Source: Hydrogenophilus sp. (lineage in GTDB: Bacteria; Pseudomonadota; Gammaproteobacteria; Burkholderiales; Thiobacillaceae). Taken from it: DNA of 64,000 nucleotides. The stretch lies in assembly GCA_020725195.1 (NCBI GenBank), contig DYFL01000009.1:1-64000 (forward strand), in the 5' to 3' direction. Positions 1 through 64,000 of the stretch are shown here, piece by piece (the first letter of the stretch is position 1; each line of letters begins with the position of its first letter). The translations under genes were made by a program, and so were the position numbers. The notes below the pieces were generated by a model. That model did no database searches, was not told the DNA's origin, and worked only from the letters and a program-made list of their open reading frames with translations.

Positions 1-3000
1 ATCTCGCCCACAACGGCGAGATCAACACCGTGCAGGGCAACCGCAACTGGGCCCGCGCCCGGGAGCGCAAGTTCGCCTCGCCGCTCATCCCGAACATGGA
101 CGACGTGCGCCCCATGGTCGGCACCAGGGGCTCCGACTCCATGAGCTTCGACAACATGCTCGAGGGCCTGGTGATGGGCGGTGCGGGCCTCTTCCGCGCC
201 ATGCGCCTGATGGTGCCGCCGGCCTGGCAGAACGTCACCCACATGGACCCGGAGCTGCGCGCCTTCTACGAATACAACTCCATGCACATGGAGCCCTGGG
301 ACGGCCCCGCGGGCATCGTGATGACCGACGGCCGCTACGGCGTGTGCATGCTCGACCGCAACGGCCTGCGGCCCGCGCGCTACGTCGTCACCAAGGACCG
401 GTTCGTCACCATCGCCTCCGAGGTGGGGGTGTGGGACTACGGCGGCCCCGAGAACATCGTCGCCAAGGGCCGTGTGCGCCCCGGCCAGATGGTGGCGGCC
501 GACCTCGAGACCGGGACGTTCCTCTTGCCCGAGGACATCGACGCCCAGCTCAAGGGCCAGCACCCCTACCGCGACTGGCTCAAGCACCACGCCAACCGCC
601 TGGAGCTGGGCCCCGAGCAGGATGCGGACATGCCCCATCTCGACGCCGCCAGCCTGAAGACGCACCAGAAGCTCTTCAACGTGAGCTTCGAGGAGCTCGA
701 CCAGGTCGTGCGCGTGCTCGCCGAGGACGGCCAGGAGGCGGTGGGCTCCATGGGCGACGACACGCCCATGGCGGTGCTGAGTCAACAGGTGCGCTCGCCC
801 TTCGACTACCTGCGCCAACAGTTCGCGCAAGTCACCAACCCGCCGATCGACCCGATCCGCGAGGCCGTGGTGATGAGCCTCAACACCGTGTTCGGCCGCG
901 AGCAGAACCTGTTCGAAGAGACCCCGGACCACGCCCACCGCCTGGAGGTGACCTCGCCGGTGCTCTCGCACGACAAGTTCACCGCCGTCACCACCCAGGC
1001 CGACCCGGCCTATGCCGCGGTGACCTTCGACCTCGCCTACGACCCGGCCGCCGCCGACCTCAAGGCCGCGATCGAGCGGCTCGCTCGTGACGCCGTCGCC
1101 GCGGTGCGCGCGGGCAAGGTGGTCGTGGTGCTGTCCGACCGCAAGATCGTGCGGGAACGCCTGCCCATCCCCATGCTCTTCGCGGTGGGCGCCGTGCACC
1201 ACGCCCTGACCGACGCGGGCCTCAGATGCGACGCCAACATCGTGGCCGAGACCGGCACCGCGCGCGACCCGCACCAGCTCGCCGCCCTGATCGGCTACGG
1301 CGCCACCGCCGTCTATCCCTACCTCGCCTACCAGAGCATCGCCGAGATGGTGCGCTCGGGCGAGGTCAGGCCGCCCCTCTACAAGGCCCTGGCCAACTAC
1401 CGCAAGGGCCTGGACAAGGGCCTGTACAAGGTGATGTCCAAGATGGGCATCTCGGCGATCGCGAGCTACCGCGGCGCCCAGCTCTTCGAGATCGTGGGCA
1501 TGCACGAGGAGGTGGTGGGCCTGTGCCTGCGCGGCACCACCTCGCGCATCTCCGGCGCCGACTTCGCCGACTTCGAAGCCGACCAGAAGCGGCTGGCCCG
1601 TGCGGCCTTCAATCCGCTGCGCATGATCCCCGCCGGGGGCCTGCTCAAGTTCATGCACGGCGAGGAATACCACGCCTACAACCCGGACGTGGTGCAGACC
1701 CTGCAGAAGGCGGTGCAGACCGGCTCCTACGAGGCCTACCAGGAATACGCCCGCCTGGTGAACGAGCGCCCCGTCGCCATGCTGCGCGACCTGATGCGCC
1801 TGAAGGAGGCGGCGAGCCCCATCGCCGTCGACGAGGTCGAGCCGCTCGAGGCGATTTTGAAGCGCTTCGACTCGGCCGGCATGTCGCTCGGCGCGCTTTC
1901 TCCGGAAGCCCACGAGGCCCTGGCCGAGGGCATGAACCGCATCGGCGGCCGCTCCAACTCCGGCGAGGGCGGCGAGGACCCGGCCCGCTACGGCACGCTC
2001 AAGATGTCCAAGATCAAGCAGGTGGCCTCCGGCCGCTTCGGCGTGACCCCGCACTACCTGGTCAACGCCGAGGTGCTGCAGATCAAGATCGCCCAGGGCG
2101 CCAAACCCGGCGAGGGCGGCCAGCTGCCCGGCGGCAAGGTCTCCGAGCTCATCGCCCGCCTGCGCTGCACCAAGCCCGGCATCTCCCTGATCTCGCCGCC
2201 GCCGCACCACGACATCTATTCGATCGAGGATTTGGCCCAGCTGATCTTCGACCTGAAGCAGGTCAACCCCGACGCCCTCGTCTCCGTCAAGCTCGTGGCC
2301 GAGCCCGGCGTGGGGACCATCGCCGCGGGCGTGGCCAAGGCCTATGCGGACCTCATCACCATCTCCGGCTACGACGGCGGCACCGGCGCCTCGCCCCTGA
2401 CCAGCGTGAAGTACGCCGGCACCCCCTGGGAGCTGGGCGTGTCCGAGGCCCAGCAGGTGCTGCGCGCCAACGGCCTCAGGGGCCGGGTGCGGGTGCAGGC
2501 CGACGGCGGCCTCAAGACCGGGCTGGACGTCATCAAGGCCGCGATCATGGGGGCCGAGTCCTTCGGCTTCGGCACCGGCCCCATGGTCGCCCTGGGCTGC
2601 AAGTACCTGCGCATCTGCCACCTGAACAACTGCGCCACGGGCGTGGCCACCCAGGACGAGACCCTGCGCCGCAAGCACTTCATCGGCCTGCCCGAGATGG
2701 TGGTGAACTACTTCAGCTTCGTCGCGCGCGAGACCCGCGAGTGGATGGCCAGGCTCGGCATCAGGAAATTCGAGGACCTGATCGGCCGCACCGACCTGCT
2801 CGACCTCCTGGAGGGCGAGACCGACAGGCAGCACAGGCTCAAGCTCGATCTGCTGCTCTCCCAGGGCAGCATCCCCGAGACCGAGCCGCGCTATTGCATG
2901 GAAAAATCCAACCCCTCCTTCGACAAGGGCGAGCTCGCCGAGCAGATGGTCGCCGACGCCCTCGGGGGCATCCGGGCGAAGCGCCCGCAGCGCCTGGCAT

Positions 3001-3725
3001 ACGCGGTGCGCAACGTCCACCGCTCCATCGGCGCCCGGCTCTCCGGCGAGATCGCCAAGGCGCACGGCGCCGAGGGCCTGCCCGACGACTGCCTGCACAT
3101 CAAGCTCACCGGCTCGGCCGGCCAGAGCTACGGCGTCTGGAACCACCGGGGCCTCACCCTCGAGCTCGAGGGCGACGCCAACGACTACGTCGGCAAGGGC
3201 ATGGCCGGCGGGCGGCTCGTCGTCTACCCGCCCAAGGGCTCGGCCTTCGAGTCGCACCGCGCCAGCATCGTCGGCAACACCTGCCTCTACGGCGCCACCG
3301 GCGGCGAGCTCTACGCCGCGGGCACGGCCGGGGAGCGCTTCGGCGTGCGCAACTCCGGGGCCCACGCCGTGGTCGAAGGCACGGGGGACCACTGCTGCGA
3401 GTACATGACCGGCGGCTCCATCGTGGTGCTGGGCGACACCGGCCTCAACCTCGGCGCCGGCATGACCGGCGGCTTCGCCCTGGTCTACGACGAGCACGAC
3501 CGTCTGCCCAGCCGCTACAACAACGAGCTGGTGGACATCAACCGCATCAACGACGAGCCGGCCGGCGAGTTCCGGGCCTACCTCAAGGCCCGCCTGGAGC
3601 GGCACCTGCTCCACACCGGCAGCGCGCGCGCGCGCTGGATGCTGGAGAACCTCGGCGACGCGGTGAACCGCTTCTGGCTGGTGAAGCCCAAGGCGCTGAC
3701 CCTGGACAGCCTGCTCAAGGATTGA
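1..3725 (+). CDS. gltB: Glutamate synthase large subunit, 5' end off-window
   Basis: Large subunit of NADPH-dependent glutamate synthase, a cytosolic enzyme that with GltD converts glutamine plus 2-oxoglutarate to two glutamates. The frame is already open at base 3, so the first roughly 250 residues, including the catalytic N-terminal Cys of the glutaminase domain, lie outside; about 1,240 of some 1,500 residues are visible. The rest of the amidotransferase domain runs to about base 560. The FMN-binding synthase domain spans roughly 1860-2950, with the [3Fe-4S] cysteines (C-x5-C-x4-[13 protein letters not shown]) at 2598-2633. The C-terminal GXGXG beta-helix follows, with glycine repeats such as GSAGQSYG and GMTGG at about 3110-3480. 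The apparent GTG at base 30 is an internal valine. gltD follows after a two-gene HicAB insertion. Family certain; the true start cannot be seen. Confidence 0.97.
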
Positions 3726-3732
3726 GCGGCCG

Positions 3733-3982
3733 ATGGGCAAATATGCCAAGCTGCTGGAGCAGATACTGCTCGGCCGGTCCGATGCCCACATCGGATCCGA
3801 CGAGTTGCGGCAGCTTCTGTTGCGCCTCGGCTTCGAGGAGCGAGTGCGCGGCAGTCATCACGTGTACCGCAAGGCGGGCCTGGTGGAGAAGATCAACCTG
3901 CAGCGGGACGAAGCCCTATCAGGTGAAGCAGGTGCGCCTGCTATTGCTCCGTTATCGCCGGCAGGAGGTGTCGGATGTATAA
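3733..3982 (+). pseudogene. hicA: HicA-type mRNA interferase toxin, frameshifted
   Basis: HicA toxins are small double-stranded-RNA-binding-fold ribonucleases that cleave mRNA and are held inactive by HicB. The first frame gives about 60 residues with the family hallmark GSHHVYRK (catalytic His) and then INLQ. The expected C-terminal half (TKPYQVKQVRLLLLRY) is present only in the next frame, from about 3911 to the TAA at 3980-3982. One or a few bases are therefore missing or added near 3905-3912. The shifted tail overlaps the hicB start by 8 bp, the usual arrangement of an intact hicAB, so the break looks recent or could be an assembly error. Read without correction, the first frame runs on to 4230 with unrelated residues. 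It starts 7 bp after gltB ends. Confidence 0.8.
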
Positions 3983-4187
3983 GTACGAGATCATTCTGTA
4001 TTGGAGCGATGAGGATCAGGTCTTCATCGCCGAGGTGCCCGAGTTGCCCGGCTGCATGGCGCATGGCGACAGCCAGGAGGCCGCCCTGCACAGCATCAAC
4101 GAAGCCATTCGGCTCTGGATCGATGCCGCGCGCGAATTCGGCGATCCGGTGCCCGAGCCGAAGGGCCAGCGCCTTATCTATGCCTAA
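3975..4187 (+). CDS. hicB: HicB-type antitoxin
   Basis: Seventy residues with the HicB partial RNase-H-like fold: MYKYEIILYWSDEDQVF, then a strand-turn motif AEVPELPGCMAHGDS and a helix EAALHSINEAIRLWIDAAREFG. It neutralises HicA. It is a short HicB with no C-terminal DNA-binding domain, so direct autoregulation is not expected from this chain alone. AGGAGG at 3963-3968 lies 6 bp before the ATG, inside the 3' end of hicA, indicating coupled translation. It sits between gltB and gltD and ends 18 bp before gltD. Residues match the family well; whether it still has an active partner depends on the hicA frame break. Confidence 0.85.
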   Translation: MYKYEIILYWSDEDQVFIAEVPELPGCMAHGDSQEAALHSINEAIRLWIDAAREFGDPVPEPKGQRLIYA

Positions 4188-5612
<1,425 letters not shown>

Positions 5613-5639
5613 GCGGACGCTCTTCCCTGGATCGACGAG

Positions 5640-5666
5640 CCCCGCCGAGTGCGGGGTTTGTTGTTT
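5640..5666 (+). terminator. Terminator after gltD
   Basis: CCCCGC and GCGGGG pair around a 5-base loop, followed by TTTGTTGTTT, 28 bp after the gltD stop. The stem is only six pairs but all G-C. Confidence 0.6.
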
Positions 5667-5680
5667 CTGGGGGGCTCTGC

Positions 5681-5733
5681 TGTCATTGCGAGCCCCCCGC
5701 TCCGCGAGGATAAACGGAGCGAAGCAATCTTTC
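5681..5733. repeat. TGTCATTGCGAG-type dispersed repeat
   Basis: Begins TGTCATTGCGAGC and ends GAGCGAAGCAATC, with an inner pair GCTCCG/CGGAGC. This resembles the widespread proteobacterial intergenic repeat that starts CGTCATTGCGAG. It lies in the 381-bp gap between gltD and the phage remnant. Confidence 0.6.
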
Positions 5734-5813
5734 TGTGGCGCTTGTTGGGGTGGTGGTTATGCGTGCAGAGGTGGTGCTGGCAAGCGCGGTAGGCCGGGGG
5801 TGGGTAGTGTCCA

Positions 5814-5860
5814 GTTACTTTCTTTGCTCGTGCAAAGAAAGTAACCAAAGAAAGCACGCC
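5814..5860. repeat. Palindromic repeat with 13-bp perfect arms
   Basis: GTTACTTTCTTTG at 5814-5826 pairs perfectly with CAAAGAAAGTAAC at 5833-5845 around CTCGTG. The right part, ACCAAAGAAAGCACGCC (5844-5860), recurs at 6658-6674 on the far side of the phage remnant. The rest of this gap, 5861-5993, is purine-rich and shows no gene. Confidence 0.7.
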
Positions 5861-5993
5861 TGAAGGGGGGTGAGATAATTCCAAGGGGATGGATGAGATA
5901 AATGGGATGGGAGGGGAAATAAAGGGAGGTAACGGGATGGTGAAAATAAAAACGACTTGCGACAACAGAAATAACGCGTGAGCCAGAATAACC

Positions 5994-6446
5994 CTATCTG
6001 CAGATCGCCCTCATGAGGTGATCATTCAGTATCTCAAGCACGGTCTGCTGGTCCTCGTCTGACAACCCAAGAAACGGACGCTCAGGGATATTCCTGCGGT
6101 CATCGCCGAGCTGGTGTGTGGCACCGTAGATGCGATCGGTGCCGAGCTCCAGGCCGTCGGCCGATGCCTGGTAGCGCAACAGGTCGCGCAGGTCGCCTTC
6201 CAGGATCAGTATCTTGTCGCGGTTTTTCTTCTTGCGCTCCAGATACCTGGGGCTGAGCGGCTCCCAGCGCGCGCCGTCCGGTGATTCCTGGCGCTCGAAG
6301 CGCTCCTGATGGCTGTTGAGCAGGGCCTCGCCGATGTCGCCGAAGGCCGCCTCCATATCGCCGCTGGCCTCGGCCAGACGGCGCAGGGCGTCGGTGATCT
6401 CGCGCTGGTTGATCTTGATGTCGAGCCTCAGGCTTGAGCCGGCCAC
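5994..6446 (-). CDS. Mu-like phage virion morphogenesis protein (remnant)
   Basis: 150 residues resembling the phage virion morphogenesis family (Mu gpG-like, head-tail completion). Recognisable parts are LNSHQERFERQESPDG, WEPLSPRYLERKKK, ILEGDLRDLLRYQ, YGATHQLGDD and the closing RPFLGLSDEDQQTVLEIL. It starts at a GTG with AGGAGAG a few bases upstream. The frame is intact and near full length, but no other complete phage gene is nearby; the only companion is a short orphan C-terminal fragment just upstream. It is flanked by a 17-bp direct repeat (5844-5860 and 6658-6674). It is probably a relic left after loss of a Mu-like prophage, and a structural role in this cell is unlikely. Confidence 0.75.
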   Translation of the reverse strand: MAGSSLRLDIKINQREITDALRRLAEASGDMEAAFGDIGEALLNSHQERFERQESPDGARWEPLSPRYLERKKKNRDKILILEGDLRDLLRYQASADGLELGTDRIYGATHQLGDDRRNIPERPFLGLSDEDQQTVLEILNDHLMRAICR

Positions 6447-6548
6447 GCTTCTCTCCTATGATTGGGGCTGGGATCAGGTACTGGGACGCGCCCCGAGAGT
6501 GCCAAAATCCCGCCCGCCCAGCGCGTTGGGAGTGAGGGCCCCATCTCC

Positions 6549-6674
6549 TTACTGCCTCCCATAAAGCAGCATCCCCCTCCGCTGACGTTCGAGATACTTC
6601 CGGTCCGATGTCGGCAGGAAGGTCCACGCCTCCAGCAGGCCGCGCGCGGCGTTGGCCACCAAAGAAAGCACGCC
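6549..6674 (-). pseudogene. Orphan C-terminal fragment upstream of the phage gene
   Basis: An open stretch reading LVANAARGLLEAWTFLPT and then SDRKYLERQRRGMLLYGRQ ends in TAA at 6549-6551. It has no start of its own and is cut at the 17-bp repeat. By position it could be the end of the gene preceding gpG in Mu-like phages, a head or portal component, but it is too short to name. The space from 6447 to 6548 holds no other gene. Confidence 0.4.
6658..6674. repeat. Second copy of the 17-bp direct repeat flanking the phage relic
   Basis: ACCAAAGAAAGCACGCC is identical to 5844-5860 and in the same orientation, 814 bp away. It marks the right boundary of the phage-derived block. Confidence 0.75.
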
Positions 6675-6839
6675 ACCCTTCCGCCGAAATCCCCGTGCAG
6701 GCTGCTACGAGAGGATACATCGAGAAAGCATCGTGCCTTGGTTCAATAGAGCGCATATTGCATAAGCAGATGCTGGGAGGGGTTGTCCTCCCCTCTGAGC
6801 CGCCTCGCCTACGGCGCTAAGCAAACCGCTTACGTCTGA

Positions 6840-6899
6840 ATTCCGGCTGGCGCCGGAATATTCCCCCTCACCCTAACCCTCTCCCCGAAGGGGAGAGGG
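6840..6899. repeat. Hairpins, family B (CCCTCTCCC) repeat
   Basis: Two adjacent perfect hairpins: ATTCCGGC/GCCGGAAT (6840-6859) and CCCTCTCCCC/GGGGAGAGGG (6877-6899). The second is a member of a C-rich family seen again at 13343, 19467, 24843, 31723, 50915, 51700 and 55232. It lies 11 bp beyond the rsfS stop, so the pair may also act as a transcription stop for the minus-strand operon. Bases 6675-6839 show no gene. Confidence 0.65.
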
Positions 6900-6910
6900 A
6901 ATGCCATTGC

Positions 6911-7291
6911 TCAGGCCGAGGCCGCGCGCGCCTTCTGCGCCGCGCCCCAGAGCTCCTCCAGGTTGTAGTAGGCCCGCACCGTGGGGTGCATCACGTGGAC
7001 GATGATCCGGCCCGCGTCGACCAGGACCCAGTCCGAGCCCTGGCCGCCCTCGGTGCCGATGAGGTGCACGCCGGCCTCCTTGAGCTTCTCGCGGACGTTG
7101 TCGGCCAGGGCCTTCACCTGGCGGCTGGAGTCGCCGCTGGCGATGATCATGCGCTCGAAGAGCGGGGAGAGGTGGGCGACGTCCATGACCACGATGTCCT
7201 TGCCCTTGATGTCTTCCAGGGCGTCGACGGCGATCTTGACGATGGCTTCGAGGTTGTTGGCTTCGGGGGTGAGCTTGGCTTTGCTGTCCAT
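6911..7291 (-). CDS. rsfS: Ribosomal silencing factor RsfS
   Basis: 126 residues of the RsfS/YbeB/Iojap family. It binds ribosomal protein L14 on the 50S subunit and blocks subunit joining when nutrients are limiting. Family motifs are DIVVMDVAHLSPLFERMIIASG, split as DIVVMDVAHL then SPLFERMIIASGDSSRQVKA, followed by GSDWVLVDAGRIIVHVM and YYNLEELWG. It starts 3 bp after nadD ends, the usual nadD-rsfS pair. In many relatives rlmH follows; here the operon ends in repeats and phage debris. Confidence 0.95.
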   Translation of the reverse strand: MDSKAKLTPEANNLEAIVKIAVDALEDIKGKDIVVMDVAHLSPLFERMIIASGDSSRQVKALADNVREKLKEAGVHLIGTEGGQGSDWVLVDAGRIIVHVMHPTVRAYYNLEELWGAAQKARAASA

Positions 7292-7294
7292 AGA

Positions 7295-7939
7295 CTAACT
7301 GTAGAGACGATGTTGAAGGATGAAGTCGTGCACCGACTCGGGCACCAGGTAGCGGAGGCTGCGGCCTGTGTGGCGGCGGGCGCGGATGTCGCTGGCGGAG
7401 ATGTCCAGTTGCGTGACGGCGAGGAGGTAGATGCGGCCGGCGGGGGCCGTTTGCAAGTCCTGCGCTTGGTCCGTCTTCCGGGCCTGCAGTTCCGCCCGCA
7501 GCTCGGCCGAGCCGCGGGCCGTCTCGTAGCCGGGGCGGTGGGCCACGGCGATGTGGGCGAAATCGAGGAGCCGCCGCCAGTCGTGCCAGCTGTCCAGGCC
7601 CAGGAAGGCGTCGCCGCCGACGATGAGGACCAGGGGCTGTGCCGGACCCAGCTCGCGGCGCAGGGCCTCGAGGGTGTCGACCATGTAGCAGGGCTCGGTC
7701 TTGTGGATCTCGTGCTCGTCCAGGACGAAGCGCGGGTTGCCGGCGATGGCGAGCCGGGTCATGGCGAGCCGCGCCTCGGCCGGCGCCCCGGGCGCCCTGC
7801 GGTGGGGCGGGGTGCCGGTGGGCAGGATGCGCACCGCATTGATGCCCAGCGCCTCGGCCACCTCCTCGGCGATGCGCAGGTGGCCCAGGTGGATGGGGTC
7901 GAAGGTGCCGCCCAGGAGGCCGACGGCCCGCTCAGGCAT
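7295..7939 (-). CDS. nadD: Nicotinate-nucleotide adenylyltransferase
   Basis: 214 residues. It transfers AMP from ATP to nicotinate mononucleotide to form deamido-NAD in the cytosolic NAD pathway. The nucleotidyltransferase signature GGTFDPIHLGHL is at residues 10-21 and the second signature ISASDIRAR near residue 180. The metal/ATP-site histidines (HLGH) are intact. It lies between the lipoprotein gene (12 bp upstream) and rsfS (3 bp downstream), so one operon is likely. Confidence 0.96.
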   Translation of the reverse strand: MPERAVGLLGGTFDPIHLGHLRIAEEVAEALGINAVRILPTGTPPHRRAPGAPAEARLAMTRLAIAGNPRFVLDEHEIHKTEPCYMVDTLEALRRELGPAQPLVLIVGGDAFLGLDSWHDWRRLLDFAHIAVAHRPGYETARGSAELRAELQARKTDQAQDLQTAPAGRIYLLAVTQLDISASDIRARRHTGRSLRYLVPESVHDFILQHRLYS

Positions 7940-7951
7940 GGATGTCCCGGG

Positions 7952-8302
7952 TCATGGCCTGGGCGCCCGCGCCGGGGCCTCCTCGACCAGCACGACCGCG
8001 CTGCGCTCGCCCAGGGCGTATGCCTCGCGCACCGTGCCGGTGACGCGGATGCGCTCGCCGCGCCGGGGCAGGGGCCGCTCGGTGACCACGCCGATCTCGC
8101 CGCTGCCGTCGTCGAGGGTGTACCAGCGCACCACCAGCAGGCCGAAGACCTCCTTCACCTCGCCCTCCACCGTGACCTGCTTGTCGACATGGTCGCGCGG
8201 GTGCTCGACGATGTCCCGGATGGGGGTGGTGTAGGCGCAGCCGGCCAGCAGGGCGATGAGGGCGGCCGCGGCGATCCAGGGGGCGGATCTCGGGGTCTCC
8301 AT
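7952..8302 (-). CDS. Small lipoprotein with OB-fold-like domain
   Basis: 116 residues beginning with a lipoprotein signal (APWIAAAALIALLAGC, lipobox LAGC), so anchored at the periplasmic face of a membrane. The mature part, DKQVTVEGEVKEVFGL, then YTLDDGSGEIGVVT and GERIRVTGTV, has the strand pattern and glycine spacing of small OB-fold proteins. These are seen in periplasmic BOF-type proteins and in nucleic-acid-binding OB folds. The substrate is unknown. It sits 3 bp after proA and 12 bp before nadD. Gene reality is well supported; the function is not. Confidence 0.8.
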   Translation of the reverse strand: METPRSAPWIAAAALIALLAGCAYTTPIRDIVEHPRDHVDKQVTVEGEVKEVFGLLVVRWYTLDDGSGEIGVVTERPLPRRGERIRVTGTVREAYALGERSAVVLVEEAPARAPRP

Positions 8303-8305
8303 GGT

Positions 8306-9583
8306 TCAGCCCCGCACGTGGCCGTCGCCGAGCACGATCCACTTCTGGCTGGTCAGGCCCTCCAGGCCGACGGGGCCGCGAGCGTGGATCTTGTCGGTGG
8401 AGATGCCGATCTCAGCACCCAGGCCATACTCGAAGCCGTCGGCGAAGCGGGTGGAGGCGTTGACCATGACGCTCGCCGAGTCCACCTCGCGCAGGAAGCG
8501 CCGCGCGCGGCCGTAGTCCTCGGTGACGATGGCGTCGGTGTGCTGCGAGCCGTGGGTGTTGATGTGGACGATGGCGGCGTCGAGCCCGTCCACCACCTTG
8601 ATGGCGAGGATGGGGGCGAGGAACTCCTCGTACCAGTCGGCCTCGGTGGCCTCGACGAGCCTGGCGTCTACGATGGCCGCGGCGCGCAGGATGGCGAGCG
8701 CCTCGGCGCAGCCGCGCATCTCGACGCCGTGGCCGGCGAGCATGCGGCCGAGCCCGGGCAGCGCCTGCCCGGCCACGCCCCGGGCCACGAGCAGCGACTC
8801 GGTGGTGTTGCAGGTGCCCAGCCGCTGGGTCTTGGCGTTCTCGACGATCTTGACCGCCTTGGCCAGGTCCGCCCGGTCGTCGACGTAGACGTGGCAGTTG
8901 CCGTGCAGGTGCTTGATCACGGGTACCCGCGCCTCGCCGGTGATGCGCTCGATGAGGCCCTTGCCGCCGCGCGGCACGATGACGTCCACGTAGTCCTTCA
9001 TGGTGATGAGTTCGCCCACGGCGGCGCGGTCGGTGGTCTCGATGACCTGCACCGCGGCCTCGGGCAGCCCCGCCGCGGCGAGGCCCTCCTTGACGCAGGC
9101 GGCCACGGCCTGGTTGGAGTGGATGGCCTCGGAGCCGCCGCGCAGGATGGCGGCGTTGCCGCTCTTCAGGCACAGCCCGGCGGCGTCGGCGGTGACGTTG
9201 GGCCGCGCCTCGTAGATGATGCCGATCACCCCCAGGGGCACGCGCATCTTGCCCACCTGGATGCCGGAAGGGCGGTACTTCAGGTCAGCGATCTCGCCCA
9301 CGGGGTCGGGCAGCGCGGCGATCTGGCGCAGGCCCTCGGCCATGCCGGCGATGGTCTTCGCGGTCAGCGCCAGGCGGTCGAGCAGGGCGGCATCCAGCCC
9401 GGCGGCGCGGGCCGCCTCCATGTCCCGCGCGTTGGCCGCGAGCAGCCGGGCGGCGTCGCGCTCGATCGCCTCGGCCATGGCGAGCAGGGCGCGGTCCTTC
9501 TGGTCGGTGTCGGCGCGGGCCACGGCGCGCGAGGCCTCGCGCGCCTGGCGGCCGACGGTCTGCATGTAGGTCTTCACGTCCAT
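8306..9583 (-). CDS. proA: Gamma-glutamyl phosphate reductase
   Basis: 425 residues. It reduces gamma-glutamyl phosphate with NADPH to glutamate semialdehyde, the second step of proline synthesis. The aldehyde-dehydrogenase-like fold is clear. The catalytic Cys lies in [14 protein letters not shown] near residue 255 and the cofactor-binding region includes [24 protein letters not shown], split here as [12 protein letters not shown] and [10 protein letters not shown]. Length fits the family. A REP element separates it from holA; proB is not in the window. Confidence 0.97.
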
Positions 9584-9614
9584 TCATGTACCTCGTTGCC
9601 AGGGTTGCCCTGCG

Positions 9615-9665
9615 CTGTAGGAGCCTTCAGGCGCGAAGTGATCGCGGCCGAAGCCGCTCCTACAG
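9615..9665. repeat. REP-like palindrome between proA and holA
   Basis: CTGTAGGAGC at 9615-9624 and GCTCCTACAG at 9656-9665 are inverted, with inner matches around GCGCG...CGCGGCC. This is the common TGTAGGAGCGGC-type REP. Its right end supplies the TAG stop codon of holA. Confidence 0.8.
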
Positions 9666-10691
9666 GGGGCGGTTAATGGTGGCACGGGCTGGGCCCATCA
9701 GCCCGAGCCCCGTCTGTCTCATCAGCTCCCAGGCGTCCTCGCGCGCCAGGCCCTTGGCGGCGCGGTCGGCCCGGGCCGCCTGCCCGAGCGCCCGGGCGAG
9801 CTGCGCCAGCGTCAGGCGCTTCAGGGCCCGGCCGAGCTGCGCCTGGCGGCTTTCCCAGATACGCATCTGACCATAGAGGGCGGCGAGCGTTTCGCCGCGG
9901 GCGAGGCCGGCGGCCAGGCGGTAGAGGGTGCGGATCTCGTTGGCCAGCACCCAGAGCACCAGCGGCGCGCCCTCGCCCTCGGCGCGCAGGCCGTCGAGGA
10001 TGCGGCAGTAGCGCACCGGGTCCTGCCGGAGCAGGGCCTCGGCGAGGTCGCCCACATCATAGCGCGCCACGTCGGTGACCGCCTCGCGCGCCTGCGCCAG
10101 GCCCACGGGCCCCGGGGGCAGCAGCAGGGCGAGCTTCTCGATCTCCTGGTGGGCGGCGAGCAGGTTGCCCTCCACCCGCGCGGCGAGCCAGGCCAGGGTC
10201 TCCCGGTCGGCCTTGAGGCCGTGGCGGGCGAGGCGCTCGCCGATCCAGGCCGGGAGCTGCTCCAGGCCGGGCGGGTAGGGCGTGACCACGGCGCCCGCAC
10301 GCTCCAGGGCCGCGAACCATTTCGCGCTCTGGCCGGCGCGGTCGAGCCGCGGCAGCAGCACCAGGAGGAAGGTCTCCGCCGGCGGGTTGGCGCACCAGGC
10401 CTCCAGGGCCTTGCCGCCCTCGACGCCAGGCTTGCCCGTGGGCAGGCGCAGCTCCACCAGGCGGCGCTCGGCGAAGAGCGACAGCGAATCGAAGCCCGCC
10501 AGCCATTCGGCCCAGCCGAAGCCGGCGCCGGCCTCGAAGGCCCGGCGCTCGCCCACGCCCTGCCCGCGCAGGGCCTCGCGGATCTGGGCGGCCGCCTCGT
10601 CGACCAGCAGCGGCTCGTCGCCGCTCACCACGTAGACGGGGGCGGGGCCCTTCTTGAGGGCGGCGGCGAGCTGCTCGGGCTTCAGGCGCAT
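9660..10691 (-). CDS. holA: DNA polymerase III delta subunit
   Basis: 343 residues. Delta is the clamp-opening subunit of the clamp loader. The N-terminal region MRLKPEQLAAALKKG, APVYVVSGDEPLLVDEAA and the LVELRLPTGKPG segment are typical. The start chosen is the ATG at 10691; a longer open frame begins at 10769, but its extra 26 residues are translated repeat sequence. The C-terminus ends in NRPL and the stop codon TAG comes from the adjacent REP. It follows lptE and leuS, the conserved order. Confidence 0.94.
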   Translation of the reverse strand: MRLKPEQLAAALKKGPAPVYVVSGDEPLLVDEAAAQIREALRGQGVGERRAFEAGAGFGWAEWLAGFDSLSLFAERRLVELRLPTGKPGVEGGKALEAWCANPPAETFLLVLLPRLDRAGQSAKWFAALERAGAVVTPYPPGLEQLPAWIGERLARHGLKADRETLAWLAARVEGNLLAAHQEIEKLALLLPPGPVGLAQAREAVTDVARYDVGDLAEALLRQDPVRYCRILDGLRAEGEGAPLVLWVLANEIRTLYRLAAGLARGETLAALYGQMRIWESRQAQLGRALKRLTLAQLARALGQAARADRAAKGLAREDAWELMRQTGLGLMGPARATINRPL

Positions 10692-10701
10692 GGATCGGTG
10701 G

Positions 10702-10796
10702 CGGGGAGTGGGGGGCGGGGAGCAGGAAATGGGCGAGGCCCCGCGGCCAGGCCCAGGCAGTCTCCCCACTCCCTACCTCCCACTTCCCACTCCCCC
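10702..10796. repeat. Family C purine/pyrimidine-arm repeat, lptE-holA junction
   Basis: A G-rich arm (GGGGAGTGGGGGGCGGGGAG) and a C-rich arm (CCCCACTCCCTACC, then TCCCACTTCCCACTCCCCC) form an imperfect long inverted repeat. The C-rich arm encodes the last residues and the stop codon of lptE on the minus strand. Confidence 0.75.
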
Positions 10797-11363
10797 TTGG
10801 AGTTGCACGAAGCGCAGCCGGATCAGCATGGCGCGCAGGGCGTCCTGCTCCATGCTCTGGAAGAGGGCGATCTCCTCCTGCTCCTTGGCCAGGGCGCGGC
10901 TTTCGTCGTAGGTGTAGTCGCGCACCAGGTGGGTGTCCGAGGGCGGCAGCAGCACCCGGCCGTCCGGGGCGAGGACGCTCATGCCCACCCGGTATTCCAG
11001 GCGGTATTCCCTGACCCGGCCGCCGCCGGAGAGGGAGAGGATGCTCTTGTGGCGGCTGGCGTCGGTGAGGCGGATCACCACCTGGGCGTCCTCGGGCCGC
11101 TCGGTCAGCGTCCGGCCCGCGGCCCTGAGGCTGCGCCTGAGCTGGGTGGCGAGGGGCGTCTCGGGGGCCTCGACATAGGCCGACGCGAAGGGCAGGTCCG
11201 CCTGGCCCCGGAGGTGGAAGCCGCAGCCGGCGAGCAGGACGAGCGCGGCCAGGAAGACCAGCCAGATGCGGGAAGCGGGAAGTGGGAAGCGGGAAGCGGG
11301 GGCTGGATGAGCCCGGCCGCTTCCCCACTCCCCGCTTCCCGCTTTCCAGTTCCCCGTCCCCAT
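10773..11363 (-). CDS. lptE: LPS-assembly lipoprotein LptE
   Basis: 196 residues. LptE is the outer-membrane lipoprotein that plugs LptD during lipopolysaccharide export. The signal peptide RIWLVFLAALVLLAGC with lipobox precedes GFHLRGQADLPF, the family's mature N-terminus. Before the hydrophobic stretch there are about 31 unusual residues (MGTGNWKAGSGEWGSGR and following) encoded by a family C repeat, so the start codon itself is repeat-derived and the signal n-region is abnormally long. The C-terminal GGVGSGR and the stop also come from a repeat. The true start is therefore uncertain. It starts 9 bp after the leuS stop. Confidence 0.9.
   Translation of the reverse strand: MGTGNWKAGSGEWGSGRAHPAPASRFPLPASRIWLVFLAALVLLAGCGFHLRGQADLPFASAYVEAPETPLATQLRRSLRAAGRTLTERPEDAQVVIRLTDASRHKSILSLSGGGRVREYRLEYRVGMSVLAPDGRVLLPPSDTHLVRDYTYDESRALAKEQEEIALFQSMEQDALRAMLIRLRFVQLQGGVGSGR
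11269..11361. repeat. Family C repeat at the leuS-lptE junction
   Basis: Left arm of GGGAAGC/GGGAAGT units from 11269, right arm of CTTCCC units ending near 11361. It covers nearly all of the 5' extension of lptE and lies 11 bp from the leuS stop. Confidence 0.8.
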
Positions 11364-11372
11364 TTCCGCTCC

Positions 11373-14150
<2,778 letters not shown>

Positions 14151-14166
14151 TTATACCCGGCCGGCC

Positions 14167-14196
14167 GGGTGACAGGCGGGCGGGGGCCCGTTTATA
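14167..14196 (+). promoter_or_regulatory. Sigma-70-type promoter of prk
   Basis: GTGACA at 14167-14172, an 18-bp spacer, then TATACT at 14191-14196. The predicted start is near 14203, about 40 bp before the prk ATG. This is the best sigma-70 match seen in the window. Confidence 0.6.
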
Positions 14197-14243
14197 CTGC
14201 GCCGGTTCTGAGGTTCCCACATCCCGCAGTCTGGAGAAGCGAC

Positions 14244-15134
14244 ATGTCCAAGAAACACCCCGTCGTGGTCGTGACCGGCTCGTCCGGCGCCGGCACCACC
14301 ACCGTCAAGCGCGCCTTCGAGCACATCTTCAGCCGCGAGAAGCTCGCCGCGGCCGTCATCGAGGGCGACAGCTTCCACAGCCTGGGGCGCGTGGAATTCA
14401 AGGAGGCCATGAAGAAGGCCGAGGCCGCCGGCGACAAGCACTTCTCCCACTTCGGCCCCGAGGCCAACGACTTCGCCGCCCTGGCCAACCTGTTCAAGAC
14501 CTACGGCGAGACCGGCACCGGCAAGAAACGCTACTACATCCACAGCGACGAAGAGGCCGCCGACCACAACAAGCGCCTGGGCACCAACCTGAAGCCGGGC
14601 GAGTTCACCCCCTGGGAGGACGTCCCCGCCAACACCGACCTGCTGTTCTACGAGGGCCTGCACGGCCTGGTGGTCACCGACAAGGTGGACATGGCCCAGT
14701 ACGTGGACCTCGCCATCGGGGTGGTGCCCGTGGTGAACCTGGAGTGGATCCAGAAGATCCACCGCGACGCCGCCGAGCGGGGCTACTCCGCCGAGGCCAT
14801 CGTCGACACCATCCTGCGCCGCATGCCCGACTACGTGAACTACATCACGCCGCAGTTCTCGCGCACCCACATCAACTTCCAGCGCGTGCCGACGGTGGAC
14901 ACCTCCAACCCCTTCATCGCCCGCGACATCCCCACCCCGGACGAGAGCTTCGTGGTGATCCGCTTCGCCGATCCCAAGGGGGTCGACTTCCCCTACCTGC
15001 TCTCGATGATCGACGGCTCCTTCATGTCCCGGCGCAACAACTTCGTCGTGCCCGGCGGCAAGATGGGCTTCGCCATGGAGATCATCCTCGAGCCCGTCAT
15101 CCACCGCATGGTGGAGGAGGGCAAGAAGGGCTGA
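14244..15134 (+). CDS. prk: Phosphoribulokinase
   Basis: 296 residues. It phosphorylates ribulose 5-phosphate with ATP to ribulose 1,5-bisphosphate, the step specific to the Calvin cycle. P-loop GSSGAGTTTVKRAF at residues 12-25, then EGDSFHSL and the conserved segment LLFYEGLHGLVV with the proteobacterial class sequence ITPQFSRTHINFQRVPTVDT further on. Length is that of the short proteobacterial enzyme rather than the longer plant/cyanobacterial form. GGAGAAG lies 4 bp upstream of the ATG, and strong promoter and terminator signals bracket it. It stands alone here; RuBisCO and other cbb genes are not in the window. Confidence 0.97.
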   Translation: MSKKHPVVVVTGSSGAGTTTVKRAFEHIFSREKLAAAVIEGDSFHSLGRVEFKEAMKKAEAAGDKHFSHFGPEANDFAALANLFKTYGETGTGKKRYYIHSDEEAADHNKRLGTNLKPGEFTPWEDVPANTDLLFYEGLHGLVVTDKVDMAQYVDLAIGVVPVVNLEWIQKIHRDAAERGYSAEAIVDTILRRMPDYVNYITPQFSRTHINFQRVPTVDTSNPFIARDIPTPDESFVVIRFADPKGVDFPYLLSMIDGSFMSRRNNFVVPGGKMGFAMEIILEPVIHRMVEEGKKG

Positions 15135-15156
15135 GCCTCGCCCTCCCGAGCCGAAG

Positions 15157-15184
15157 AAGCCGGGCGCCGCCCGGCTTTTTCGTT
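15157..15184 (+). terminator. Rho-independent terminator of prk
   Basis: AAGCCGGGC pairs with GCCCGGCTT (9 bp, 3-base loop), then TTTTTCGTTT. It lies 22 bp after the stop. Confidence 0.9.
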
Positions 15185-15193
15185 TCCGGCATG

Positions 15194-15231
15194 CGCACCG
15201 CGGGCGTGCGCGCCTGCGCCACCCCGGTGCG
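15194..15231 (+). promoter_or_regulatory. Tandem NtrC-like operators upstream of nasA
   Basis: CGCACCGCGGGCGTGCG (15194-15210) and TGCGCCACCCCGGTGCG (15215-15231) match the NtrC consensus TGCACC-N5-GGTGCA at 9 and 10 of 12 positions. Their centres are 21 bp apart, two helical turns. They sit about 96 and 75 bp upstream of the predicted sigma-54 start. Confidence 0.6.
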
Positions 15232-15271
15232 TCCTCCCGCCGCGATACGGCCGAATCCGCGGCCCGCGGCC

Positions 15272-15287
15272 TGGCATGGGCATTGCT
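15272..15287 (+). promoter_or_regulatory. Sigma-54 promoter of nasA
   Basis: TGGCATGGGCATTGCT matches TGGCACG-N4-TTGC with one mismatch. The predicted start is at about 15297-15298, only a few bases before the ATG at 15300. This argues against the alternative ATG at 15276, which lies within the promoter. Confidence 0.65.
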
Positions 15288-15299
15288 AGAGCCTTGGTC

Positions 15300-18086
15300 A
15301 TGGCCCAACTGACCACCCGTTCCACCTGTCCCTACTGCGGCGTCGGCTGCGGCGTGCTCGTCGAGCACGACGGGGCCCGCATCCTGGGCGTGCGCGGCGA
15401 CCCCGCGCACCCGGCCAACCACGGGCGGCTGTGCACCAAGGGCGCCAACCTGCACCTGGCCGCCGCGGCGCCGGGCCGGCTGCTGCATCCGGAGCGGCGC
15501 GCCGAGCGGGGGCGGCCGGGCGAGCGCCTCGGCTGGGGCGCGGCCCTGGACCACGCCGCCGAGCGCTTCGCCGCCGTCATCCGCGCGCACGGCCCGGACG
15601 CCGTGGGCTTCTACCTCTCCGGCCAGCTCCTCACCGAGGACTACTACGTCTTCAACAAGCTGGCCAGGGGGCTCGTCGGCACCAACAACGTCGACACCAA
15701 CTCGCGCCTGTGCATGTCCAGCGCGGCGGCCGGCTACAAGCTCACCCTGGGGGCGGACGCGCCGCCCTGCGCCTACGAGGACGTGGACCAGGCCGGCTGC
15801 CTCTTCATCGCCGGCGCCAACCCGGCCTATGCCCACCCGGTGCTCTACCGGCGCATCGAGGCGGCGCGCCGGGCCAACCCCCGGCTCAGGGTCGTGGTGG
15901 TCGACCCCAGGACGACGGACACCGCGCGCGAGGCGGACCTGCATCTCGCCATCGCCCCCGGCAGCGACGTCGCCCTCTTCAACGCCATGCTCCACGTCAT
16001 GCTGCGCGAGGGCCGCATCGACGCGGACTACATCGCCGCGCACACGGAGGGCTTCGACGCCCTGCGCCCGGCGCTCGCGGCCTGCTCGCCGGAGCACACG
16101 GCGGCCTACTGCGGCGTGCCGGCCGAGGACATCGTCGCCGCCGCGCGCTGGTTCGCCGAGGGGCCGGCGCTCTCCCTCTACTGCCAGGGGCTCAACCAGT
16201 CCTGCCACGGCACCGACAAGAACGCGGCGCTCATCAACCTGCACCTCGCCACCGGCTGGATCGGCCGGCCCGGCGCCGGGCCCTTCTCGCTCACCGGCCA
16301 GCCCAACGCCATGGGCGGGCGCGAGGTGGGCGCCATGGCCAACCTGCTCAGCGCGCACCGCGACCTCGCCGACCCCGGCGACCGGGCCGAGGTGGCGCGG
16401 CTCTGGGGGGTGGAGGGCGTGCCGGCGCGGGCAGGCCGCACCGCGGTGGAGCTCTTCGAGGCCGCGCGCCGGGGCGAGGTCCGGGCCCTGTGGATCGCCT
16501 GCACCAACCCCGCCCACTCCCTGCCCGACCAGCAGGCCGTCCGCGAGGCCCTGGCGGCCTGCGAGTTCGTGGTGCTGCAGGACATCTACCCCGACACCGA
16601 GACCGCGGCCTGGGCCGACCTCATCCTGCCCGCCGCCGCCTGGGGCGAGAAGGACGGCACGGTGACCAACTCCGAGCGGCGCATCTCGCGCCAGCGGGCC
16701 GCCATCGCCCCGCCCGGGGAGGCCCGGGCCGACTGGGCCATCGCCGTGGACTTCGCCCGGCGCCTGGGCGCGCGCCTCGGCCGGGACGCGCAGCGGCTCT
16801 TCCCCTACGCGAGCCCCGAGGCGATCTGGAACGAGCACCGCGAGACCACCCGCGGGCGCGACCTCGACATCACCGGCCTCTCCTACGCCACGCTTGAAGA
16901 GGCAGGCCCGCAGCAGTGGCCCCTGCCCGAGGGGGCGTCGGCGGGCCGCACGCGGCTCTACGCCGACGGCGTCTTCCCCACCCCCGGCGGGCGGGCCCGC
17001 TTCCAACTCGCCGACCACCTGCCCACCGCCGAGGCGACCAGCCCCCGCTACCCCCTGCGGCTGTCCACCGGGCGGCTGCGCGACCACTGGCACAGCCTCG
17101 CCTGCACGGGGAGGGTGGCCCGCCTGTGCAACCACGTCGAGGAGCCCGTCGTCAGCCTCCACCCCGCCGACCTCGCGCGCCACGGCCTCGCCGCCGGCGG
17201 GCTCGCGCGGGTGCGCTCGCGGCGCGGCGAGCTGGTGCTGCGCGCGGAGCCGAGCGAGGACGTGGCGCCCGGCCAGGCCTGGATCCCCATGCACTGGGGC
17301 AGCGCCAGCCTCGCCGGACTCGGGGTCAATGCCCTGACGCTGTCTGCCCTCGACCCCGTCTCGAAGCAGCCGGAACTCAAGCACGCGGCCGTGGCCGTCG
17401 AGCCGGCGGCGCTGGCGCACCAATTGGTGCTCTACCGCCGGGGCGACGCCGAGCTCGCCGCGCGGCTGCGGCCCAGGCTCGCGCGCTTCGACCACGCGAG
17501 CCTGGGCCTCTACGGCCGCGACCGGCCGGTGGTGGTGCTGCGCGCCGCCCACGGCCGGCCCATCCCGGATGCCTGGCTCGCCGAACTGGACCGCGAGGCG
17601 GGGCTGGACGACCCGCTCGCCTGCCTGAGCTACCGGGACGCCAGCCAGAACGTCTCCAAGCGCGCCCGCCTGGAGGCCGGCCGCATCGTCGGCGTGCGCC
17701 TCGCCGGCGAGACCGCGGCCCAGAACTGGCTCAAGGAGCTCGTCGCCGGCGGGGCGGAGGTGGACGCACTGCGGCCCTGGCTGCTCGCCCCCCTGGCCGC
17801 GCCGCCCTCGGGCAGCGCGAGCCGCGGCCGCATCGTCTGCAACTGCCTTAACGTCTCGGAGGCGGAGATCACCGCGCGCATCGCGGCGGGCGCCGACCTC
17901 GCGGGGCTGCAGGCGGCGCTCAAATGCGGCACCGAATGCGGCTCCTGCGTCCCCGAGATCAAGCGCATGCAGGCCGAGCGGGTGACCGTGCAGCCCGAGG
18001 CGTCACTGGGATGGAAAGACGTGGGAGCGGCTTCAGCCGCGATTGGATGGTCAGCTTGGGCATCGCGGCCCAAGCCGCTTCGCTAG
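15300..18086 (+). CDS. nasA: Assimilatory nitrate reductase catalytic subunit
   Basis: 928 residues. A cytosolic molybdopterin enzyme that reduces nitrate to nitrite. N-terminal [4Fe-4S] ligands CPYCGVGC (residues 10-17) plus GRLCTKG; Mo-bisMGD domains with NTNSRLCMSSA and SLTGQPNAMGGREVG, and the molydopterin-binding C-terminal domain. A fused BFD-type [2Fe-2S] domain follows from about residue 843 (CNCLNVSEAEI ... CGTECGSC), as in NasA of proteobacteria. No separate electron-transfer subunit lies next to it. The final ~20 residues (DVGAASAAIGWSAWASRP...) are translated REP, and the TAG stop is the first base triplet of the adjacent MITE-like element. The start is set by cysteine spacing and the promoter position. 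Confidence 0.95.
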   Translation: MAQLTTRSTCPYCGVGCGVLVEHDGARILGVRGDPAHPANHGRLCTKGANLHLAAAAPGRLLHPERRAERGRPGERLGWGAALDHAAERFAAVIRAHGPDAVGFYLSGQLLTEDYYVFNKLARGLVGTNNVDTNSRLCMSSAAAGYKLTLGADAPPCAYEDVDQAGCLFIAGANPAYAHPVLYRRIEAARRANPRLRVVVVDPRTTDTAREADLHLAIAPGSDVALFNAMLHVMLREGRIDADYIAAHTEGFDALRPALAACSPEHTAAYCGVPAEDIVAAARWFAEGPALSLYCQGLNQSCHGTDKNAALINLHLATGWIGRPGAGPFSLTGQPNAMGGREVGAMANLLSAHRDLADPGDRAEVARLWGVEGVPARAGRTAVELFEAARRGEVRALWIACTNPAHSLPDQQAVREALAACEFVVLQDIYPDTETAAWADLILPAAAWGEKDGTVTNSERRISRQRAAIAPPGEARADWAIAVDFARRLGARLGRDAQRLFPYASPEAIWNEHRETTRGRDLDITGLSYATLEEAGPQQWPLPEGASAGRTRLYADGVFPTPGGRARFQLADHLPTAEATSPRYPLRLSTGRLRDHWHSLACTGRVARLCNHVEEPVVSLHPADLARHGLAAGGLARVRSRRGELVLRAEPSEDVAPGQAWIPMHWGSASLAGLGVNALTLSALDPVSKQPELKHAAVAVEPAALAHQLVLYRRGDAELAARLRPRLARFDHASLGLYGRDRPVVVLRAAHGRPIPDAWLAELDREAGLDDPLACLSYRDASQNVSKRARLEAGRIVGVRLAGETAAQNWLKELVAGGAEVDALRPWLLAPLAAPPSGSASRGRIVCNCLNVSEAEITARIAAGADLAGLQAALKCGTECGSCVPEIKRMQAERVTVQPEASLGWKDVGAASAAIGWSAWASRPKPLR
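18021..18082. repeat. REP-like palindrome encoding the NasA C-terminus
   Basis: GTGGGAGCGGCTTCAGCCGC and a later GCGGCCCAAGCCGCTTC form an imperfect inverted repeat of the AGGAGCGGCTTCAGCCGCGA type. It is fully translated in the nasA frame. Confidence 0.7.
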
Positions 18087-18235
18087 GAGCCTGTCGGACT
18101 TAAAGGAAATCGGCTGCAAATTCGGCGGAACGGTCCATATTTCGCCGCTTTCTTGGGCAATAGTGCGACTATTGCCCGGCGAAATCGCCAAAACTCCGTT
18201 TTCGCTTCGATTCTTCAAGTCCGACAGGCTCCTAG
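18083..18235. mobile_element. MITE-like element, 153 bp, 19-bp terminal inverted repeats
   Basis: Ends CTAGGAGCCTGTCGGACTT (18083-18101) and AAGTCCGACAGGCTCCTAG (18217-18235) are perfect inverted repeats. Inside are nested arms ATTTCGCCG/CGGCGAAAT (18139-18147, 18177-18185) and a central 10-bp hairpin GGGCAATAGT/ACTATTGCCC (18155-18164, 18168-18177). There is no coding frame. It is AT-richer than its surroundings. It fills the gap between nasA and queD and supplies the nasA stop codon. The CTA/TAG ends could include a short target duplication. Confidence 0.8.
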
Positions 18236-18268
18236 GGTTCCGGGGCATCCGATCGGTACAATCGCGGC

Positions 18269-18625
18269 ATGGACATCTTCAACGTCTTCCACCTCGAGTC
18301 CGCGCGCCGGCTGCCGCACCTGCCGGCCGAGCACCCCTGCGCCCGGCTGCACGGCCACTCCTTCCGGGTCGAGGTGCACGTGGCCGGGCCGCTCGATCCC
18401 CGGCTCGGCTGGGTGCTCGACTTCGCGGACGTGAAGGCGGCTTGGCAGCCCGTCCACGCCGCCCTCGACCACCGCTGCCTCAACGAGGTCGAGGGCCTGG
18501 AGAACCCCACCAGCGAGCATCTCGCCGTCTGGATCTGGGACCGCCTCAAGCCCGCCCTGCCGGGCCTGAGCAAGATCGTCATCCAGGAGACGGCCGACTC
18601 CGGCTGCGTCTACACCGGCCCCTGA
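18269..18625 (+). CDS. queD: 6-carboxy-tetrahydropterin synthase-like protein QueD
   Basis: 118 residues of the PTPS/QueD family, which makes 6-carboxy-5,6,7,8-tetrahydropterin from dihydroneopterin triphosphate for queuosine. RLHGHSFRVEVHV supplies two zinc histidines, HPCARLHGHS the catalytic Cys, and LDHRCLNEVEGLENPTSEHL the catalytic His region and the conserved PTSE. At the position of the first zinc His of E. coli QueD (AAHRLPH) this protein reads SARRLPH. A TACAAT hexamer ends 6 bp before the ATG, suggesting a very short leader. It is flanked by a MITE-like element and the nirB promoter and is probably its own transcription unit. Confidence 0.88.
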   Translation: MDIFNVFHLESARRLPHLPAEHPCARLHGHSFRVEVHVAGPLDPRLGWVLDFADVKAAWQPVHAALDHRCLNEVEGLENPTSEHLAVWIWDRLKPALPGLSKIVIQETADSGCVYTGP

Positions 18626-18648
18626 GGGCACCCCGGCATGGGGCGGCC

Positions 18649-18665
18649 CGCCCCGGTTTGGTGCG
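18649..18665 (+). promoter_or_regulatory. NtrC-like operator upstream of nirB
   Basis: CGCCCCGGTTTGGTGCG matches TGCACC-N5-GGTGCA at 9 of 12 positions and is centred about 99 bp upstream of the predicted nirB start. Confidence 0.4.
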
Positions 18666-18729
18666 CAGGCCGCTCGCCGGCGACCCGGCCGCCTGTGCAA
18701 CCCCCTGATTCCACGCGCCATGCCCTTCA

Positions 18730-18745
18730 TGGCACGGCCATTGCT
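18730..18745 (+). promoter_or_regulatory. Sigma-54 promoter of nirBD
   Basis: TGGCACGGCCATTGCT is a perfect match to TGGCACG-N4-TTGC. Transcription is predicted to begin at about 18756, giving a 64-base leader before nirB. Confidence 0.75.
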
Positions 18746-18778
18746 ATTCCCGAGGCAAGGCGCCCGCCCTTTTTACCT

Positions 18779-18800
18779 CGGCGGCGGACGCCGTTTTTTT
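18779..18800 (+). terminator. Leader terminator (possible attenuator) before nirB
   Basis: CGGCG, GCGGA, CGCCG form a short hairpin followed by seven T residues. It lies downstream of the predicted sigma-54 start and 20 bp before the nirB GTG. The upstream leader segment CGCCCGCC (from about 18761) could pair with GGCGGCGG of the hairpin and give an antiterminator form. Confidence 0.55.
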
Positions 18801-18819
18801 GGCCTCGAAGGAGTCGAGC

Positions 18820-21381
18820 GTGGACAAGATGAAGCTGGTGCTGGTGGGCAACGGCATGGCCGGGATGCGGACCCTGGAGGAGCTGCTGAGGATCGCCCCG
18901 GAGCTGTACGAGATCACCGTCATCGGGGCCGAGCCCCACCCCAACTACAACCGCATCCTGCTCTCGCCGGTGCTGGCGGGCGAGCAGACGCTGGACGAGA
19001 TCGTGCTCAACCCCCTGCAGTGGTATGCCGAGCACGGCATCCGCCTGGTGACCGGCAGCCCCGTGGTGCGCATCGACCGCGCGCGCCGCTGCGTCGAGAC
19101 CGCCGACGGCGCGCGCGCCGACTACGACCGCCTGCTGCTCGCCACCGGCTCCGACCCCTTCATCCTGCCCGTGCCCGGCGCGGAGCTCCCGGGCGTGGTC
19201 GGCTTCCGCGACATCGCCGACGTCGAGGCCATGATCGACGCCTCCGACCGCTACCGGCACGCCGTGGTCATCGGCGGCGGGCTGCTCGGCCTGGAGGCGG
19301 CGAACGGCCTGAAGCTGCGGGGCATGGAGGTCACCGTGGTGCACCTCGCCCCCTGGCTCATGGAGCGGCAACTGGACGAGCCCGCCGCGCGCCTGCTGCA
19401 GCAGAACCTGGAGGCCAAGGGGCTCAGGTTCCTGCTCCAGCGGCAGACCGCGGCGCTGCTGCCTAGCCCCTCCCCCGCAGGCGGGGGAGGGGTTGGGGAG
19501 AGGGTGTCTGTCGCGTCTGGGATTCCCTCTCCCCCGGCCCTTCATGCCCGTGAGGGTCCTCTCCCGCTTGCGGGAGAGGGGAGCGAACCCCGCGTCGGCG
19601 CCGTGCGCTTCACCGACGGCAGCGAAGTCCCCGCCGACCTGGTGGTCATGGCCGTGGGCATCCGGCCCAACGTCGCGCTCGCCGAATCCGCCGGCCTGCA
19701 CTGCAACCGCGGCGTGGTCGTGAACGACACCCTGCAGACCTACGACCCGCGCATCTACGCGGTGGGCGAGTGCGCGAGCCACCGCGGCGTGGCCTACGGC
19801 CTGGTGGCCCCCTTGTTCGAGCAGGCCAGGGTGGCGGCCAACCACCTGGCCCTTCAGGGCTTCAAGCGCTACGCGGGCTCGGTCACCTCGACCAAGCTCA
19901 AGGTCACGGGCATCGACCTCTACTCCGCCGGCGACTTCACCGGCGGCGAGGGCAGCGAGGCCATCGTCTATTCCGACCCCATCGCGGGCGTGTACAAGAA
20001 ACTGGTGGTGAAGGACGACCGGCTGGTGGGCGCCTGCCTCTACGGCGACACCCTGGAGGGCACCTGGTATTTCGAGCTGCTGCGCGACGGCACCTCCATC
20101 CGCGACTTCAGGGATAAATTGCTCTTCGGCCGCCACCACCTGGGCGACTCCGGCCACGGCGACGAGAAGGCGCGCCTGGCCGCGCTGCCCGACGCCACCG
20201 AGATCTGCGGCTGCAACGGGGTGAAGAAGGGCGACATCGTCCGCGCCATCCGGGAGCAGAGGCTCTTCACCCTGGACGAGGTGCGCGCGCACACCAAGGC
20301 CTCGGCCTCCTGCGGCTCCTGCACGGGCCTCGTGGAGGGGCTGCTGGCCATGACCGCGGGCGGCGACTACTCCGAGGCGCCGTCGAAGAAACCCGTCTGC
20401 GCCTGCACCGAGCACAGCCACGACGAGGTGCGCCGCGCCATCCGGGAGCAGGGCCTCAAGGCCCTGCCGGACGCGATGCGCTTCCTCGAGTGGAAGACCC
20501 CGGACGGCTGCAACAAGTGCCGCCCGGCGCTCAACTACTACCTCTTGTGCGCCTGGCCCAATGAGTACCAGGACGACGCCCAGTCGCGCTACATCAACGA
20601 ACGCGCCCACGGCAACATCCAGAAGGACGGCAGCTTCTCCGTGGTGCCGCGCATGTGGGGGGGCTTGACCAACCCGAAGGAGCTGCGCGCGATCGCCGAC
20701 GTGGCCGAGAAGTTCGGCGTGCCCGAGGTCAAGGTCACCGGCGGCCAGCGCATCGACCTCTTCGGCGTGAAGAAGGAGGACCTGCCGGCCGTGTGGCGCG
20801 ACTTGAGCGAGGCGGGCTTCGTCTCCGGCCACGCCTACGGCAAGGCCCTGCGCACGGTGAAGACCTGCGTGGGCGCCCGGTGGTGCCGCTTCGGCACCCG
20901 GGACTCCACGGGCCTGGGGGTCAAGCTGGAGCGCATGACCTGGGGCTCCTGGATGCCGCACAAGTACAAGCTCGCGGTCTCCGGCTGCCCGCGCAACTGC
21001 GCCGAGGCCACCATCAAGGACTTCGGCGTGGTCTGCGTGGACTCGGGCTACGAACTGCACGTGGGCGGCAACGGCGGCATCAAGGTGCGGGTCACCGACC
21101 TGCTCGCCAAGGTGGATACGGAAGAGGAGGTGCTGGAGTACTGCGCCGCCTTCACCCAGCTCTACCGCGAGGAGGCCCGCTACCTGGAGCGCAGCGCGCC
21201 CTGGATCGAGCGCGTGGGCTTGAGCTACGTGAAGGCGCGCATCCTCGCCGACGCCGAGGGCCGCCGGGCGCTGGCCGAGCGCTTCCGCGCCTCGCAGCAG
21301 ACCGCCCAGGTCGACCCCTGGAAGGCCCGCGCCGACGGGGCCGAGACCCACGAATTCACCCCGATGCTCACGCTCGCCTGA
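18820..21381 (+). CDS. nirB: NAD(P)H nitrite reductase large subunit
   Basis: 853 residues. A cytosolic siroheme enzyme that reduces nitrite to ammonium with NAD(P)H. FAD site VLVGNGMAGM at the N-terminus, NAD(P)H site VVIGGGLLGLEAANG near residue 150, BFD-type [2Fe-2S] domain CGCNGVKKGDI ... CGSC near 461-500, and siroheme/[4Fe-4S] ligands TCVGARWCRF (about 682) and GCPRNCAEA (about 722). The GTG start has AAGGAG 6 bp upstream; an ATG nine bases on is the alternative. Residues about 215-257 are a Pro/Gly-rich insert encoded by family B repeats, splitting QTAALL from VGAVRFTDGSEVPADL; other NirB proteins have a short loop here. First gene of nirBD. Confidence 0.96.
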   Translation: MDKMKLVLVGNGMAGMRTLEELLRIAPELYEITVIGAEPHPNYNRILLSPVLAGEQTLDEIVLNPLQWYAEHGIRLVTGSPVVRIDRARRCVETADGARADYDRLLLATGSDPFILPVPGAELPGVVGFRDIADVEAMIDASDRYRHAVVIGGGLLGLEAANGLKLRGMEVTVVHLAPWLMERQLDEPAARLLQQNLEAKGLRFLLQRQTAALLPSPSPAGGGGVGERVSVASGIPSPPALHAREGPLPLAGEGSEPRVGAVRFTDGSEVPADLVVMAVGIRPNVALAESAGLHCNRGVVVNDTLQTYDPRIYAVGECASHRGVAYGLVAPLFEQARVAANHLALQGFKRYAGSVTSTKLKVTGIDLYSAGDFTGGEGSEAIVYSDPIAGVYKKLVVKDDRLVGACLYGDTLEGTWYFELLRDGTSIRDFRDKLLFGRHHLGDSGHGDEKARLAALPDATEICGCNGVKKGDIVRAIREQRLFTLDEVRAHTKASASCGSCTGLVEGLLAMTAGGDYSEAPSKKPVCACTEHSHDEVRRAIREQGLKALPDAMRFLEWKTPDGCNKCRPALNYYLLCAWPNEYQDDAQSRYINERAHGNIQKDGSFSVVPRMWGGLTNPKELRAIADVAEKFGVPEVKVTGGQRIDLFGVKKEDLPAVWRDLSEAGFVSGHAYGKALRTVKTCVGARWCRFGTRDSTGLGVKLERMTWGSWMPHKYKLAVSGCPRNCAEATIKDFGVVCVDSGYELHVGGNGGIKVRVTDLLAKVDTEEEVLEYCAAFTQLYREEARYLERSAPWIERVGLSYVKARILADAEGRRALAERFRASQQTAQVDPWKARADGAETHEFTPMLTLA
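19467..19579. repeat. Family B hairpin pair inside nirB
   Basis: CCCCTCCCCCGC/GCGGGGGAGGGG (19467-19492, 2-base loop) and CCTCTCCCGC/GCGGGAGAGG (19558-19579) are two perfect hairpins joined by about 65 bp. The whole block is translated in the nirB frame. Confidence 0.85.
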
Positions 21382-21399
21382 TCCCGGAGGAACACAGAC

Positions 21400-21762
21400 A
21401 TGAACGCCATGAACGATGCCTGGCTGCAGGTCGGCCGGCTCGAAGACATCCCCCGCCAGGGGGCCCGGGTGATCGCCACCGCCGAGGGCGCGATCGCCGT
21501 CTTCCGCACCGTGGACGACGAGGTCTTCGCCCTGCGCGACCGGTGCCCGCACAAGGGCGGGCCGCTCTCCCAGGGCATCGTCCACGGCAAGCGGGTGGCC
21601 TGCCCCCTGCACGACTGGAAGATCGCCCTCGACACCGGCCTCGCCGCCGCCCCCGACGCGGGCTGCGCCGCGCGCTATCCGGTGCGGGTGGAAGACGGCG
21701 TGGTGCGCCTGCGCCTGGTGCCGGACGAGGGGTGTCCTGGCGGACATGGCGAGTCGCCATGA
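21400..21762 (+). CDS. nirD: Nitrite reductase small subunit NirD
   Basis: 120-residue Rieske-type protein that completes the NirBD enzyme. The [2Fe-2S] ligands are CPHKGGPLS (residues 49-57) and CPLHDWKI (about 68-75). GGAGGAA lies about 10 bp before the ATG; a second ATG three codons on is possible. It follows nirB by 18 bp. The last residues (GCPGGHGESP) run into an inverted-repeat region that also contains the stop codon. Confidence 0.95.
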   Translation: MNAMNDAWLQVGRLEDIPRQGARVIATAEGAIAVFRTVDDEVFALRDRCPHKGGPLSQGIVHGKRVACPLHDWKIALDTGLAAAPDAGCAARYPVRVEDGVVRLRLVPDEGCPGGHGESP

Positions 21763-21791
21763 CCCCGGGTTAGGGGCCGGACCGGGGTCAT
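21759..21791. terminator. Hairpin between convergent nirD and the GGDEF-EAL gene
   Basis: ATGACCCCGG and CCGGGGTCAT pair (10 bp) across an 13-base loop and include the nirD stop. There is no T-run, so termination is a guess from position. Confidence 0.35.
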
Positions 21792-21819
21792 CCTCGACGA
21801 GGGGAGGCCCGGCGCGCGC

Positions 21820-23997
21820 TCACGGCCGGGGCGTGGCCTGCCAGGCCAGGAGCTCCTCGGGCGGCAGGGGGCGGCTGTAGAGGTAGCCCTGGGCGTCGTC
21901 GCAGCCCATGACCCGCAGCGCCACGTGCTGCGCCTCGTCCTCCACACCCTCGGCCACCACGCGCAGGCCCAGGCCGTGGGCCATGTTCATCACGCACTGG
22001 ACGATGGTGGCGTCCTGGCGGTTCTCGGCGATCCCCTCGGTGAAGCTGCGGTCGATCTTGAGGGTGGTCAGCGGCAGGGTGCGCAGCAGGGCGAGCGAGG
22101 AATAGCCCACCCCGAAGTCGTCCACCGCGACGGCCACCCCCAGGCGCTTGAGCTCGTCGAGCAGCTCCAGCACCTGGGGCCCGTCCGAGGTGAGCGCGCT
22201 CTCGGTGATCTCCAGCTCCAGGCAGGCGGCGGGCAGGGCGTGCCGCTCCAGGGCGGCGCGGACGATGCCGGCGAACTCCGGGCGCAGCTGCGCGGGCGAG
22301 ACGTTGACCGCCACCCGGGGCGGCGCCCAGCCCGCCTCGCGCCAGGCCGCCATCTGGGCGACGGCCGCATCGAGCACCTGGCGGCCCAGCCCCCAGATCA
22401 GCCCGGTCTCCTCGGCCAGCGGGATGAAGCGCAGGGGCGGCACCAGGCCCAGGCGCGGGTGGTTCCAGCGCACCAGGGCCTCCACCCCGGTCAGGCGCCC
22501 GTCCAGCACCCCGAGCTGGGGCTGGTAGTGCAGGGTGAACTCGCCCGCCTCCGGGGCCCGGTGCAGGTCCGTCTGCAGGGTCAGGCGCTCGACCGCGCGC
22601 GCGTTCATCTCCGGGGCGTAGACCTGGTAGCGGCTCGCGCCCTGCTTGGCGTGGTACATGGCGAGGTCGGCGTGGCGGATGAGCGCCTCGCACTCCTCGC
22701 CGTGCTCGGGCCAGAGCGCCAGGCCGATGCTGCAGTCCGCCCGCAGGCCGTGGCCCCAGGCCTCCATGGGGGCGCCCACCGCGGCGATGAGCTTCGCGGC
22801 CACGCCGCAGGCGTGCGCCGCCGACTCCACCCTGGGCAGGATCACGGCGAACTCGTCGCCGCCCAGCCGGGCCACGGTGTCCGAGTCGCGCAGGGCGGCG
22901 GTGAGGCGCTCGCCCACCTGCTGCAGCAGGGCGTCGCCGACGTGGTGGCCGAGCGAGTCGTTGACCAGCTTGAAGCGGTCGAGGTCCAGGAACATGAAGG
23001 CGAGCGGGTGGCGGTCGCGCGCCGCGGCCTTGATGCTCTGCCGGAGCCGGTCCATGAGGGCGGCGCGGTTGGGCAGCCCGGTGAGCGGGTCGCGGGTGGC
23101 CAGGTGCATGATGTGCACCTCGGCGGCCCGGCGCCGCTCCACCTCCTCCTCCAGGTCGCTGACGCGCTGCCTGAGCTCCAGCTCGGTCACCACCTTGTGC
23201 GCCAGCACGCCGAGGAGCCTTTGCTGCACCTCGGTGAGCCGCCGCGGCGCGTGGTCGATGGCGCAGAGCGAACCGATGGCCTCGCCGCCCGGCAGCACCA
23301 GGGGGGCGCCGGCATAGAAGCGGATGCGGGGCTCGCCGCGCACCAGGGGGTTTTCGGCGAAGCGCGGGTCCTGGACGGCGTCCTCCACCACGAAGAGCTC
23401 CCCCTGGCAGATGGTATGGGCGCAGAAGGCGACCTCGCGCGGCGTCTCGCGCACCGGCAGGCCGACCCGCGACTTGAACCACTGGCGGCGCTCGTCCACC
23501 AGGCTGATGAGCGCGATGGGCACCCCCAGGAGGTCGGCCACCAGGCGGGTGACCTCGTCGAAGACCTCCTCGGCCGGGGTGTCCAGGATCTTCAGCCGGC
23601 GCAGCGCACGCAGCCGGCCCGCCTCGTTGGCCGGCGCCGGCGGCAGCCAGGCGGCGAGGGTGTCGAAGAGCGCCTGGGTGTCGCGGCTCTTGTCGAAGAA
23701 GCCCTGGGCGCCGGCCGCGAGGCAGGCGGTGCGATAGTCCTCGAAGGCGTTGTTGGTCACCACCAGCACCCGCGCGGTGCTGCCGCCGGCGCGGATGCGC
23801 TCGAGCACGTTGAGGCCGCTGCCCGCCGCGAGCCCCAGGTCCAGGAGCACGAGGTCGGGCGATATGCGCTGGATGAGCTCCACCGCCGCCGCCTCGGTGG
23901 CGGCCGTGCCCGCGACCTCGATCTCGGGCAGGGCCTGGAGCAGCTGCCTCAGGCTCGCCACCACCAGGGCGGAATCTTCGACGATGACGGTCTTCAT
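21820..23997 (-). CDS. REC-GAF-GGDEF-EAL cyclic-di-GMP regulator
   Basis: 725 residues, cytosolic. Receiver domain at residues 1-120 (acidic pocket ED, phospho-acceptor in LVLLDLGLA, conserved FDKS Lys), GAF domain about 140-290, GGDEF domain about 315-480 with intact LGGDEFAV and an RDSD inhibitory site five residues before it, and EAL domain about 495-725. EAL catalytic residues are present: GVEALVRW, NVSPAQL, LEITESAL, VDDFGVGYSS, KIDRSF and AEGVED. Both synthase and phosphodiesterase activities are therefore possible. The ATG at 23997 is preferred over a longer frame from 24090 because GGAGG lies just upstream. It is probably controlled by the nearby kinase/regulator pair and may link nitrate status to biofilm or motility. 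Confidence 0.93.
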   Translation of the reverse strand: MKTVIVEDSALVVASLRQLLQALPEIEVAGTAATEAAAVELIQRISPDLVLLDLGLAAGSGLNVLERIRAGGSTARVLVVTNNAFEDYRTACLAAGAQGFFDKSRDTQALFDTLAAWLPPAPANEAGRLRALRRLKILDTPAEEVFDEVTRLVADLLGVPIALISLVDERRQWFKSRVGLPVRETPREVAFCAHTICQGELFVVEDAVQDPRFAENPLVRGEPRIRFYAGAPLVLPGGEAIGSLCAIDHAPRRLTEVQQRLLGVLAHKVVTELELRQRVSDLEEEVERRRAAEVHIMHLATRDPLTGLPNRAALMDRLRQSIKAAARDRHPLAFMFLDLDRFKLVNDSLGHHVGDALLQQVGERLTAALRDSDTVARLGGDEFAVILPRVESAAHACGVAAKLIAAVGAPMEAWGHGLRADCSIGLALWPEHGEECEALIRHADLAMYHAKQGASRYQVYAPEMNARAVERLTLQTDLHRAPEAGEFTLHYQPQLGVLDGRLTGVEALVRWNHPRLGLVPPLRFIPLAEETGLIWGLGRQVLDAAVAQMAAWREAGWAPPRVAVNVSPAQLRPEFAGIVRAALERHALPAACLELEITESALTSDGPQVLELLDELKRLGVAVAVDDFGVGYSSLALLRTLPLTTLKIDRSFTEGIAENRQDATIVQCVMNMAHGLGLRVVAEGVEDEAQHVALRVMGCDDAQGYLYSRPLPPEELLAWQATPRP

Positions 23998-24116
23998 GGG
24001 GCCTCCGACATGGGTTGCCGTCAATGTCGGCTGCCTGGGGCCGGCGGCGTATCGGCGGAGGCGGGTGAATCGCATCGGACAAGGCCGCATTTCCGTGTCG
24101 GCGCTTGTCCTACACG

Positions 24117-24752
24117 CTACAGCCGGATCAGGCCGTGGGTCAGGCAGTAGCGGGTGAGCTCCGCGTTGTTCTGGAGCCCGAGCTTGTCCAGGACGCGGCG
24201 GCGGTAGGTGCTCACCGTCTTCGCCGACAGGTGCATGGCCTCGGCGAGCTCGCCCACGCTGCGGCCCGCGGCGAGCCCCAGGAGCACCCGGTGCTCCTGG
24301 GCGGAGAGCGCCTCGTGCGGCAGGCGCTCGAGCTCGCCGCCGGCGAGCAGCCCGGCCAGGCGCTCGGCCAGGCTCGCGGTGATGTAGCGGCCGCCGGCGA
24401 GCACCCGCTCCAGGGCGGCGACGAGCTCCTCCTCCGTCCTCGCCTTGGTCAGGTAGCCCGCCGCCCCCAGCTGCAGGGCGCGGGCGGCATAGGCCTCCTC
24501 CGAGTGCATGCTCAGGACCAGCACCGGCAGCCCGGGTGCGAGCCGATGCAGGCGCGCGAGCCCGTCCAGGCCGCTGGCGTTGCCGAGCGAGAGGTCGAGC
24601 ACCAGGGCGTCGGGGCGCTCCGAGCGCACCCTCGCCTCGCCCTCGGCGAGGCTGCCCGCCTCCAGCACCCGGGCCTCGGGCCAGCGCCCGAGGATGAGCT
24701 GGCGCACCCCGGCGCGCACGATGGGATGGTCGTCGAGGATCAGGATCTGCAT
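24117..24752 (-). CDS. NarL/FixJ-type response regulator
   Basis: 211 residues. Receiver domain with DDH near the N-terminus, phospho-acceptor Asp in ALVLDLSLGNASG and Lys in GYLTKA; then a LuxR-type helix-turn-helix (LSAQEHRVLLGLAAGRSVGELAEAMHLS split at SAQEHRVLLGLAAGRS and VGELAEAMHLSAKTVSTYRR). It is expected to be the transcription output of the CHASE3-PAS kinase upstream. Its targets cannot be read from the sequence. Confidence 0.93.
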   Translation of the reverse strand: MQILILDDHPIVRAGVRQLILGRWPEARVLEAGSLAEGEARVRSERPDALVLDLSLGNASGLDGLARLHRLAPGLPVLVLSMHSEEAYAARALQLGAAGYLTKARTEEELVAALERVLAGGRYITASLAERLAGLLAGGELERLPHEALSAQEHRVLLGLAAGRSVGELAEAMHLSAKTVSTYRRRVLDKLGLQNNAELTRYCLTHGLIRL

Positions 24753-25166
24753 CGGCTAGCCCCTCTCATGTTTGTCCCTGATGGTTCCTGTATTTCGGCT
24801 CTCTTGAAAAACGAGTGGGTAAAGCAGACATGCGCACCGCTCTCGGGTCCCCTCCCCTTCAAGGGGAGCACCCTGAAGGATAGGAGGGGATGGGTCGCGC
24901 GGGGCCTCCCCCCACCCTAGTACGCCAACCCCGTGAACCGGAGTTGCCCACTCGAATCTCGAAAGAGGCTCTTTCTTGGCATCCGCAGATGATGCAGATG
25001 CATGCAGATGAACCCCCTGACCGCATTGCTTCACACCCCGATGTAGAGGGGCAGGCCCCGCAGAGAGCAGCCCGGATGAAGCGAAGCGCAATCCGGGGAG
25101 GGCAGGGTCGGGTCCTCGTCCCGGAGTGCGGCCTATCGGCCTGCATCCGGGCTGCGAGGCTGATTT
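24753..25166. repeat. Repeat-filled gap between regulator and kinase
   Basis: 414 bp without a gene. It holds a family B hairpin (CCCTCCCCTTCAAGGGGAG at about 24850), one arm of a family D repeat (ATCCGCAGATGATGCAGATG from 24981) and a repeat AGCCCGGATGAAGCGAAGCG at about 25069-25099 with a matching GCATCCGGGCT near 25150. The kinase and regulator are therefore not tightly coupled, despite their order. Confidence 0.6.
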
Positions 25167-26873
25167 TTAGCCGCCCGCCGCCCCGGCCAGGGGCAGGGTC
25201 ACGCTCACCCGCGTGCCGCCCCCCTCGGCGGGGCTCTCGACCGCGCACTCGCCGCCGGCGAGCAGGGCCCGCTCGTGCAGCCCCAGCAGGCCCAGCGCCC
25301 CGGGGCGCACCGCCCCGGGGTCGAAGCCCGCGCCGTCGTCCTCGATCGTGAGCCGGTAGTGCCCGTCGGCCGCGCCCCCCGCGATGCGCACCCGCCCGGC
25401 GCGGGCATGGCGCAGCACGTTGGTGAGCGCCTCCTGGGCGATGCGGAAGAGCGAGTCGGCCTGCGCGGGGTCGAGCCGGGCGTCGTCGGCCACCTCGACC
25501 TCGCAGGCGAGGCCGCCCTGCCCGGCCACGGCCCGGGCGTGGTGGGCGAGGGCGGCGCCCAGGCCCAGGTCGTCGAGCATGGGCGGGCGCAGGTCGGCGG
25601 CGATGCGGCGGGCCACCGCGATGCCCTCTTCGAGCAGCTGCTGCACGGCCGCCGGGTCGAGCCTGGGGGGCCGGCCCGCGGGCAGGCCGATCTTGAGCGC
25701 GGTGAAGATCTGGCCGAGCTGGTCGTGCACCTCGCGCGCCAGGCGCCGGCGCTCGGCCTCGATGCCGCGGTCGAGTTCGGCGGCGAAGGCGAGGAGCCGG
25801 GCCCGGGACTCGGCGAGCTCCGCCTCCGCCTGCCTGATCGCGGTGACGTCGCGGGCCAGGGTGAGGAGGCAGAGGTCCTCGCCGATGGGCAGCAGCTCGG
25901 CGGAGACGAGGCCGGTGCGGGTCTCGCCGGAGCGGGTGCGAAAGCGCGCCTCCAGGTCGCGGATGGAGCCCGCCTGCCGCAGCCGCTCGAAGAAGCCCTC
26001 GCGCGCCTCGGCCTCGGCCCATAGGCCCAGCTCGACGGTGGTGTGCCCCAGGGTCTCCTCCGGGGCATGGCCGGTGAGCCGGAAGAAGCTGTCGTTGGCC
26101 TCCAGGATGCGGCCGTCGGCCACGCGGCTGATGAGGATGGCCTCGGGGCTCGCCTGGAAGGCCTTGTGGAAGCGCTCCTCCGACTCGCGCAGCGCGGCCT
26201 CGGCCAGGGCCTGCTCGGCGCGCCGCCGCCGCCGCTGCTCGCGCAGCAGCAGGCCGTAGGCCAGGGCGATGAGGGCGGCGCCCAGGGCGGTCAGGGCCGT
26301 GGCCGCCAGCTGGGCCCGGCGCTGACGCGCCGCGACCTCGATCTCGCGCCGGGCGATCTCCTGCCGCAGCGCCCGCTCCAGGGCCGCGAACTCCAGGCGG
26401 ATCGCGTCCATGGTCCGCAGGCCCTCGTCGCTGAGGATGGAGACGCGGGCGGCCTCCAGCCCCCGGTCCCGGCGCAGCGCCACGTTGCGTTCGGCCAGCG
26501 CCAGGCGGTGCGCGATCATGCCGTCCAGGCGCAGCAGGGTGGCGCCGGTCCCGGGCCGGGCGGCGAGGCCCTGGCGCAGCTCCCGGTATTGCGGGTCGAG
26601 GGCCCGGCGGGCCGCCTGGTAGGGCTCCAGGTAGTACGCCCGGCCGGTGAGGAGGTAGCCGCGCTGGCCGGTCTCCACGTCCTTGAGCAGGGACAGCACC
26701 TTCTCGGCCCGGAGGAGGTTCTCCCGCGCCGCCTTGCGCGCGTCCGTGCCCTCCACCACCGCGCGCAGGCTGGCGTGGCCGTAGATCGCGGCGGCGATGA
26801 AGACGATCAGGCCCACGCCTCCGATCAGGCCGGCCTTGAATTGGGGTTTGCTGTTTTCGGCATCGGCTCCCAT
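25167..26873 (-). CDS. CHASE3-PAS sensor histidine kinase, NarX-like transmitter
   Basis: 568 residues. N-terminal membrane helix (GLIGGVGLIVFIAAAIYGHA), periplasmic CHASE3 domain (LKDVETGQRGYLLTG at about 63-77), second helix near 190-212, a PAS domain about 235-350, then the HisKA_3 phosphorylation helix with LAREVHDQLGQIFTALKIG (His near residue 390) and a HATPase domain ending TRVSVTLPLA. The HDxLGQ type pairs with NarL-family regulators such as the gene downstream. Its start lies 278 bp from nrtA, divergently, so the NtrC-like site between them might affect both. The signal is unknown. Confidence 0.92.
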   Translation of the reverse strand: MGADAENSKPQFKAGLIGGVGLIVFIAAAIYGHASLRAVVEGTDARKAARENLLRAEKVLSLLKDVETGQRGYLLTGRAYYLEPYQAARRALDPQYRELRQGLAARPGTGATLLRLDGMIAHRLALAERNVALRRDRGLEAARVSILSDEGLRTMDAIRLEFAALERALRQEIARREIEVAARQRRAQLAATALTALGAALIALAYGLLLREQRRRRRAEQALAEAALRESEERFHKAFQASPEAILISRVADGRILEANDSFFRLTGHAPEETLGHTTVELGLWAEAEAREGFFERLRQAGSIRDLEARFRTRSGETRTGLVSAELLPIGEDLCLLTLARDVTAIRQAEAELAESRARLLAFAAELDRGIEAERRRLAREVHDQLGQIFTALKIGLPAGRPPRLDPAAVQQLLEEGIAVARRIAADLRPPMLDDLGLGAALAHHARAVAGQGGLACEVEVADDARLDPAQADSLFRIAQEALTNVLRHARAGRVRIAGGAADGHYRLTIEDDGAGFDPGAVRPGALGLLGLHERALLAGGECAVESPAEGGGTRVSVTLPLAGAAGG

Positions 26874-26931
26874 GGCGGGGGAACATGCCCCGCACCAAGG
26901 GGGGTGTCAAGCTCACCGATCGGGTGCGCCC

Positions 26932-26948
26932 TGCACCACGGGCGTGCA
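26932..26948 (+). promoter_or_regulatory. NtrC-like operator upstream of nrtA
   Basis: TGCACCACGGGCGTGCA matches TGCACC-N5-GGTGCA at 11 of 12 positions. Its centre is about 110 bp upstream of the predicted nrtA transcription start. Confidence 0.65.
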
Positions 26949-27024
26949 CGGGCCGTGCCGCGGACGGCTTGCCGAGCGGCACGGCGCCGCGCAGGCAGGG
27001 GGACTGCGGGCAGCCCGACACAAC

Positions 27025-27040
27025 TGGCACGGTAACTGCT
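27025..27040 (+). promoter_or_regulatory. Sigma-54 promoter of nrtABC
   Basis: TGGCACGGTAACTGCT matches TGGCACG-N4-TTGC with one mismatch. Predicted start is near 27050, leaving a leader of about 100 bases. Confidence 0.7.
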
Positions 27041-27057
27041 CCGGTCAGGTGGCAACA

Positions 27058-27081
27058 CGTGCCCCCGGCATCGGGGGCACG
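27058..27081 (+). promoter_or_regulatory. Leader hairpin before nrtA
   Basis: CGTGCCCCCG and CGGGGGCACG form a perfect 10-bp stem with loop GCAT immediately after the predicted transcription start. A second weaker stem GCGCGG/CCGCGC lies at 27103-27119. Two leader stems before a nitrate operon recall ANTAR-type antitermination, but no T-run follows and the loop bases do not fit the ANTAR pattern. Confidence 0.4.
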
Positions 27082-27151
27082 GTCGGACAACGGCGTCCCT
27101 TCGCGCGGAGCCTCCGCGCCGCTCGGGCGCCCCTTCATCTGGAGCGTGACG

Positions 27152-28429
27152 ATGTCTCAGGAGACCAAGACCCGGGCCCCGGCGTGCCTCGACGCCGGCA
27201 AGCGCGATTTCATGAAGAAGGCGACGGGGCTCTCGGCCGCCGCCGCCCTCATGGCCCTGGTGCCGCCGGGGGTGAGGAGCGGCGCCTGGGCCGCGGGCTC
27301 GGATGCGCCGGAGAAGACCGAGGTGAAGATCGGCTTCATCCCGCTCACCGACTGCGCCAGCGTCGCCATCGCCGCCGTGAAGGGCTACGACCGGAAGTAC
27401 GGCATCCGGATCACCCCCAGCAAGGAGGCCTCCTGGGCCGGCGTGCGCGACAAGCTCTCCAACGGGGAGCTCGACGCCTCGCACGCGCTCTACGGCCTGA
27501 TCTACGGCCTGCAACTGGGCATCGGCGGGCCGCGGAAGGACATGGCCGTGCTCATGAACATCAACCACAACGGCCAGGGCATCACGCTGAACAACCAGAT
27601 CAAGGCCAAGGGCGCGACCGACGGCGCCGGTCTGGCCAAGCTGGTCAAGGCCGAGCCCAAGGAGTGGACCTTCGCCCAGACCTTCCCCACCGGCACCCAT
27701 GCCATGTGGCTGTACTACTGGATGGGCGCCTACGGCATCGACCCCTTCCGCGACGTGAAGGTGATCACCGTGCCGCCGCCGCAGATGGTGGCCAACATGC
27801 GCGTGGACAAGATGGACGGCTATTGCGTGGGCGAGCCCTGGAACGCCCGCGCCATCCACGACCGGATCGGCTTCACCGCCGCCACCAGCCAGGACGTCTG
27901 GGCCGACCACCCGGAGAAGGTGCTGGGCACCACCCTGGAGTTCGTGCAGAAGTACCCCAACACCGCGCGCGCCATGGTGGCCGCCCTGCTCGACGCCTCG
28001 AAGTACATCGACACCATGGCCAACCGCTCCGAGGTGGCCCGCATCATCGCCGCCAAGTCCTACGTGAACACCGAGTTCGGCGTGATCGAGGACCGCATGC
28101 TCGGCCAGTACGACAACGGCATCGGCCGGAAGTGGCAGGACGCCAACTACATGAAGTTCTACGGCGACGGCAAGGTGAACTTCCCCTACCTCTCGGACGG
28201 CATGTGGTTCCTGACCCAGCACAAGCGCTGGGGCCTGCTCAAGGACCACCCCGACTACCTGGCCGTGGCCAGGAAGGTCAACCGGATCGCCCTCTACAAG
28301 GAGGCCGCCGCCCTGGCCAAGACGCCCGTGCCCAAGTCGGAGATGCGCAGCGCCAAGCTCATCGACGGCGTGGTCTGGGACGGCAAGAACCCGAAGGCCT
28401 ACGCCGACGGCTTCGAGGTGAAGGCGTAA
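27152..28429 (+). CDS. nrtA: Nitrate ABC transporter substrate-binding protein
   Basis: 425 residues of the NrtA/CmpA family, the periplasmic nitrate-binding component. The N-terminus KRDFMKKATGLSAAAALMAL followed by AWA resembles a Tat signal with KR in place of RR. The mature domain begins EVKIGFIPLTDCASVAIA and has family segments YGLIYGLQLGIGGP, NHNGQGITLNNQI and MWLYYWMGAYGIDP. The ATG at 27152 has GGAG 7 bp upstream; longer frames from 26885 run through the promoter and are rejected. Context with NasA and NirBD favours nitrate over cyanate or bicarbonate. Confidence 0.93.
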   Translation: MSQETKTRAPACLDAGKRDFMKKATGLSAAAALMALVPPGVRSGAWAAGSDAPEKTEVKIGFIPLTDCASVAIAAVKGYDRKYGIRITPSKEASWAGVRDKLSNGELDASHALYGLIYGLQLGIGGPRKDMAVLMNINHNGQGITLNNQIKAKGATDGAGLAKLVKAEPKEWTFAQTFPTGTHAMWLYYWMGAYGIDPFRDVKVITVPPPQMVANMRVDKMDGYCVGEPWNARAIHDRIGFTAATSQDVWADHPEKVLGTTLEFVQKYPNTARAMVAALLDASKYIDTMANRSEVARIIAAKSYVNTEFGVIEDRMLGQYDNGIGRKWQDANYMKFYGDGKVNFPYLSDGMWFLTQHKRWGLLKDHPDYLAVARKVNRIALYKEAAALAKTPVPKSEMRSAKLIDGVVWDGKNPKAYADGFEVKA

Positions 28430-28431
28430 CC

Positions 28432-28510
28432 GTCATTCCGGGCGTGGCGCGAAGCGCCACTGACCCGGAATCCAGAAATTCAACTGGATTCCCGCTTGCG
28501 CGGGAATGAC
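28432..28510. repeat. GTCATTCC-type repeat between nrtA and nrtB
   Basis: Bounded by GTCATTCC (28432-28439) and GGAATGAC (28503-28510), with inner hairpins GGCGCGAAGCGCC and ATTCCCGCTTGCGCGGGAAT. It occupies almost the whole intergenic space. Confidence 0.8.
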
Positions 28511-28530
28511 AAAACCCCAAGGAGTCCGCC

Positions 28531-29448
28531 ATGAGCGCAGTGACCGTCGACGAAGGCCGTTTGGAATCCATCATGCAACAGCCCGACACCCTCAAGATCG
28601 AAACGGCCGAGCCCTCGGCCCGGCCGCGCCCGTCCCCCTTCCTCCAGACCCAGCGCGGCCGCGCCTGGATCGAGGGCGCGGGCAGCCTGTTCAAGAAGGC
28701 CCTGCCGCCGGTCATCGGCATCGCCCTGTTCGTGCTGCTCTGGCAGATCGTCTCGGCCAGCGGCGGCGAGGGCGGGCTGCCGGGCCCGGCCAGGACCTGG
28801 GAGTCGGCCCAGGCCCTGTTCGCCGCCCCCTTCTACGACAACGGCCCCAACGACAAGGGCATAGGCTGGAACATCCTGCACTCGCTCTACCGCGTCGGCG
28901 CGGGCTTCGGCCTGGCGGCCCTGGTCGGCATCCCGCTGGGCTTCATGATCGGGCGCTTCCAGTTCCTGTCGGGCATGGCCGCCCCCGTCATCAGCCTCCT
29001 GCGCCCGGTGTCGCCGCTCGCCTGGCTGCCCATCGGCCTGTACGTGTTCAAGGAGACCGAGCCCGCCTCGCTGTGGGTGATCTTCATCTCCAGCATCTGG
29101 CCCATCGTGCTCAACACCGCCGCCGGCGTCGCCCGCGTGCCGCAGGACTACATGAACGTCGCGCGCGTGCTCAAGCTGTCGGAGTGGCGGATCTTCACCC
29201 GCATCCTCTTCCCCGCCGTGCTGCCGCACCTGATGACCGGCGTGCGGCTTTCCATCGGCGTGGCCTGGCTGGTGATCGTGGCCGCCGAGATGCTCACCGG
29301 CGGCACCGGCCTGGGCTTCTGGGTCTGGGACGAATGGAACAACCTCAACGTCGAGCACATCCTCATCGCCATCTTCATCGTCGGCTTCACCGGCCTGCTG
29401 CTGGAGCAGGCGCTGGTGCTGATCGCGAGGCGGTTTGATTACGAGTGA
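28531..29448 (+). CDS. nrtB: Nitrate ABC transporter permease
   Basis: 305 residues of the binding-protein-dependent permease family. After a polar N-terminus of about 60 residues there are six or so membrane helices (for example VIGIALFVLLWQIVSA and LAWLPIGLYVF). The EAA-type coupling loop is RVLKLSEWRIFTRILFPAVLP near residue 210. AAGGAG lies 8 bp before the ATG, just after the repeat. It partners NrtA and NrtC. Confidence 0.94.
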   Translation: MSAVTVDEGRLESIMQQPDTLKIETAEPSARPRPSPFLQTQRGRAWIEGAGSLFKKALPPVIGIALFVLLWQIVSASGGEGGLPGPARTWESAQALFAAPFYDNGPNDKGIGWNILHSLYRVGAGFGLAALVGIPLGFMIGRFQFLSGMAAPVISLLRPVSPLAWLPIGLYVFKETEPASLWVIFISSIWPIVLNTAAGVARVPQDYMNVARVLKLSEWRIFTRILFPAVLPHLMTGVRLSIGVAWLVIVAAEMLTGGTGLGFWVWDEWNNLNVEHILIAIFIVGFTGLLLEQALVLIARRFDYE

Positions 29449-29452
29449 CTAC

Positions 29453-29545
29453 GGGAAAAGGGAAACGGGACTCGGCCTGCGGCCTCAGGGGAAACGCAAC
29501 AACAGCCTGGCTTTCCCGTTTCCCGTTTCCCGTTTCCCGTTTCCC
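29453..29545. repeat. Family C repeat between nrtB and nrtC
   Basis: Left arm GGGAAAAGGGAAACGGGA and right arm of five TTTCCCG units (29512-29545), with GGGGAAACGC between. It fills the 111-bp gap, ending just before the nrtC ribosome site. Confidence 0.85.
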
Positions 29546-29559
29546 TCAAGGAGAAAGCC

Positions 29560-30351
29560 ATGCACAACTACCTGCAAATCGAGAACGCCGAGATGGTGTT
29601 CGACACCAAGCAGGGCCGCTTCGTCGCCCTGACCGGCGTGAACCTGGACGTGGCGCAGGGCGAGTTCATCGCGCTGATCGGCCACTCGGGCTGCGGCAAG
29701 TCCACCCTGCTGAACCTGGTGGCCGGGCTGTTCGAGCCCAGCGCCGGGGTGCTGCTCCTCGCCAACCGGGAGATCCGCGGGCCGGGCCCGGAGCGCGCGG
29801 TGGTGTTCCAGAACCACTCGCTGCTGCCCTGGCTGAGCTGCCTCGGCAACGTCCACTTGGCCGTGGAGCGGGTGTTCGGCGCCAGGGAGGGCAAGCGGCA
29901 GCTCAGGGCGCGCGCCCAGGCGGCCCTGGAGCTGGTGGGGCTGGCCCACGCGGCGCACAAGCACCCCCACGAGATCTCCGGCGGCATGAAGCAGCGCGTG
30001 GGCATCGCGCGCGCGCTCGCCATGGAGCCCCAGGTGCTGCTCATGGACGAGCCCTTCGGGGCGCTCGACGCCCTCACCCGGGCGGGCCTGCAGGACGAGC
30101 TCATGAAGATCGTGGCCGAGACCCGGGCCACCGTGCTCATGGTCACCCACGACGTGGACGAGGCGGTGCTGCTCTCCGACCGCATCGTGATGATGACCAA
30201 CGGGCCGGCGGCGACCATCGGCGAGGTCCTGAGCGTGGACCTGCCGCGCCCGCGCGACCGCCTCAGGCTCGCCGAGGACCCGCACTACCACCGCCTGCGC
30301 GGCCGGGTGCTGGAGTTCCTCTACCAGAAGCAGGTGAAGCGGGCGGCTTGA
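29560..30351 (+). CDS. nrtC: Nitrate ABC transporter ATPase
   Basis: 263 residues. Walker A GHSGCGKST at about residue 44, Q-loop VVFQNHSLLPW, ABC signature ISGGMKQRVGIARALA near 147, Walker B VLLMDEPFGALD near 165 and the switch His in LMVTHDVDEAV. It is a single-domain ATPase like NrtD or SsuB; no fused NrtA-like domain is present, so it differs from cyanobacterial NrtC. AAGGAG lies about 7 bp upstream. Last gene of the operon. Confidence 0.94.
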   Translation: MHNYLQIENAEMVFDTKQGRFVALTGVNLDVAQGEFIALIGHSGCGKSTLLNLVAGLFEPSAGVLLLANREIRGPGPERAVVFQNHSLLPWLSCLGNVHLAVERVFGAREGKRQLRARAQAALELVGLAHAAHKHPHEISGGMKQRVGIARALAMEPQVLLMDEPFGALDALTRAGLQDELMKIVAETRATVLMVTHDVDEAVLLSDRIVMMTNGPAATIGEVLSVDLPRPRDRLRLAEDPHYHRLRGRVLEFLYQKQVKRAA

Positions 30352-30359
30352 AAAGGCAC

Positions 30360-30381
30360 AAGGCCGCACGGGGGCGGCCTT
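30360..30381. terminator. Hairpin between convergent nrtC and the chemoreceptor gene
   Basis: AAGGCCGC and GCGGCCTT pair (8 bp, 6-base loop). No clear T-run follows on the plus side; on the minus side the downstream bases are T-rich (TTGTGCCTTTTC). Confidence 0.45.
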
Positions 30382-30402
30382 GCCGGGCGGCCCTGCGGCC
30401 GC

Positions 30403-31626
30403 TCAGGCCTTCAGGTTGCGCACGGCGTACTGCAGTCGGGCGGCCAGCTCGCGCAGGCGCTGCGTCTCGTTGGAGGTGCGGTCGATGGCAAGGTTGTTCT
30501 CCTCGGCCATCTGCGCGATGCGCTCCACGTTCTCCGCGATCTGGGAGCTGGCGCTGGACTGCTCGCGCACCGACTGGCTGATGTTGTCCACGCCCTCGCT
30601 CGCCTGCATGGCGGAGCTGTTGGCCTCGGCCAGGACCACGGCGACGTTCTCGACGAAGTCCAGGCTGGAGGCGAGCGACTGCTTGCCCTGCTCGATGGTC
30701 TTCTCCACCTCCCCGGACTGCTGGCTCAGCGAGCGGGTGACCGTGTCGATCTCGCCGGCGGCCTGGGCGGACTTCTCGGCAAGTTTCCTCACCTCGTCGG
30801 CCACCACGGCGAAGCCGCGGCCCTGCTCGCCGGCGCGGGCCGCCTCGATGGCGGCGTTGAGCGCCAGCAGGTTGGTCTGGTCGGCGATGTCGCGCACCTG
30901 CTTGGTCATGTTGTTGATCACCGCCATGTTGCGCACGAACTCGCCCACCGAGTTGGCGATCTCGCGCATCGAGGTCTCCACCTGGTCGATCTCGCCGATG
31001 AGCTCGGAGACCTTCTCGTTGCCGTTCTGGGCGGCCTCCACGCTCTTGTCCGAGAGCCTGTGCACCTCCTCGGCGCTGTCCGCCACCGAGGCGATGCTCA
31101 CCGTCATCTGCTCCACCGCGGCGGCGGTGGCCGCGGCCGATTCGCTCTGCTGCTGCGAGCCCTGGACGATCCTGCCGGCCGTGTCGGACAGCTCGGAGGC
31201 CGCCTCGGACACCTCCTGGGTGGAGCGCATCACCTCGGCGACCACGCGGCCCAGGTCGGTGCGGATGCGCTCTGCGCTCCGGGCGATCTGGCCCATCTCG
31301 TCGCTGCTCTGGGCCAGGATGGGGGTGGTGAAGTCCCCCTGGGCGAGGCGCCCCAGGTCGGCCACGAGCCGGCGGGTGGGCACGACCACCTGGGCCTGCA
31401 CCCACCAGAGGAACCAGAAGAAGGCGGCGACGATCGCCACCGCCATGAGCCCGAGGGCGAGCTGGATGCCCTGCAGGCCGGCCTCGTTGTCGAGGGCGGC
31501 GAGCTCGCTCCAGGCCTGCCAGAAGCCGAACAGCGCCGCGGCCAGCACCATGGTGGTGCCGCTGCCGGTGATGATGAGCAGCTTGTTGCGGATGCTCTGC
31601 CTGAACCAGTTGATCATCGTGTCCAT
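30403..31626 (-). CDS. Methyl-accepting chemotaxis protein
   Basis: 407 residues. An N-terminal helix ([20 protein letters not shown]) and a second ([18 protein letters not shown]) enclose only about 25 periplasmic residues, so it has almost no external sensor domain. A HAMP domain follows ([20 protein letters not shown]), then the long coiled-coil signalling domain with the conserved tip [20 protein letters not shown] and [20 protein letters not shown]. It probably senses membrane, redox or internal state. The ATG at 31626 has AAGGAG 6 bp upstream; an upstream extension of 30 residues is rejected. No other chemotaxis genes are nearby. Confidence 0.93.
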
Positions 31627-31722
31627 CTCGTCTCCTTGCATCCCGTGCGCCGGGTTTTGATCCGCAATGATAGGCAGATATCTATATCGAAAGAAGTATC
31701 GGCATCCTGTCGGCAATCTTTA

Positions 31723-31846
31723 ACGTGAAACAACGCGAAGCGTTGCCGCGTCCCCCTCTCCCGCCAGCGGGAGAGGGCAGGGGTGAGGGAAACGGCCATG
31801 GCGAATCGGCGTTTCATGATGCGGGGCGGAGAGTCGCCATGGTCGT
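31723..31846. repeat. Family B composite repeat, copy 1
   Basis: Starts ACGTGAAACAACGCGAAGCG, contains TCCCCCTCTCCCGCCAGCGG-type hairpin arms and GGGGTGAGGGAAACGG, then GGCGTTTCATGATGCGGGG and a closing TCGCCATGGTCGTT. It aligns over its length with 50915-51058. GTGAAAC near the start and GTTTCAT near the end are inverted. Confidence 0.8.
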
Positions 31847-31870
31847 TAGGCCGAGGTCCGGCGCGGCCCG

Positions 31871-32131
31871 TCAGAGGGTGATGGACTCGACGAAGGCCAC
31901 CTCGTCGCCCGCCTGGAGCGGCGCGGACGCGTCGGCATCGCGCTTGTTGACGGTGATGCGCAGCGTCGGCCGGGGCTGGCCGAAGGCCCGGGCCCAGTCG
32001 CCGCCGCGCTGAGCCAGCAGGCGCATCAGCCCCGCGACGTCCCGGACGCCGGGCGGCAGCCTGAGCTGCTCGCGGCCGATCTCCAGCCTGGCCATGAGGT
32101 CGCCGAAATAGAGCACCGTGACTTGTTCCAT
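31871..32131 (-). CDS. MoaD/ThiS-like protein lacking the C-terminal Gly-Gly
   Basis: 86 residues with the ubiquitin-like MoaD pattern: VTVLYFGDLMARLEIGREQL at the start, RPTLRITVNKRDADAS and the LQAGDEVAFVESITL end. True MoaD ends in GG, which is thiocarboxylated to deliver sulfur during molybdopterin synthesis; this protein stops at TL. No nearby reading frame restores GG. It may have another carrier or binding role, or be a decayed paralogue. It stands alone between a repeat and the divergent uvrD. The start ATG is the only sensible one after the 3.5-kb spurious frame. Confidence 0.7.
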   Translation of the reverse strand: MEQVTVLYFGDLMARLEIGREQLRLPPGVRDVAGLMRLLAQRGGDWARAFGQPRPTLRITVNKRDADASAPLQAGDEVAFVESITL

Positions 32132-32192
32132 CGCTGGATTCCTGAACCGGGGATCGGGCGATTGTACCGCCGGGCCGGCGGGGGGCGGAGGG

Positions 32193-32198
32193 TATAAT
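32193..32198 (+). promoter_or_regulatory. -10 element of uvrD
   Basis: TATAAT preceded by GG, 36 bp before the uvrD ATG. No good -35 hexamer is seen at the usual distance. Confidence 0.45.
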
Positions 32199-32233
32199 TG
32201 CGCACTTCCCGCTTGACCGCCGTGCCTTCCGCC

Positions 32234-34348
32234 ATGCCCGCAGACCTCCTCGAAGGCCTCAACCCCGAACAGCTCGCCGCCGTGACCTGGGACCAGGGCT
32301 CCGCCCTGGTGCTCGCCGGCGCCGGCTCGGGCAAGACCCGGGTGCTCACCACCCGCATCGCCTGGCTGATCCAGACCGGGAGGCTCTCGCCCATGGGGGT
32401 GCTGGCGGTCACCTTCACCAACAAGGCGGCGCGCGAGATGCTCACCCGGCTCTCCGCCATGCTGCCCATCAACACCCGGGGCATGTGGGTCGGCACCTTC
32501 CACGGCCTGGCGAACCGCCTGCTGCGGGCGCACCACCGCGACGCCGGGCTGCCGCAGCTCTTCCAGATCCTGGACGCCCAGGACCAGCTCTCCGCGATCA
32601 AACGACTGCTCAAGACCCTCAACGTGGACACCGAGCGCTACGAGCCCAGGAAGCTCGCGGCCTTCATCAACCAGAACAAGGAGGCGGGGCTCAGGGCCGA
32701 CCGCGTGGAGGCGTTCGACCCCTACACCCGGCGCCTTGCCGAGTACTACGCGGAGTACGACGCCCAGTGCAACCGCGAGGGGGTGGTGGACTTCGCCGAA
32801 CTGCTGCTGCGCGCCTTCGAACTGCTCTCGCGCAACGCCATGCTGAGGGAGCACTACCAGGCGCGCTTCCGCCACATCCTGGTCGACGAGTTCCAGGACA
32901 CCAGCCGCCTGCAGTACGAGTGGCTGAAGCTCCTGCGCGCGCCCTCCAACGCGATCTTCGCCGTGGGCGACGACGACCAGTCCATCTACGCCTTCCGCGG
33001 CGCGAACGTCGCCAACATGAGCCTGTTCCGGCAGGACATGGGGGTGGAGGAGGTGGTCAAGCTCACCCAGAACTACCGCTCCTACGGCACGATTTTGGAC
33101 GCCGCCAACGCGGTGATCAGCCACAACGCGCACCGCCTGGGCAAGGACCTGTGGACCGAGGCGGGGCGCGGCGAGCCCATCCGCCACTACGAGGCCGCGA
33201 GCGACACCGACGAGGCCCGCTTCGTGGTCGAGGAGCTCCAGGCCCTGCGCGGCGAGGGGCTCCAGTACAACGACTGCGCCGTGCTCTACCGCTCGAACGC
33301 GCAGTCGCGGGTGATCGAGCACGCCCTGTTTTCCGCCGGCCTGCCCTACCGGGTCTACGGGGGGCTGCGCTACTTCGAGCGCGCCGAGATCAAGCACGCC
33401 CTGGCCTACCTGCGGCTCATCGCCAACCCCGAGGACGACAACGCCTTCCTGCGCGTGGTGAACTTCCCGGCCCGGGGCGTGGGGGCGCGCAGCGTCGAGG
33501 CCCTGGACGCCGCGGCCCGCGCCGGCGGCACGAGCCTCTGGGCCGCGGCCTGCGCCAGCGGCGGCAAGAAGGGGGTGGCGGCCTTCGTGCAGTTGATCGA
33601 GGGCCTGCGCGCCGAGACCCAGGGGATGGGACTGGCCGAGCGGGTGGATCGGGTGGTGGCCCGCTCGGGGCTCATCGAGCACTACCGGAACGAGCGCGAG
33701 GGCGAGGACCGCATCGAGAACCTGCAGGAACTCACGAACGCAGCGTTGGCTTTTGCGACCGAGGCCGAGAGCGAGGAGCTCGTCGATTTCTTGGCCCACG
33801 CCTCCCTGGAGGCGGGCGAGCACGAGGCCCAGGCGGGCCAGGACGCGGTGCAGTTGATGAGCGTGCACGCGGCCAAGGGCCTGGAGTTCCGGGCGGTGTT
33901 CATCACCGGCCTGGAGGAGGCGCTCTTCCCCCACGAGAACGCGCTCACCGAGCTCGACGGCCTGGAGGAGGAGCGGCGCCTCATGTACGTGGCCATCACT
34001 CGGGCCCGCCAGCGGCTCTACCTCACCCACGCCGCCAGCCGCCTGCTGCACGGCCAGCCCCGCTACGGACTGCCCTCGCGCTTCCTGCGGGAGATCCCGG
34101 CGGAGCTCGTGCAGTCGATCGGCGGCTGGCGCGCGGCCGGTCTCACCGGCGCCGCACCCGCCGCGCCGTCGCGCGCGAGCGCCAGCTGGCCCTTCCGCAT
34201 CGGCGAGCGGGTGAGCCACCCGAGATACGGCGAGGGCGTGGTGGCGGGCTACCAGGGCCAGGGCGTCGAGGCGGAGGTGCGGGTGAACTTCCCCGGGGAG
34301 GGGGAGAAGTGGTTCATCCTGGACTATGCGCGCCTGACGCCCTGCTAG
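32234..34348 (+). CDS. uvrD: DNA helicase II (UvrD/Rep family)
   Basis: 704 residues. A 3'-5' superfamily 1 helicase acting in nucleotide excision and mismatch repair. Motifs: Walker A LAGAGSGKTRVL, Ia TFTNKAAREM, Walker B LVDEFQDTS, III GDDDQSIYAFRGA, IV QNYRS, V MSVHAAKGLEF and VI YVAITRARQRLYL. The C-terminus has the Tudor-like polymerase-binding domain (RIGERVSHPRYGEGVV and WFILDYARLTP) typical of UvrD and PcrA rather than Rep. The ATG at 32234 gives the canonical LLEGLNPEQLAAV start. Confidence 0.95.
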   Translation: MPADLLEGLNPEQLAAVTWDQGSALVLAGAGSGKTRVLTTRIAWLIQTGRLSPMGVLAVTFTNKAAREMLTRLSAMLPINTRGMWVGTFHGLANRLLRAHHRDAGLPQLFQILDAQDQLSAIKRLLKTLNVDTERYEPRKLAAFINQNKEAGLRADRVEAFDPYTRRLAEYYAEYDAQCNREGVVDFAELLLRAFELLSRNAMLREHYQARFRHILVDEFQDTSRLQYEWLKLLRAPSNAIFAVGDDDQSIYAFRGANVANMSLFRQDMGVEEVVKLTQNYRSYGTILDAANAVISHNAHRLGKDLWTEAGRGEPIRHYEAASDTDEARFVVEELQALRGEGLQYNDCAVLYRSNAQSRVIEHALFSAGLPYRVYGGLRYFERAEIKHALAYLRLIANPEDDNAFLRVVNFPARGVGARSVEALDAAARAGGTSLWAAACASGGKKGVAAFVQLIEGLRAETQGMGLAERVDRVVARSGLIEHYRNEREGEDRIENLQELTNAALAFATEAESEELVDFLAHASLEAGEHEAQAGQDAVQLMSVHAAKGLEFRAVFITGLEEALFPHENALTELDGLEEERRLMYVAITRARQRLYLTHAASRLLHGQPRYGLPSRFLREIPAELVQSIGGWRAAGLTGAAPAAPSRASASWPFRIGERVSHPRYGEGVVAGYQGQGVEAEVRVNFPGEGEKWFILDYARLTPC

Positions 34349-34471
34349 TGCGAATTGCCCCGCCGCGGCGCCCATCGCGCCGATATGGCCATGCCGATGT
34401 CGGGTTATGAGGCGGGCGGCCCGGCTGGGTCGGGAGGCATGCGGGTCCCGCTTCGGAGGAGAACGAAGGAC

Positions 34472-35374
34472 ATGAAGGCGGTGTTGGCATGGCTGCTGGT
34501 GCTGGTCCTGGCGGGCTGCGGCGGCGAGCGCACCCCGGCGGCCGTGCCGCCGGAGTATGGGCCCGCACCGGTGGGTGCGCCGGTCTGCCGCTTCGCCGTC
34601 CTGCCCCTGCACAACCCGCAGAGGCTGCACGCGGTGTTCCAGCCCATGATGGCCCATCTCGACGCCCGGGTGCCCGAGGCGCGCTTCGAGCTGGAGGCGT
34701 CCCGGGATTTCGCCGCCTTCGAGGCGAAGCTGGAGAACCGGGAGGTGGCCTTCGCCCTGGTCAACCCCTACGAGGTCCTGATGGCCCGGCGCCACGGCTA
34801 CCGGGTCTTCGCCAAGATGGCCGACGACGGCGACTTCCGCGGCATCTTCGTGGTGCGGCGCGACAGCGGCCTCAAGCGGGTCGCGGACCTGAAGGGCAGG
34901 GCCGTGGCCTACCCCGCGCCCACGGCCCTCGCGGCCGGCCTGCAGGCCCAGTATTTCCTCCATGCGAACGGGGTGGACGTGAACCGGGACATCGAGAACC
35001 GCTACGTGGGCTCGCACGACTCCTCCATCCTCGCCGCCTATCACCGGCAGGTGGCCGCGGGCGCGACCTGGCCGATCACCTGGCGCGTGTTCCAGAGGAC
35101 GCACCCGAAGGAGGCGGCCGAGCTCGAGGTGGCCTGGCAGACGCCGACCCTGCCCAACCTGGCCTTCGTCGTGCGCGACGACGTGCCGGAAGGGCTGAGC
35201 GCGCAGGCCCTGGCGGCCCTCGTCGGCATGGCCGCAGATGCGCAGGGGCAGGCCATCCTGCGCGCCCTGGAATTCACGTCCGTCGTCGCCGCGGACGACA
35301 CCAGCTACGAGCCGGTCCGGCGTTTCGTGCGGGACTTCAGCGCCCGGGTGCGCCCCATCGAAACCTATGAGTAA
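34472..35374 (+). CDS. PhnD-like periplasmic-binding lipoprotein
   Basis: 300 residues. Lipoprotein signal AVLAWLLVLVLAGC with lipobox LAGC, then a PhnD/phosphonate-type binding fold: RFAVLPLHNPQRLHAVFQPM, VAFALVNPYEVLMARRHGYR, LKGRAVAYPAPTALAAG, and HDSSILAAYHRQVAAGATW. No permease or ATPase is near. Instead its stop overlaps the start of a large GGDEF-EAL membrane protein (ATGAGTAA), so it probably acts as the periplasmic sensor partner of that protein. The ligand is unknown; family members bind phosphonates, phosphite or other oxyanions. Confidence 0.85.
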   Translation: MKAVLAWLLVLVLAGCGGERTPAAVPPEYGPAPVGAPVCRFAVLPLHNPQRLHAVFQPMMAHLDARVPEARFELEASRDFAAFEAKLENREVAFALVNPYEVLMARRHGYRVFAKMADDGDFRGIFVVRRDSGLKRVADLKGRAVAYPAPTALAAGLQAQYFLHANGVDVNRDIENRYVGSHDSSILAAYHRQVAAGATWPITWRVFQRTHPKEAAELEVAWQTPTLPNLAFVVRDDVPEGLSAQALAALVGMAADAQGQAILRALEFTSVVAADDTSYEPVRRFVRDFSARVRPIETYE

Positions 35375-38300
35375 ACGGCCCGATACGAACGCAGGCGCCT
35401 TCTTGAGCCGCATCGGGGCGTCCCTCCGGTCGGCGCTGACCCGCAGCCTGCGGCGTCAGCTGGTCCTCGGGGTGGTCGGGGTGCATGCGGTCATGATGAC
35501 CTTCTTCGTCGTCGACCTCGTGACCCGCCAGGAGGACTTCCTGCTGCGGCAGCAGAGCGAGCGGGCGCAGTCCCGGGTGGAGAACCTGGCGGTGGCGGCC
35601 TCCGCCGGCGTGCTCTCGCGCGACTACGCCGGCCTGGCGGAGCTCGTCGCCGCCCAGCAGCGCGACCCGGAGCTGCAGTACGTCATGCTGGTGAACGCGG
35701 AAGGCCTGGTGCTCGCCCACAGCGAGCCGCAGCGCGTGAGCCGGCACCTGGTCGACGCGGCGAGCCTGGCCATGCTCGAGGCCGAGCGCTTCGTCTGGCT
35801 GGCCAAGGGCCGCGAGCTCACCGATGCCGCCGCCCCCGTCCGGGCGAACGGACGGGTCATCGGCTGGGCCCGCGTCGGCCTGTCGCCGCAGCGCACCCTG
35901 GAGAGCCTGGACCAGGTGGTGCGCGACGGCCTGCTCTACACCCTGGCCGCCATCGTCATCGGCGCCGTCCTGGCGGTGCTGATCGCCAACCGCCTCACCC
36001 GGCGGCTCAACCGGCTGCGCGAGACCATGGCTGCGGTGACCGCGGGCCGCCCCGATCAGCGGGTGGCGATCGGCGGCAGCGACGAGGCGGCCGCGATGGC
36101 CGCCGACTTCAACGCCATGCTCGATGCCCTGGAGGAGCGCAAGGTCCAGCTCGGCGCCGCCCGGGATGCCCTGGCGCAGAGCGAGGAGCGCTTCGAGCTC
36201 GCCATGCGCGGCGCCAACGACGGCCTCTGGGATTGGGACCTGGCGAACAACACGGTCTATTACTCGCCGCGCTGGAAGGCCGTGCTGGGCTACGAGGAGG
36301 CGGAGCTCGGCGACCGCTTCTCCGAGTGGCAGTCGCGCATCCACCCGGACGACCGCGACAGCACCCTGGCCGACATCCGCGCCCACCTGGAGGGCAACAC
36401 GCCGCTGTTCGTGAACATCCACCGCCTGCGCCACAGGGACGGGCACTACGTCTGGACCCTGGGCCGCGGCGTGGCCGTGCGCGACCGCGCGGGCAAGCCC
36501 TACCGCATGGTCGGCACCCAGACCGACATCAGCACCCGCAAGGCCCTGGAAAACCAGCTCGCCCAGTTCAAGCAGGCCCTGGACGAGCACGCCTTCGTGA
36601 GCATCGCCGACGCCGAGGGCCGCATCACCTACGCCAACGACAAGCTCGTCGGAATCAGCGGCTACCGCCGCGAGGAGCTCCTCGGCGAGAACCACCGCCT
36701 GTTCAAGTCCGGCGTGCATCCCGAGGCGTTCTACCGGGAGCTCTGGGAGACCATCACGGCCGGGCGGGTCTGGCGCGGCGAGGTCTGCAACCGCAGCAAG
36801 GACGGGCGGCTCTACTGGATGCTCACCACCATCGTGCCCTTCCTGGACGACGAGGGCGTGCCCCGGCAGTTCATCGCCATCCGCGCCGACATCACCGCCC
36901 TCAAGGCCGCCGAGGCCGCGCTCCACGAGGAAAAGGAGCTCGCGCAGGTGACCCTGGCCTCCATCGGCGACGGGGTCGTCACCACCGACGCCGAGGGGCG
37001 GGTGAGCTTCCTCAACCCCGTGGCCGAGCGGCTCACGGGCTGGACCTCGGCGCAGGCGCAGGGGCGGGCCGTCACCGAGGTCATGCGCCTGGTGCACGAG
37101 GAGACCCTGGCGCCCGTGGAGAACCCGGTGGAGCACTGCCGGCGGGAGCAGACCGTGGTGGGCATGGCCCAGCACACCGTGCTCGTCGCCCGCGACGGCC
37201 GGGAGATCGCCGTCGAGGATTCCGCCGCCCCCATCTTCGACCGCGAGGGGCGCCCGACGGGCGTCGTCATGGTCTTCCACGACGTGACCGAGAAGCGGGC
37301 GCTGAGCCGCGAGATGGCCTGGCAGTCCACCCACGACGGCCTGACCGGCCTCAGCAACCGCAAGGAGTTCGAGGCCCGCCTGGCCGCGCTGCTCGACCGC
37401 GCCCGCGCGGAAGGCCGCCACCATGCCCTGTTCTACCTGGACCTGGACCAGTTCAAGATCGTCAACGACACCTGCGGCCACCAGGCCGGAGACGAGCTGC
37501 TGCGCCAGATCGCGGGTCTGATGCAGTCGCAGATCCGGGCCGCGGACGTGCTCGCGCGCCTGGGCGGCGACGAGTTCGGCATGCTGCTCGAGGACTGCCC
37601 CCGGGAGAAGGCCGTCGAGATCGCCGAGAAGCTCCGCCGCGCCGTGCGCGACTTCCGCTTCGCCTGGAAGGAGCGGGTGTTCGAGGTGGGGGTGTCCATC
37701 GGCGTGGTCGAGCTGGACCTGGCGAGCGGCAGCCTCTCCGACGTCATGGCCGATGCCGACCTGGCCTGCTACGCCGCCAAGGACAAGGGGCGCAACCGCG
37801 TGCACGTGCACTCGGCCTCGGACTCCGAGGCGCTGGCCCGGCGCCATGAGCTGGAGGTCGCCTCGGGCGTGCGCGCCGCCCTGCAGGAGGGCCGCATCGC
37901 CCTCTACGCCCAGGAGATCCGGCCCCTGCACGGCGGGGTCTCGCACTACGAGGTCCTCATGCGCGTGCTCGACGAGGAGGGCCGGCCCCAGTCGCCGGCC
38001 GTCTTCATCCCGGCGGCGGAGCGCTACGGGCTCATGGGCGAGGTGGACCGCTGGGTGGTGCGCCGGGTGTTCGAGCTCGCCGCCGCGAGCCCACGCCCCC
38101 TGGAGCTGGCCGTCAACCTCTCGGGCCTGTCCATCGGCGACGAGCGCTTCGTGCAGTTCGTGCGCGATGAGCTGCAGAGCCGCGGGCTCGACGCCAGCCG
38201 CTTCTGCTTCGAGATCACCGAGACCGCGGCCATCGCCCACCTGGGCCAGGCCATGCATTTCATCGACGAGATGAAGGCCCTGGGCTTCCGCTTCGCCCTG

Positions 38301-38591
38301 GACGACTTCGGCAGCGGCATGTCCTCCTTCGCCTACCTCAAGAACCTGCCGGTGGACTTCATCAAGATCGACGGCGCCTTCGTGCGCGACATCGCCGACA
38401 ATCCCCTGGACCGCGCCTTCGTCGAGGCGATCAACCGCATCGGCCAGGTCATGGGCATGGAGACCATCGCGGAGTTCGTCGAGAACGAGGCCGTGCTGAG
38501 GGAGCTCGCCTACCTCGGCGTCGACTATGCCCAGGGCTACGGGGTCGCCCGGCCCGCGCCCTTCGAGGCGCTGCTGAACTCCGGGGCCTGA
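35367..38591 (+). CDS. Membrane multi-PAS GGDEF-EAL cyclic-di-GMP protein
   Basis: 1,074 residues. Membrane helix at about 33-55 (LVLGVVGVHAVMMTFFVVDL), periplasmic Cache-like region about 55-190, second helix LYTLAAIVIGAVLAVLIAN, HAMP about 215-265, then three PAS domains (about 280-405, 405-525, 530-645), a GGDEF domain about 660-820 with LARLGGDEFGML, and an EAL domain about 830-1070. The EAL motif reads YEVLMR, keeping the catalytic Glu; EITETA, LDDFGSGMSS and FIKIDGAF are present. The 8-bp overlap with the PhnD-like lipoprotein gene indicates coupled expression and probably one sensory unit. Confidence 0.93.
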   Translation: MSKRPDTNAGAFLSRIGASLRSALTRSLRRQLVLGVVGVHAVMMTFFVVDLVTRQEDFLLRQQSERAQSRVENLAVAASAGVLSRDYAGLAELVAAQQRDPELQYVMLVNAEGLVLAHSEPQRVSRHLVDAASLAMLEAERFVWLAKGRELTDAAAPVRANGRVIGWARVGLSPQRTLESLDQVVRDGLLYTLAAIVIGAVLAVLIANRLTRRLNRLRETMAAVTAGRPDQRVAIGGSDEAAAMAADFNAMLDALEERKVQLGAARDALAQSEERFELAMRGANDGLWDWDLANNTVYYSPRWKAVLGYEEAELGDRFSEWQSRIHPDDRDSTLADIRAHLEGNTPLFVNIHRLRHRDGHYVWTLGRGVAVRDRAGKPYRMVGTQTDISTRKALENQLAQFKQALDEHAFVSIADAEGRITYANDKLVGISGYRREELLGENHRLFKSGVHPEAFYRELWETITAGRVWRGEVCNRSKDGRLYWMLTTIVPFLDDEGVPRQFIAIRADITALKAAEAALHEEKELAQVTLASIGDGVVTTDAEGRVSFLNPVAERLTGWTSAQAQGRAVTEVMRLVHEETLAPVENPVEHCRREQTVVGMAQHTVLVARDGREIAVEDSAAPIFDREGRPTGVVMVFHDVTEKRALSREMAWQSTHDGLTGLSNRKEFEARLAALLDRARAEGRHHALFYLDLDQFKIVNDTCGHQAGDELLRQIAGLMQSQIRAADVLARLGGDEFGMLLEDCPREKAVEIAEKLRRAVRDFRFAWKERVFEVGVSIGVVELDLASGSLSDVMADADLACYAAKDKGRNRVHVHSASDSEALARRHELEVASGVRAALQEGRIALYAQEIRPLHGGVSHYEVLMRVLDEEGRPQSPAVFIPAAERYGLMGEVDRWVVRRVFELAAASPRPLELAVNLSGLSIGDERFVQFVRDELQSRGLDASRFCFEITETAAIAHLGQAMHFIDEMKALGFRFALDDFGSGMSSFAYLKNLPVDFIKIDGAFVRDIADNPLDRAFVEAINRIGQVMGMETIAEFVENEAVLRELAYLGVDYAQGYGVARPAPFEALLNSGA

Positions 38592-38647
38592 GCCGCATCT
38601 GGAGTAACATAGGCGGCCCCCATCTGTGCACACGAGAGGAACAGCAA

Positions 38648-39037
38648 ATGAGCAAGGTCGGATTCGGCAAGACCGTCAACATGGACTTCGACGCCGCCGT
38701 GGCGCGCGTCACCGAGGCCCTGCAGGCCGAGGGCTTCGGCGTGCTCACCGAGATCGACGTCGCCGGCACCCTGAAGAAGAAGCTCGGCGCGGACATGCCC
38801 CCCTACCGCATCCTGGGCGCGTGCAACCCGCCGCTCGCGCACCAGGCCATCCAGGCCGAGCCCGAGGTCGGCATGCTGCTGCCCTGCAACGTGGTGGTGC
38901 GCCAGGACGCCGCCGGCGCGGTGCGGGTCGAGTTCATGGACCCCCAGGCCGTGCTGCCCCTGCTGGAGAAGCCGGGCATCGCCGAGCTGGCGGGCGAGGT
39001 GAAGGCGAGGCTGCAGCGGGTGATGGACGCCCTCTGA
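38648..39037 (+). CDS. DUF302 family protein
   Basis: 129 residues of the DUF302 family: VNMDFDAAVARVTEALQAEG, GVLTEIDVAGTLKKKLG, YRILGACNPPLAHQAI and EVGMLLPCNVVVRQD are the conserved blocks. The biochemical role of the family is unsettled. No signal peptide, so cytosolic. GAGAGG lies upstream of the ATG, a TAACAT box at 38605-38610 is a candidate -10, and a strong terminator follows, so it is probably monocistronic. Confidence 0.9.
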   Translation: MSKVGFGKTVNMDFDAAVARVTEALQAEGFGVLTEIDVAGTLKKKLGADMPPYRILGACNPPLAHQAIQAEPEVGMLLPCNVVVRQDAAGAVRVEFMDPQAVLPLLEKPGIAELAGEVKARLQRVMDAL

Positions 39038-39057
39038 GAGCCGCGGCCGGATGACAC

Positions 39058-39082
39058 AAAGGGCCCCGCGGGGCCCTTTTTT
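39058..39082 (+). terminator. Rho-independent terminator after DUF302 gene
   Basis: GGGCCCC and GGGGCCC form a tight hairpin flanked by AAA and TTTTTTC. Confidence 0.9.
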
Positions 39083-39184
39083 CATGGTGCGGCCGCCGCC
39101 GGCCTTTCCCTCCTCGCCCCGGATGGGGTAATAATGTGCCAAACAGATAAGAAATCTCAGCACATAGAGGATGGAGACGAGACC

Positions 39185-39571
39185 ATGCGATTCATGAGCC
39201 CCGCCTGGATGAAGGCCGTCGCCGAGCAGTGGAACGACCACGCCGAGATCCAGGAGATGTTGAAGAACTTCAACGCCACCATCGAATACGGCATCGAGGA
39301 CCGGCCCGACGTGCCCCCCGTGATGATGTTCGTGAAGAACGGCCGCGCCATCTACGCCGGCCCCTCCGACGGGCGCAACCGCGACTTCGTCATCTCGGCC
39401 AAGCTGGACAACTGGCGCAAGCTCACCAGCGGCGAGATGAGCGGCAAGATGGGCCTGATGACCAAGCGCATCAACTTCAAGGGCTCCATGATGACCGCGC
39501 TCAAGCACATGACGCCCTTCAACATCCACATGAACATCATGGGCGAGGTCCCCGCCGAGTTCGACTTCTGA
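39185..39571 (+). CDS. SCP2 sterol-transfer-domain protein
   Basis: 128 residues resembling the SCP-2 lipid-transfer fold: FNATIEYGIEDRPDVPPVMM, VKNGRAIYAGPSDGRNRDFV, DNWRKLTSGEMSG and the closing KHMTPFNIHMNIMGEVPAEF. It likely binds a hydrophobic ligand in the cytosol. TAATAAT at 39129-39135 is a candidate -10. The ATG at 39185 follows a GGAGACGAG ribosome site; a 17-residue upstream extension is less likely. It ends 11 bp before a PhnD-like gene and is probably co-transcribed with it. Confidence 0.75.
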   Translation: MRFMSPAWMKAVAEQWNDHAEIQEMLKNFNATIEYGIEDRPDVPPVMMFVKNGRAIYAGPSDGRNRDFVISAKLDNWRKLTSGEMSGKMGLMTKRINFKGSMMTALKHMTPFNIHMNIMGEVPAEFDF

Positions 39572-39582
39572 GCGCGGCCGCC

Positions 39583-40374
39583 ATGACCCGCCAGTTCACC
39601 GCCGACCCCAACTACTCGGGCAAGAACCTCCCGGGCTGGTACCTGATGAACACCTACCTGCAGAAGCAGCTCGACCTGCCGCTGCACTTCACGCCCTTCA
39701 CGGGCTTCGACGAGGCCCGCGCCGCGGTGCTCGCCGGCGGCTACGATCTCGTCTACGCCAACCCCTTCGACGCCATCCAGTACGTGCAGCGCGCGGGCTT
39801 TCAGTCGCTCGCCAAGCCCGCCGGCCACTTCGACGAGGTGCTGCTGTGCAGCCTCGCCGACGGGCCGCTGCAGGGCTATGCCGACCTGCCCGAGAGGATC
39901 CGGGTCGCCTCCGCCTCGGAGAAGACCCTGGTGCACATGGTCGGCCAGTTCCTGCTCGACAAGGCGGACATCGACCCGGCGCGCCTCGACTACCAGTACA
40001 CCGAAAGCTACCAGGGCGTGATCAAGGCCCTGGTCCAGGGCAGGGCCGAGCTCGGCTTCGTCTTCAACGAGGTCTACGCCGCCGCCTCCGAGCTCGTGCG
40101 CGGGCGTCTGCGCGTCATCGACCGCTCCGACGACGCCTTCGCCTTCCACTCCTTCTGCGTCGGCCCGCGCCTCGCGGGCGAGGCCGGGCGCATCCGCGAG
40201 GCCCTGGTGGCGATGGCCGGCGACGAGAAGGGCCGGGCCATCCTGCAGGACATCGGTTTCGCGGGCTTCGAGGCCGTCACCCCCGAGGAGATCGACTGCC
40301 TCACCATGCTCGCCGACGAATACGTCCACGGCCACACCCCGGTGATCGAGGACGAGCCGAAGGGGGCTGCGTAA
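39583..40374 (+). CDS. PhnD-like binding protein without a signal peptide
   Basis: 263 residues with the PhnD fold: DPNYSGKNLPGWYLMNTYLQ, FTGFDEARAAVLAGGYDLVY, ANPFDAIQYVQRAG, VASASEKTLVHMVGQFLL and GIRVID-like strands near RLRVIDRSDDAFAFHSFCVG. There is no N-terminal hydrophobic stretch, so it should stay in the cytosol. No transporter subunits are adjacent. With the SCP2 gene it may form a small ligand-handling unit; function unknown. Confidence 0.8.
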   Translation: MTRQFTADPNYSGKNLPGWYLMNTYLQKQLDLPLHFTPFTGFDEARAAVLAGGYDLVYANPFDAIQYVQRAGFQSLAKPAGHFDEVLLCSLADGPLQGYADLPERIRVASASEKTLVHMVGQFLLDKADIDPARLDYQYTESYQGVIKALVQGRAELGFVFNEVYAAASELVRGRLRVIDRSDDAFAFHSFCVGPRLAGEAGRIREALVAMAGDEKGRAILQDIGFAGFEAVTPEEIDCLTMLADEYVHGHTPVIEDEPKGAA

Positions 40375-40453
40375 GCCAGGGAACATCCCCCCCTTCAGGG
40401 GAGGGGGTCAACGGGTGCCCGCCTGCAATTCCGGCCGGAACGCAAGCCCAGGC

Positions 40454-41971
40454 CTACAGCCGGCACTCCTCCAGCGGCTCGACCCGCCCGGCCTCGTCCA
40501 CGGACTCGATGCGCACCGTGTAGCCCCACAGCCGGGCGACGTGTCTGAGCATCTCCGCGGTGGACGCTTCCTCCAGGGGGCGGCGGTCGTGCTGGTAGTG
40601 GCGCAGGGTGAGCGAGCGGTCGCCGAAGACGTCCGCGCTCCAGACCTGGATGTTGGGCTCCCGGCGGCCCAGGTCGTACTGCTCCGCCAGCGCCTGGCGC
40701 ACGGCGCGGTAGCCGGCCTCGTCGTGGATGGCGGTGATCTCCAGCTCGTCCTCCAGGTCGTCGTCCAGCACCACGAACAGCTTCAACTCCCGGATCAGCC
40801 TGGGCGACAGGTATTGGGCGATGAAGCTCTCGTCCTTGAAGTTGCGCATCACGAAGTCCAGGGTCTGCACCCAGTCGCTGCCCGCCACCTCGGGGAACCA
40901 GCGGCGGTCCTCCTCGGTCGGCGACTCGCAGATGCGGCGCAGGTCCCGGAACATGGCGAAGCCCAGGGCATAGGGATTGATGCCGCCGTAGCCGCGGCCG
41001 TAATAGGGCGGCTGATGGACCACGTTGGTGTGCGACTGGAGGAACTCCATCATGAAGCCGTCGCTGAGCCTGCCCTCCTCGTAGAGGTGGTTGAGCAGGG
41101 TGTAGTGCCAGAAGGTGGCCCAGCCCTCGTTCATCACCTGGGTCTGGCGCTGGGGGTAGAAATACTGGGCGATCTTGCGGGCGATGCGCACGACCTCCCG
41201 CTGCCAGGGCTCGAGACGCGGGGCGTTCTTCTCGATGAAGTAGAGGAGGTTCTCCTGGGGCTCCGGGGGGAGGCGCCGGTCCGCCTTTTGCGCCCCGGCG
41301 GCCTCCTTGGGGGGCAGGGTGCGCCAGAGCAGGTTCACCTGGGATTGCAGATAGTCCTCGCGCTCGCGCTGGCGCGCCTGCTCCTTGGCCAGGGACAGGC
41401 GTGCCGGCCGCTTGTAGCGGTCGACGCCGTGGTTCATCAGGGCGTGGCAGGAGTCGAGCACCGCCTCCACGGCCTCCTCGCCGTGGCGCTCCTCGCACTC
41501 GGCCACGAAATTGCGCGCGAACACCAGGTAGTCCAGGATGCCGTCGGCGTCGGTCCAGGTGCGGAACAGGTAGTTGCCCTTGAAGAAGGAGTTGTGGCCG
41601 TAGCAGGCGTGGGCGATGACCAGGGCCTGCATGGTCATGGTGTTCTCCTCCATGAGGTAGGCGATGCAGGGGTTGGAGTTGATCACGATCTCGTAGGCGA
41701 GCCCCATCTGCCCGCGCCGGTAGCTCTTCCGGGTGGCCATGAACTGCTTGCCGAAGGACCAGTGGTGGTAGCCCACCGGCATGCCCACCGAGGAGTAGGC
41801 GTCGATCATCTGCTCGGAGGTGATCACCTCGATCTGATTGGGATAGGTGTCCAGGCCGTAGTGGGCCGCCACCCGGGCGAGCTCCCGGTCGTAGAGGCGC
41901 AGCAGCTCGAAGGTCCACTCGGAGCCTTCGGAGAGATGCCGGCGGGCCTTGAGCGGGTACTCCTCCATCAT
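40454..41971 (-). CDS. spoVR: SpoVR family protein
   Basis: 505 residues. SpoVR proteins of non-sporulating bacteria act with the PrkA kinase and YeaH in stationary-phase and stress responses; the molecular activity is not established. Family blocks: SVGMPVGYHHWSFGKQFM, AYEIVINSNPCIAYLMEENT, ACYGHNSFFKGNYLF, QVMNEGWATFWHYTLLNHLY and GRGYGGINPYALGFAMF. The start ATG overlaps the yeaH stop (ATGA). Cytosolic. Last gene of the prkA-yeaH-spoVR operon. Confidence 0.95.
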   Translation of the reverse strand: MMEEYPLKARRHLSEGSEWTFELLRLYDRELARVAAHYGLDTYPNQIEVITSEQMIDAYSSVGMPVGYHHWSFGKQFMATRKSYRRGQMGLAYEIVINSNPCIAYLMEENTMTMQALVIAHACYGHNSFFKGNYLFRTWTDADGILDYLVFARNFVAECEERHGEEAVEAVLDSCHALMNHGVDRYKRPARLSLAKEQARQREREDYLQSQVNLLWRTLPPKEAAGAQKADRRLPPEPQENLLYFIEKNAPRLEPWQREVVRIARKIAQYFYPQRQTQVMNEGWATFWHYTLLNHLYEEGRLSDGFMMEFLQSHTNVVHQPPYYGRGYGGINPYALGFAMFRDLRRICESPTEEDRRWFPEVAGSDWVQTLDFVMRNFKDESFIAQYLSPRLIRELKLFVVLDDDLEDELEITAIHDEAGYRAVRQALAEQYDLGRREPNIQVWSADVFGDRSLTLRHYQHDRRPLEEASTAEMLRHVARLWGYTVRIESVDEAGRVEPLEECRL

Positions 41972-43230
41972 GCCGCCGCCTTCTTCCGGAACAGCTCCCG
42001 GAACACCGGATAGATGTCCTCCAGGCCCAGGATGCGCTGCATGGCGAAGCGCGGGTTGACCGACTTCACGTACTCGTATTCGCGCCACAGGCTCTGGGGG
42101 TGCTCGGCCTGGATCTCCACGTAGGCGTAGTGCTGCACCCGGGGCAGGATGGCGTTGAGCAGCAGGTCCCGGCAGCGCGGCGAGTCGTCCTCCCAGTTGT
42201 CGCCGTCCGAGGCCTGGGCAGCATAGATGTTCCACAGGGCCGAGGGATAGCGCGCCCGGACGATCTCGTCCATCAGCGCCAGGGCGCTGGACACCACGGT
42301 GCCGCCGGTCTCGCGCGAGCCGAAGAAGTCGTCCTCGTCCACCTCCTTGGCCACCGTGTGGTGGCGGATGAACACCAGGTCGATGCGCTCGTAGCTGCGG
42401 GTGAGGAACAGATAGAGCAGCATGAAGAAGCGCTTGGCGATGTCCTTGCGCGCCTCGTCCATGGAGCCGGAGACGTCCATGATGCAGAACATCACCGCCT
42501 GGCTCGCGGGCCGGGGCTGGTTCACCCGGTAGGCGAAGCGCAGGTCCCAGGTGTCCAGGAAGGGCACGGCGGCGATGCGGGCCTCGAGGGCCTCGATCTC
42601 GGCCCGGAGCGCCTCGGCCTCGGGGCTGGCGCCCAGGCCCTGCGCCTCCAGCTCGGCCAGGGCCGCCTCGGCCTCCCGCAGGGCCTCCTGCGGACCGGAG
42701 GCCATGGCCAGGCGCCGGCCGATGGCCTGCTTCAGGGAGCGCACCACGTGCAGGCTGGAGGGGCTGCCGTCGCTGGTGTAGCCGGCGCGCACCCTTTTGA
42801 CCTCCGGCACGGCGCTGAGCTGCTTCTTCACCAGGTCCGGCAGGGCCAGGTCCTCGAAGAAGTAGTTCATGAACTCTTCCTCGCTGAGCTCGAAGACGAA
42901 CTCGTCCAGCCCCTCCCCCTCCGGGGAGGCGCCGCCGCCCCAGCCCTCGCCGGATTCGGGCCGCTCCACCCGGTCGCCGCCGACGAACTCCCTGTTGCCC
43001 GCGTGGACGATGCTGCGCCGCCCGCCGGGGCCGTGCCGGAACACCGGCTCGTTCAGGTCCCTGGCGGGGATGGAGATCTTCTCGCCCCGCTCCAGGTCCG
43101 CCACGCCGCGGCCGGACACGGCATCGGACACGGCCTTGCGGATCTGGCCCTGGAAGCGGCGCAGGAAGCGCTGCCGGTTGACGGCGCTGCGGTTCTTGCC
43201 GGAGAGGCGGCGGTCGACGAACTGGCTCAT
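41968..43230 (-). CDS. yeaH: YeaH/YhbH family protein (DUF444)
   Basis: 420 residues. N-terminal SQFVDRRLSGKNRSAVNRQR and SIPARDLNEPVFRHGPGGRR are family signatures; a Gly-rich linker (GEGWGGGASPEGEGLDEF) leads into the conserved VFELSEEEFMNYFFEDLALP. The C-terminal half is a VWA-like domain with MIDAS motif DVSGSMDEARKD. The Gly-rich linker is normal for the family. It lies between prkA and spoVR, overlapping the latter by 4 bp. Confidence 0.94.
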   Translation of the reverse strand: MSQFVDRRLSGKNRSAVNRQRFLRRFQGQIRKAVSDAVSGRGVADLERGEKISIPARDLNEPVFRHGPGGRRSIVHAGNREFVGGDRVERPESGEGWGGGASPEGEGLDEFVFELSEEEFMNYFFEDLALPDLVKKQLSAVPEVKRVRAGYTSDGSPSSLHVVRSLKQAIGRRLAMASGPQEALREAEAALAELEAQGLGASPEAEALRAEIEALEARIAAVPFLDTWDLRFAYRVNQPRPASQAVMFCIMDVSGSMDEARKDIAKRFFMLLYLFLTRSYERIDLVFIRHHTVAKEVDEDDFFGSRETGGTVVSSALALMDEIVRARYPSALWNIYAAQASDGDNWEDDSPRCRDLLLNAILPRVQHYAYVEIQAEHPQSLWREYEYVKSVNPRFAMQRILGLEDIYPVFRELFRKKAAA

Positions 43231-43241
43231 GGAAAATGCCT

Positions 43242-43393
43242 ATCTATCCACAGATGGACACGGACGGACCCGGATATCCGGGACATGGCCCATCACCCAT
43301 CCCGTGCAACGGGTCGGGAGCCGGCCAGGCGGGACATGGCGGAGAAGTCCCGAGATCTCATCTGCGTTCATCTGCGTCATCTGCGGATAAAGG
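43242..43393. repeat. Family D repeat between prkA and yeaH
   Basis: Left arm ATCTATCCACAGATGGACAC and right arm CATCTGCGTTCATCTGCGTC then ATCTGCGGAT are inverted relatives around about 90 bp of unrelated sequence. It fills the gap inside this operon. Relatives occur at 24981 and 48938. Confidence 0.7.
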
Positions 43394-43397
43394 TTTT

Positions 43398-45317
43398 TCA
43401 CGAAGCCTTCCTCGCCCGCAGGTACCACTCGGCCAGCAGGCGCACCTGCTTATCCGTGTAGCCCTTGGCCACCATGCGCGCGACGAACTCCTGGTGCTTC
43501 TTCTGCTCCTCGCTGGAGGCCTTGGCGTTGAAGGAGATCACCGGCAGGAGGTCCTCGGTGCTGGAGAACATGCGCTTCTCGATCACCATGCGCAGCTTCT
43601 CGTAGCTGGTCCAGGTGGGGTTCTTGCCGTGGTTGCGGGCCCGCGCCCGCAGCACGAAGTTCACCACCTCGTGGCGGAAGTCCTTGGGGTTGGCGATGCC
43701 CGCGGGCTTCTCGATCTTCTCCAGCTCGGCACTGAGCTGGGTGCGGTCGAGGATCTCGCCGGTGTCTGGGTCGCGGAACTCCTGGTCCTGGATCCACATG
43801 TCGGCGTAGGTCACGTAGCGGTCGAAGATGTTCTGGCCGTATTCCGAGTAGGACTCCAGGTATGCCGTCTGCAGCTCCTTCTCGATGAACTCGGCGTAGC
43901 GCGGCGCGAGGTATTCCTTCAGGTAGGCGATGTAGCGCCGCTCGACCTCGGGCGGGAACTGCTCCTGCTCGATCTGCTGCTCCAGCACGTAGAGCAGGTG
44001 CACGGGGTTGGCGGCCACCTCGGCGTGGTCGAAGTTGAACACCCGCGACAGGATCTTGAAGGCGAAGCGGGTGGAGATGCCCGTCATGCCCTCGTCGACC
44101 CCGGCGAAATCCCGGTACTCCTGGTAGCTCTTCGCCTTCGGGTCCGTGTCCTTGAGGTTTTCGCCGTCGTAGACGCGCATCTTGGAGAAGATGCTGGAGT
44201 TCTCCGGTTCCTTCAGGCGCGTGAGCACGGAGAACTGGGCCAGCATCTTCAGGGTGCCCGGGGCGCAGGGGGCCTCGGAGAGGGAGCTGCCGCGCAGCAG
44301 CTTCTGGTAGATCTTGATCTCGTCGGACACGCGCAGGCAGTAGGGCACCTTGACGATGTAGATGCGGTCCAGGAAGGCCTCGTTGTTCTTGTTGTTGCGG
44401 AAGGCCTGCCACTCGCTCTCGTTGCTGTGGGCGAGCACGATGCCGTCGAAGGGGATGGCGCCGAAGCCCTCGGTGCCCTTGTAGTTGCCCTCCTGGGTGG
44501 CGGTGAGCAGGGGGTGCAGCACCTTGATCGGGGCCTTGAACATCTCCACGAACTCCATCAGGCCCTGGTTGGCCAGGCACAGGCCGCCGGAGAAGCTATA
44601 GGCGTCCGGGTCGTCCTGGGAGTATTTCTCCAGCCTGCGGATGTCCACCTTGCCGACCAGGGAGGAGATGTCCTGGTTGCTCTCGTCGCCCGGCTCGGTC
44701 TTGGAGATGCCGACCTGGCCGAGCACCGAGGGCCAGCGCTTGACCACCCGGAAGCGGGTGATGTCGCCGTTGTACTCGTGCAGGCGCTTCACCGCCCAGG
44801 GGGAGAGCACCCGGCCGAGATAGCGGCGCGGGATGCCGTATTCCTGCTCCAGGATCTCGCCGTCCTCCTCGGCGGAGAACAGGGCCAAGGGGGAATCGTT
44901 CACCGGCGAGCCCTTGAGGGCGTAGAAGGGCGCGCGCTCCATCAGGTGCTTCAGCTTTTCCGCCAGCGAGGACTTGCCGCCGCCCACCGGGCCCAGCAGG
45001 TAGAGGATCTGCTTCTTCTCCTCCAGGCCCTGGGCGGCGTGCCGGAAATAGGAGACGATCTGCTCGATGGTCTCCTCCATGCCGTAGAAGTCCTTGAAGG
45101 CCGGATAGATCTTGATCACCTTGTTGGAGAAGATGCGCGACAGGCGGGGGTCCTGGCGGGTGTCCAGCATCTCCGGCTCGCCGATGGCCTCCAGGATGCG
45201 CTCGGCCGCCGTGGCATAGGCCATGCGGTCCGCCCTGCACAGCGCCAGGAACTCCTCCAGGGCGTATTCCTCCTCTACCCGGCGGTAGCGGTCGATGTAC
45301 TGATTGAACAGGCTCAT
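43398..45317 (-). CDS. prkA: PrkA serine protein kinase
   Basis: 639 residues. AAA-type P-loop protein with a C-terminal kinase-like domain; autophosphorylates and takes part in nutrient-stress responses with YeaH and SpoVR. Walker A LLGPVGGGKSSLAEKLK near residue 100, then PFYALKGSPVNDSPL, SGGLCLANQGLMEFVEMFKA and GIVLAHSNESEW, and the C-terminal block RHEVVNFVLRARARN. The ATG at 45317 is the usual MSLFNQYIDRY start; a 40-residue extension is rejected. Length is normal. Confidence 0.96.
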   Translation of the reverse strand: MSLFNQYIDRYRRVEEEYALEEFLALCRADRMAYATAAERILEAIGEPEMLDTRQDPRLSRIFSNKVIKIYPAFKDFYGMEETIEQIVSYFRHAAQGLEEKKQILYLLGPVGGGKSSLAEKLKHLMERAPFYALKGSPVNDSPLALFSAEEDGEILEQEYGIPRRYLGRVLSPWAVKRLHEYNGDITRFRVVKRWPSVLGQVGISKTEPGDESNQDISSLVGKVDIRRLEKYSQDDPDAYSFSGGLCLANQGLMEFVEMFKAPIKVLHPLLTATQEGNYKGTEGFGAIPFDGIVLAHSNESEWQAFRNNKNNEAFLDRIYIVKVPYCLRVSDEIKIYQKLLRGSSLSEAPCAPGTLKMLAQFSVLTRLKEPENSSIFSKMRVYDGENLKDTDPKAKSYQEYRDFAGVDEGMTGISTRFAFKILSRVFNFDHAEVAANPVHLLYVLEQQIEQEQFPPEVERRYIAYLKEYLAPRYAEFIEKELQTAYLESYSEYGQNIFDRYVTYADMWIQDQEFRDPDTGEILDRTQLSAELEKIEKPAGIANPKDFRHEVVNFVLRARARNHGKNPTWTSYEKLRMVIEKRMFSSTEDLLPVISFNAKASSEEQKKHQEFVARMVAKGYTDKQVRLLAEWYLRARKAS

Positions 45318-45666
45318 GCGCGTCTCCCGGTCGATGGCCGCATTGCGGCTCCTGTATGGGGCAGGGAACACGCCAGGGGCATGGCGTGTCCGCAAGCTAG
45401 GGTTTGGACAGACATCCCCCCCATTGGTGCCGGACAATTCGGTTGTCGCCCGCGGCGCCGCAGGGGCGGTGCACTGCCCGGGGCGGCGGGCTCGCGCTCG
45501 CGCACCCCACGATGGGCCTGTGCCCCCGAGGTCGCGCTTCCGGGGCCATCAGGCGCATCGCCGGCTCGCGTCTTGGCTGACGCCGTCACGCGGCTGCGTG
45601 CGGCGCCTTCTCGTGATGCGATCGCCCGGGGCGGTGCCGGCTGCCTGGCTCGATCCGGTATTCAGT
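45318..45666. other. Gap between prkA and the hydrogenase protease gene
   Basis: 349 bp that should hold the prkA promoter on the minus strand. I see no gene, no clear -35/-10 pair and no member of the repeat families. Confidence 0.4.
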
Positions 45667-46110
45667 CTAGCCGAGATGCCGGCGCAACAACGCCAGCGCC
45701 GCCTCCAGGTTCTGCCGGGCGCCTGGGCTCAGGGGGGCGCCCAGCTCGAAGCCGTAGCCGCGCACGGCGAGGAGGAAGGCCTTGGGCGGCGCCACCGCCA
45801 GGCGGGCGCAGGCCGCGAGCAGCGCCTGCGGCGAGAGCGCGTGGCTGGTGACGCTGGCGTCGGCCGCGGCCTCGACCGGCGCGAAGGCATAGGGCGCAGG
45901 CCCCTGCGCCGCCGCATCGACGAAGATCACCTCCGCGCGCCCCTCCAGGTCGAGGGCGTATTCGACCTGGAGCTGGAAGTCCGTCAGCCACTCGGTGTCC
46001 GGCAGCCCCAGGGCCTCCAGGCGCTCGATCATCAGGGGGCCCAGGGCGTCGTCGCCGCGGCTCGGATTGCCGATGCCGATCACCAGCCGGCGCGCCCGCC
46101 CGCTCAGCAT
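45667..46110 (-). CDS. hoxW: [NiFe]-hydrogenase maturation protease
   Basis: 147 residues of the HycI/HoxW peptidase family, which removes the C-terminal extension of the large subunit after nickel insertion. N-terminal motif RLVIGIGNPSRGDDALGP with the Ni-binding acidic residue in GDD, DFQLQVEYALDLEGRAEVIF with the second ligand Asp/Glu region, and TSHALSPQALLAA with the third ligand His. The ATG overlaps the hoxH stop by 7 bp, so it probably serves HoxH specifically. hypABCDEF genes are not in the window. Confidence 0.92.
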   Translation of the reverse strand: MLSGRARRLVIGIGNPSRGDDALGPLMIERLEALGLPDTEWLTDFQLQVEYALDLEGRAEVIFVDAAAQGPAPYAFAPVEAAADASVTSHALSPQALLAACARLAVAPPKAFLLAVRGYGFELGAPLSPGARQNLEAALALLRRHLG

Positions 46111-47582
46111 GCGCCCCGGCCGTCTCGCGCCAGGGCGTCGATGCGCTCGCCCTCGGCGTCCAAGAGCTCCACCGCGAGCGGCATCTTGCCCACCGCGTGG
46201 GTGGCGCAGGACAGGCAGGGGTCGAAGGCCCGGATCGCGACCTCGATGTGGTTGAGCAGGCCCTCGGTGAGCTTGCGCCCGTCCAGGTATTTTCGCGCCA
46301 CGGCGCGGATCGCCTCGTTCATGGCCTGGTTGTTGTGGGTGGTGGAGACGATGAGGTTGGCGCGCACGACCATGTCGTCCTCGTCCACGCGGTAGTGGTG
46401 GATGAGCGTGCCGCGCGGCGCCTCGAGCACGCCCACGCCGCGGCTGCGGCGCTCGCCCGCCACCGTGAGCTCGGCGCCCGACAGGTCGTCGTCGTGCAGG
46501 AGGTCCTTGATCGCCTCGGCCGCGTGCAGCATCTCGATCATGCGCGCCCAGTGGGTGCCCAGGGTGGCGCCGGCGGCGCGGCCCGCGTCGAAGGCGAGGA
46601 AGGCCTGGCGGGCGCGCTCGGCGAGCGGGGTGGGGATGAAGTCGCACTGGGTCACGCGGGTGAGCGGCCCCACCCGGTACCAGCCGGCCTCCGGCCCCAG
46701 GGCGCGCAGGAAGGGGAACTTCATGTAGGACCAGGGCTTCACCTCCTCGTAGATGTGGTCCCAGTAGCGGTTGGTGTCGGCGTGGTCGAAGAGGGTGGCG
46801 CCGTCCAGGGTGCGCGCCCGCAGGCCCCCGTGGTAGAGGTCCAGGGCCCCGTCGGCGCGGATCAGGCACAGCGCGTGCGTGCGGAAGCGGCCGAACTCGT
46901 TGTAGAGCTCGAGGTTCTGCTCGAAGAGCCGGCGCGCGAGCTCGACCGCCTCCAGGCACCAGGCCACGACCGGGTAGATGTCCGCGAGCAGGGCGTCGCG
47001 CTCCTCGCGCGTGAGGCTCCTGTTCACGCCGCCGGGCACGGAGCCGGTGCCGTGTACCCGCTTGCCGGCGGTGAGCCGGATCACCTCCTGGCCGAAGCGG
47101 CGCAGCAGCACGCCGCGGCGCGCGACGTCCGGGTGCTCGGCGGCCACCCCCACGATGTTGCGCCGCGCCGGCTCGGAGTCGAAGCCGAAGAGCAGGTCGG
47201 GCGCGGCGAGGTGGAAGAAGTGCAGGGCGTGGGACTGCAGGATCTGGCCGTAGTGCATGAGGCGCCGGGCCTTGTCCGCCGTGGGCGTGAGCCGGTCGGC
47301 GCCGACCACCTGGTCGAGCGCCTTGGAGGCGGCGAGGTGGTGCGAGACCGGGCAGATGCCGCACAGGCGCTGCACCATCACCGGCACCTCCCAGTAGGGC
47401 CGGCCCTGGACGAACTTCTCGAAGCCGCGGAACTCGACGATGTGCAGCCGCGCCTGGCGCACGCGGTCGTCCTCGTCGAGCAGCAGGGTGACCTTGCCGT
47501 GGCCCTCGACGCGGGAGAGCGGCTCGATCGCCACGCGCCTGAGGCGCTCGGGGTGGTCTGCGGTTTCGAGGTCAGCGCTCAT
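46104..47582 (-). CDS. hoxH: NAD-reducing hydrogenase large subunit HoxH
   Basis: 492 residues. Carries the [NiFe] centre of the soluble bidirectional (group 3d type) hydrogenase. Nickel ligands are RLCGICPVSHH (about residue 73) and DPCLSCATH (about 455). The 30 residues after the second motif (AVGKMPLAVELLDAEGERID and onward) are the extension expected to be cut off after His by HoxW. N-terminal EPLSRVEGHGKVTL is the large-subunit signature. It lies 29 bp after hoxY and overlaps hoxW. Confidence 0.96.
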   Translation of the reverse strand: MSADLETADHPERLRRVAIEPLSRVEGHGKVTLLLDEDDRVRQARLHIVEFRGFEKFVQGRPYWEVPVMVQRLCGICPVSHHLAASKALDQVVGADRLTPTADKARRLMHYGQILQSHALHFFHLAAPDLLFGFDSEPARRNIVGVAAEHPDVARRGVLLRRFGQEVIRLTAGKRVHGTGSVPGGVNRSLTREERDALLADIYPVVAWCLEAVELARRLFEQNLELYNEFGRFRTHALCLIRADGALDLYHGGLRARTLDGATLFDHADTNRYWDHIYEEVKPWSYMKFPFLRALGPEAGWYRVGPLTRVTQCDFIPTPLAERARQAFLAFDAGRAAGATLGTHWARMIEMLHAAEAIKDLLHDDDLSGAELTVAGERRSRGVGVLEAPRGTLIHHYRVDEDDMVVRANLIVSTTHNNQAMNEAIRAVARKYLDGRKLTEGLLNHIEVAIRAFDPCLSCATHAVGKMPLAVELLDAEGERIDALARDGRGAC

Positions 47583-47611
47583 GCCTGTGTCCTGATCGTA
47601 GGAGGGCGTGC

Positions 47612-48157
47612 TCAGTCATACTGCATCAGCCCGTGGCCCAGGTGCGGCGTGCGCCCGGCCAGCAGGTCGCCGAGGAACTTCCAGATCGCCTCCGCCGAGG
47701 GCGGGCAGCCGGGGATGAAGTAGTCCACCTTCACCACCTCGTGCAGCGGGTGCACCTTGTCGAGCGGCAGGGGCAGCTCCGGGTCGTTGGGGATCTGGCC
47801 GTTCACCACGCCCAGCTCGGTGAGGTAGACCTCGGAGAGGCACGCGCCCAGGTCCAGGTGGTTGCGCTGGGCGGGCAGCCCCCCGGTGACGGCGCAGGCG
47901 CCGATGGCGACGAGGATCCTGCACTGCCTGCGGAACTCGCGCAGGACCTCGACGTTTTCCGCGTTGCAGATGCCGCCCTCGACGATGCCGATGTCGCAGG
48001 GCCCGCAGTGCTTGATGTCGGTCAGCGGCGAGCGGTCGAACTCCACCCTGTCGAGCAGCGCGAAGAGGCGCTCGTCGATGTCGAGGAAGGAGGTGTGGCA
48101 GCCGAAGCAGCCCGCGAGCGATGTGGTGGCGATGCGCACCTTCTTCCTCTCCGTCAT
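47612..48157 (-). CDS. hoxY: NAD-reducing hydrogenase small subunit HoxY
   Basis: 181 residues. Holds the proximal [4Fe-4S] cluster next to the HoxH active site: CFGCHTSF (residues 17-24), CGPCDIGIVEG, IGACAVTGGLPAQRN and PGCPPSAEAIWKFL supply the cysteines. The short length and absence of a signal peptide fit a cytosolic group 3 enzyme. The ATG overlaps the hoxU stop (ATGA), with GGAGGGG just upstream. Confidence 0.95.
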   Translation of the reverse strand: MTERKKVRIATTSLAGCFGCHTSFLDIDERLFALLDRVEFDRSPLTDIKHCGPCDIGIVEGGICNAENVEVLREFRRQCRILVAIGACAVTGGLPAQRNHLDLGACLSEVYLTELGVVNGQIPNDPELPLPLDKVHPLHEVVKVDYFIPGCPPSAEAIWKFLGDLLAGRTPHLGHGLMQYD

Positions 48158-48912
48158 GACCCCTCCTCGCAGGACGGGCAAGGCCCGGGGGCCTGGGGCC
48201 CGCGCGGGGCGGACTCCAGGGCGGTGGCGCGGATGGGCCTGAGGTCGTATTTCCTCTGCCCGATGGGCACGGCGAAGCCCACGCGCTTCCTCAGGATCAC
48301 GCCCACGGGGCAGACCTGGAGCGATTTGTCGCTGAGCGCCACCTCGGTGTCCGCGAGGCGGCCGGACTCCGCGTTGACGATGAGGTGCTTGCCGATGCCG
48401 CGCCCCGAGAGGGCGAAGACGCACTTGTCGTCCACCTCGCAGGAGGCGCGCACGCACAGCTCGCAGAGGATGCAGCGGTTGAAGTCGAGCAGGATGTCCG
48501 GGTGGGAGGCGTCCACGGGCCGGATCGGGAAGAAGTGGCGGAAGCCCGCGGTCATCACCCCCAGCTCGTAGCCCAGGGCCTGGAGCATGCAGTTGCCGCT
48601 CTGCTCGCAGGAGGGGCAGAAGTGGTTGCCCTCGGCGAAGAGCATCTGCACCAGGGTGTGGCGCAGCTCCTTGAGCTCCTCGGTCTCGCTCTCCACCGCG
48701 AGCCCGGCCTGTGCGGGCAGGGTGCAGGCGGCGGCGGTGCGGCCGTCGGCGCGGACGGTGCAGACCTTGCAGCTGCCGTGCGGCTTGAACTCGGGGTGGT
48801 AGCACAGGTGCGGGATGTAGCGCCCGGCGGCCAGCGCCGCCTGGATCACCGTCTGGCCGGGCGCGAAGGGGACCTCCTCGCCGTCGAGCAGGAAGGTCTG
48901 GGTATCGCTCAT
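48154..48912 (-). CDS. hoxU: NAD-reducing hydrogenase diaphorase subunit HoxU
   Basis: 252 residues, NuoG-like. N-terminal [2Fe-2S] ferredoxin domain (LCYHPEFKPHGSCKVCTV, with a further Cys in AAACTLPA), His/Cys cluster HFCPSCEQSGNC near residue 97, and two-cluster segment CILCELCVRASCEVDDKC near 146 with CPVG further on. It relays electrons between HoxF and HoxY. A family D repeat separates it from hoxF. The C-terminal tail (RATALESAPRGPQAPGPCPS) is Pro/Ala-rich. Confidence 0.95.
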   Translation of the reverse strand: MSDTQTFLLDGEEVPFAPGQTVIQAALAAGRYIPHLCYHPEFKPHGSCKVCTVRADGRTAAACTLPAQAGLAVESETEELKELRHTLVQMLFAEGNHFCPSCEQSGNCMLQALGYELGVMTAGFRHFFPIRPVDASHPDILLDFNRCILCELCVRASCEVDDKCVFALSGRGIGKHLIVNAESGRLADTEVALSDKSLQVCPVGVILRKRVGFAVPIGQRKYDLRPIRATALESAPRGPQAPGPCPSCEEGS

Positions 48913-48937
48913 GGCGCTTTCAATCCGAAAACCGCTA

Positions 48938-49076
48938 AATCCGCAGATGACGCAGATGTTCGCAGATGAATCGCTGCCCGGTACAGGGCAGTGGCTTTGG
49001 CAAAAAGGGTGTGCGTGGCAAACGCGACCAGATTCATCGGGGTGTTATCTGCGTTCATCTGCGTAATCTGTGGATT
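48938..49076. repeat. Family D repeat between hoxF and hoxU
   Basis: AATCCGCAGATGACGCAGAT (left) and ATCTGCGTTCATCTGCGTAA then TCTGTGGATT (right) are inverted relatives around about 80 bp. It occupies most of the gap in the hydrogenase operon. Confidence 0.8.
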
Positions 49077-49099
49077 CCTGTCTTTATAGGTTTTCAGGC

Positions 49100-50893
49100 T
49101 CAAGGCTCGGCTGCCAGGTGGGCGCCGGCGTCGTCGCGGCCGGTCATGCGCCGCGCCTCGGCCAGCGCCCCGTCGAGGTCGAAGGCCGGCTCGAAGTCGA
49201 ACGAGCTGAGCCGGCGCTCGTAGGCGGGTCGGAAGCGCCTGAAGGTGTCCAGGATGGGGTTGCAGGCGGTGTGGCCCAGGCCGCAGTGGGCAGTGGCCTG
49301 GAGCAGGCGGTTGAGCCGGTGGATCTCGTTGAGGTCGTGCTGGGAGCCGTGGCCGCCGTGGAGCTTGTCCATGGCGTCGGCGAGCATCGCCGTGCCCACC
49401 CGGCAGGGCGTGCAGAAGCCGCAGGACTCGTGGGCGAAGAAATGGGCGAAGTTGCGCGCCACCTCGAACATGTCGCGGGTCTCGTCGAAGACCATGAAGG
49501 CGCCCGCGGAGGCCAGGTCCTCGAAGGCGAGGCGACGGTCGATCTCGGTGGCGTCGATGCAGGTGCCCGAGGGGCCGCCCACCTGCACGGCCTGCACGCT
49601 CGCGGCGCCGCAGTCGCGCAGGATCTCGCGCACCGTCACCCCGAAGGGATATTCGTAGATGCCGGGCCGCTCGCAGTCGCCCGACACCGAGAGGAGCTTG
49701 GTGCCGGCGGACTTCGGCGTGCCCACGGCGCGGAAGGACTCGCCGCCATGGAGCGCGATCCAGGCCGCGGCGCAGAAGGTCTCCACGTTGTTGACCACGG
49801 TGGGCTGCCGCAGGTAGCCGTGGGTGACGGGGTAGGGCGGGCGGTTGCGGGGGATGCCGCGCTTGCCCTCCAGGGACTCGATCAGGGCCGACTCCTCGCC
49901 GCAGACATAGGCGCCGGCCCCGAGATGCACCGCGATGTCGAAGTCGAAGCCCGCGCTGCCGCAGATGTCGCCGCCCAGCAGCCCGGCGGCGCGGCGGCGC
50001 GCCAGGGTCTCCTCGATGGCCTCCAGCAGGTAGCGGTATTCGCCGCGCAGGTATAGGAACCCCTTCCTCGCGCCCACCGCGAGGGCGGCCACCGTCATGC
50101 CCTCGAACACGAGGTCGGCGTGGCGGGCGAGCAGCACCCGGTCCTTGAAGGTGCCGGGCTCGCCCTCGTCGGCGTTGCAGACGACGAAACGGCTCGCCCC
50201 CTGGACATTCTGGATGGGGGCGTCGCGGCAGGCCGCCCACTTGAGCCCGGTGGCGAAGCCCGCGCCGCCCCGGCCGCACAGCCTGGAGGCCTGGACCTCG
50301 TCCAGGGTCGCCCCGGCGCCGCGCGCGAGCGCGGCCCGGATGGCCGCCCCGGGTTCCGGCCGGCTGCCGAGCAGCAGGTCCTCGCGGCGGACGTTGTCGG
50401 CGATGGAGAACAGCTCGGGCGGCCATTCGGCGAGCGGCCGCCGGGCCAGGATCAGCTCGCCGATCGCCTCGATGCGCTCGCGGCTCGCGCGCGCGATGGC
50501 GCGGCCGTTGACCAGCAGGCCCGGCCCCTGGTCGCACAGCCCGGTGCAGGAGGTGGTGTCGACCGAGACCAGGCCGTCCTCGGAGGTCTTGCCGCGCTCC
50601 ACCCAGAGCTTCCTGCACAGGGCGTCGAGCAGCGCCTCGGCGCCCTGCATGCGGTCGGTGATGTTGTCGGAGAAGAGCACCCGGTAGCGCCCGACGGGCT
50701 GCGCATGGAGGAAGCTGTAGAAGCCGACGACGCCCTCCACCCGGGCGCGGGGCAGGCCGAGCTGCTCGGCGATGTAGCTCAGCGCGGCCGGCGCGATCCA
50801 GCCCGCCTGCTCCTGCACCTCGCGGAGGATCTGGACCACGCAGGTGGGGTTGTGGCGGTAGCGGCCCATCGCCGCATCGAGCAGGGCATGCAT
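49100..50893 (-). CDS. hoxF: NAD-reducing hydrogenase diaphorase subunit HoxF
   Basis: 597 residues. An N-terminal NuoE-like domain (about 1-160) is fused to a NuoF-like domain, the arrangement of the Ralstonia-type soluble hydrogenase, so no separate hoxE is expected. NADH site GRGGAGFATGLKWA near 195, FMN site CNADEGEPGTFKDR near 230, [4Fe-4S] ligands ESCGFCTPCRVGT near 505. In the NuoE-like part only CTGLC is seen of the usual four cluster cysteines; the first pair is replaced (LFSDNITDRM). The ATG at 50893 gives MHALLDAAMGRYRHNP; upstream open frame is repeat sequence. First gene of hoxFUYHW. Confidence 0.94.
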   Translation of the reverse strand: MHALLDAAMGRYRHNPTCVVQILREVQEQAGWIAPAALSYIAEQLGLPRARVEGVVGFYSFLHAQPVGRYRVLFSDNITDRMQGAEALLDALCRKLWVERGKTSEDGLVSVDTTSCTGLCDQGPGLLVNGRAIARASRERIEAIGELILARRPLAEWPPELFSIADNVRREDLLLGSRPEPGAAIRAALARGAGATLDEVQASRLCGRGGAGFATGLKWAACRDAPIQNVQGASRFVVCNADEGEPGTFKDRVLLARHADLVFEGMTVAALAVGARKGFLYLRGEYRYLLEAIEETLARRRAAGLLGGDICGSAGFDFDIAVHLGAGAYVCGEESALIESLEGKRGIPRNRPPYPVTHGYLRQPTVVNNVETFCAAAWIALHGGESFRAVGTPKSAGTKLLSVSGDCERPGIYEYPFGVTVREILRDCGAASVQAVQVGGPSGTCIDATEIDRRLAFEDLASAGAFMVFDETRDMFEVARNFAHFFAHESCGFCTPCRVGTAMLADAMDKLHGGHGSQHDLNEIHRLNRLLQATAHCGLGHTACNPILDTFRRFRPAYERRLSSFDFEPAFDLDGALAEARRMTGRDDAGAHLAAEP

Positions 50894-50914
50894 GGGTGTC
50901 GGGGTCCCTCCTTG

Positions 50915-51058
50915 ACGTGAAACAACGCGCAGCGTTACCGCCTCCCCCTCGCCCGCTTGCGGGAGAGCCCCCATCCGGGGATAAAGGCGGGGGTGAGGGA
51001 AACGGACAGGGCGGGAAGGCGTTTCATCGTGCGGGGTGGCCAAATCGCCATGTCCGTT
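50915..51058. repeat. Family B composite repeat, copy 2, upstream of hoxF
   Basis: Starts ACGTGAAACAACGCGCAGCG, has TCCCCCTCGCCCGCTTGCGG, GGGGTGAGGGAAACGG, GGCGTTTCATCGTGCGGGG and ends TCGCCATGTCCGTT. It aligns with 31723-31846, with an added CCCCCATCCGGGGATAAAGG segment in the middle. It covers the region where the hox promoter should lie. Confidence 0.8.
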
Positions 51059-51092
51059 GGGGTGTCCCTCCCAGTGTAGACGAGCCGGCCGC

Positions 51093-51692
51093 TCAGCCGT
51101 GACCGGCCAGGCGGCGTTCGGCGCCGAGCAGGTCCTCGGGGGTGTTGATGTTGAGGAAGGCGCCGGGGTCGGCGAAGCGCACCGTCTCGCAGGCGTGCCG
51201 GGCCTGCCAGGCCTGGACCCTGAGCCGGCCCTGGGCGAGCTCGGCCTCCAGGTCGGCGACGAGGCCGCGGTGCAGGAGCATGACGGTGTAGTGGACCTGG
51301 GCCGGGTCGGCGGCGCGCGCGAGCCGGGCGCCGCGCTCCAGGGCGCGGCCGAGCAGGCGGGCGGCCAGGTCGGGCGGCAGGAAGGGGACGTCGCAGGGCA
51401 CGGCGAGGAGCCAGTCGTGGCGCGCCTGGCGGGCGGCGGCGGCGATGCCGGCGAGCGGCCCCTGGAAGTCCGGCAGGGCGTCGGGCACCACGCGCGCTCC
51501 CAGGGCCGCGTAGGCCTCCAGGTGCCGGTTGGCGCTGATCAGGACCTCGTCGACCTGGGGCGCGAGGCGCTCCAGGGTCCGGGCGGCCAGGGTGCGTCCG
51601 GCCAGCTCGATCAGGCCCTTGTCCTGCCCGCCCAGGCGGCGCGCGCGGCCGCCGGCGAGGAGGATGCCGGAGATGGGTATGTTGCCGGGCAC
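51093..51692 (-). CDS. mobA: Molybdenum cofactor guanylyltransferase
   Basis: 199 residues. Attaches GMP to molybdopterin to form the MGD cofactor needed by NasA. N-terminal nucleotide-binding motif ISGILLAGGRARRLGGQDKGL (split here as ISGILLAGG and RARRLGGQDKGL), then VPDALPDFQGPLAG and VPCDVPFLPPDLAARL, and FLNINTPEDL near the C-terminus. No ATG precedes the motif closely; the GTG at 51692 gives VPGNIPISGILLAGG. The longer frame from 51824 reads through a family B repeat and is rejected. Confidence 0.92.
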   Translation of the reverse strand: MPGNIPISGILLAGGRARRLGGQDKGLIELAGRTLAARTLERLAPQVDEVLISANRHLEAYAALGARVVPDALPDFQGPLAGIAAAARQARHDWLLAVPCDVPFLPPDLAARLLGRALERGARLARAADPAQVHYTVMLLHRGLVADLEAELAQGRLRVQAWQARHACETVRFADPGAFLNINTPEDLLGAERRLAGHG

Positions 51693-51699
51693 GAGGCGC

Positions 51700-51812
51700 C
51701 CCTCACCCCTGCCCTCTGTGGGCCTTCGGCCCATCCATCGCTGCGCTCCGGACCGCCACTTCGTGGCGTCCTGCGCCCTTCGGGCTGGTCCCGCCTGCGG
51801 GAGAGGGGGACG
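51700..51812. repeat. Family B repeat across the mobA start and glycosyltransferase end
   Basis: CCCCTCACCCCTGCCCTCTG, GGGCCTTCGGCCC, CGCCACTTCGTGGCG and TCCCGCCTGCGGGAG are successive hairpins. It encodes the last ~36 residues of the glycosyltransferase on the minus strand. Confidence 0.75.
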
Positions 51813-53391
51813 CAGTGCCGCCATGCGGCGCCGACTTGTACAGCCGCAGGACCTCGTCCTTGAAGCGCGGCCGCTGGCCCAGCCAGACGATCTCGTAGTC
51901 CCCGTCGGGCATGCGGGTCTCGCTGCGCGTGCCCTGGACCAGGCTCCAGTCGCACCGCTGCCCCTCGCGGGCCAGGCGCTGCCCGAGGTGGTGGCGGAGC
52001 ATGACCAGGGTGGGCGGCTCGGCCCGCACCTCGATGCAGGCGCCTGCCGGCAGCTGGCGGTCGAGCTCCTCCAGCACGGGGCGCCAGGCCCAGCCCGCCT
52101 CGCCCCAGGGGCGAAACAGGCTGATGAACAGCACCCAGGCCAGGGTCATGCCCGTGGCCCAGACCAGGGCGGGGCGCAGCCGGGCCCGGGGGAAGAGCGG
52201 GATGGCGGCGAGCCACGCCACCGTGGCGGCGATGGCCAGGGCGACATCGCGCCCCGGCACCGAGCCCGGCCGGTAGCCGGGGGTCATGCGCGCCAGGTGC
52301 TCGGCCAGCCCCGCCGGCCAGCCCCATTCCATGGCGGCGTAATAGACCCAGAAGACCAGGATGAAGAACAGGAAGGTGAGCACCCCGAACCAGTAGAAGG
52401 CGTGGGCCGCGCCGCGCCGCAGGTGGCCGATGGCATAGGCGGCGAGCAGCGCGAGCGGCAGCAGCAGCGGCACGGCGTTGCCGTCGCGGGTGAAGCCCGG
52501 CACCAGGGCGGCGTAGGCGAGCACGGCGCAGGCCGCCAGGGGCAGGTGCAGGTCGGTGGCCCGGGCCAGGCGCCGGTGCTCGTGCCAGACCGCCCAGAGG
52601 GCCAGCGGCCAGAGCGGCCAGGCCGACCAGGCCAGGAGCGAGGCGAGCCGGCCCGGGTCGTGCACCGGGGCGAGGCCGGCGGCACCGTGGCCCGCGAGCC
52701 AGGCGGCCAGGCCCCCCTGGGCCGCGAGCCAGGCGAGCCAGGCGGCGAGGAGCAGCGCGGCGAGGCCGGCGCCGAGCCGGAGCGCGCGCCGGTAGGCCGG
52801 GGTGCGCCAGTCCCGGGAGGCGAGCGGCAGGGCCGCGATGGCGAGGCCGAAGGCGAGGTCCGGCACCCCGCGCAGCAGGGCGAGGGCGAAGAGGGCGAGC
52901 CCCAGGACGAGGCCGCCCGCCGGCGGGGCCCGGCGCGCCAGGGCGGCGCCGTAGAGCAGGGCGGCGTAGGCGGCGAGCTGCAGGGTGTCGGGCAGCAGGG
53001 CATGGGCGCGCAGCATCAGCCCGAAGGCGCCCATCAGCAGCAGTGCCGCCGCGGCGCCGTGACCGGGGCCGTACAGGGCGCGGGCGGCCAGCCCCGTGAA
53101 GGCCAGGGCCGCCAGGGCGTGGATGCCGCTGGCCAGCCGGGCGGCATCCTGCGCGTCCAGCCAGGGGCCGAAGAGCTTGGCGGCCAGGCCCGCGGCGAAG
53201 GTGTGCAGGGGCAGCGGCGCGGCGTGGGCGTGGCCGGAGTCCAGCCAGTCGAGGACATGGCCGAGGGCCAGGGCCTCCTCCGGGCCCCAGGCGTCCCGGC
53301 CGGTCAGGCCGTAGAGCGCCCACAGCGCCGCGAGCGCGGCGAGCAGGGCGAGATGGCTGCGGGGCGCCGGGTTCAGGGCGGGGGGGTTCAT
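51703..53391 (-). CDS. GT39/ArnT-like membrane glycosyltransferase
   Basis: 562 residues with about eleven hydrophobic helices, resembling the GT39 (ArnT/PMT) family of lipid-linked-sugar transferases. The first loop carries GRDAWGPEEALALGHVL, in the place of the family's catalytic acidic loop after helix 1. Later parts include TRDGNAVPLLLPLALLAAY and FLFFILVFWVYYAAMEWG. A soluble C-terminal part follows (DYEIVWLGQRPRFKDEVLRL). The last ~40 residues (GGTASPSPAGGTSPKGAGRH and on) are repeat-derived. The ATG at 53391 is chosen; a start six codons earlier is possible. Acceptor and sugar unknown. Confidence 0.8.
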   Translation of the reverse strand: MNPPALNPAPRSHLALLAALAALWALYGLTGRDAWGPEEALALGHVLDWLDSGHAHAAPLPLHTFAAGLAAKLFGPWLDAQDAARLASGIHALAALAFTGLAARALYGPGHGAAAALLLMGAFGLMLRAHALLPDTLQLAAYAALLYGAALARRAPPAGGLVLGLALFALALLRGVPDLAFGLAIAALPLASRDWRTPAYRRALRLGAGLAALLLAAWLAWLAAQGGLAAWLAGHGAAGLAPVHDPGRLASLLAWSAWPLWPLALWAVWHEHRRLARATDLHLPLAACAVLAYAALVPGFTRDGNAVPLLLPLALLAAYAIGHLRRGAAHAFYWFGVLTFLFFILVFWVYYAAMEWGWPAGLAEHLARMTPGYRPGSVPGRDVALAIAATVAWLAAIPLFPRARLRPALVWATGMTLAWVLFISLFRPWGEAGWAWRPVLEELDRQLPAGACIEVRAEPPTLVMLRHHLGQRLAREGQRCDWSLVQGTRSETRMPDGDYEIVWLGQRPRFKDEVLRLYKSAPHGGTASPSPAGGTSPKGAGRHEVAVRSAAMDGPKAHRGQG

Positions 53392-53436
53392 GGGCACGGA
53401 GCTTAGCATCCGGGGTGCCGCCTGGCGTCTGCGGCA

Positions 53437-53464
53437 ACAAAAAAGGCAGCCTAAGCTGCCTTTT
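53437..53464. terminator. Bidirectional terminator of rpmE
   Basis: GGCAGC/GCTGCC hairpin (53445-53460) flanked by an A-run and a T-run, so it can terminate in both directions. On the minus strand it lies 17 bp after rpmE. Confidence 0.85.
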
Positions 53465-53481
53465 CCGAAGACGGCCCGGGG

Positions 53482-53685
53482 TTACTTCTTGCCGTACTTC
53501 TGGCGGAACTTCTCGACCCGGCCTGCGGTGTCCACGATCTTCTGCTTGCCGGTGTAGAAGGGGTGGCAGGCGGAGCACACTTCCACGGTCAGGGCCTTGC
53601 CCAGGGTGGAGCGGGTGACGAAGGTGTTGCCGCAGCCGCAGGTCACGTTGACGTCGGTGTAGTCGGGATGGATGCCGGATTTCAT
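53482..53685 (-). CDS. rpmE: 50S ribosomal protein L31
   Basis: 67 residues, [20 protein letters not shown] at the start. The zinc-ribbon cysteines are CGCG and [12 protein letters not shown], so this is the zinc-containing (C+) form. Ends [11 protein letters not shown]. The ATG at 53685 is the standard start; AAGG lies upstream. Monocistronic by its terminator. Confidence 0.96.
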
Positions 53686-53768
53686 GGGGGGCCTTCCAAA
53701 AGCGAATCTGGAAAACGGGCGATTATCCACAAAAAGGCCGGGAGCGGCAAGGGCCGCCGTCGACCGGC

Positions 53769-54662
53769 TCAGGCGCCCGCCTCGGCCAGCAGCCGCCCCA
53801 TCATCGCCTCGGCCTGCGCGGCATAGCCGCCGCCGAAGAGGTGGTAGTGGTTGAGGACGTGGTAGAGATTGTAGAGCCCCCGGCGCACGCCGTAGCCCGG
53901 ATCCAGGGGCCAGGCCTCGCGGTAGGCGGCGTAGAACTCGGCGGGGAAGCCGCCGAAGAGCTCGGTCATGGCGAGGTCCGCTTCCCGGTCGCCGTAGTAC
54001 ACCGCCGGGTCGAAGACCACGGGCTCGCCCCCGGCATAGCCGTAGTTGCCGCCCCAGAGGTCGCCGTGCAGCAGCGAGGGCACCGGCCGGTAGTCGCTGA
54101 AGAAGGCGGGCAGCACTTCGAGCAGGCGCGCGCCGCGCTCGATGAGCCGGCGGCCCGCGCCGCGGCGGCGGGCGAGCTCGAGCTGGTGGCCCAGGCGCCG
54201 CGCGCGCCAGAAGGCCACCCAGTCCGCGTCGGGGGCGTTGGGCTGGGGCGTGGCGCCGATGGTGTTGTCGATCCGCCAGCCGAACTGCGGCCGGCTCACC
54301 CGGTGCATCGCGGCCAGCCCCCGGGCCAGGGCGGCCGCGCTGCCGCGCCCGCCGAGCTCCAGGTGCTCCAGCACCAGCCAGGCCCGGCCGTCGGCCTCGC
54401 CCCAGCAGACGGGGCGGGGCGCGCCCAGGGTCCCCGTGGCGAGGATCTCGGCCAGTCCGGCCGCCTCCGCCTCGAACATCGCGCGCCGGGGGGCGGCGTT
54501 GAGTTTGAGGAAGTAGCGGCTGCCGTCCCGGCCATGCAGCACCCGGGCGTCGTTGATGCAGCCGCCGCCGGCGGCGGCCTCGCCCGAGGGCCTGAAGGGC
54601 CTGCCCGTGGCCTGGGCGATGGCCTGGGCGATGGCGCCCCGGGGGTCGGTCTTGGGCATCAT
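53769..54662 (-). CDS. Fructosamine-3-kinase family protein
   Basis: 297 residues of the FN3K/YniA family, which phosphorylates sugar amines on glycated proteins or small amines. Motifs: [20 protein letters not shown] near the N-terminus with the ATP-binding Lys in FLKLN, catalytic [13 protein letters not shown] near residue 195, and metal-binding [21 protein letters not shown]-terminal [17 protein letters not shown] is typical. Cytosolic. Two adjacent ATG codons are possible starts. Alone between rpmE and a REP. Confidence 0.9.
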
Positions 54663-54678
54663 GAGGTGCTGCGGTGAC

Positions 54679-54742
54679 GTGGGAGCGCGAACTCGCCGCG
54701 AGGGCTTCGCGGCTCTTGCCCCCCGGGGGGAAGCCGCGCCTA
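54679..54742. repeat. REP-like palindrome after the DUF971 gene
   Basis: GTGGGAGCGCGAACTCGCCG at one end and GGAAGCCGCGCCTAC at the other, with CGCGAGGGCTTCGCGG and CCCCCCGGGGGG inside. Its right end, read on the minus strand, gives the TAG stop of the DUF971 gene. Confidence 0.65.
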
Positions 54743-55129
54743 CTTGATCAGGGTCTTGGGCTCGCGGGACTCGCCGGCGGCGGCGAGGCGGCGCAGGTAT
54801 TCCTGCCAGTAGGCCTCCTGGTGCCGGCCCAGGTCGTAGAGGTAGTCCCAGGAATAGATGCCGGAGTCGTGGCCGTCGGAGAAGACGAGCACCACGGCGT
54901 ACTGGCCCACGGGCTCGACCTGGTTGATGTCCACGTCCTTCTTGCCCACCTGCAGCACCTCCTGGCCGGGGCCGTGGCCGCGGACCTCGGCCGAGGGGGA
55001 GAAGACGCGCAGGTACTCGAAGGGCAGGTTGAAGCGGCTGCCGTCGTCGAAGGCCACTTCCATGACCTTGGACTGCTTGTGCAGCTTGATCTCGGTGGGG
55101 ATGGGGGTGGAGGCAGACAGTCCGCCCAT
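54740..55129 (-). CDS. DUF971 domain protein
   Basis: 129 residues: [40 protein letters not shown] and [20 protein letters not shown] are the DUF971 (gamma-butyrobetaine hydroxylase N-terminal-like) pattern. Single-domain members in proteobacteria have been linked to iron-sulfur or oxygenase partners, but no function is assigned here. The stop codon is provided by a REP. Confidence 0.88.
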
Positions 55130-55231
55130 GGTGGGTACTCCTTAAGAATGCGGTCTCGGGGAATGGCGCTAGTTTGCCAGCCGGCCGCGCCGGCGACAAG
55201 GTCGAGTAAAAGAGTCGGATATTGCCGGGCG

Positions 55232-55332
55232 CCGCCCCCTTCAGGGGGAGGCAGGCGGGGGTGGCATTGGCCGTGTGTCGTCTCCGCGTCAAACCCATCC
55301 CCACCCCGCCCTCCCCTTGAAGGGGAGGGTGA
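55232..55332. repeat. Family B repeats between the DUF971 gene and pgm
   Basis: CCCCCTTCAGGGGG with AGGCAGGCGGGGGTGGC, then CCCCACCCCGCCCTCCCCTT and GAAGGGGAGGGTG. Two related copies in opposite order fill most of this 217-bp gap. Confidence 0.65.
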
Positions 55333-55346
55333 AGCCCCATGCGGCC

Positions 55347-56993
<1,647 letters not shown>

Positions 56994-57086
56994 GGCGTGG
57001 CTCCTGGTCTGTGCGCGGCTTCTTCTCGGGCGCCGCGGCGGGGCGCCCGCTTCCATTTTAGCCCCTGCCGGATGCCCGCCCGGCGC

Positions 57087-57797
57087 TCAGGGCCTCAGGT
57101 CGCGCAGGCGCCCCGTATCCAGGACGGTGATGGTGCGGCCGGCCACCTCGATGATGCCCGCCTCGCGCAGGTCCCGCAGGGCGCGGGAGAAGGTCTCCTT
57201 GGTCATGTTGAGGTGGGAGGCCGCGGCCTGCTTGGAGACGGGCAGGGTCAGCTCGTAGCTGGGAGAGTCCAGCCTCGGGCTGAAATGCAGCAGGTAGCAG
57301 GCCAGGCGGCGGACCCCCGTGTGGCCGTTCATCGCCCGCATCTTCTGCTGGGCATCCAACAGCTGCCGGCTGAGCCCCTCCAGCATCCTCGCGGTCAGCG
57401 CCCCGCCGCCGCCCAGCAGGCGCATCATGGCGGGGCGCGGGATGGCGATCAGCCTCGAATCCAGGGTGGCCTGGGCGCAGACCCCGTAGCCCGCGCCCAG
57501 GATGGTCGAGGCATCGCAGAAGCCCTCGCCGGGCCGGACGATGCCGATCACCTTGGGGTCCCTGCCGTCGGCCTCGGGCTCGCAGAGCTGGATGCAGCCG
57601 GCGCCGAGCAGATAGAAATGGCGCGGCGCATCCCCGGCCCGGAACAGGATGCGTCCCTTGTGCAGCACGATCAGCCGGGCCTCCTGGGACAGCGTTTCCA
57701 TGAGCGCCGCGTCCAGCCCGCTGAACAGCGGCATCTGGCCCAGCATGGCCACGGTCTCTTCGTATTCCGACAGCTCTGCGAGGGGGATGCGCATCAT
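57087..57797 (-). CDS. Crp/Fnr-family transcriptional regulator
   Basis: 236 residues. Cyclic-nucleotide-binding-like domain at about 20-130 (PLFSGLDAALMETL, GDAPRHFYLLGAGCIQLCEP) and a C-terminal winged helix with LPVSKQAAASHLNMTKETFS as recognition region. The N-terminal cysteines that hold the [4Fe-4S] cluster of FNR are absent, so it belongs with the DNR/FixK-like or CRP-like branches. Recognition residues (E-T-F-S-R) suggest TTGAT-type sites, and one such site lies divergently at 58033. The start is the ATG pair at 57794/57797; a GTG at 57827 is possible. Confidence 0.9.
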   Translation of the reverse strand: MMRIPLAELSEYEETVAMLGQMPLFSGLDAALMETLSQEARLIVLHKGRILFRAGDAPRHFYLLGAGCIQLCEPEADGRDPKVIGIVRPGEGFCDASTILGAGYGVCAQATLDSRLIAIPRPAMMRLLGGGGALTARMLEGLSRQLLDAQQKMRAMNGHTGVRRLACYLLHFSPRLDSPSYELTLPVSKQAAASHLNMTKETFSRALRDLREAGIIEVAGRTITVLDTGRLRDLRP

Positions 57798-58192
57798 CGC
57801 GTCACCCGGGCGTTCATGGCGGGGCACTCCGGCGGAAGCAGCGGCTTGTGTTCTGCAAAGGTGGTGGCGCGCTCTCGGGCCATGGACGGTTCCCTCTCTC
57901 CCGGCTCTCCCCCCGCAGGGGCGCGGTTTCGCGACGCGCGCCTCACGGCAGGGAGCCGGGGCGAAGATGCATCCGGCCGCGAAGCTCGCGGGTGGCCTTT
58001 ACCCGGGTAGCTTACAGAGATAGCGGGATTTTTTGATTGGTATCAATAAACCACCTGGCCCGGACTTGCGCGCAGGCAAATTCCTTCCGGCCCCCGGCGC
58101 CCACAATGGCAGCCAAGGCACGATCGGCGGGGCGGCCGACCCCGGCTGCCGGGGGGCTTGTTACACAGCGGGAGCACTGAAGAGGAGACACC
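57798..58192. other. Divergent control region between the Crp/Fnr gene and uspA
   Basis: 395 bp. It holds the FNR-type box at 58033-58046 and a C-rich hairpin region (CTCTCCCCCCGCAGGGGCGC) near 57905. I see no further gene. Confidence 0.5.
58033..58046. promoter_or_regulatory. FNR/DNR-type operator
   Basis: TTGATTGGTATCAA is a perfect dyad match to TTGAT-N4-ATCAA. If it acts at -41.5, transcription would begin near 58081, upstream of the UspA-YeiH cluster. Confidence 0.75.
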
Positions 58193-58612
58193 ATGAAGCG
58201 AATACTCGTTGCAGTCGATGGTTCGGCCGAGTCCGACAAGGCCCTGGACTTCGCCGTGGGCCTGGCCAAGGGCGCGCAGGCGGAACTCCTGGTCGTCAAC
58301 GTGGCCGAGGACATGTGCCCGATCGGGGTGACGGAGCTCGACGTGAAGACGGTCCGCGAGATCTCCCGGAAGGAATCCGACGCGATCCTCGCCGCCGCCC
58401 TGGAGCGGGCGCGGGCGGGCGGCGCCCGGGTGCGCGGCGTCAGCGAGCCGGGCTCGCCCGCCGCGGTGATCGAGGACATCGCCAGGCGCGAGCAGGTCGA
58501 TCAGGTGGTGGTCGGCTCGCACGGCAAGCACGGCGCGCGCAAGGTGGCGCTGGGCAGCGTCTCCTCCCGGGTCGTGGAGTGGGCCCCCTGCACCGTCACC
58601 GTCGTCAAGTAA
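58193..58612 (+). CDS. Universal stress protein (ATP-binding type)
   Basis: 139 residues, UspA fold. Starts KRILVAVDGSAESDKALDFA and has the nucleotide-binding motif G-x2-G-x9-GS (GSHGKHGARKVALGS) at about residues 110-124. AGGAGA lies upstream of the ATG. First gene downstream of the FNR-type box, and 17 bp before the small membrane-protein gene, so it probably belongs to an anaerobically induced operon with the exporter. Confidence 0.92.
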   Translation: MKRILVAVDGSAESDKALDFAVGLAKGAQAELLVVNVAEDMCPIGVTELDVKTVREISRKESDAILAAALERARAGGARVRGVSEPGSPAAVIEDIARREQVDQVVVGSHGKHGARKVALGSVSSRVVEWAPCTVTVVK

Positions 58613-58629
58613 CCGTCAGGAGAAACAGC

Positions 58630-58779
58630 ATGACCGAGGAGTTCGAGAAGAAGGCGACGGAAACCTTTTCCGCCGAGCGCAAGGAGGACATCTTCGTCCT
58701 GATCGTGGCCGCCGTCGTCGTCGCCCTGGTCTTGGCCGGCGCCATCGGCAAGGACTTCTACAAGTCCCTCTTTTTCTGA
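58630..58779 (+). CDS. 49-residue single-helix membrane protein
   Basis: MTEEFEKKATETFSAERKED, then one hydrophobic helix IFVLIVAAVVVALVLAGAIG and a short tail KDFYKSLFF. AGGAGA ends 6 bp before the ATG and codon use matches neighbours, so it is a real gene. It sits 31 bp before the YeiH-type exporter and is likely a small partner or assembly subunit of it. Function is inferred only from position. Confidence 0.8.
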   Translation: MTEEFEKKATETFSAERKEDIFVLIVAAVVVALVLAGAIGKDFYKSLFF

Positions 58780-58810
58780 TCATTCAACCGCTTGGCGAAG
58801 GAGAACGAGC

Positions 58811-60187
58811 ATGGCTGGTGGTGGAATCGGCGTCGAATACAGTCTGCGCGGCCTGCCCAGGATGCTGCCGGGACTCATCCTGTGCGTGGTCTTCGGCTGG
58901 CTGGCCCTGCAGTGGGACAGCAATATCAGCAACTGGAACCGGGACGCGAAGGAGTCGGAGAAGATCCTCAAGTCCTGGACCGAGGGCAAGCCCGTGCTCG
59001 CCTACGACGAATACGTGCAGAAGGCCAAGGAGGGCTTCGCCAAGAAGGAGGCCGAGTTCAAGGAGCAGAAGGCCGAGTACGACGCACACGTGGCGGCCCT
59101 GCCGCCGGGCGGGCAGCCGGCCCTGAAGGAGCCCAAGAAGCCGAGCAAGCCGCACCCCCTGAAGCAGGCGGACTACGAGGAGCTGACGCAGGGCAAGGCG
59201 GTCGCGGGCAAGCTCGCCTTCGGCCAAAGGATGATCGAGTTCCAGCTGACCTATGTCGCGGTGCTGCTGCTCGGCGGCATGCTGATCCGCAACACCGTCG
59301 GCGTGCCCGCCGTCTTCCAGGTCGGCACCCTCGCGGCGCGGCCGCTGATCAAGCCCGGCATCATCATCCTCGGTGCCTACTACATGTGGTCGCACGTGCT
59401 CAAGGTCGGCGTCATCGGCATGGTCCTGGTGATCGCCTTCGTCATGGGCACGGCCGTCCTGGTGTCGCTGTGGGGACGCCGCGCCAAGGTGGACGACGGC
59501 CTGACCGGCGTGATGGGCGCGGGGGTCGGGGTCTGCGGCGTGTCCGCCGCCGTCGCGGTCGCGCCGGTGGTCAACGCCAAGCCGCGCGACTTCTTCTACG
59601 CCATCGGCACCATCCTGCTGTTCGGCACCCTCGCCCTGTTCACCTTCCCCTACATCGGCCAGGCCCTGGGCATGAGCGAGCCGGTGTTCGGCGCCTGGGT
59701 GGGCACCTCCATCCTCAACACCGCGCAGCTGGTGGCGGCCGCGACCTGGTACGGCCACGAGTCGCTGCTCACCGCCAACATCATCAACATCGTGCGCGTC
59801 GCCTTCATCCCCCTGGTCGTGCTCTGGGCCATCTACTACTACGTGGTCAAGCCGGCGGTGGCGGCGGGCGGCGAGGCGGAGAAGGTCAACGCCTGGCAGG
59901 TGATCAGGGACAAGTTCCCGATCTTCATCTTCGGCTTCTTCGCCATGGTGACCCTGAACGAGATGGGCGTGTTCACCGAGGAGCAGACCAAGATCCTCGC
60001 CGGCGACCTGCTCAAGCTCTTCTTCGCGGTCGGCTTCGCCGGCGTGGGCCTCAACATCGCCTTCGACGACCTGAGGAAGGCGGGCGGCACGGCCTTCATG
60101 ATCGGCTTCGCCTCGGCCGGCCTCAAGGCCATCCTGGCGGCGGTGGTGGTCATCGCCCTGGGCACCGAGGTCTTCGCGGTCAGGTAG
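58811..60187 (+). CDS. YeiH-type putative sulfate exporter with a charged insert
   Basis: 458 residues, an inner-membrane protein of the conserved YeiH/PSE family (putative anion exporters; substrate unproven). Helix 1 (LPGLILCVVFGWLALQW) is followed by about 95 charged residues rich in Lys, Glu and Pro (for example EEFAKKEAEF-like coils near 75-90 and LKEPKKPSKPHPLK near 112-125), probably partly coiled coil. The remaining nine or ten helices follow, with family segments IIILGAYYMW, GAGVGVCGVSAAVAVAPVV and LKLFFAVGFAGVGLNIAF. AAGGAGA lies 6 bp upstream. In a sulfur oxidiser it could export sulfate or sulfite. Confidence 0.85.
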   Translation: MAGGGIGVEYSLRGLPRMLPGLILCVVFGWLALQWDSNISNWNRDAKESEKILKSWTEGKPVLAYDEYVQKAKEGFAKKEAEFKEQKAEYDAHVAALPPGGQPALKEPKKPSKPHPLKQADYEELTQGKAVAGKLAFGQRMIEFQLTYVAVLLLGGMLIRNTVGVPAVFQVGTLAARPLIKPGIIILGAYYMWSHVLKVGVIGMVLVIAFVMGTAVLVSLWGRRAKVDDGLTGVMGAGVGVCGVSAAVAVAPVVNAKPRDFFYAIGTILLFGTLALFTFPYIGQALGMSEPVFGAWVGTSILNTAQLVAAATWYGHESLLTANIINIVRVAFIPLVVLWAIYYYVVKPAVAAGGEAEKVNAWQVIRDKFPIFIFGFFAMVTLNEMGVFTEEQTKILAGDLLKLFFAVGFAGVGLNIAFDDLRKAGGTAFMIGFASAGLKAILAAVVVIALGTEVFAVR

Positions 60188-60201
60188 TCGCGGCGCTGCG
60201 G

Positions 60202-60231
60202 CCCCGGCGGGCTCGCCCGCCGGGGTTTTTT
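60202..60231 (+). terminator. Terminator after the YeiH-type gene
   Basis: CCCCGGCGGGC pairs with GCCCGCCGGGG, followed by TTTTTT. Very stable; the second UspA gene starts only 13 bp later and may depend on read-through. Confidence 0.9.
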
Positions 60232-60243
60232 CTGGAAGACACG

Positions 60244-60687
60244 ATGCAATCCATCCTGCTCTGCGTGGACGGCGAGCCCCATACCGAAAAGGCCCTCCGG
60301 CATGCCCTGATGCTGGCCGGGGCCCTGGCCGCGAAGCTCACGGCCCTCTACGTGGTCGATCCCTATCTGAAGAAGTTCACCCACGAGATCTATGCGGTCA
60401 ACCGGGAGGCCTGCCGCGCCCATCTCGATCGCGCCCTCGAGGCCGAGGGGGCCGAGGCCCTGGCCGGCTTCGGGGCCCTGGCGGCCGAGGCCGGCATCGG
60501 CTTCGAGACCCGGATGCTCCACGGCGACCCGGCCGCGGTGATCGCCGCGCTCGCGGCGCAGGAGGGGTTCGAACTGGTCGTTGCAGGGGGTAAGGCGCTG
60601 CACGGCTGGCGCCAGCGCTTCGAGTCGCGCAATCTGCCGGAAAGGCTGAACCGCCTGCTCGGCTGCCCTCTGTTGATCGTGCGCTGA
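60244..60687 (+). CDS. Universal stress protein, no ATP motif
   Basis: 147 residues with the UspA start QSILLCVDGEPHTEKALRHA and the end RLLGCPLLIVR. The G-x2-G-x9-G nucleotide motif of the first UspA is absent here (VVAGGKALHGWRQRF), so ATP binding is doubtful. It overlaps the next gene by one base (TGATG), so the two are coupled. Confidence 0.88.
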   Translation: MQSILLCVDGEPHTEKALRHALMLAGALAAKLTALYVVDPYLKKFTHEIYAVNREACRAHLDRALEAEGAEALAGFGALAAEAGIGFETRMLHGDPAAVIAALAAQEGFELVVAGGKALHGWRQRFESRNLPERLNRLLGCPLLIVR

Positions 60688-61259
60688 TGCCCGCCTACGA
60701 AAACAGCCTGCCCCTGCCGCTTACGCGCGAGGAGGCGATCCGCTGCTTTCCGGATCTCGATACCTGGCTGCGCCTCAACCCCCAATGGTCATTACTGGGG
60801 CTGGCCCCCGGACGGCAGGCAGGCGAATACGAGCTGCTGGTCCGCGACGAACAAAGCGAACGGGAAATCCGCTCTCGCCTCGTTGTTACAGCCCCCTCCC
60901 CGGCCGGGGCATGGACACTGGAACTCACGGCAGACGGCAGGACCCGCCATATCGAAGTCCAGGCCGTCGAGGCAGAGCATGGGGTACGCCTGATCTACCG
61001 CGAGGCGGATGTGGCCGAGCAGGACATCCCCTTGCACACCAACCTGAGCCTCTGGCACCGCAGCTGCGCAGACTACCTGCTGCTCACGCACAGCCGGGGA
61101 CTCAGATCACGCCTGATGAAATGGCTGCTCGACCGCGTCTGGCTGCGCATGAGCCAGCCGGGACGCCGCATCACCTTCCTGGTCGTGGTCTCGGAGCTCG
61201 CCGCGCTCGCCCTGTTCCTGCTCTGGCTGGCCTGGTACCTGGCCTTCGAACGCGGCTAG
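60687..61259 (+). CDS. Membrane-anchored SRPBCC-like protein of unknown function
   Basis: 190 residues. The first ~130 (LPLTREEAIRCFPDLDTWLR, then EYELLVRDEQSEREIRSRL and WTLELTADGRTRHIEVQAV) have the strand order of a START/SRPBCC-type ligand-binding domain. One C-terminal helix (RITFLVVVSELAALALFLLW) anchors it, so the domain should face the cytosol or periplasm depending on orientation. Codon use is less GC-extreme than its neighbours in places. Coupled to the second UspA. I do not recognise a named family. Confidence 0.7.
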   Translation: MPAYENSLPLPLTREEAIRCFPDLDTWLRLNPQWSLLGLAPGRQAGEYELLVRDEQSEREIRSRLVVTAPSPAGAWTLELTADGRTRHIEVQAVEAEHGVRLIYREADVAEQDIPLHTNLSLWHRSCADYLLLTHSRGLRSRLMKWLLDRVWLRMSQPGRRITFLVVVSELAALALFLLWLAWYLAFERG

Positions 61260-61263
61260 CCTC

Positions 61264-64000
61264 TCAGGCCTCGGCCTGCCGCCCGAGCCGCTCGCACAGC
61301 TCCGCCGCCTCGAGCGGCGGGGCGTAGAGATAGCCCTGGGCCTCGTCGCAGCCCTCCGAGCGCAGGAAGGCCTGCTGGGCCTCGGTCTCCACCCCTTCCG
61401 CGACCACCTTCAGCTGCAGGCTCCTGGCCAGCGCGATGACGGCGCGGGCGATGGCGCCGGACTCCTCGCGCCGGGGGATGTCGGCCACGAAGGAGCGGTC
61501 GATCTTCAGCTTGTCGACGGGCAGGCGCTGCAGGTAGCTCATGGAGGAGTAGCCGGTGCCGAAGTCGTCGATGGCGATGCGCACCCCCAGCGCCTTGAGC
61601 GCGTTGAGGGTCTGCGCGGCCTGCTCGGCGTCCCGCATGACGCAGCTCTCCGTGACCTCCAGCTCCAGGCGCCGGGGGGAGAGGCCCGTGTCCTGCAGGG
61701 CGCGGCGGACGACCTCGACGAGGTCGCCGCGTTGGATCTGGGGCCCCGAGACGTTGACGGCCACCCACTCGAAGGCCACCCCGGCTGCCGCCCAGGCGCT
61801 CGCCTGGGCGCAGGCGCTGCGGATGACCCATTCGCCGATGGGCAGGATGAGTCCGTTCTCCTCGGCCAGAGGGATGAACTTCGCCGGCGGCACCTGCCCC
61901 AGCTCGGGGTGCCGCCAGCGGAGCAGGGCCTCGGCGCCCTTGATCCGGCCGGTTTCGAGCTCGACCTGGGGCTGGTAGTGCAGGGCGAGCTGACCGTTCT
62001 CCAGCGCCGTGCGCAGGGCGTTTTCCAGCCTGAAGCGCTCCCGGGCCTCGGCGGTGAGCCCGGGGGTGAAGAAGCGGAAGGCGTTGCGCCCCTCCAGCTT
62101 GGCCTGGTACATGGCGGCGCTGGCGTTCTTGATCAGGGTCTCGGCGTCCTCGCTGTCGCCGGGGCAGAGGCTGACGCCGACGCTCGCCGTCAGGTAGAGG
62201 CCGTGGCCGTCGATCTCGAAGGGCCGGTTGAAGGCGTCGATGACCTTCTGGGCGACGACGGCGGCGTCGGACGGGGCGTGGATCTGCTCGAGCGCGGCCA
62301 TGAACTCGTCGCCGCCGACGCGGGCCACCGTGTCCTCCTCGCGCAGCGTCTGCCTGAGGCGGCGGGCGCAGGCCATCAGCAGCCGGTCGCCGAGGCGGTG
62401 CCCGAGGGCGTCGTTGACCTTCTTGAACTGGTCCAGGTTGATGAACAGCAGGCCGACCCGGCTCCTGTCGCGGTGGGCGCGCTCGATCGAGTGCCGCAGC
62501 CGCACGTCGATCTCGAAGCGGTTGGGCAGGCCGGTCAGGGCGTCGTGGTGGGCGAGGTAGTCGAGCCGCGCCTCGGAGTCCTTGATCTCGGTCAGGTCGG
62601 TGAAGACGCCCACGTAGTGGCTCACCGCGCCCTGCGCGTCCCGGACCGCCGAGACGGTGAGCCATTCCGGATAGATCTCGCCGGACTTGCGCCGGTTCCA
62701 GACCTCCCCCTGCCAGTGGCCGTCCGAGAGGAGGGCGCGCCACATGGCCTCGTAGAACGCGGCATCCTGCCGCCCGGACTGCAGCAGGCGCGGGTTGCGG
62801 CCCACGGCCTCCTCGCGCGCATAGCCGGTGATGGCGCTGAAGGCGCGGTTGACGTCGAGGATGTCGCCGCCCGGGTCCGTGATCACCACGCCCTGGGTGC
62901 TGCTCTCGAAGACCGTGGCCGAAAGGCGCAGGCGCTCCTCGGCGGACTTGTGCTCGGTGACGTCCTGGATCGTCGCGTGGACCCCCGCGGCGCGCCCCCC
63001 GGCATCGCGCAGGGCGGCCAGCTGGTGGAGCACGGTCCGCGTGCGGCCGTCGCCGGACACGACGCGGTGCTCGGCCTCCAGGGTGCCCTCGCCGCCGCGG
63101 GCGCGTTCCGCGAGCGCGACGAAGCCCTGCCGGTCGTCGGGGTGGAGGCGCTCGACCAGGGCGCCGAGGGTGGCGGGCGTGTCGCCCTCGAGGCCGAGGA
63201 TGCGGCCGGCCTCATCAGAACAGTACAGCCTGTCCCCGGCCGCCTCCCAGCCCCAGTTGCCCAGATGGGCCATCTGCTGGGCGCTGGCGAGGCGCGCACG
63301 GCTCTCCGTCAGGCTGAGGCGGGAGCGCTCCAGCTGCCGTTCGGTCCGGTCCAGGATGGCGTAGAACACCACCAGGAGGAGGACGCCGAAGAGCGCGGTC
63401 CAGACCACCGCCTGGGCCACGGTGGCGTAGCTGCCCTGCAGGCGCTCGGTCATGTCCTGCAGCACGATCATGTAGCCGATGTTCCGGCCGGACACGTCCC
63501 GCAGGGGCAGCCGCCTGCCCCGGTACTGGCGCTCCTCCCAGGAGAACTCGATGCGCTCCGCCAGACCCATCGCGCCGCGCTGCCGCATCAGCGCGTCCAG
63601 CGGCTGCGGCACGGGGCCGTCGCCGTAGACCACGCTGTAGGGATAACGGCCCCAGTCGGCGCTGCGGCCCAGCATGCGCATGCCGGACTCCCAGGCCGGG
63701 CGGTCCAGCTGCTGCTTGTGGATGGCGAGGAAGATCTCCACGCCGTAGGTGTGCCGCAGGACGTCGAGCAGGGGGTCGATCTCCTCGCCCAGCTCGATGA
63801 AGCCCAGGCGGCCGCCGTTCCCGGCCACGGGCAGCACGGCGCGCAGCGTGAAGATGCCCAGGGGCCCGAGCTCGGGGCCGACCGCCAGGCGCCCGGTCTC
63901 CTGCGCCTCCAGCAGCGTGTGCCGGTACAGGGTGTCGCCGTGGCGCTCCGGCTGGTGCAGGCGGGCCAGCGTCACGCGGTCCGGGCCGTGGAAGTAGAGG
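61264..64000 (-). CDS. Membrane dCache-PAS-GGDEF-EAL protein, 5' end off-window
   Basis: At least 911 residues; the frame is open through base 64000, so the N-terminus is missing and the GTG at 63975 is internal. The visible part begins in a double-Cache sensor (LYFHGPDRVTLARLHQPERH), then a membrane helix (TALFGVLLLVVFYAILD), two PAS domains, GGDEF (VARVGGDEFMAAL with an REED inhibitory site five residues before) and EAL (GAEALLRWRHP, NVSGPQI, LEVTESCV, IDDFGTGYSSM, KIDRSFVADI, AEGVET). All catalytic residues are present. It ends 4 bp from the convergent unknown gene. Senses an external ligand and controls cyclic-di-GMP. Confidence 0.93.
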   Translation of the reverse strand, partial: LYFHGPDRVTLARLHQPERHGDTLYRHTLLEAQETGRLAVGPELGPLGIFTLRAVLPVAGNGGRLGFIELGEEIDPLLDVLRHTYGVEIFLAIHKQQLDRPAWESGMRMLGRSADWGRYPYSVVYGDGPVPQPLDALMRQRGAMGLAERIEFSWEERQYRGRRLPLRDVSGRNIGYMIVLQDMTERLQGSYATVAQAVVWTALFGVLLLVVFYAILDRTERQLERSRLSLTESRARLASAQQMAHLGNWGWEAAGDRLYCSDEAGRILGLEGDTPATLGALVERLHPDDRQGFVALAERARGGEGTLEAEHRVVSGDGRTRTVLHQLAALRDAGGRAAGVHATIQDVTEHKSAEERLRLSATVFESSTQGVVITDPGGDILDVNRAFSAITGYAREEAVGRNPRLLQSGRQDAAFYEAMWRALLSDGHWQGEVWNRRKSGEIYPEWLTVSAVRDAQGAVSHYVGVFTDLTEIKDSEARLDYLAHHDALTGLPNRFEIDVRLRHSIERAHRDRSRVGLLFINLDQFKKVNDALGHRLGDRLLMACARRLRQTLREEDTVARVGGDEFMAALEQIHAPSDAAVVAQKVIDAFNRPFEIDGHGLYLTASVGVSLCPGDSEDAETLIKNASAAMYQAKLEGRNAFRFFTPGLTAEARERFRLENALRTALENGQLALHYQPQVELETGRIKGAEALLRWRHPELGQVPPAKFIPLAEENGLILPIGEWVIRSACAQASAWAAAGVAFEWVAVNVSGPQIQRGDLVEVVRRALQDTGLSPRRLELEVTESCVMRDAEQAAQTLNALKALGVRIAIDDFGTGYSSMSYLQRLPVDKLKIDRSFVADIPRREESGAIARAVIALARSLQLKVVAEGVETEAQQAFLRSEGCDEAQGYLYAPPLEAAELCERLGRQAEA

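Follow-up and report, generated by a model that had tools for sequence, protein, structure and literature searches.

A conserved one-helix protein beside a long-form YeiH/PSE-family transporter as a candidate subunit of a putative sulfur-oxyanion transport unit

Described YeiH/PSE transporters and comparable systems

The canonical YeiH/PSE transporters (PF03601, TC 2.A.98), such as Salmonella YeiH, Hden_0834 and P. pantotrophus SuyZ, belong to the same family as the transporter analysed here and, in the literature, share a context of sulfite stress or thiosulfate oxidation. Salmonella YeiH has been reported to protect from sulfite (PMC12880088), and the yeiH gene of H. denitrificans is up-regulated 526-fold with thiosulfate, its product being taken to excrete sulfite (PMC11582611, PMC12423496). 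According to these reports, the Salmonella and Hyphomicrobium yeiH genes adjoin a gene for a LysR regulator (PMC12880088; PMC11582611, PMC12423496), and the C-terminus of YeiH is predicted to be periplasmic (PMC12880088). Canonical YeiH loci differ from the unit described below in that the gene is shorter and is accompanied by neither the small protein nor the universal stress protein (Usp) nor the SRPBCC-like protein (0/32).

A second system is found in D. vulgaris, where DVU0542-DVU0545 encode, in this order, a Usp, a PSE transporter, a 133-aa TM protein and another Usp (PMC10102598), and form a sigma54-controlled operon (PMC10102598, PMC4641369, PMC3333781). Fitness with molybdate increases on loss of any one of three of these proteins (transporter, 133-aa TM protein, second Usp) and decreases on loss of the first Usp; the authors describe the roles of these genes as unclear (PMC10102598). 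The regulators of the operon were also reported to bind lactate-utilisation genes (PMC4641369 / PMC3333781). DVU0542-DVU0545 comprise the same kinds of genes as the unit here, and since their order equals that of a Desulfobacterota locus (L145), DVU0544 probably corresponds to the small protein in a longer form, as judged from gene order and length. Unlike at the type A loci introduced below, neither a P190 nor a short small protein is described for this operon. The molybdate phenotype could equally mean oxyanion import.

Parallels for the proposed logic are also found outside the family. In the SbtA-SbtB system, the transporter is governed by the nucleotide-sensing cytosolic protein SbtB, so that an elevator-type anion transporter stands under a cytosolic partner, as suggested here; however, SbtA belongs to another family, SbtB is PII-like and not a Usp, and there is no small TM subunit. 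Moreover, oxaloacetate decarboxylase gamma and similar subunits are small one-helix partners of multi-helix transporters, like the partner proposed here, although the small protein has no Pfam match to any of them.

The locus and its conserved gene content

The window, a stretch of 64,000 nucleotides from Hydrogenophilus sp. (contig DYFL01000009.1), carries every element that a first-pass annotation had listed at this locus, namely UspA, the small ORF, the YeiH-family gene, the hairpin and the second uspA, and both this gene list and the box in front of it were confirmed by a box scan, the ORFs and Pfam (Table 1). The unit as then drawn had the right genes but was incomplete, for the conserved unit also includes uspA2 and the downstream P190, whose start codon begins on the final base of the stop codon of uspA2. 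The second UspA had further been placed behind a strong terminator; a perfect stem with a T-run is indeed present, yet this hairpin is ordinary for the GC content (z -1.5).

Table 1. Features of the locus, with positions in the window
Feature	Position	Strand	Remarks
Crp/Fnr-family regulator gene	57087..57827	-	divergent; PF13545 and PF00027 above cut-off
FNR/DNR-type palindrome TTGAT-N4-ATCAA, TTGATTGGTATCAA	58033..58046	+	perfect; 160 nt 5' of uspA1
uspA1, universal stress protein, 139 aa	58193..58612	+	PF00582, 111 bits (cut-off 24)
Small single-TM protein, 49 aa	58630..58779	+	motif F-x-x-[ED]-[RK]-x-E-D directly preceding the helix; predicted N-in
Long-form YeiH/PSE-family transporter, type A, 458 aa	58811..60187	+	PF03601, 2.5e-49
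Transporter insert between TM1 and TM2	58931..59248	+	about residues 41-146; predicted periplasmic
Terminator-like hairpin between YeiH gene and uspA2	60200..60231	+	12-bp GC-rich stem and T-run
uspA2, universal stress protein, 147 aa	60244..60687	+	PF00582, 69 bits (cut-off 24)
P190, 190 aa	60687..61259	+	putative SRPBCC-like domain, amphipathic helix, C-terminal TM helix

A scan of genome contigs with the transporter sequence alone retrieved 26 loci, hosted by Rhodocyclaceae, other Betaproteobacteria, Thiobacillus, one genome labelled Gammaproteobacteria, Thermodesulfovibrionales, other Nitrospirota, Desulfobacca, Syntrophobacteraceae and Caldimicrobium-labelled MAGs. At all loci holding upstream DNA (25/25; L027, which starts inside YeiH, is left out of this count), and thus across phyla, a small ORF of 49-62 aa lies directly 5' of the YeiH gene and ends 15-52 nt before it. 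The residues F13, A15, E16, R17, E19, D20, L24 and G37 are invariant in 26 small proteins, the window's included, and dN/dS of the small ORF is 0.03-0.20 in close pairs (computable in 7/8). The conservation and dN/dS rule out a chance ORF or an artefact, and the 49-aa ORF is a real coding gene.

No Pfam or NCBIfam family matches the 49-aa protein above its cut-off, and the scores against EssA (14.1 bits, cut-off 24.1) and FliL (12.5 bits, cut-off 179) both lie below. In the open-licence PMC literature, no published description of the small protein was found, nor any article joining YeiH with a small membrane protein, or with dsrAB and sulfite. A profile built on the small protein matched 3/117 genomes of the family, 4/369 genomes of the class (in 5 places) and 20/245 genomes of a Nitrospirota sample, and a wider profile matched 3/247 genomes of a Desulfobacterota sample; these counts are lower bounds, since most type B genomes escaped the first profile in the class search. 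All matches adjoin a PF03601-type gene and none was found elsewhere, and no small protein was found at canonical and ~470-aa YeiH loci (0/41 distinct places). In all 50 small proteins tested, more K+R residues lie before than after the helix, which argues for an N-in orientation, and the motif F-x-x-[ED]-[RK]-x-E-D is predicted to lie at the cytoplasmic face of the helix.

The small gene is part of a larger unit. In the type A loci, to which the window belongs, Usp and P190 genes occur on the same strand within 3.5 kb at 27/27 distinct loci (window included), and the order is nearly always small-YeiH-Usp-P190, usually with another Usp in front; one exception (L014) has the order Usp-P190-Usp-small-YeiH. 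A counterpart of uspA1 was found upstream in 20/26 relatives by tblastn. A second arrangement, type B, was found through weaker matches to the small-protein profile. Its YeiH, of 520-540 aa, is extended at the N-terminus and carries a long charged insert ahead of the last helices, and its small protein, of 39-51 aa, is encoded 3' of YeiH, in the order YeiH-small-Usp-P207. Among 29 type B rows, the small protein is present in 28, Usp in 27 and P207 in 24, several loci being incomplete; L066 lacks both Usp and P207. When 13 type B loci were chosen by their PF03601 match pattern, with no use of the small protein, a small ORF was found in 12/12 of those holding downstream DNA, L130 ending at a contig end and so standing outside this count. 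That the small protein is a good candidate for a dedicated subunit, as the first-pass annotation had suggested and made dependent on the conservation of the small gene, is well supported by this comparison of sequences, the gene being conserved beside long-form YeiH at 25/25 type A and 12/12 type B loci.

P190 and P207 are likely tail-anchored SRPBCC-like proteins. Some P190 members match Pfam models, namely PF10604 (Polyketide_cyc2) in 3/22 and AHSA1 in 2/22 (best E 0.00025), which makes an SRPBCC-like domain likely, while the P190 of the window has no such match; the conserved C-terminal half is predicted to form an amphipathic helix and a TM helix. In addition, a hairpin with z at or below -2 lies 3' of YeiH in 20/25 type A loci (coding control, 1/25) and 3' of the small gene in 9/11 type B loci. 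The hairpin thus splits the unit in the same way, transporter and small protein on one side, Usp and P190 on the other, despite the reversed order of the genes, and among the hints from gene layout that the small protein is part of the transporter, this one is the strongest.

Family, insert and fold of the transporter

The transporter scores 168.3 bits against PF03601 (cut-off 24.5), a family matched by 24/24 type A members, with the match beginning only at residue 144, and 77.8 bits against TIGR00698, the NCBIfam model for the YeiH putative sulfate exporter, which is below the cut-off of 232.6. It is therefore a relative within PF03601 and not a TIGR00698 YeiH. Its 23 aligned type A relatives, from sulfur oxidisers as well as reducers, are 64-84% identical to it, and the open frames of the canonical members found here are 324-404 aa long. 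The charged insert that had been noticed between the first two helices is present between TM1 and TM2, but it comprises about 105 residues, roughly a third of them charged (family mean 18.5 K+R and 14.2 D+E), and not 95 charged residues.

An AF2 model from 24 close sequences reached a pLDDT of only 54.8 and was set aside in judging the fold, whereas the model from an alignment of 57 diverse sequences reached a pLDDT of 92.1 and a pTM of 0.85. In this model, the TM1 helix extends to residue 57 and is followed by a second helix (65-95) and short helices (119-128 and 133-144), so that the type A insert is shown by the model as a stiff helical hairpin. VIA-align gave Z values of 11.5-14.3 to SbtA, NapA, ASBT, NhaP and CitS, which we take to be elevator-type transporters, although helical models can reach such values by a common arrangement; the bicarbonate transporter SbtA scored highest in this list, the values spreading closely over the whole fold class. 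A Foldseek search against the PDB returned no match with E at or below 0.001 (best E 0.06), and sequence searches of the PDB gave nothing useful. Positively charged loops lie at residues 222-230, 350-371 and 414-426, and counting back from them through the helices predicts a cytoplasmic N-terminus and a periplasmic position of the insert, so that the type A hairpin would point into the periplasm. By the same count on the homologous loops, the type B insert may be periplasmic too.

In the tree, a branch sets each of types A, B and C and canonical YeiH apart from all the rest, and type A joins type B, B-like rows from Nitrospirota and L145 with moderate support (91/62). The YeiH of L145, 375 aa long, lacks the insert, and a Usp lies on both sides; the counterpart of the small protein at this locus has 135 aa and combines the motif, as F-x-x-D-R-x-E-D, with a TM helix, ending in a Biotin_lipoyl/HlyD-like tail. 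Another locus, L092, has a YeiH of 366 aa together with the small protein and branches elsewhere on a long branch. A tie between the small protein and the insert is weakened by these two loci, which have the small protein or its longer version without the large insert; the small protein thus goes with the YeiH group and not with the insert.

Candidate substrate, role of the small protein and regulation

The gene dsrA was found above cut-off in 41/50 genomes carrying the unit, that of the window included, and fragments in 3 more raise this to 44/50; the carriers without a dsrA match of that strength are G439, G316, G386, G485, G492 and G535, among which G439 is a complete single-contig genome with a type B unit and no dsrA match. 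In the class sample, dsrA is present in 14/17 carriers vs 95/323 other genomes (odds ratio 11, p 2e-5, phylogeny ignored), or in 14/18 if the truncated candidate G302 is counted as a carrier, and in Nitrospirota in 19/20 carriers vs 90/225 others (odds ratio 28, p 1e-6, phylogeny ignored). None of the genomes with canonical YeiH in the class sample has dsrA (0/34). The association is not special to the unit with the small protein, since other extended YeiH types without it are also enriched in dsrA (6/9 and 7/11). A sulfur anion as substrate fits both the dsrA association and the published work on YeiH, and these findings together with the D. vulgaris operon favour a sulfur oxyanion; type A is carried by sulfur oxidisers and by sulfate reducers, and for this reason export of sulfite would fit best.

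An alternative in which the unit imports oxyanions, with sulfate as the substrate, molybdate as a toxic look-alike and the roles of the small protein and Usp unchanged, is unlikely but to be taken seriously. It agrees with the better growth with molybdate reported for D. vulgaris mutants in any of three genes (transporter, 133-aa TM protein, second Usp); sulfate reducers, which need sulfate import, carry type A, and a gene for a sodium:sulfate symporter lies 3' of the L145 operon. However, the same transporter type is found in sulfur oxidisers, which have to shed sulfite or sulfate, all 23 aligned relatives from oxidisers and reducers being 64-84% identical to the transporter of the window, and relatives of YeiH are described as protecting from sulfite or rising with thiosulfate oxidation. 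It is rather improbable that the transporter moves another anion, for example bicarbonate or an organic acid, and that the dsrA association reflects shared ecology. The high rank of SbtA, which works with the nucleotide-sensing cytosolic SbtB, the carrier G439 without dsrA and the binding of the D. vulgaris regulators to lactate-utilisation genes might be explained in this way, but the Z values, spread as they are over the whole fold class, are uninformative on function, the published work on PF03601 relatives points to sulfite, and the odds ratios with dsrA are high in two samples.

Another question is whether the small protein belongs to the transporter at all. The evidence on this point comes from gene neighbourhood only, and neighbours of the Usp class suggest stress functions, so that a co-inherited regulator or a stress peptide acting alone might be imagined; such an independent role is nevertheless improbable, as the gene keeps adjoining the transporter gene despite the reversal of order between types A and B, stays on the same side of the hairpin, and has no match found away from a YeiH-type gene. 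The small protein is probably a dedicated part of a sulfite or sulfate transporter because it adjoins an enlarged YeiH together with Usp and a membrane-anchored SRPBCC-like protein, mostly in bacteria that respire or oxidise sulfur compounds. On balance, we consider it probable, with some reserve, that the 49-aa protein is a dedicated one-helix subunit of a distinct YeiH/PSE group, that is, of a two-subunit elevator-type sulfur-oxyanion transporter which is tuned by Usp and P190 and probably exports sulfite. The two proteins would be present in roughly equal number, with the small protein packed against the transporter and providing a docking site on the cytoplasmic side, at which the nucleotide-binding Usp and P190 might dock and thereby open or close the elevator-type transporter. 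The anion moved would be a sulfur oxyanion, most likely sulfite that the DsrAB pathway makes or releases and that the transporter carries out of the cell.

A wider reading, which we regard as very improbable, would be an undescribed class of multi-part sulfur-oxyanion exporters, composed of an elevator transporter, an obligatory one-helix subunit and interchangeable periplasmic adaptor parts. In types A and B, the adaptor would be the extra charged segment, which occupies a different transporter loop in each type and forms a helical hairpin in the type A model; in the L145 type, it would be the barrel-sandwich (HlyD-like) domain on the small subunit. Taken together, these elements would be similar to the hairpin and lipoyl components of membrane-fusion adaptors, and sulfite might be handed to a periplasmic or outer-membrane partner under the control of Usp and the SRPBCC sensor.

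Returning to the two-subunit transporter, we regard the unit as a multi-part variant of a known transporter family, with a one-helix partner absent from Pfam and NCBIfam. How toxic sulfite and bulk sulfate move across the membrane in sulfur reducers and oxidisers is poorly known; if the two-subunit reading is right, Usp proteins would gain a concrete target in a transporter, the published but unexplained molybdate operon of D. vulgaris would be explained, and the gene set would be small and easily tested.

In front of uspA, the first-pass annotation had seen a perfect TTGAT-N4-ATCAA box; the palindrome is exact and is the sole match with at most one mismatch in the window (shuffle mean 0.14). 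The 2.84-Mb genome contains 4 perfect copies vs 0 of a reversed control pattern, and the other three precede genes for fructose-1,6-bisphosphatase, a membrane protein and a c-type cytochrome (names read from sequence). As a general feature of the operon the box does not hold up, for a perfect copy was found upstream of the orthologous operons in 0/26 relatives (best 9/10, in L016), and, with the box not conserved, FNR control is rejected as a general trait of these units. The nearest NCBIfam models of the adjacent Crp/Fnr protein are FtrB, FixK and Fnr, all far below cut-off; an N-terminal cysteine cluster was not found, there being no cysteine among the first 70 residues, and its gene is absent from the recurring neighbours in relatives. 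Nearby genes in several relatives encode either a Tll0287-type sensor kinase and a response regulator of the sigma54 activator type or a kinase with a phosphonate-binding domain. Expression of the window's unit is probably set by a Crp/Fnr-family protein at the perfect palindrome, and the FNR-type box is local wiring, with other regulators used in other lineages. Control by oxygen or NO is plausible here but would be local, given the 0/26 perfect boxes, the non-recurring Crp/Fnr gene and the other regulators nearby.

The flanking genes differ among relatives, so that no reading of the substrate was gained from them, and nothing recurrent was found in the type B flanks beyond the unit itself. 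Among the type A flanks, genes for two-component systems recur, as do those for TauE-type exporters in some Rhodocyclaceae.

Departures from the standard units

The YeiH transporters of about 470 aa, found at loci L136-L142, L060 and L061, carry an N-terminal extension of a different kind, and the small single-helix protein is absent from these loci; dsrA is also frequent in genomes with this type (six of nine). At L092, the YeiH lacks the large insert and lies on a long branch of the tree; the small protein is encoded downstream, with neither Usp nor P190 within the 3-kb locus. The complete genome G427 contains the type B unit twice (L065 and L066), one copy being without Usp and P207.

Coordinates of the features discussed
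Feature	Locus	Position	Strand	Content
TauE-Usp frame	L005	650-2674	+	PF01925 and PF00582 domains
Small protein	L092	1495-1632	-	downstream of 366-aa YeiH
135-aa protein	L145	1465-1869		small-protein motif, TM helix, Biotin_lipoyl/HlyD-like tail
Small c-type cytochrome	L149	1548-1901		

Regulators and FNR-type boxes

At L008, L012 and L017, in Nitrospirota and Desulfobacterota, type A units are flanked by two-component systems whose sensor domain is Tll0287-like, and the regulators beside these sensors were read as the sigma54 activator type. In the window's own genome, the cytochrome gene is immediately preceded by a perfect FNR-type box, one of four in that genome.

Fused and extended neighbours

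Near a type A unit at L005, a TauE-type exporter domain and a Usp domain share a single open frame, which would make this a second family of sulfur-anion exporters that is coupled to Usp. At L145, the gene of the 135-aa protein is flanked by YeiH and Usp genes, and a sodium:sulfate symporter gene comes next.
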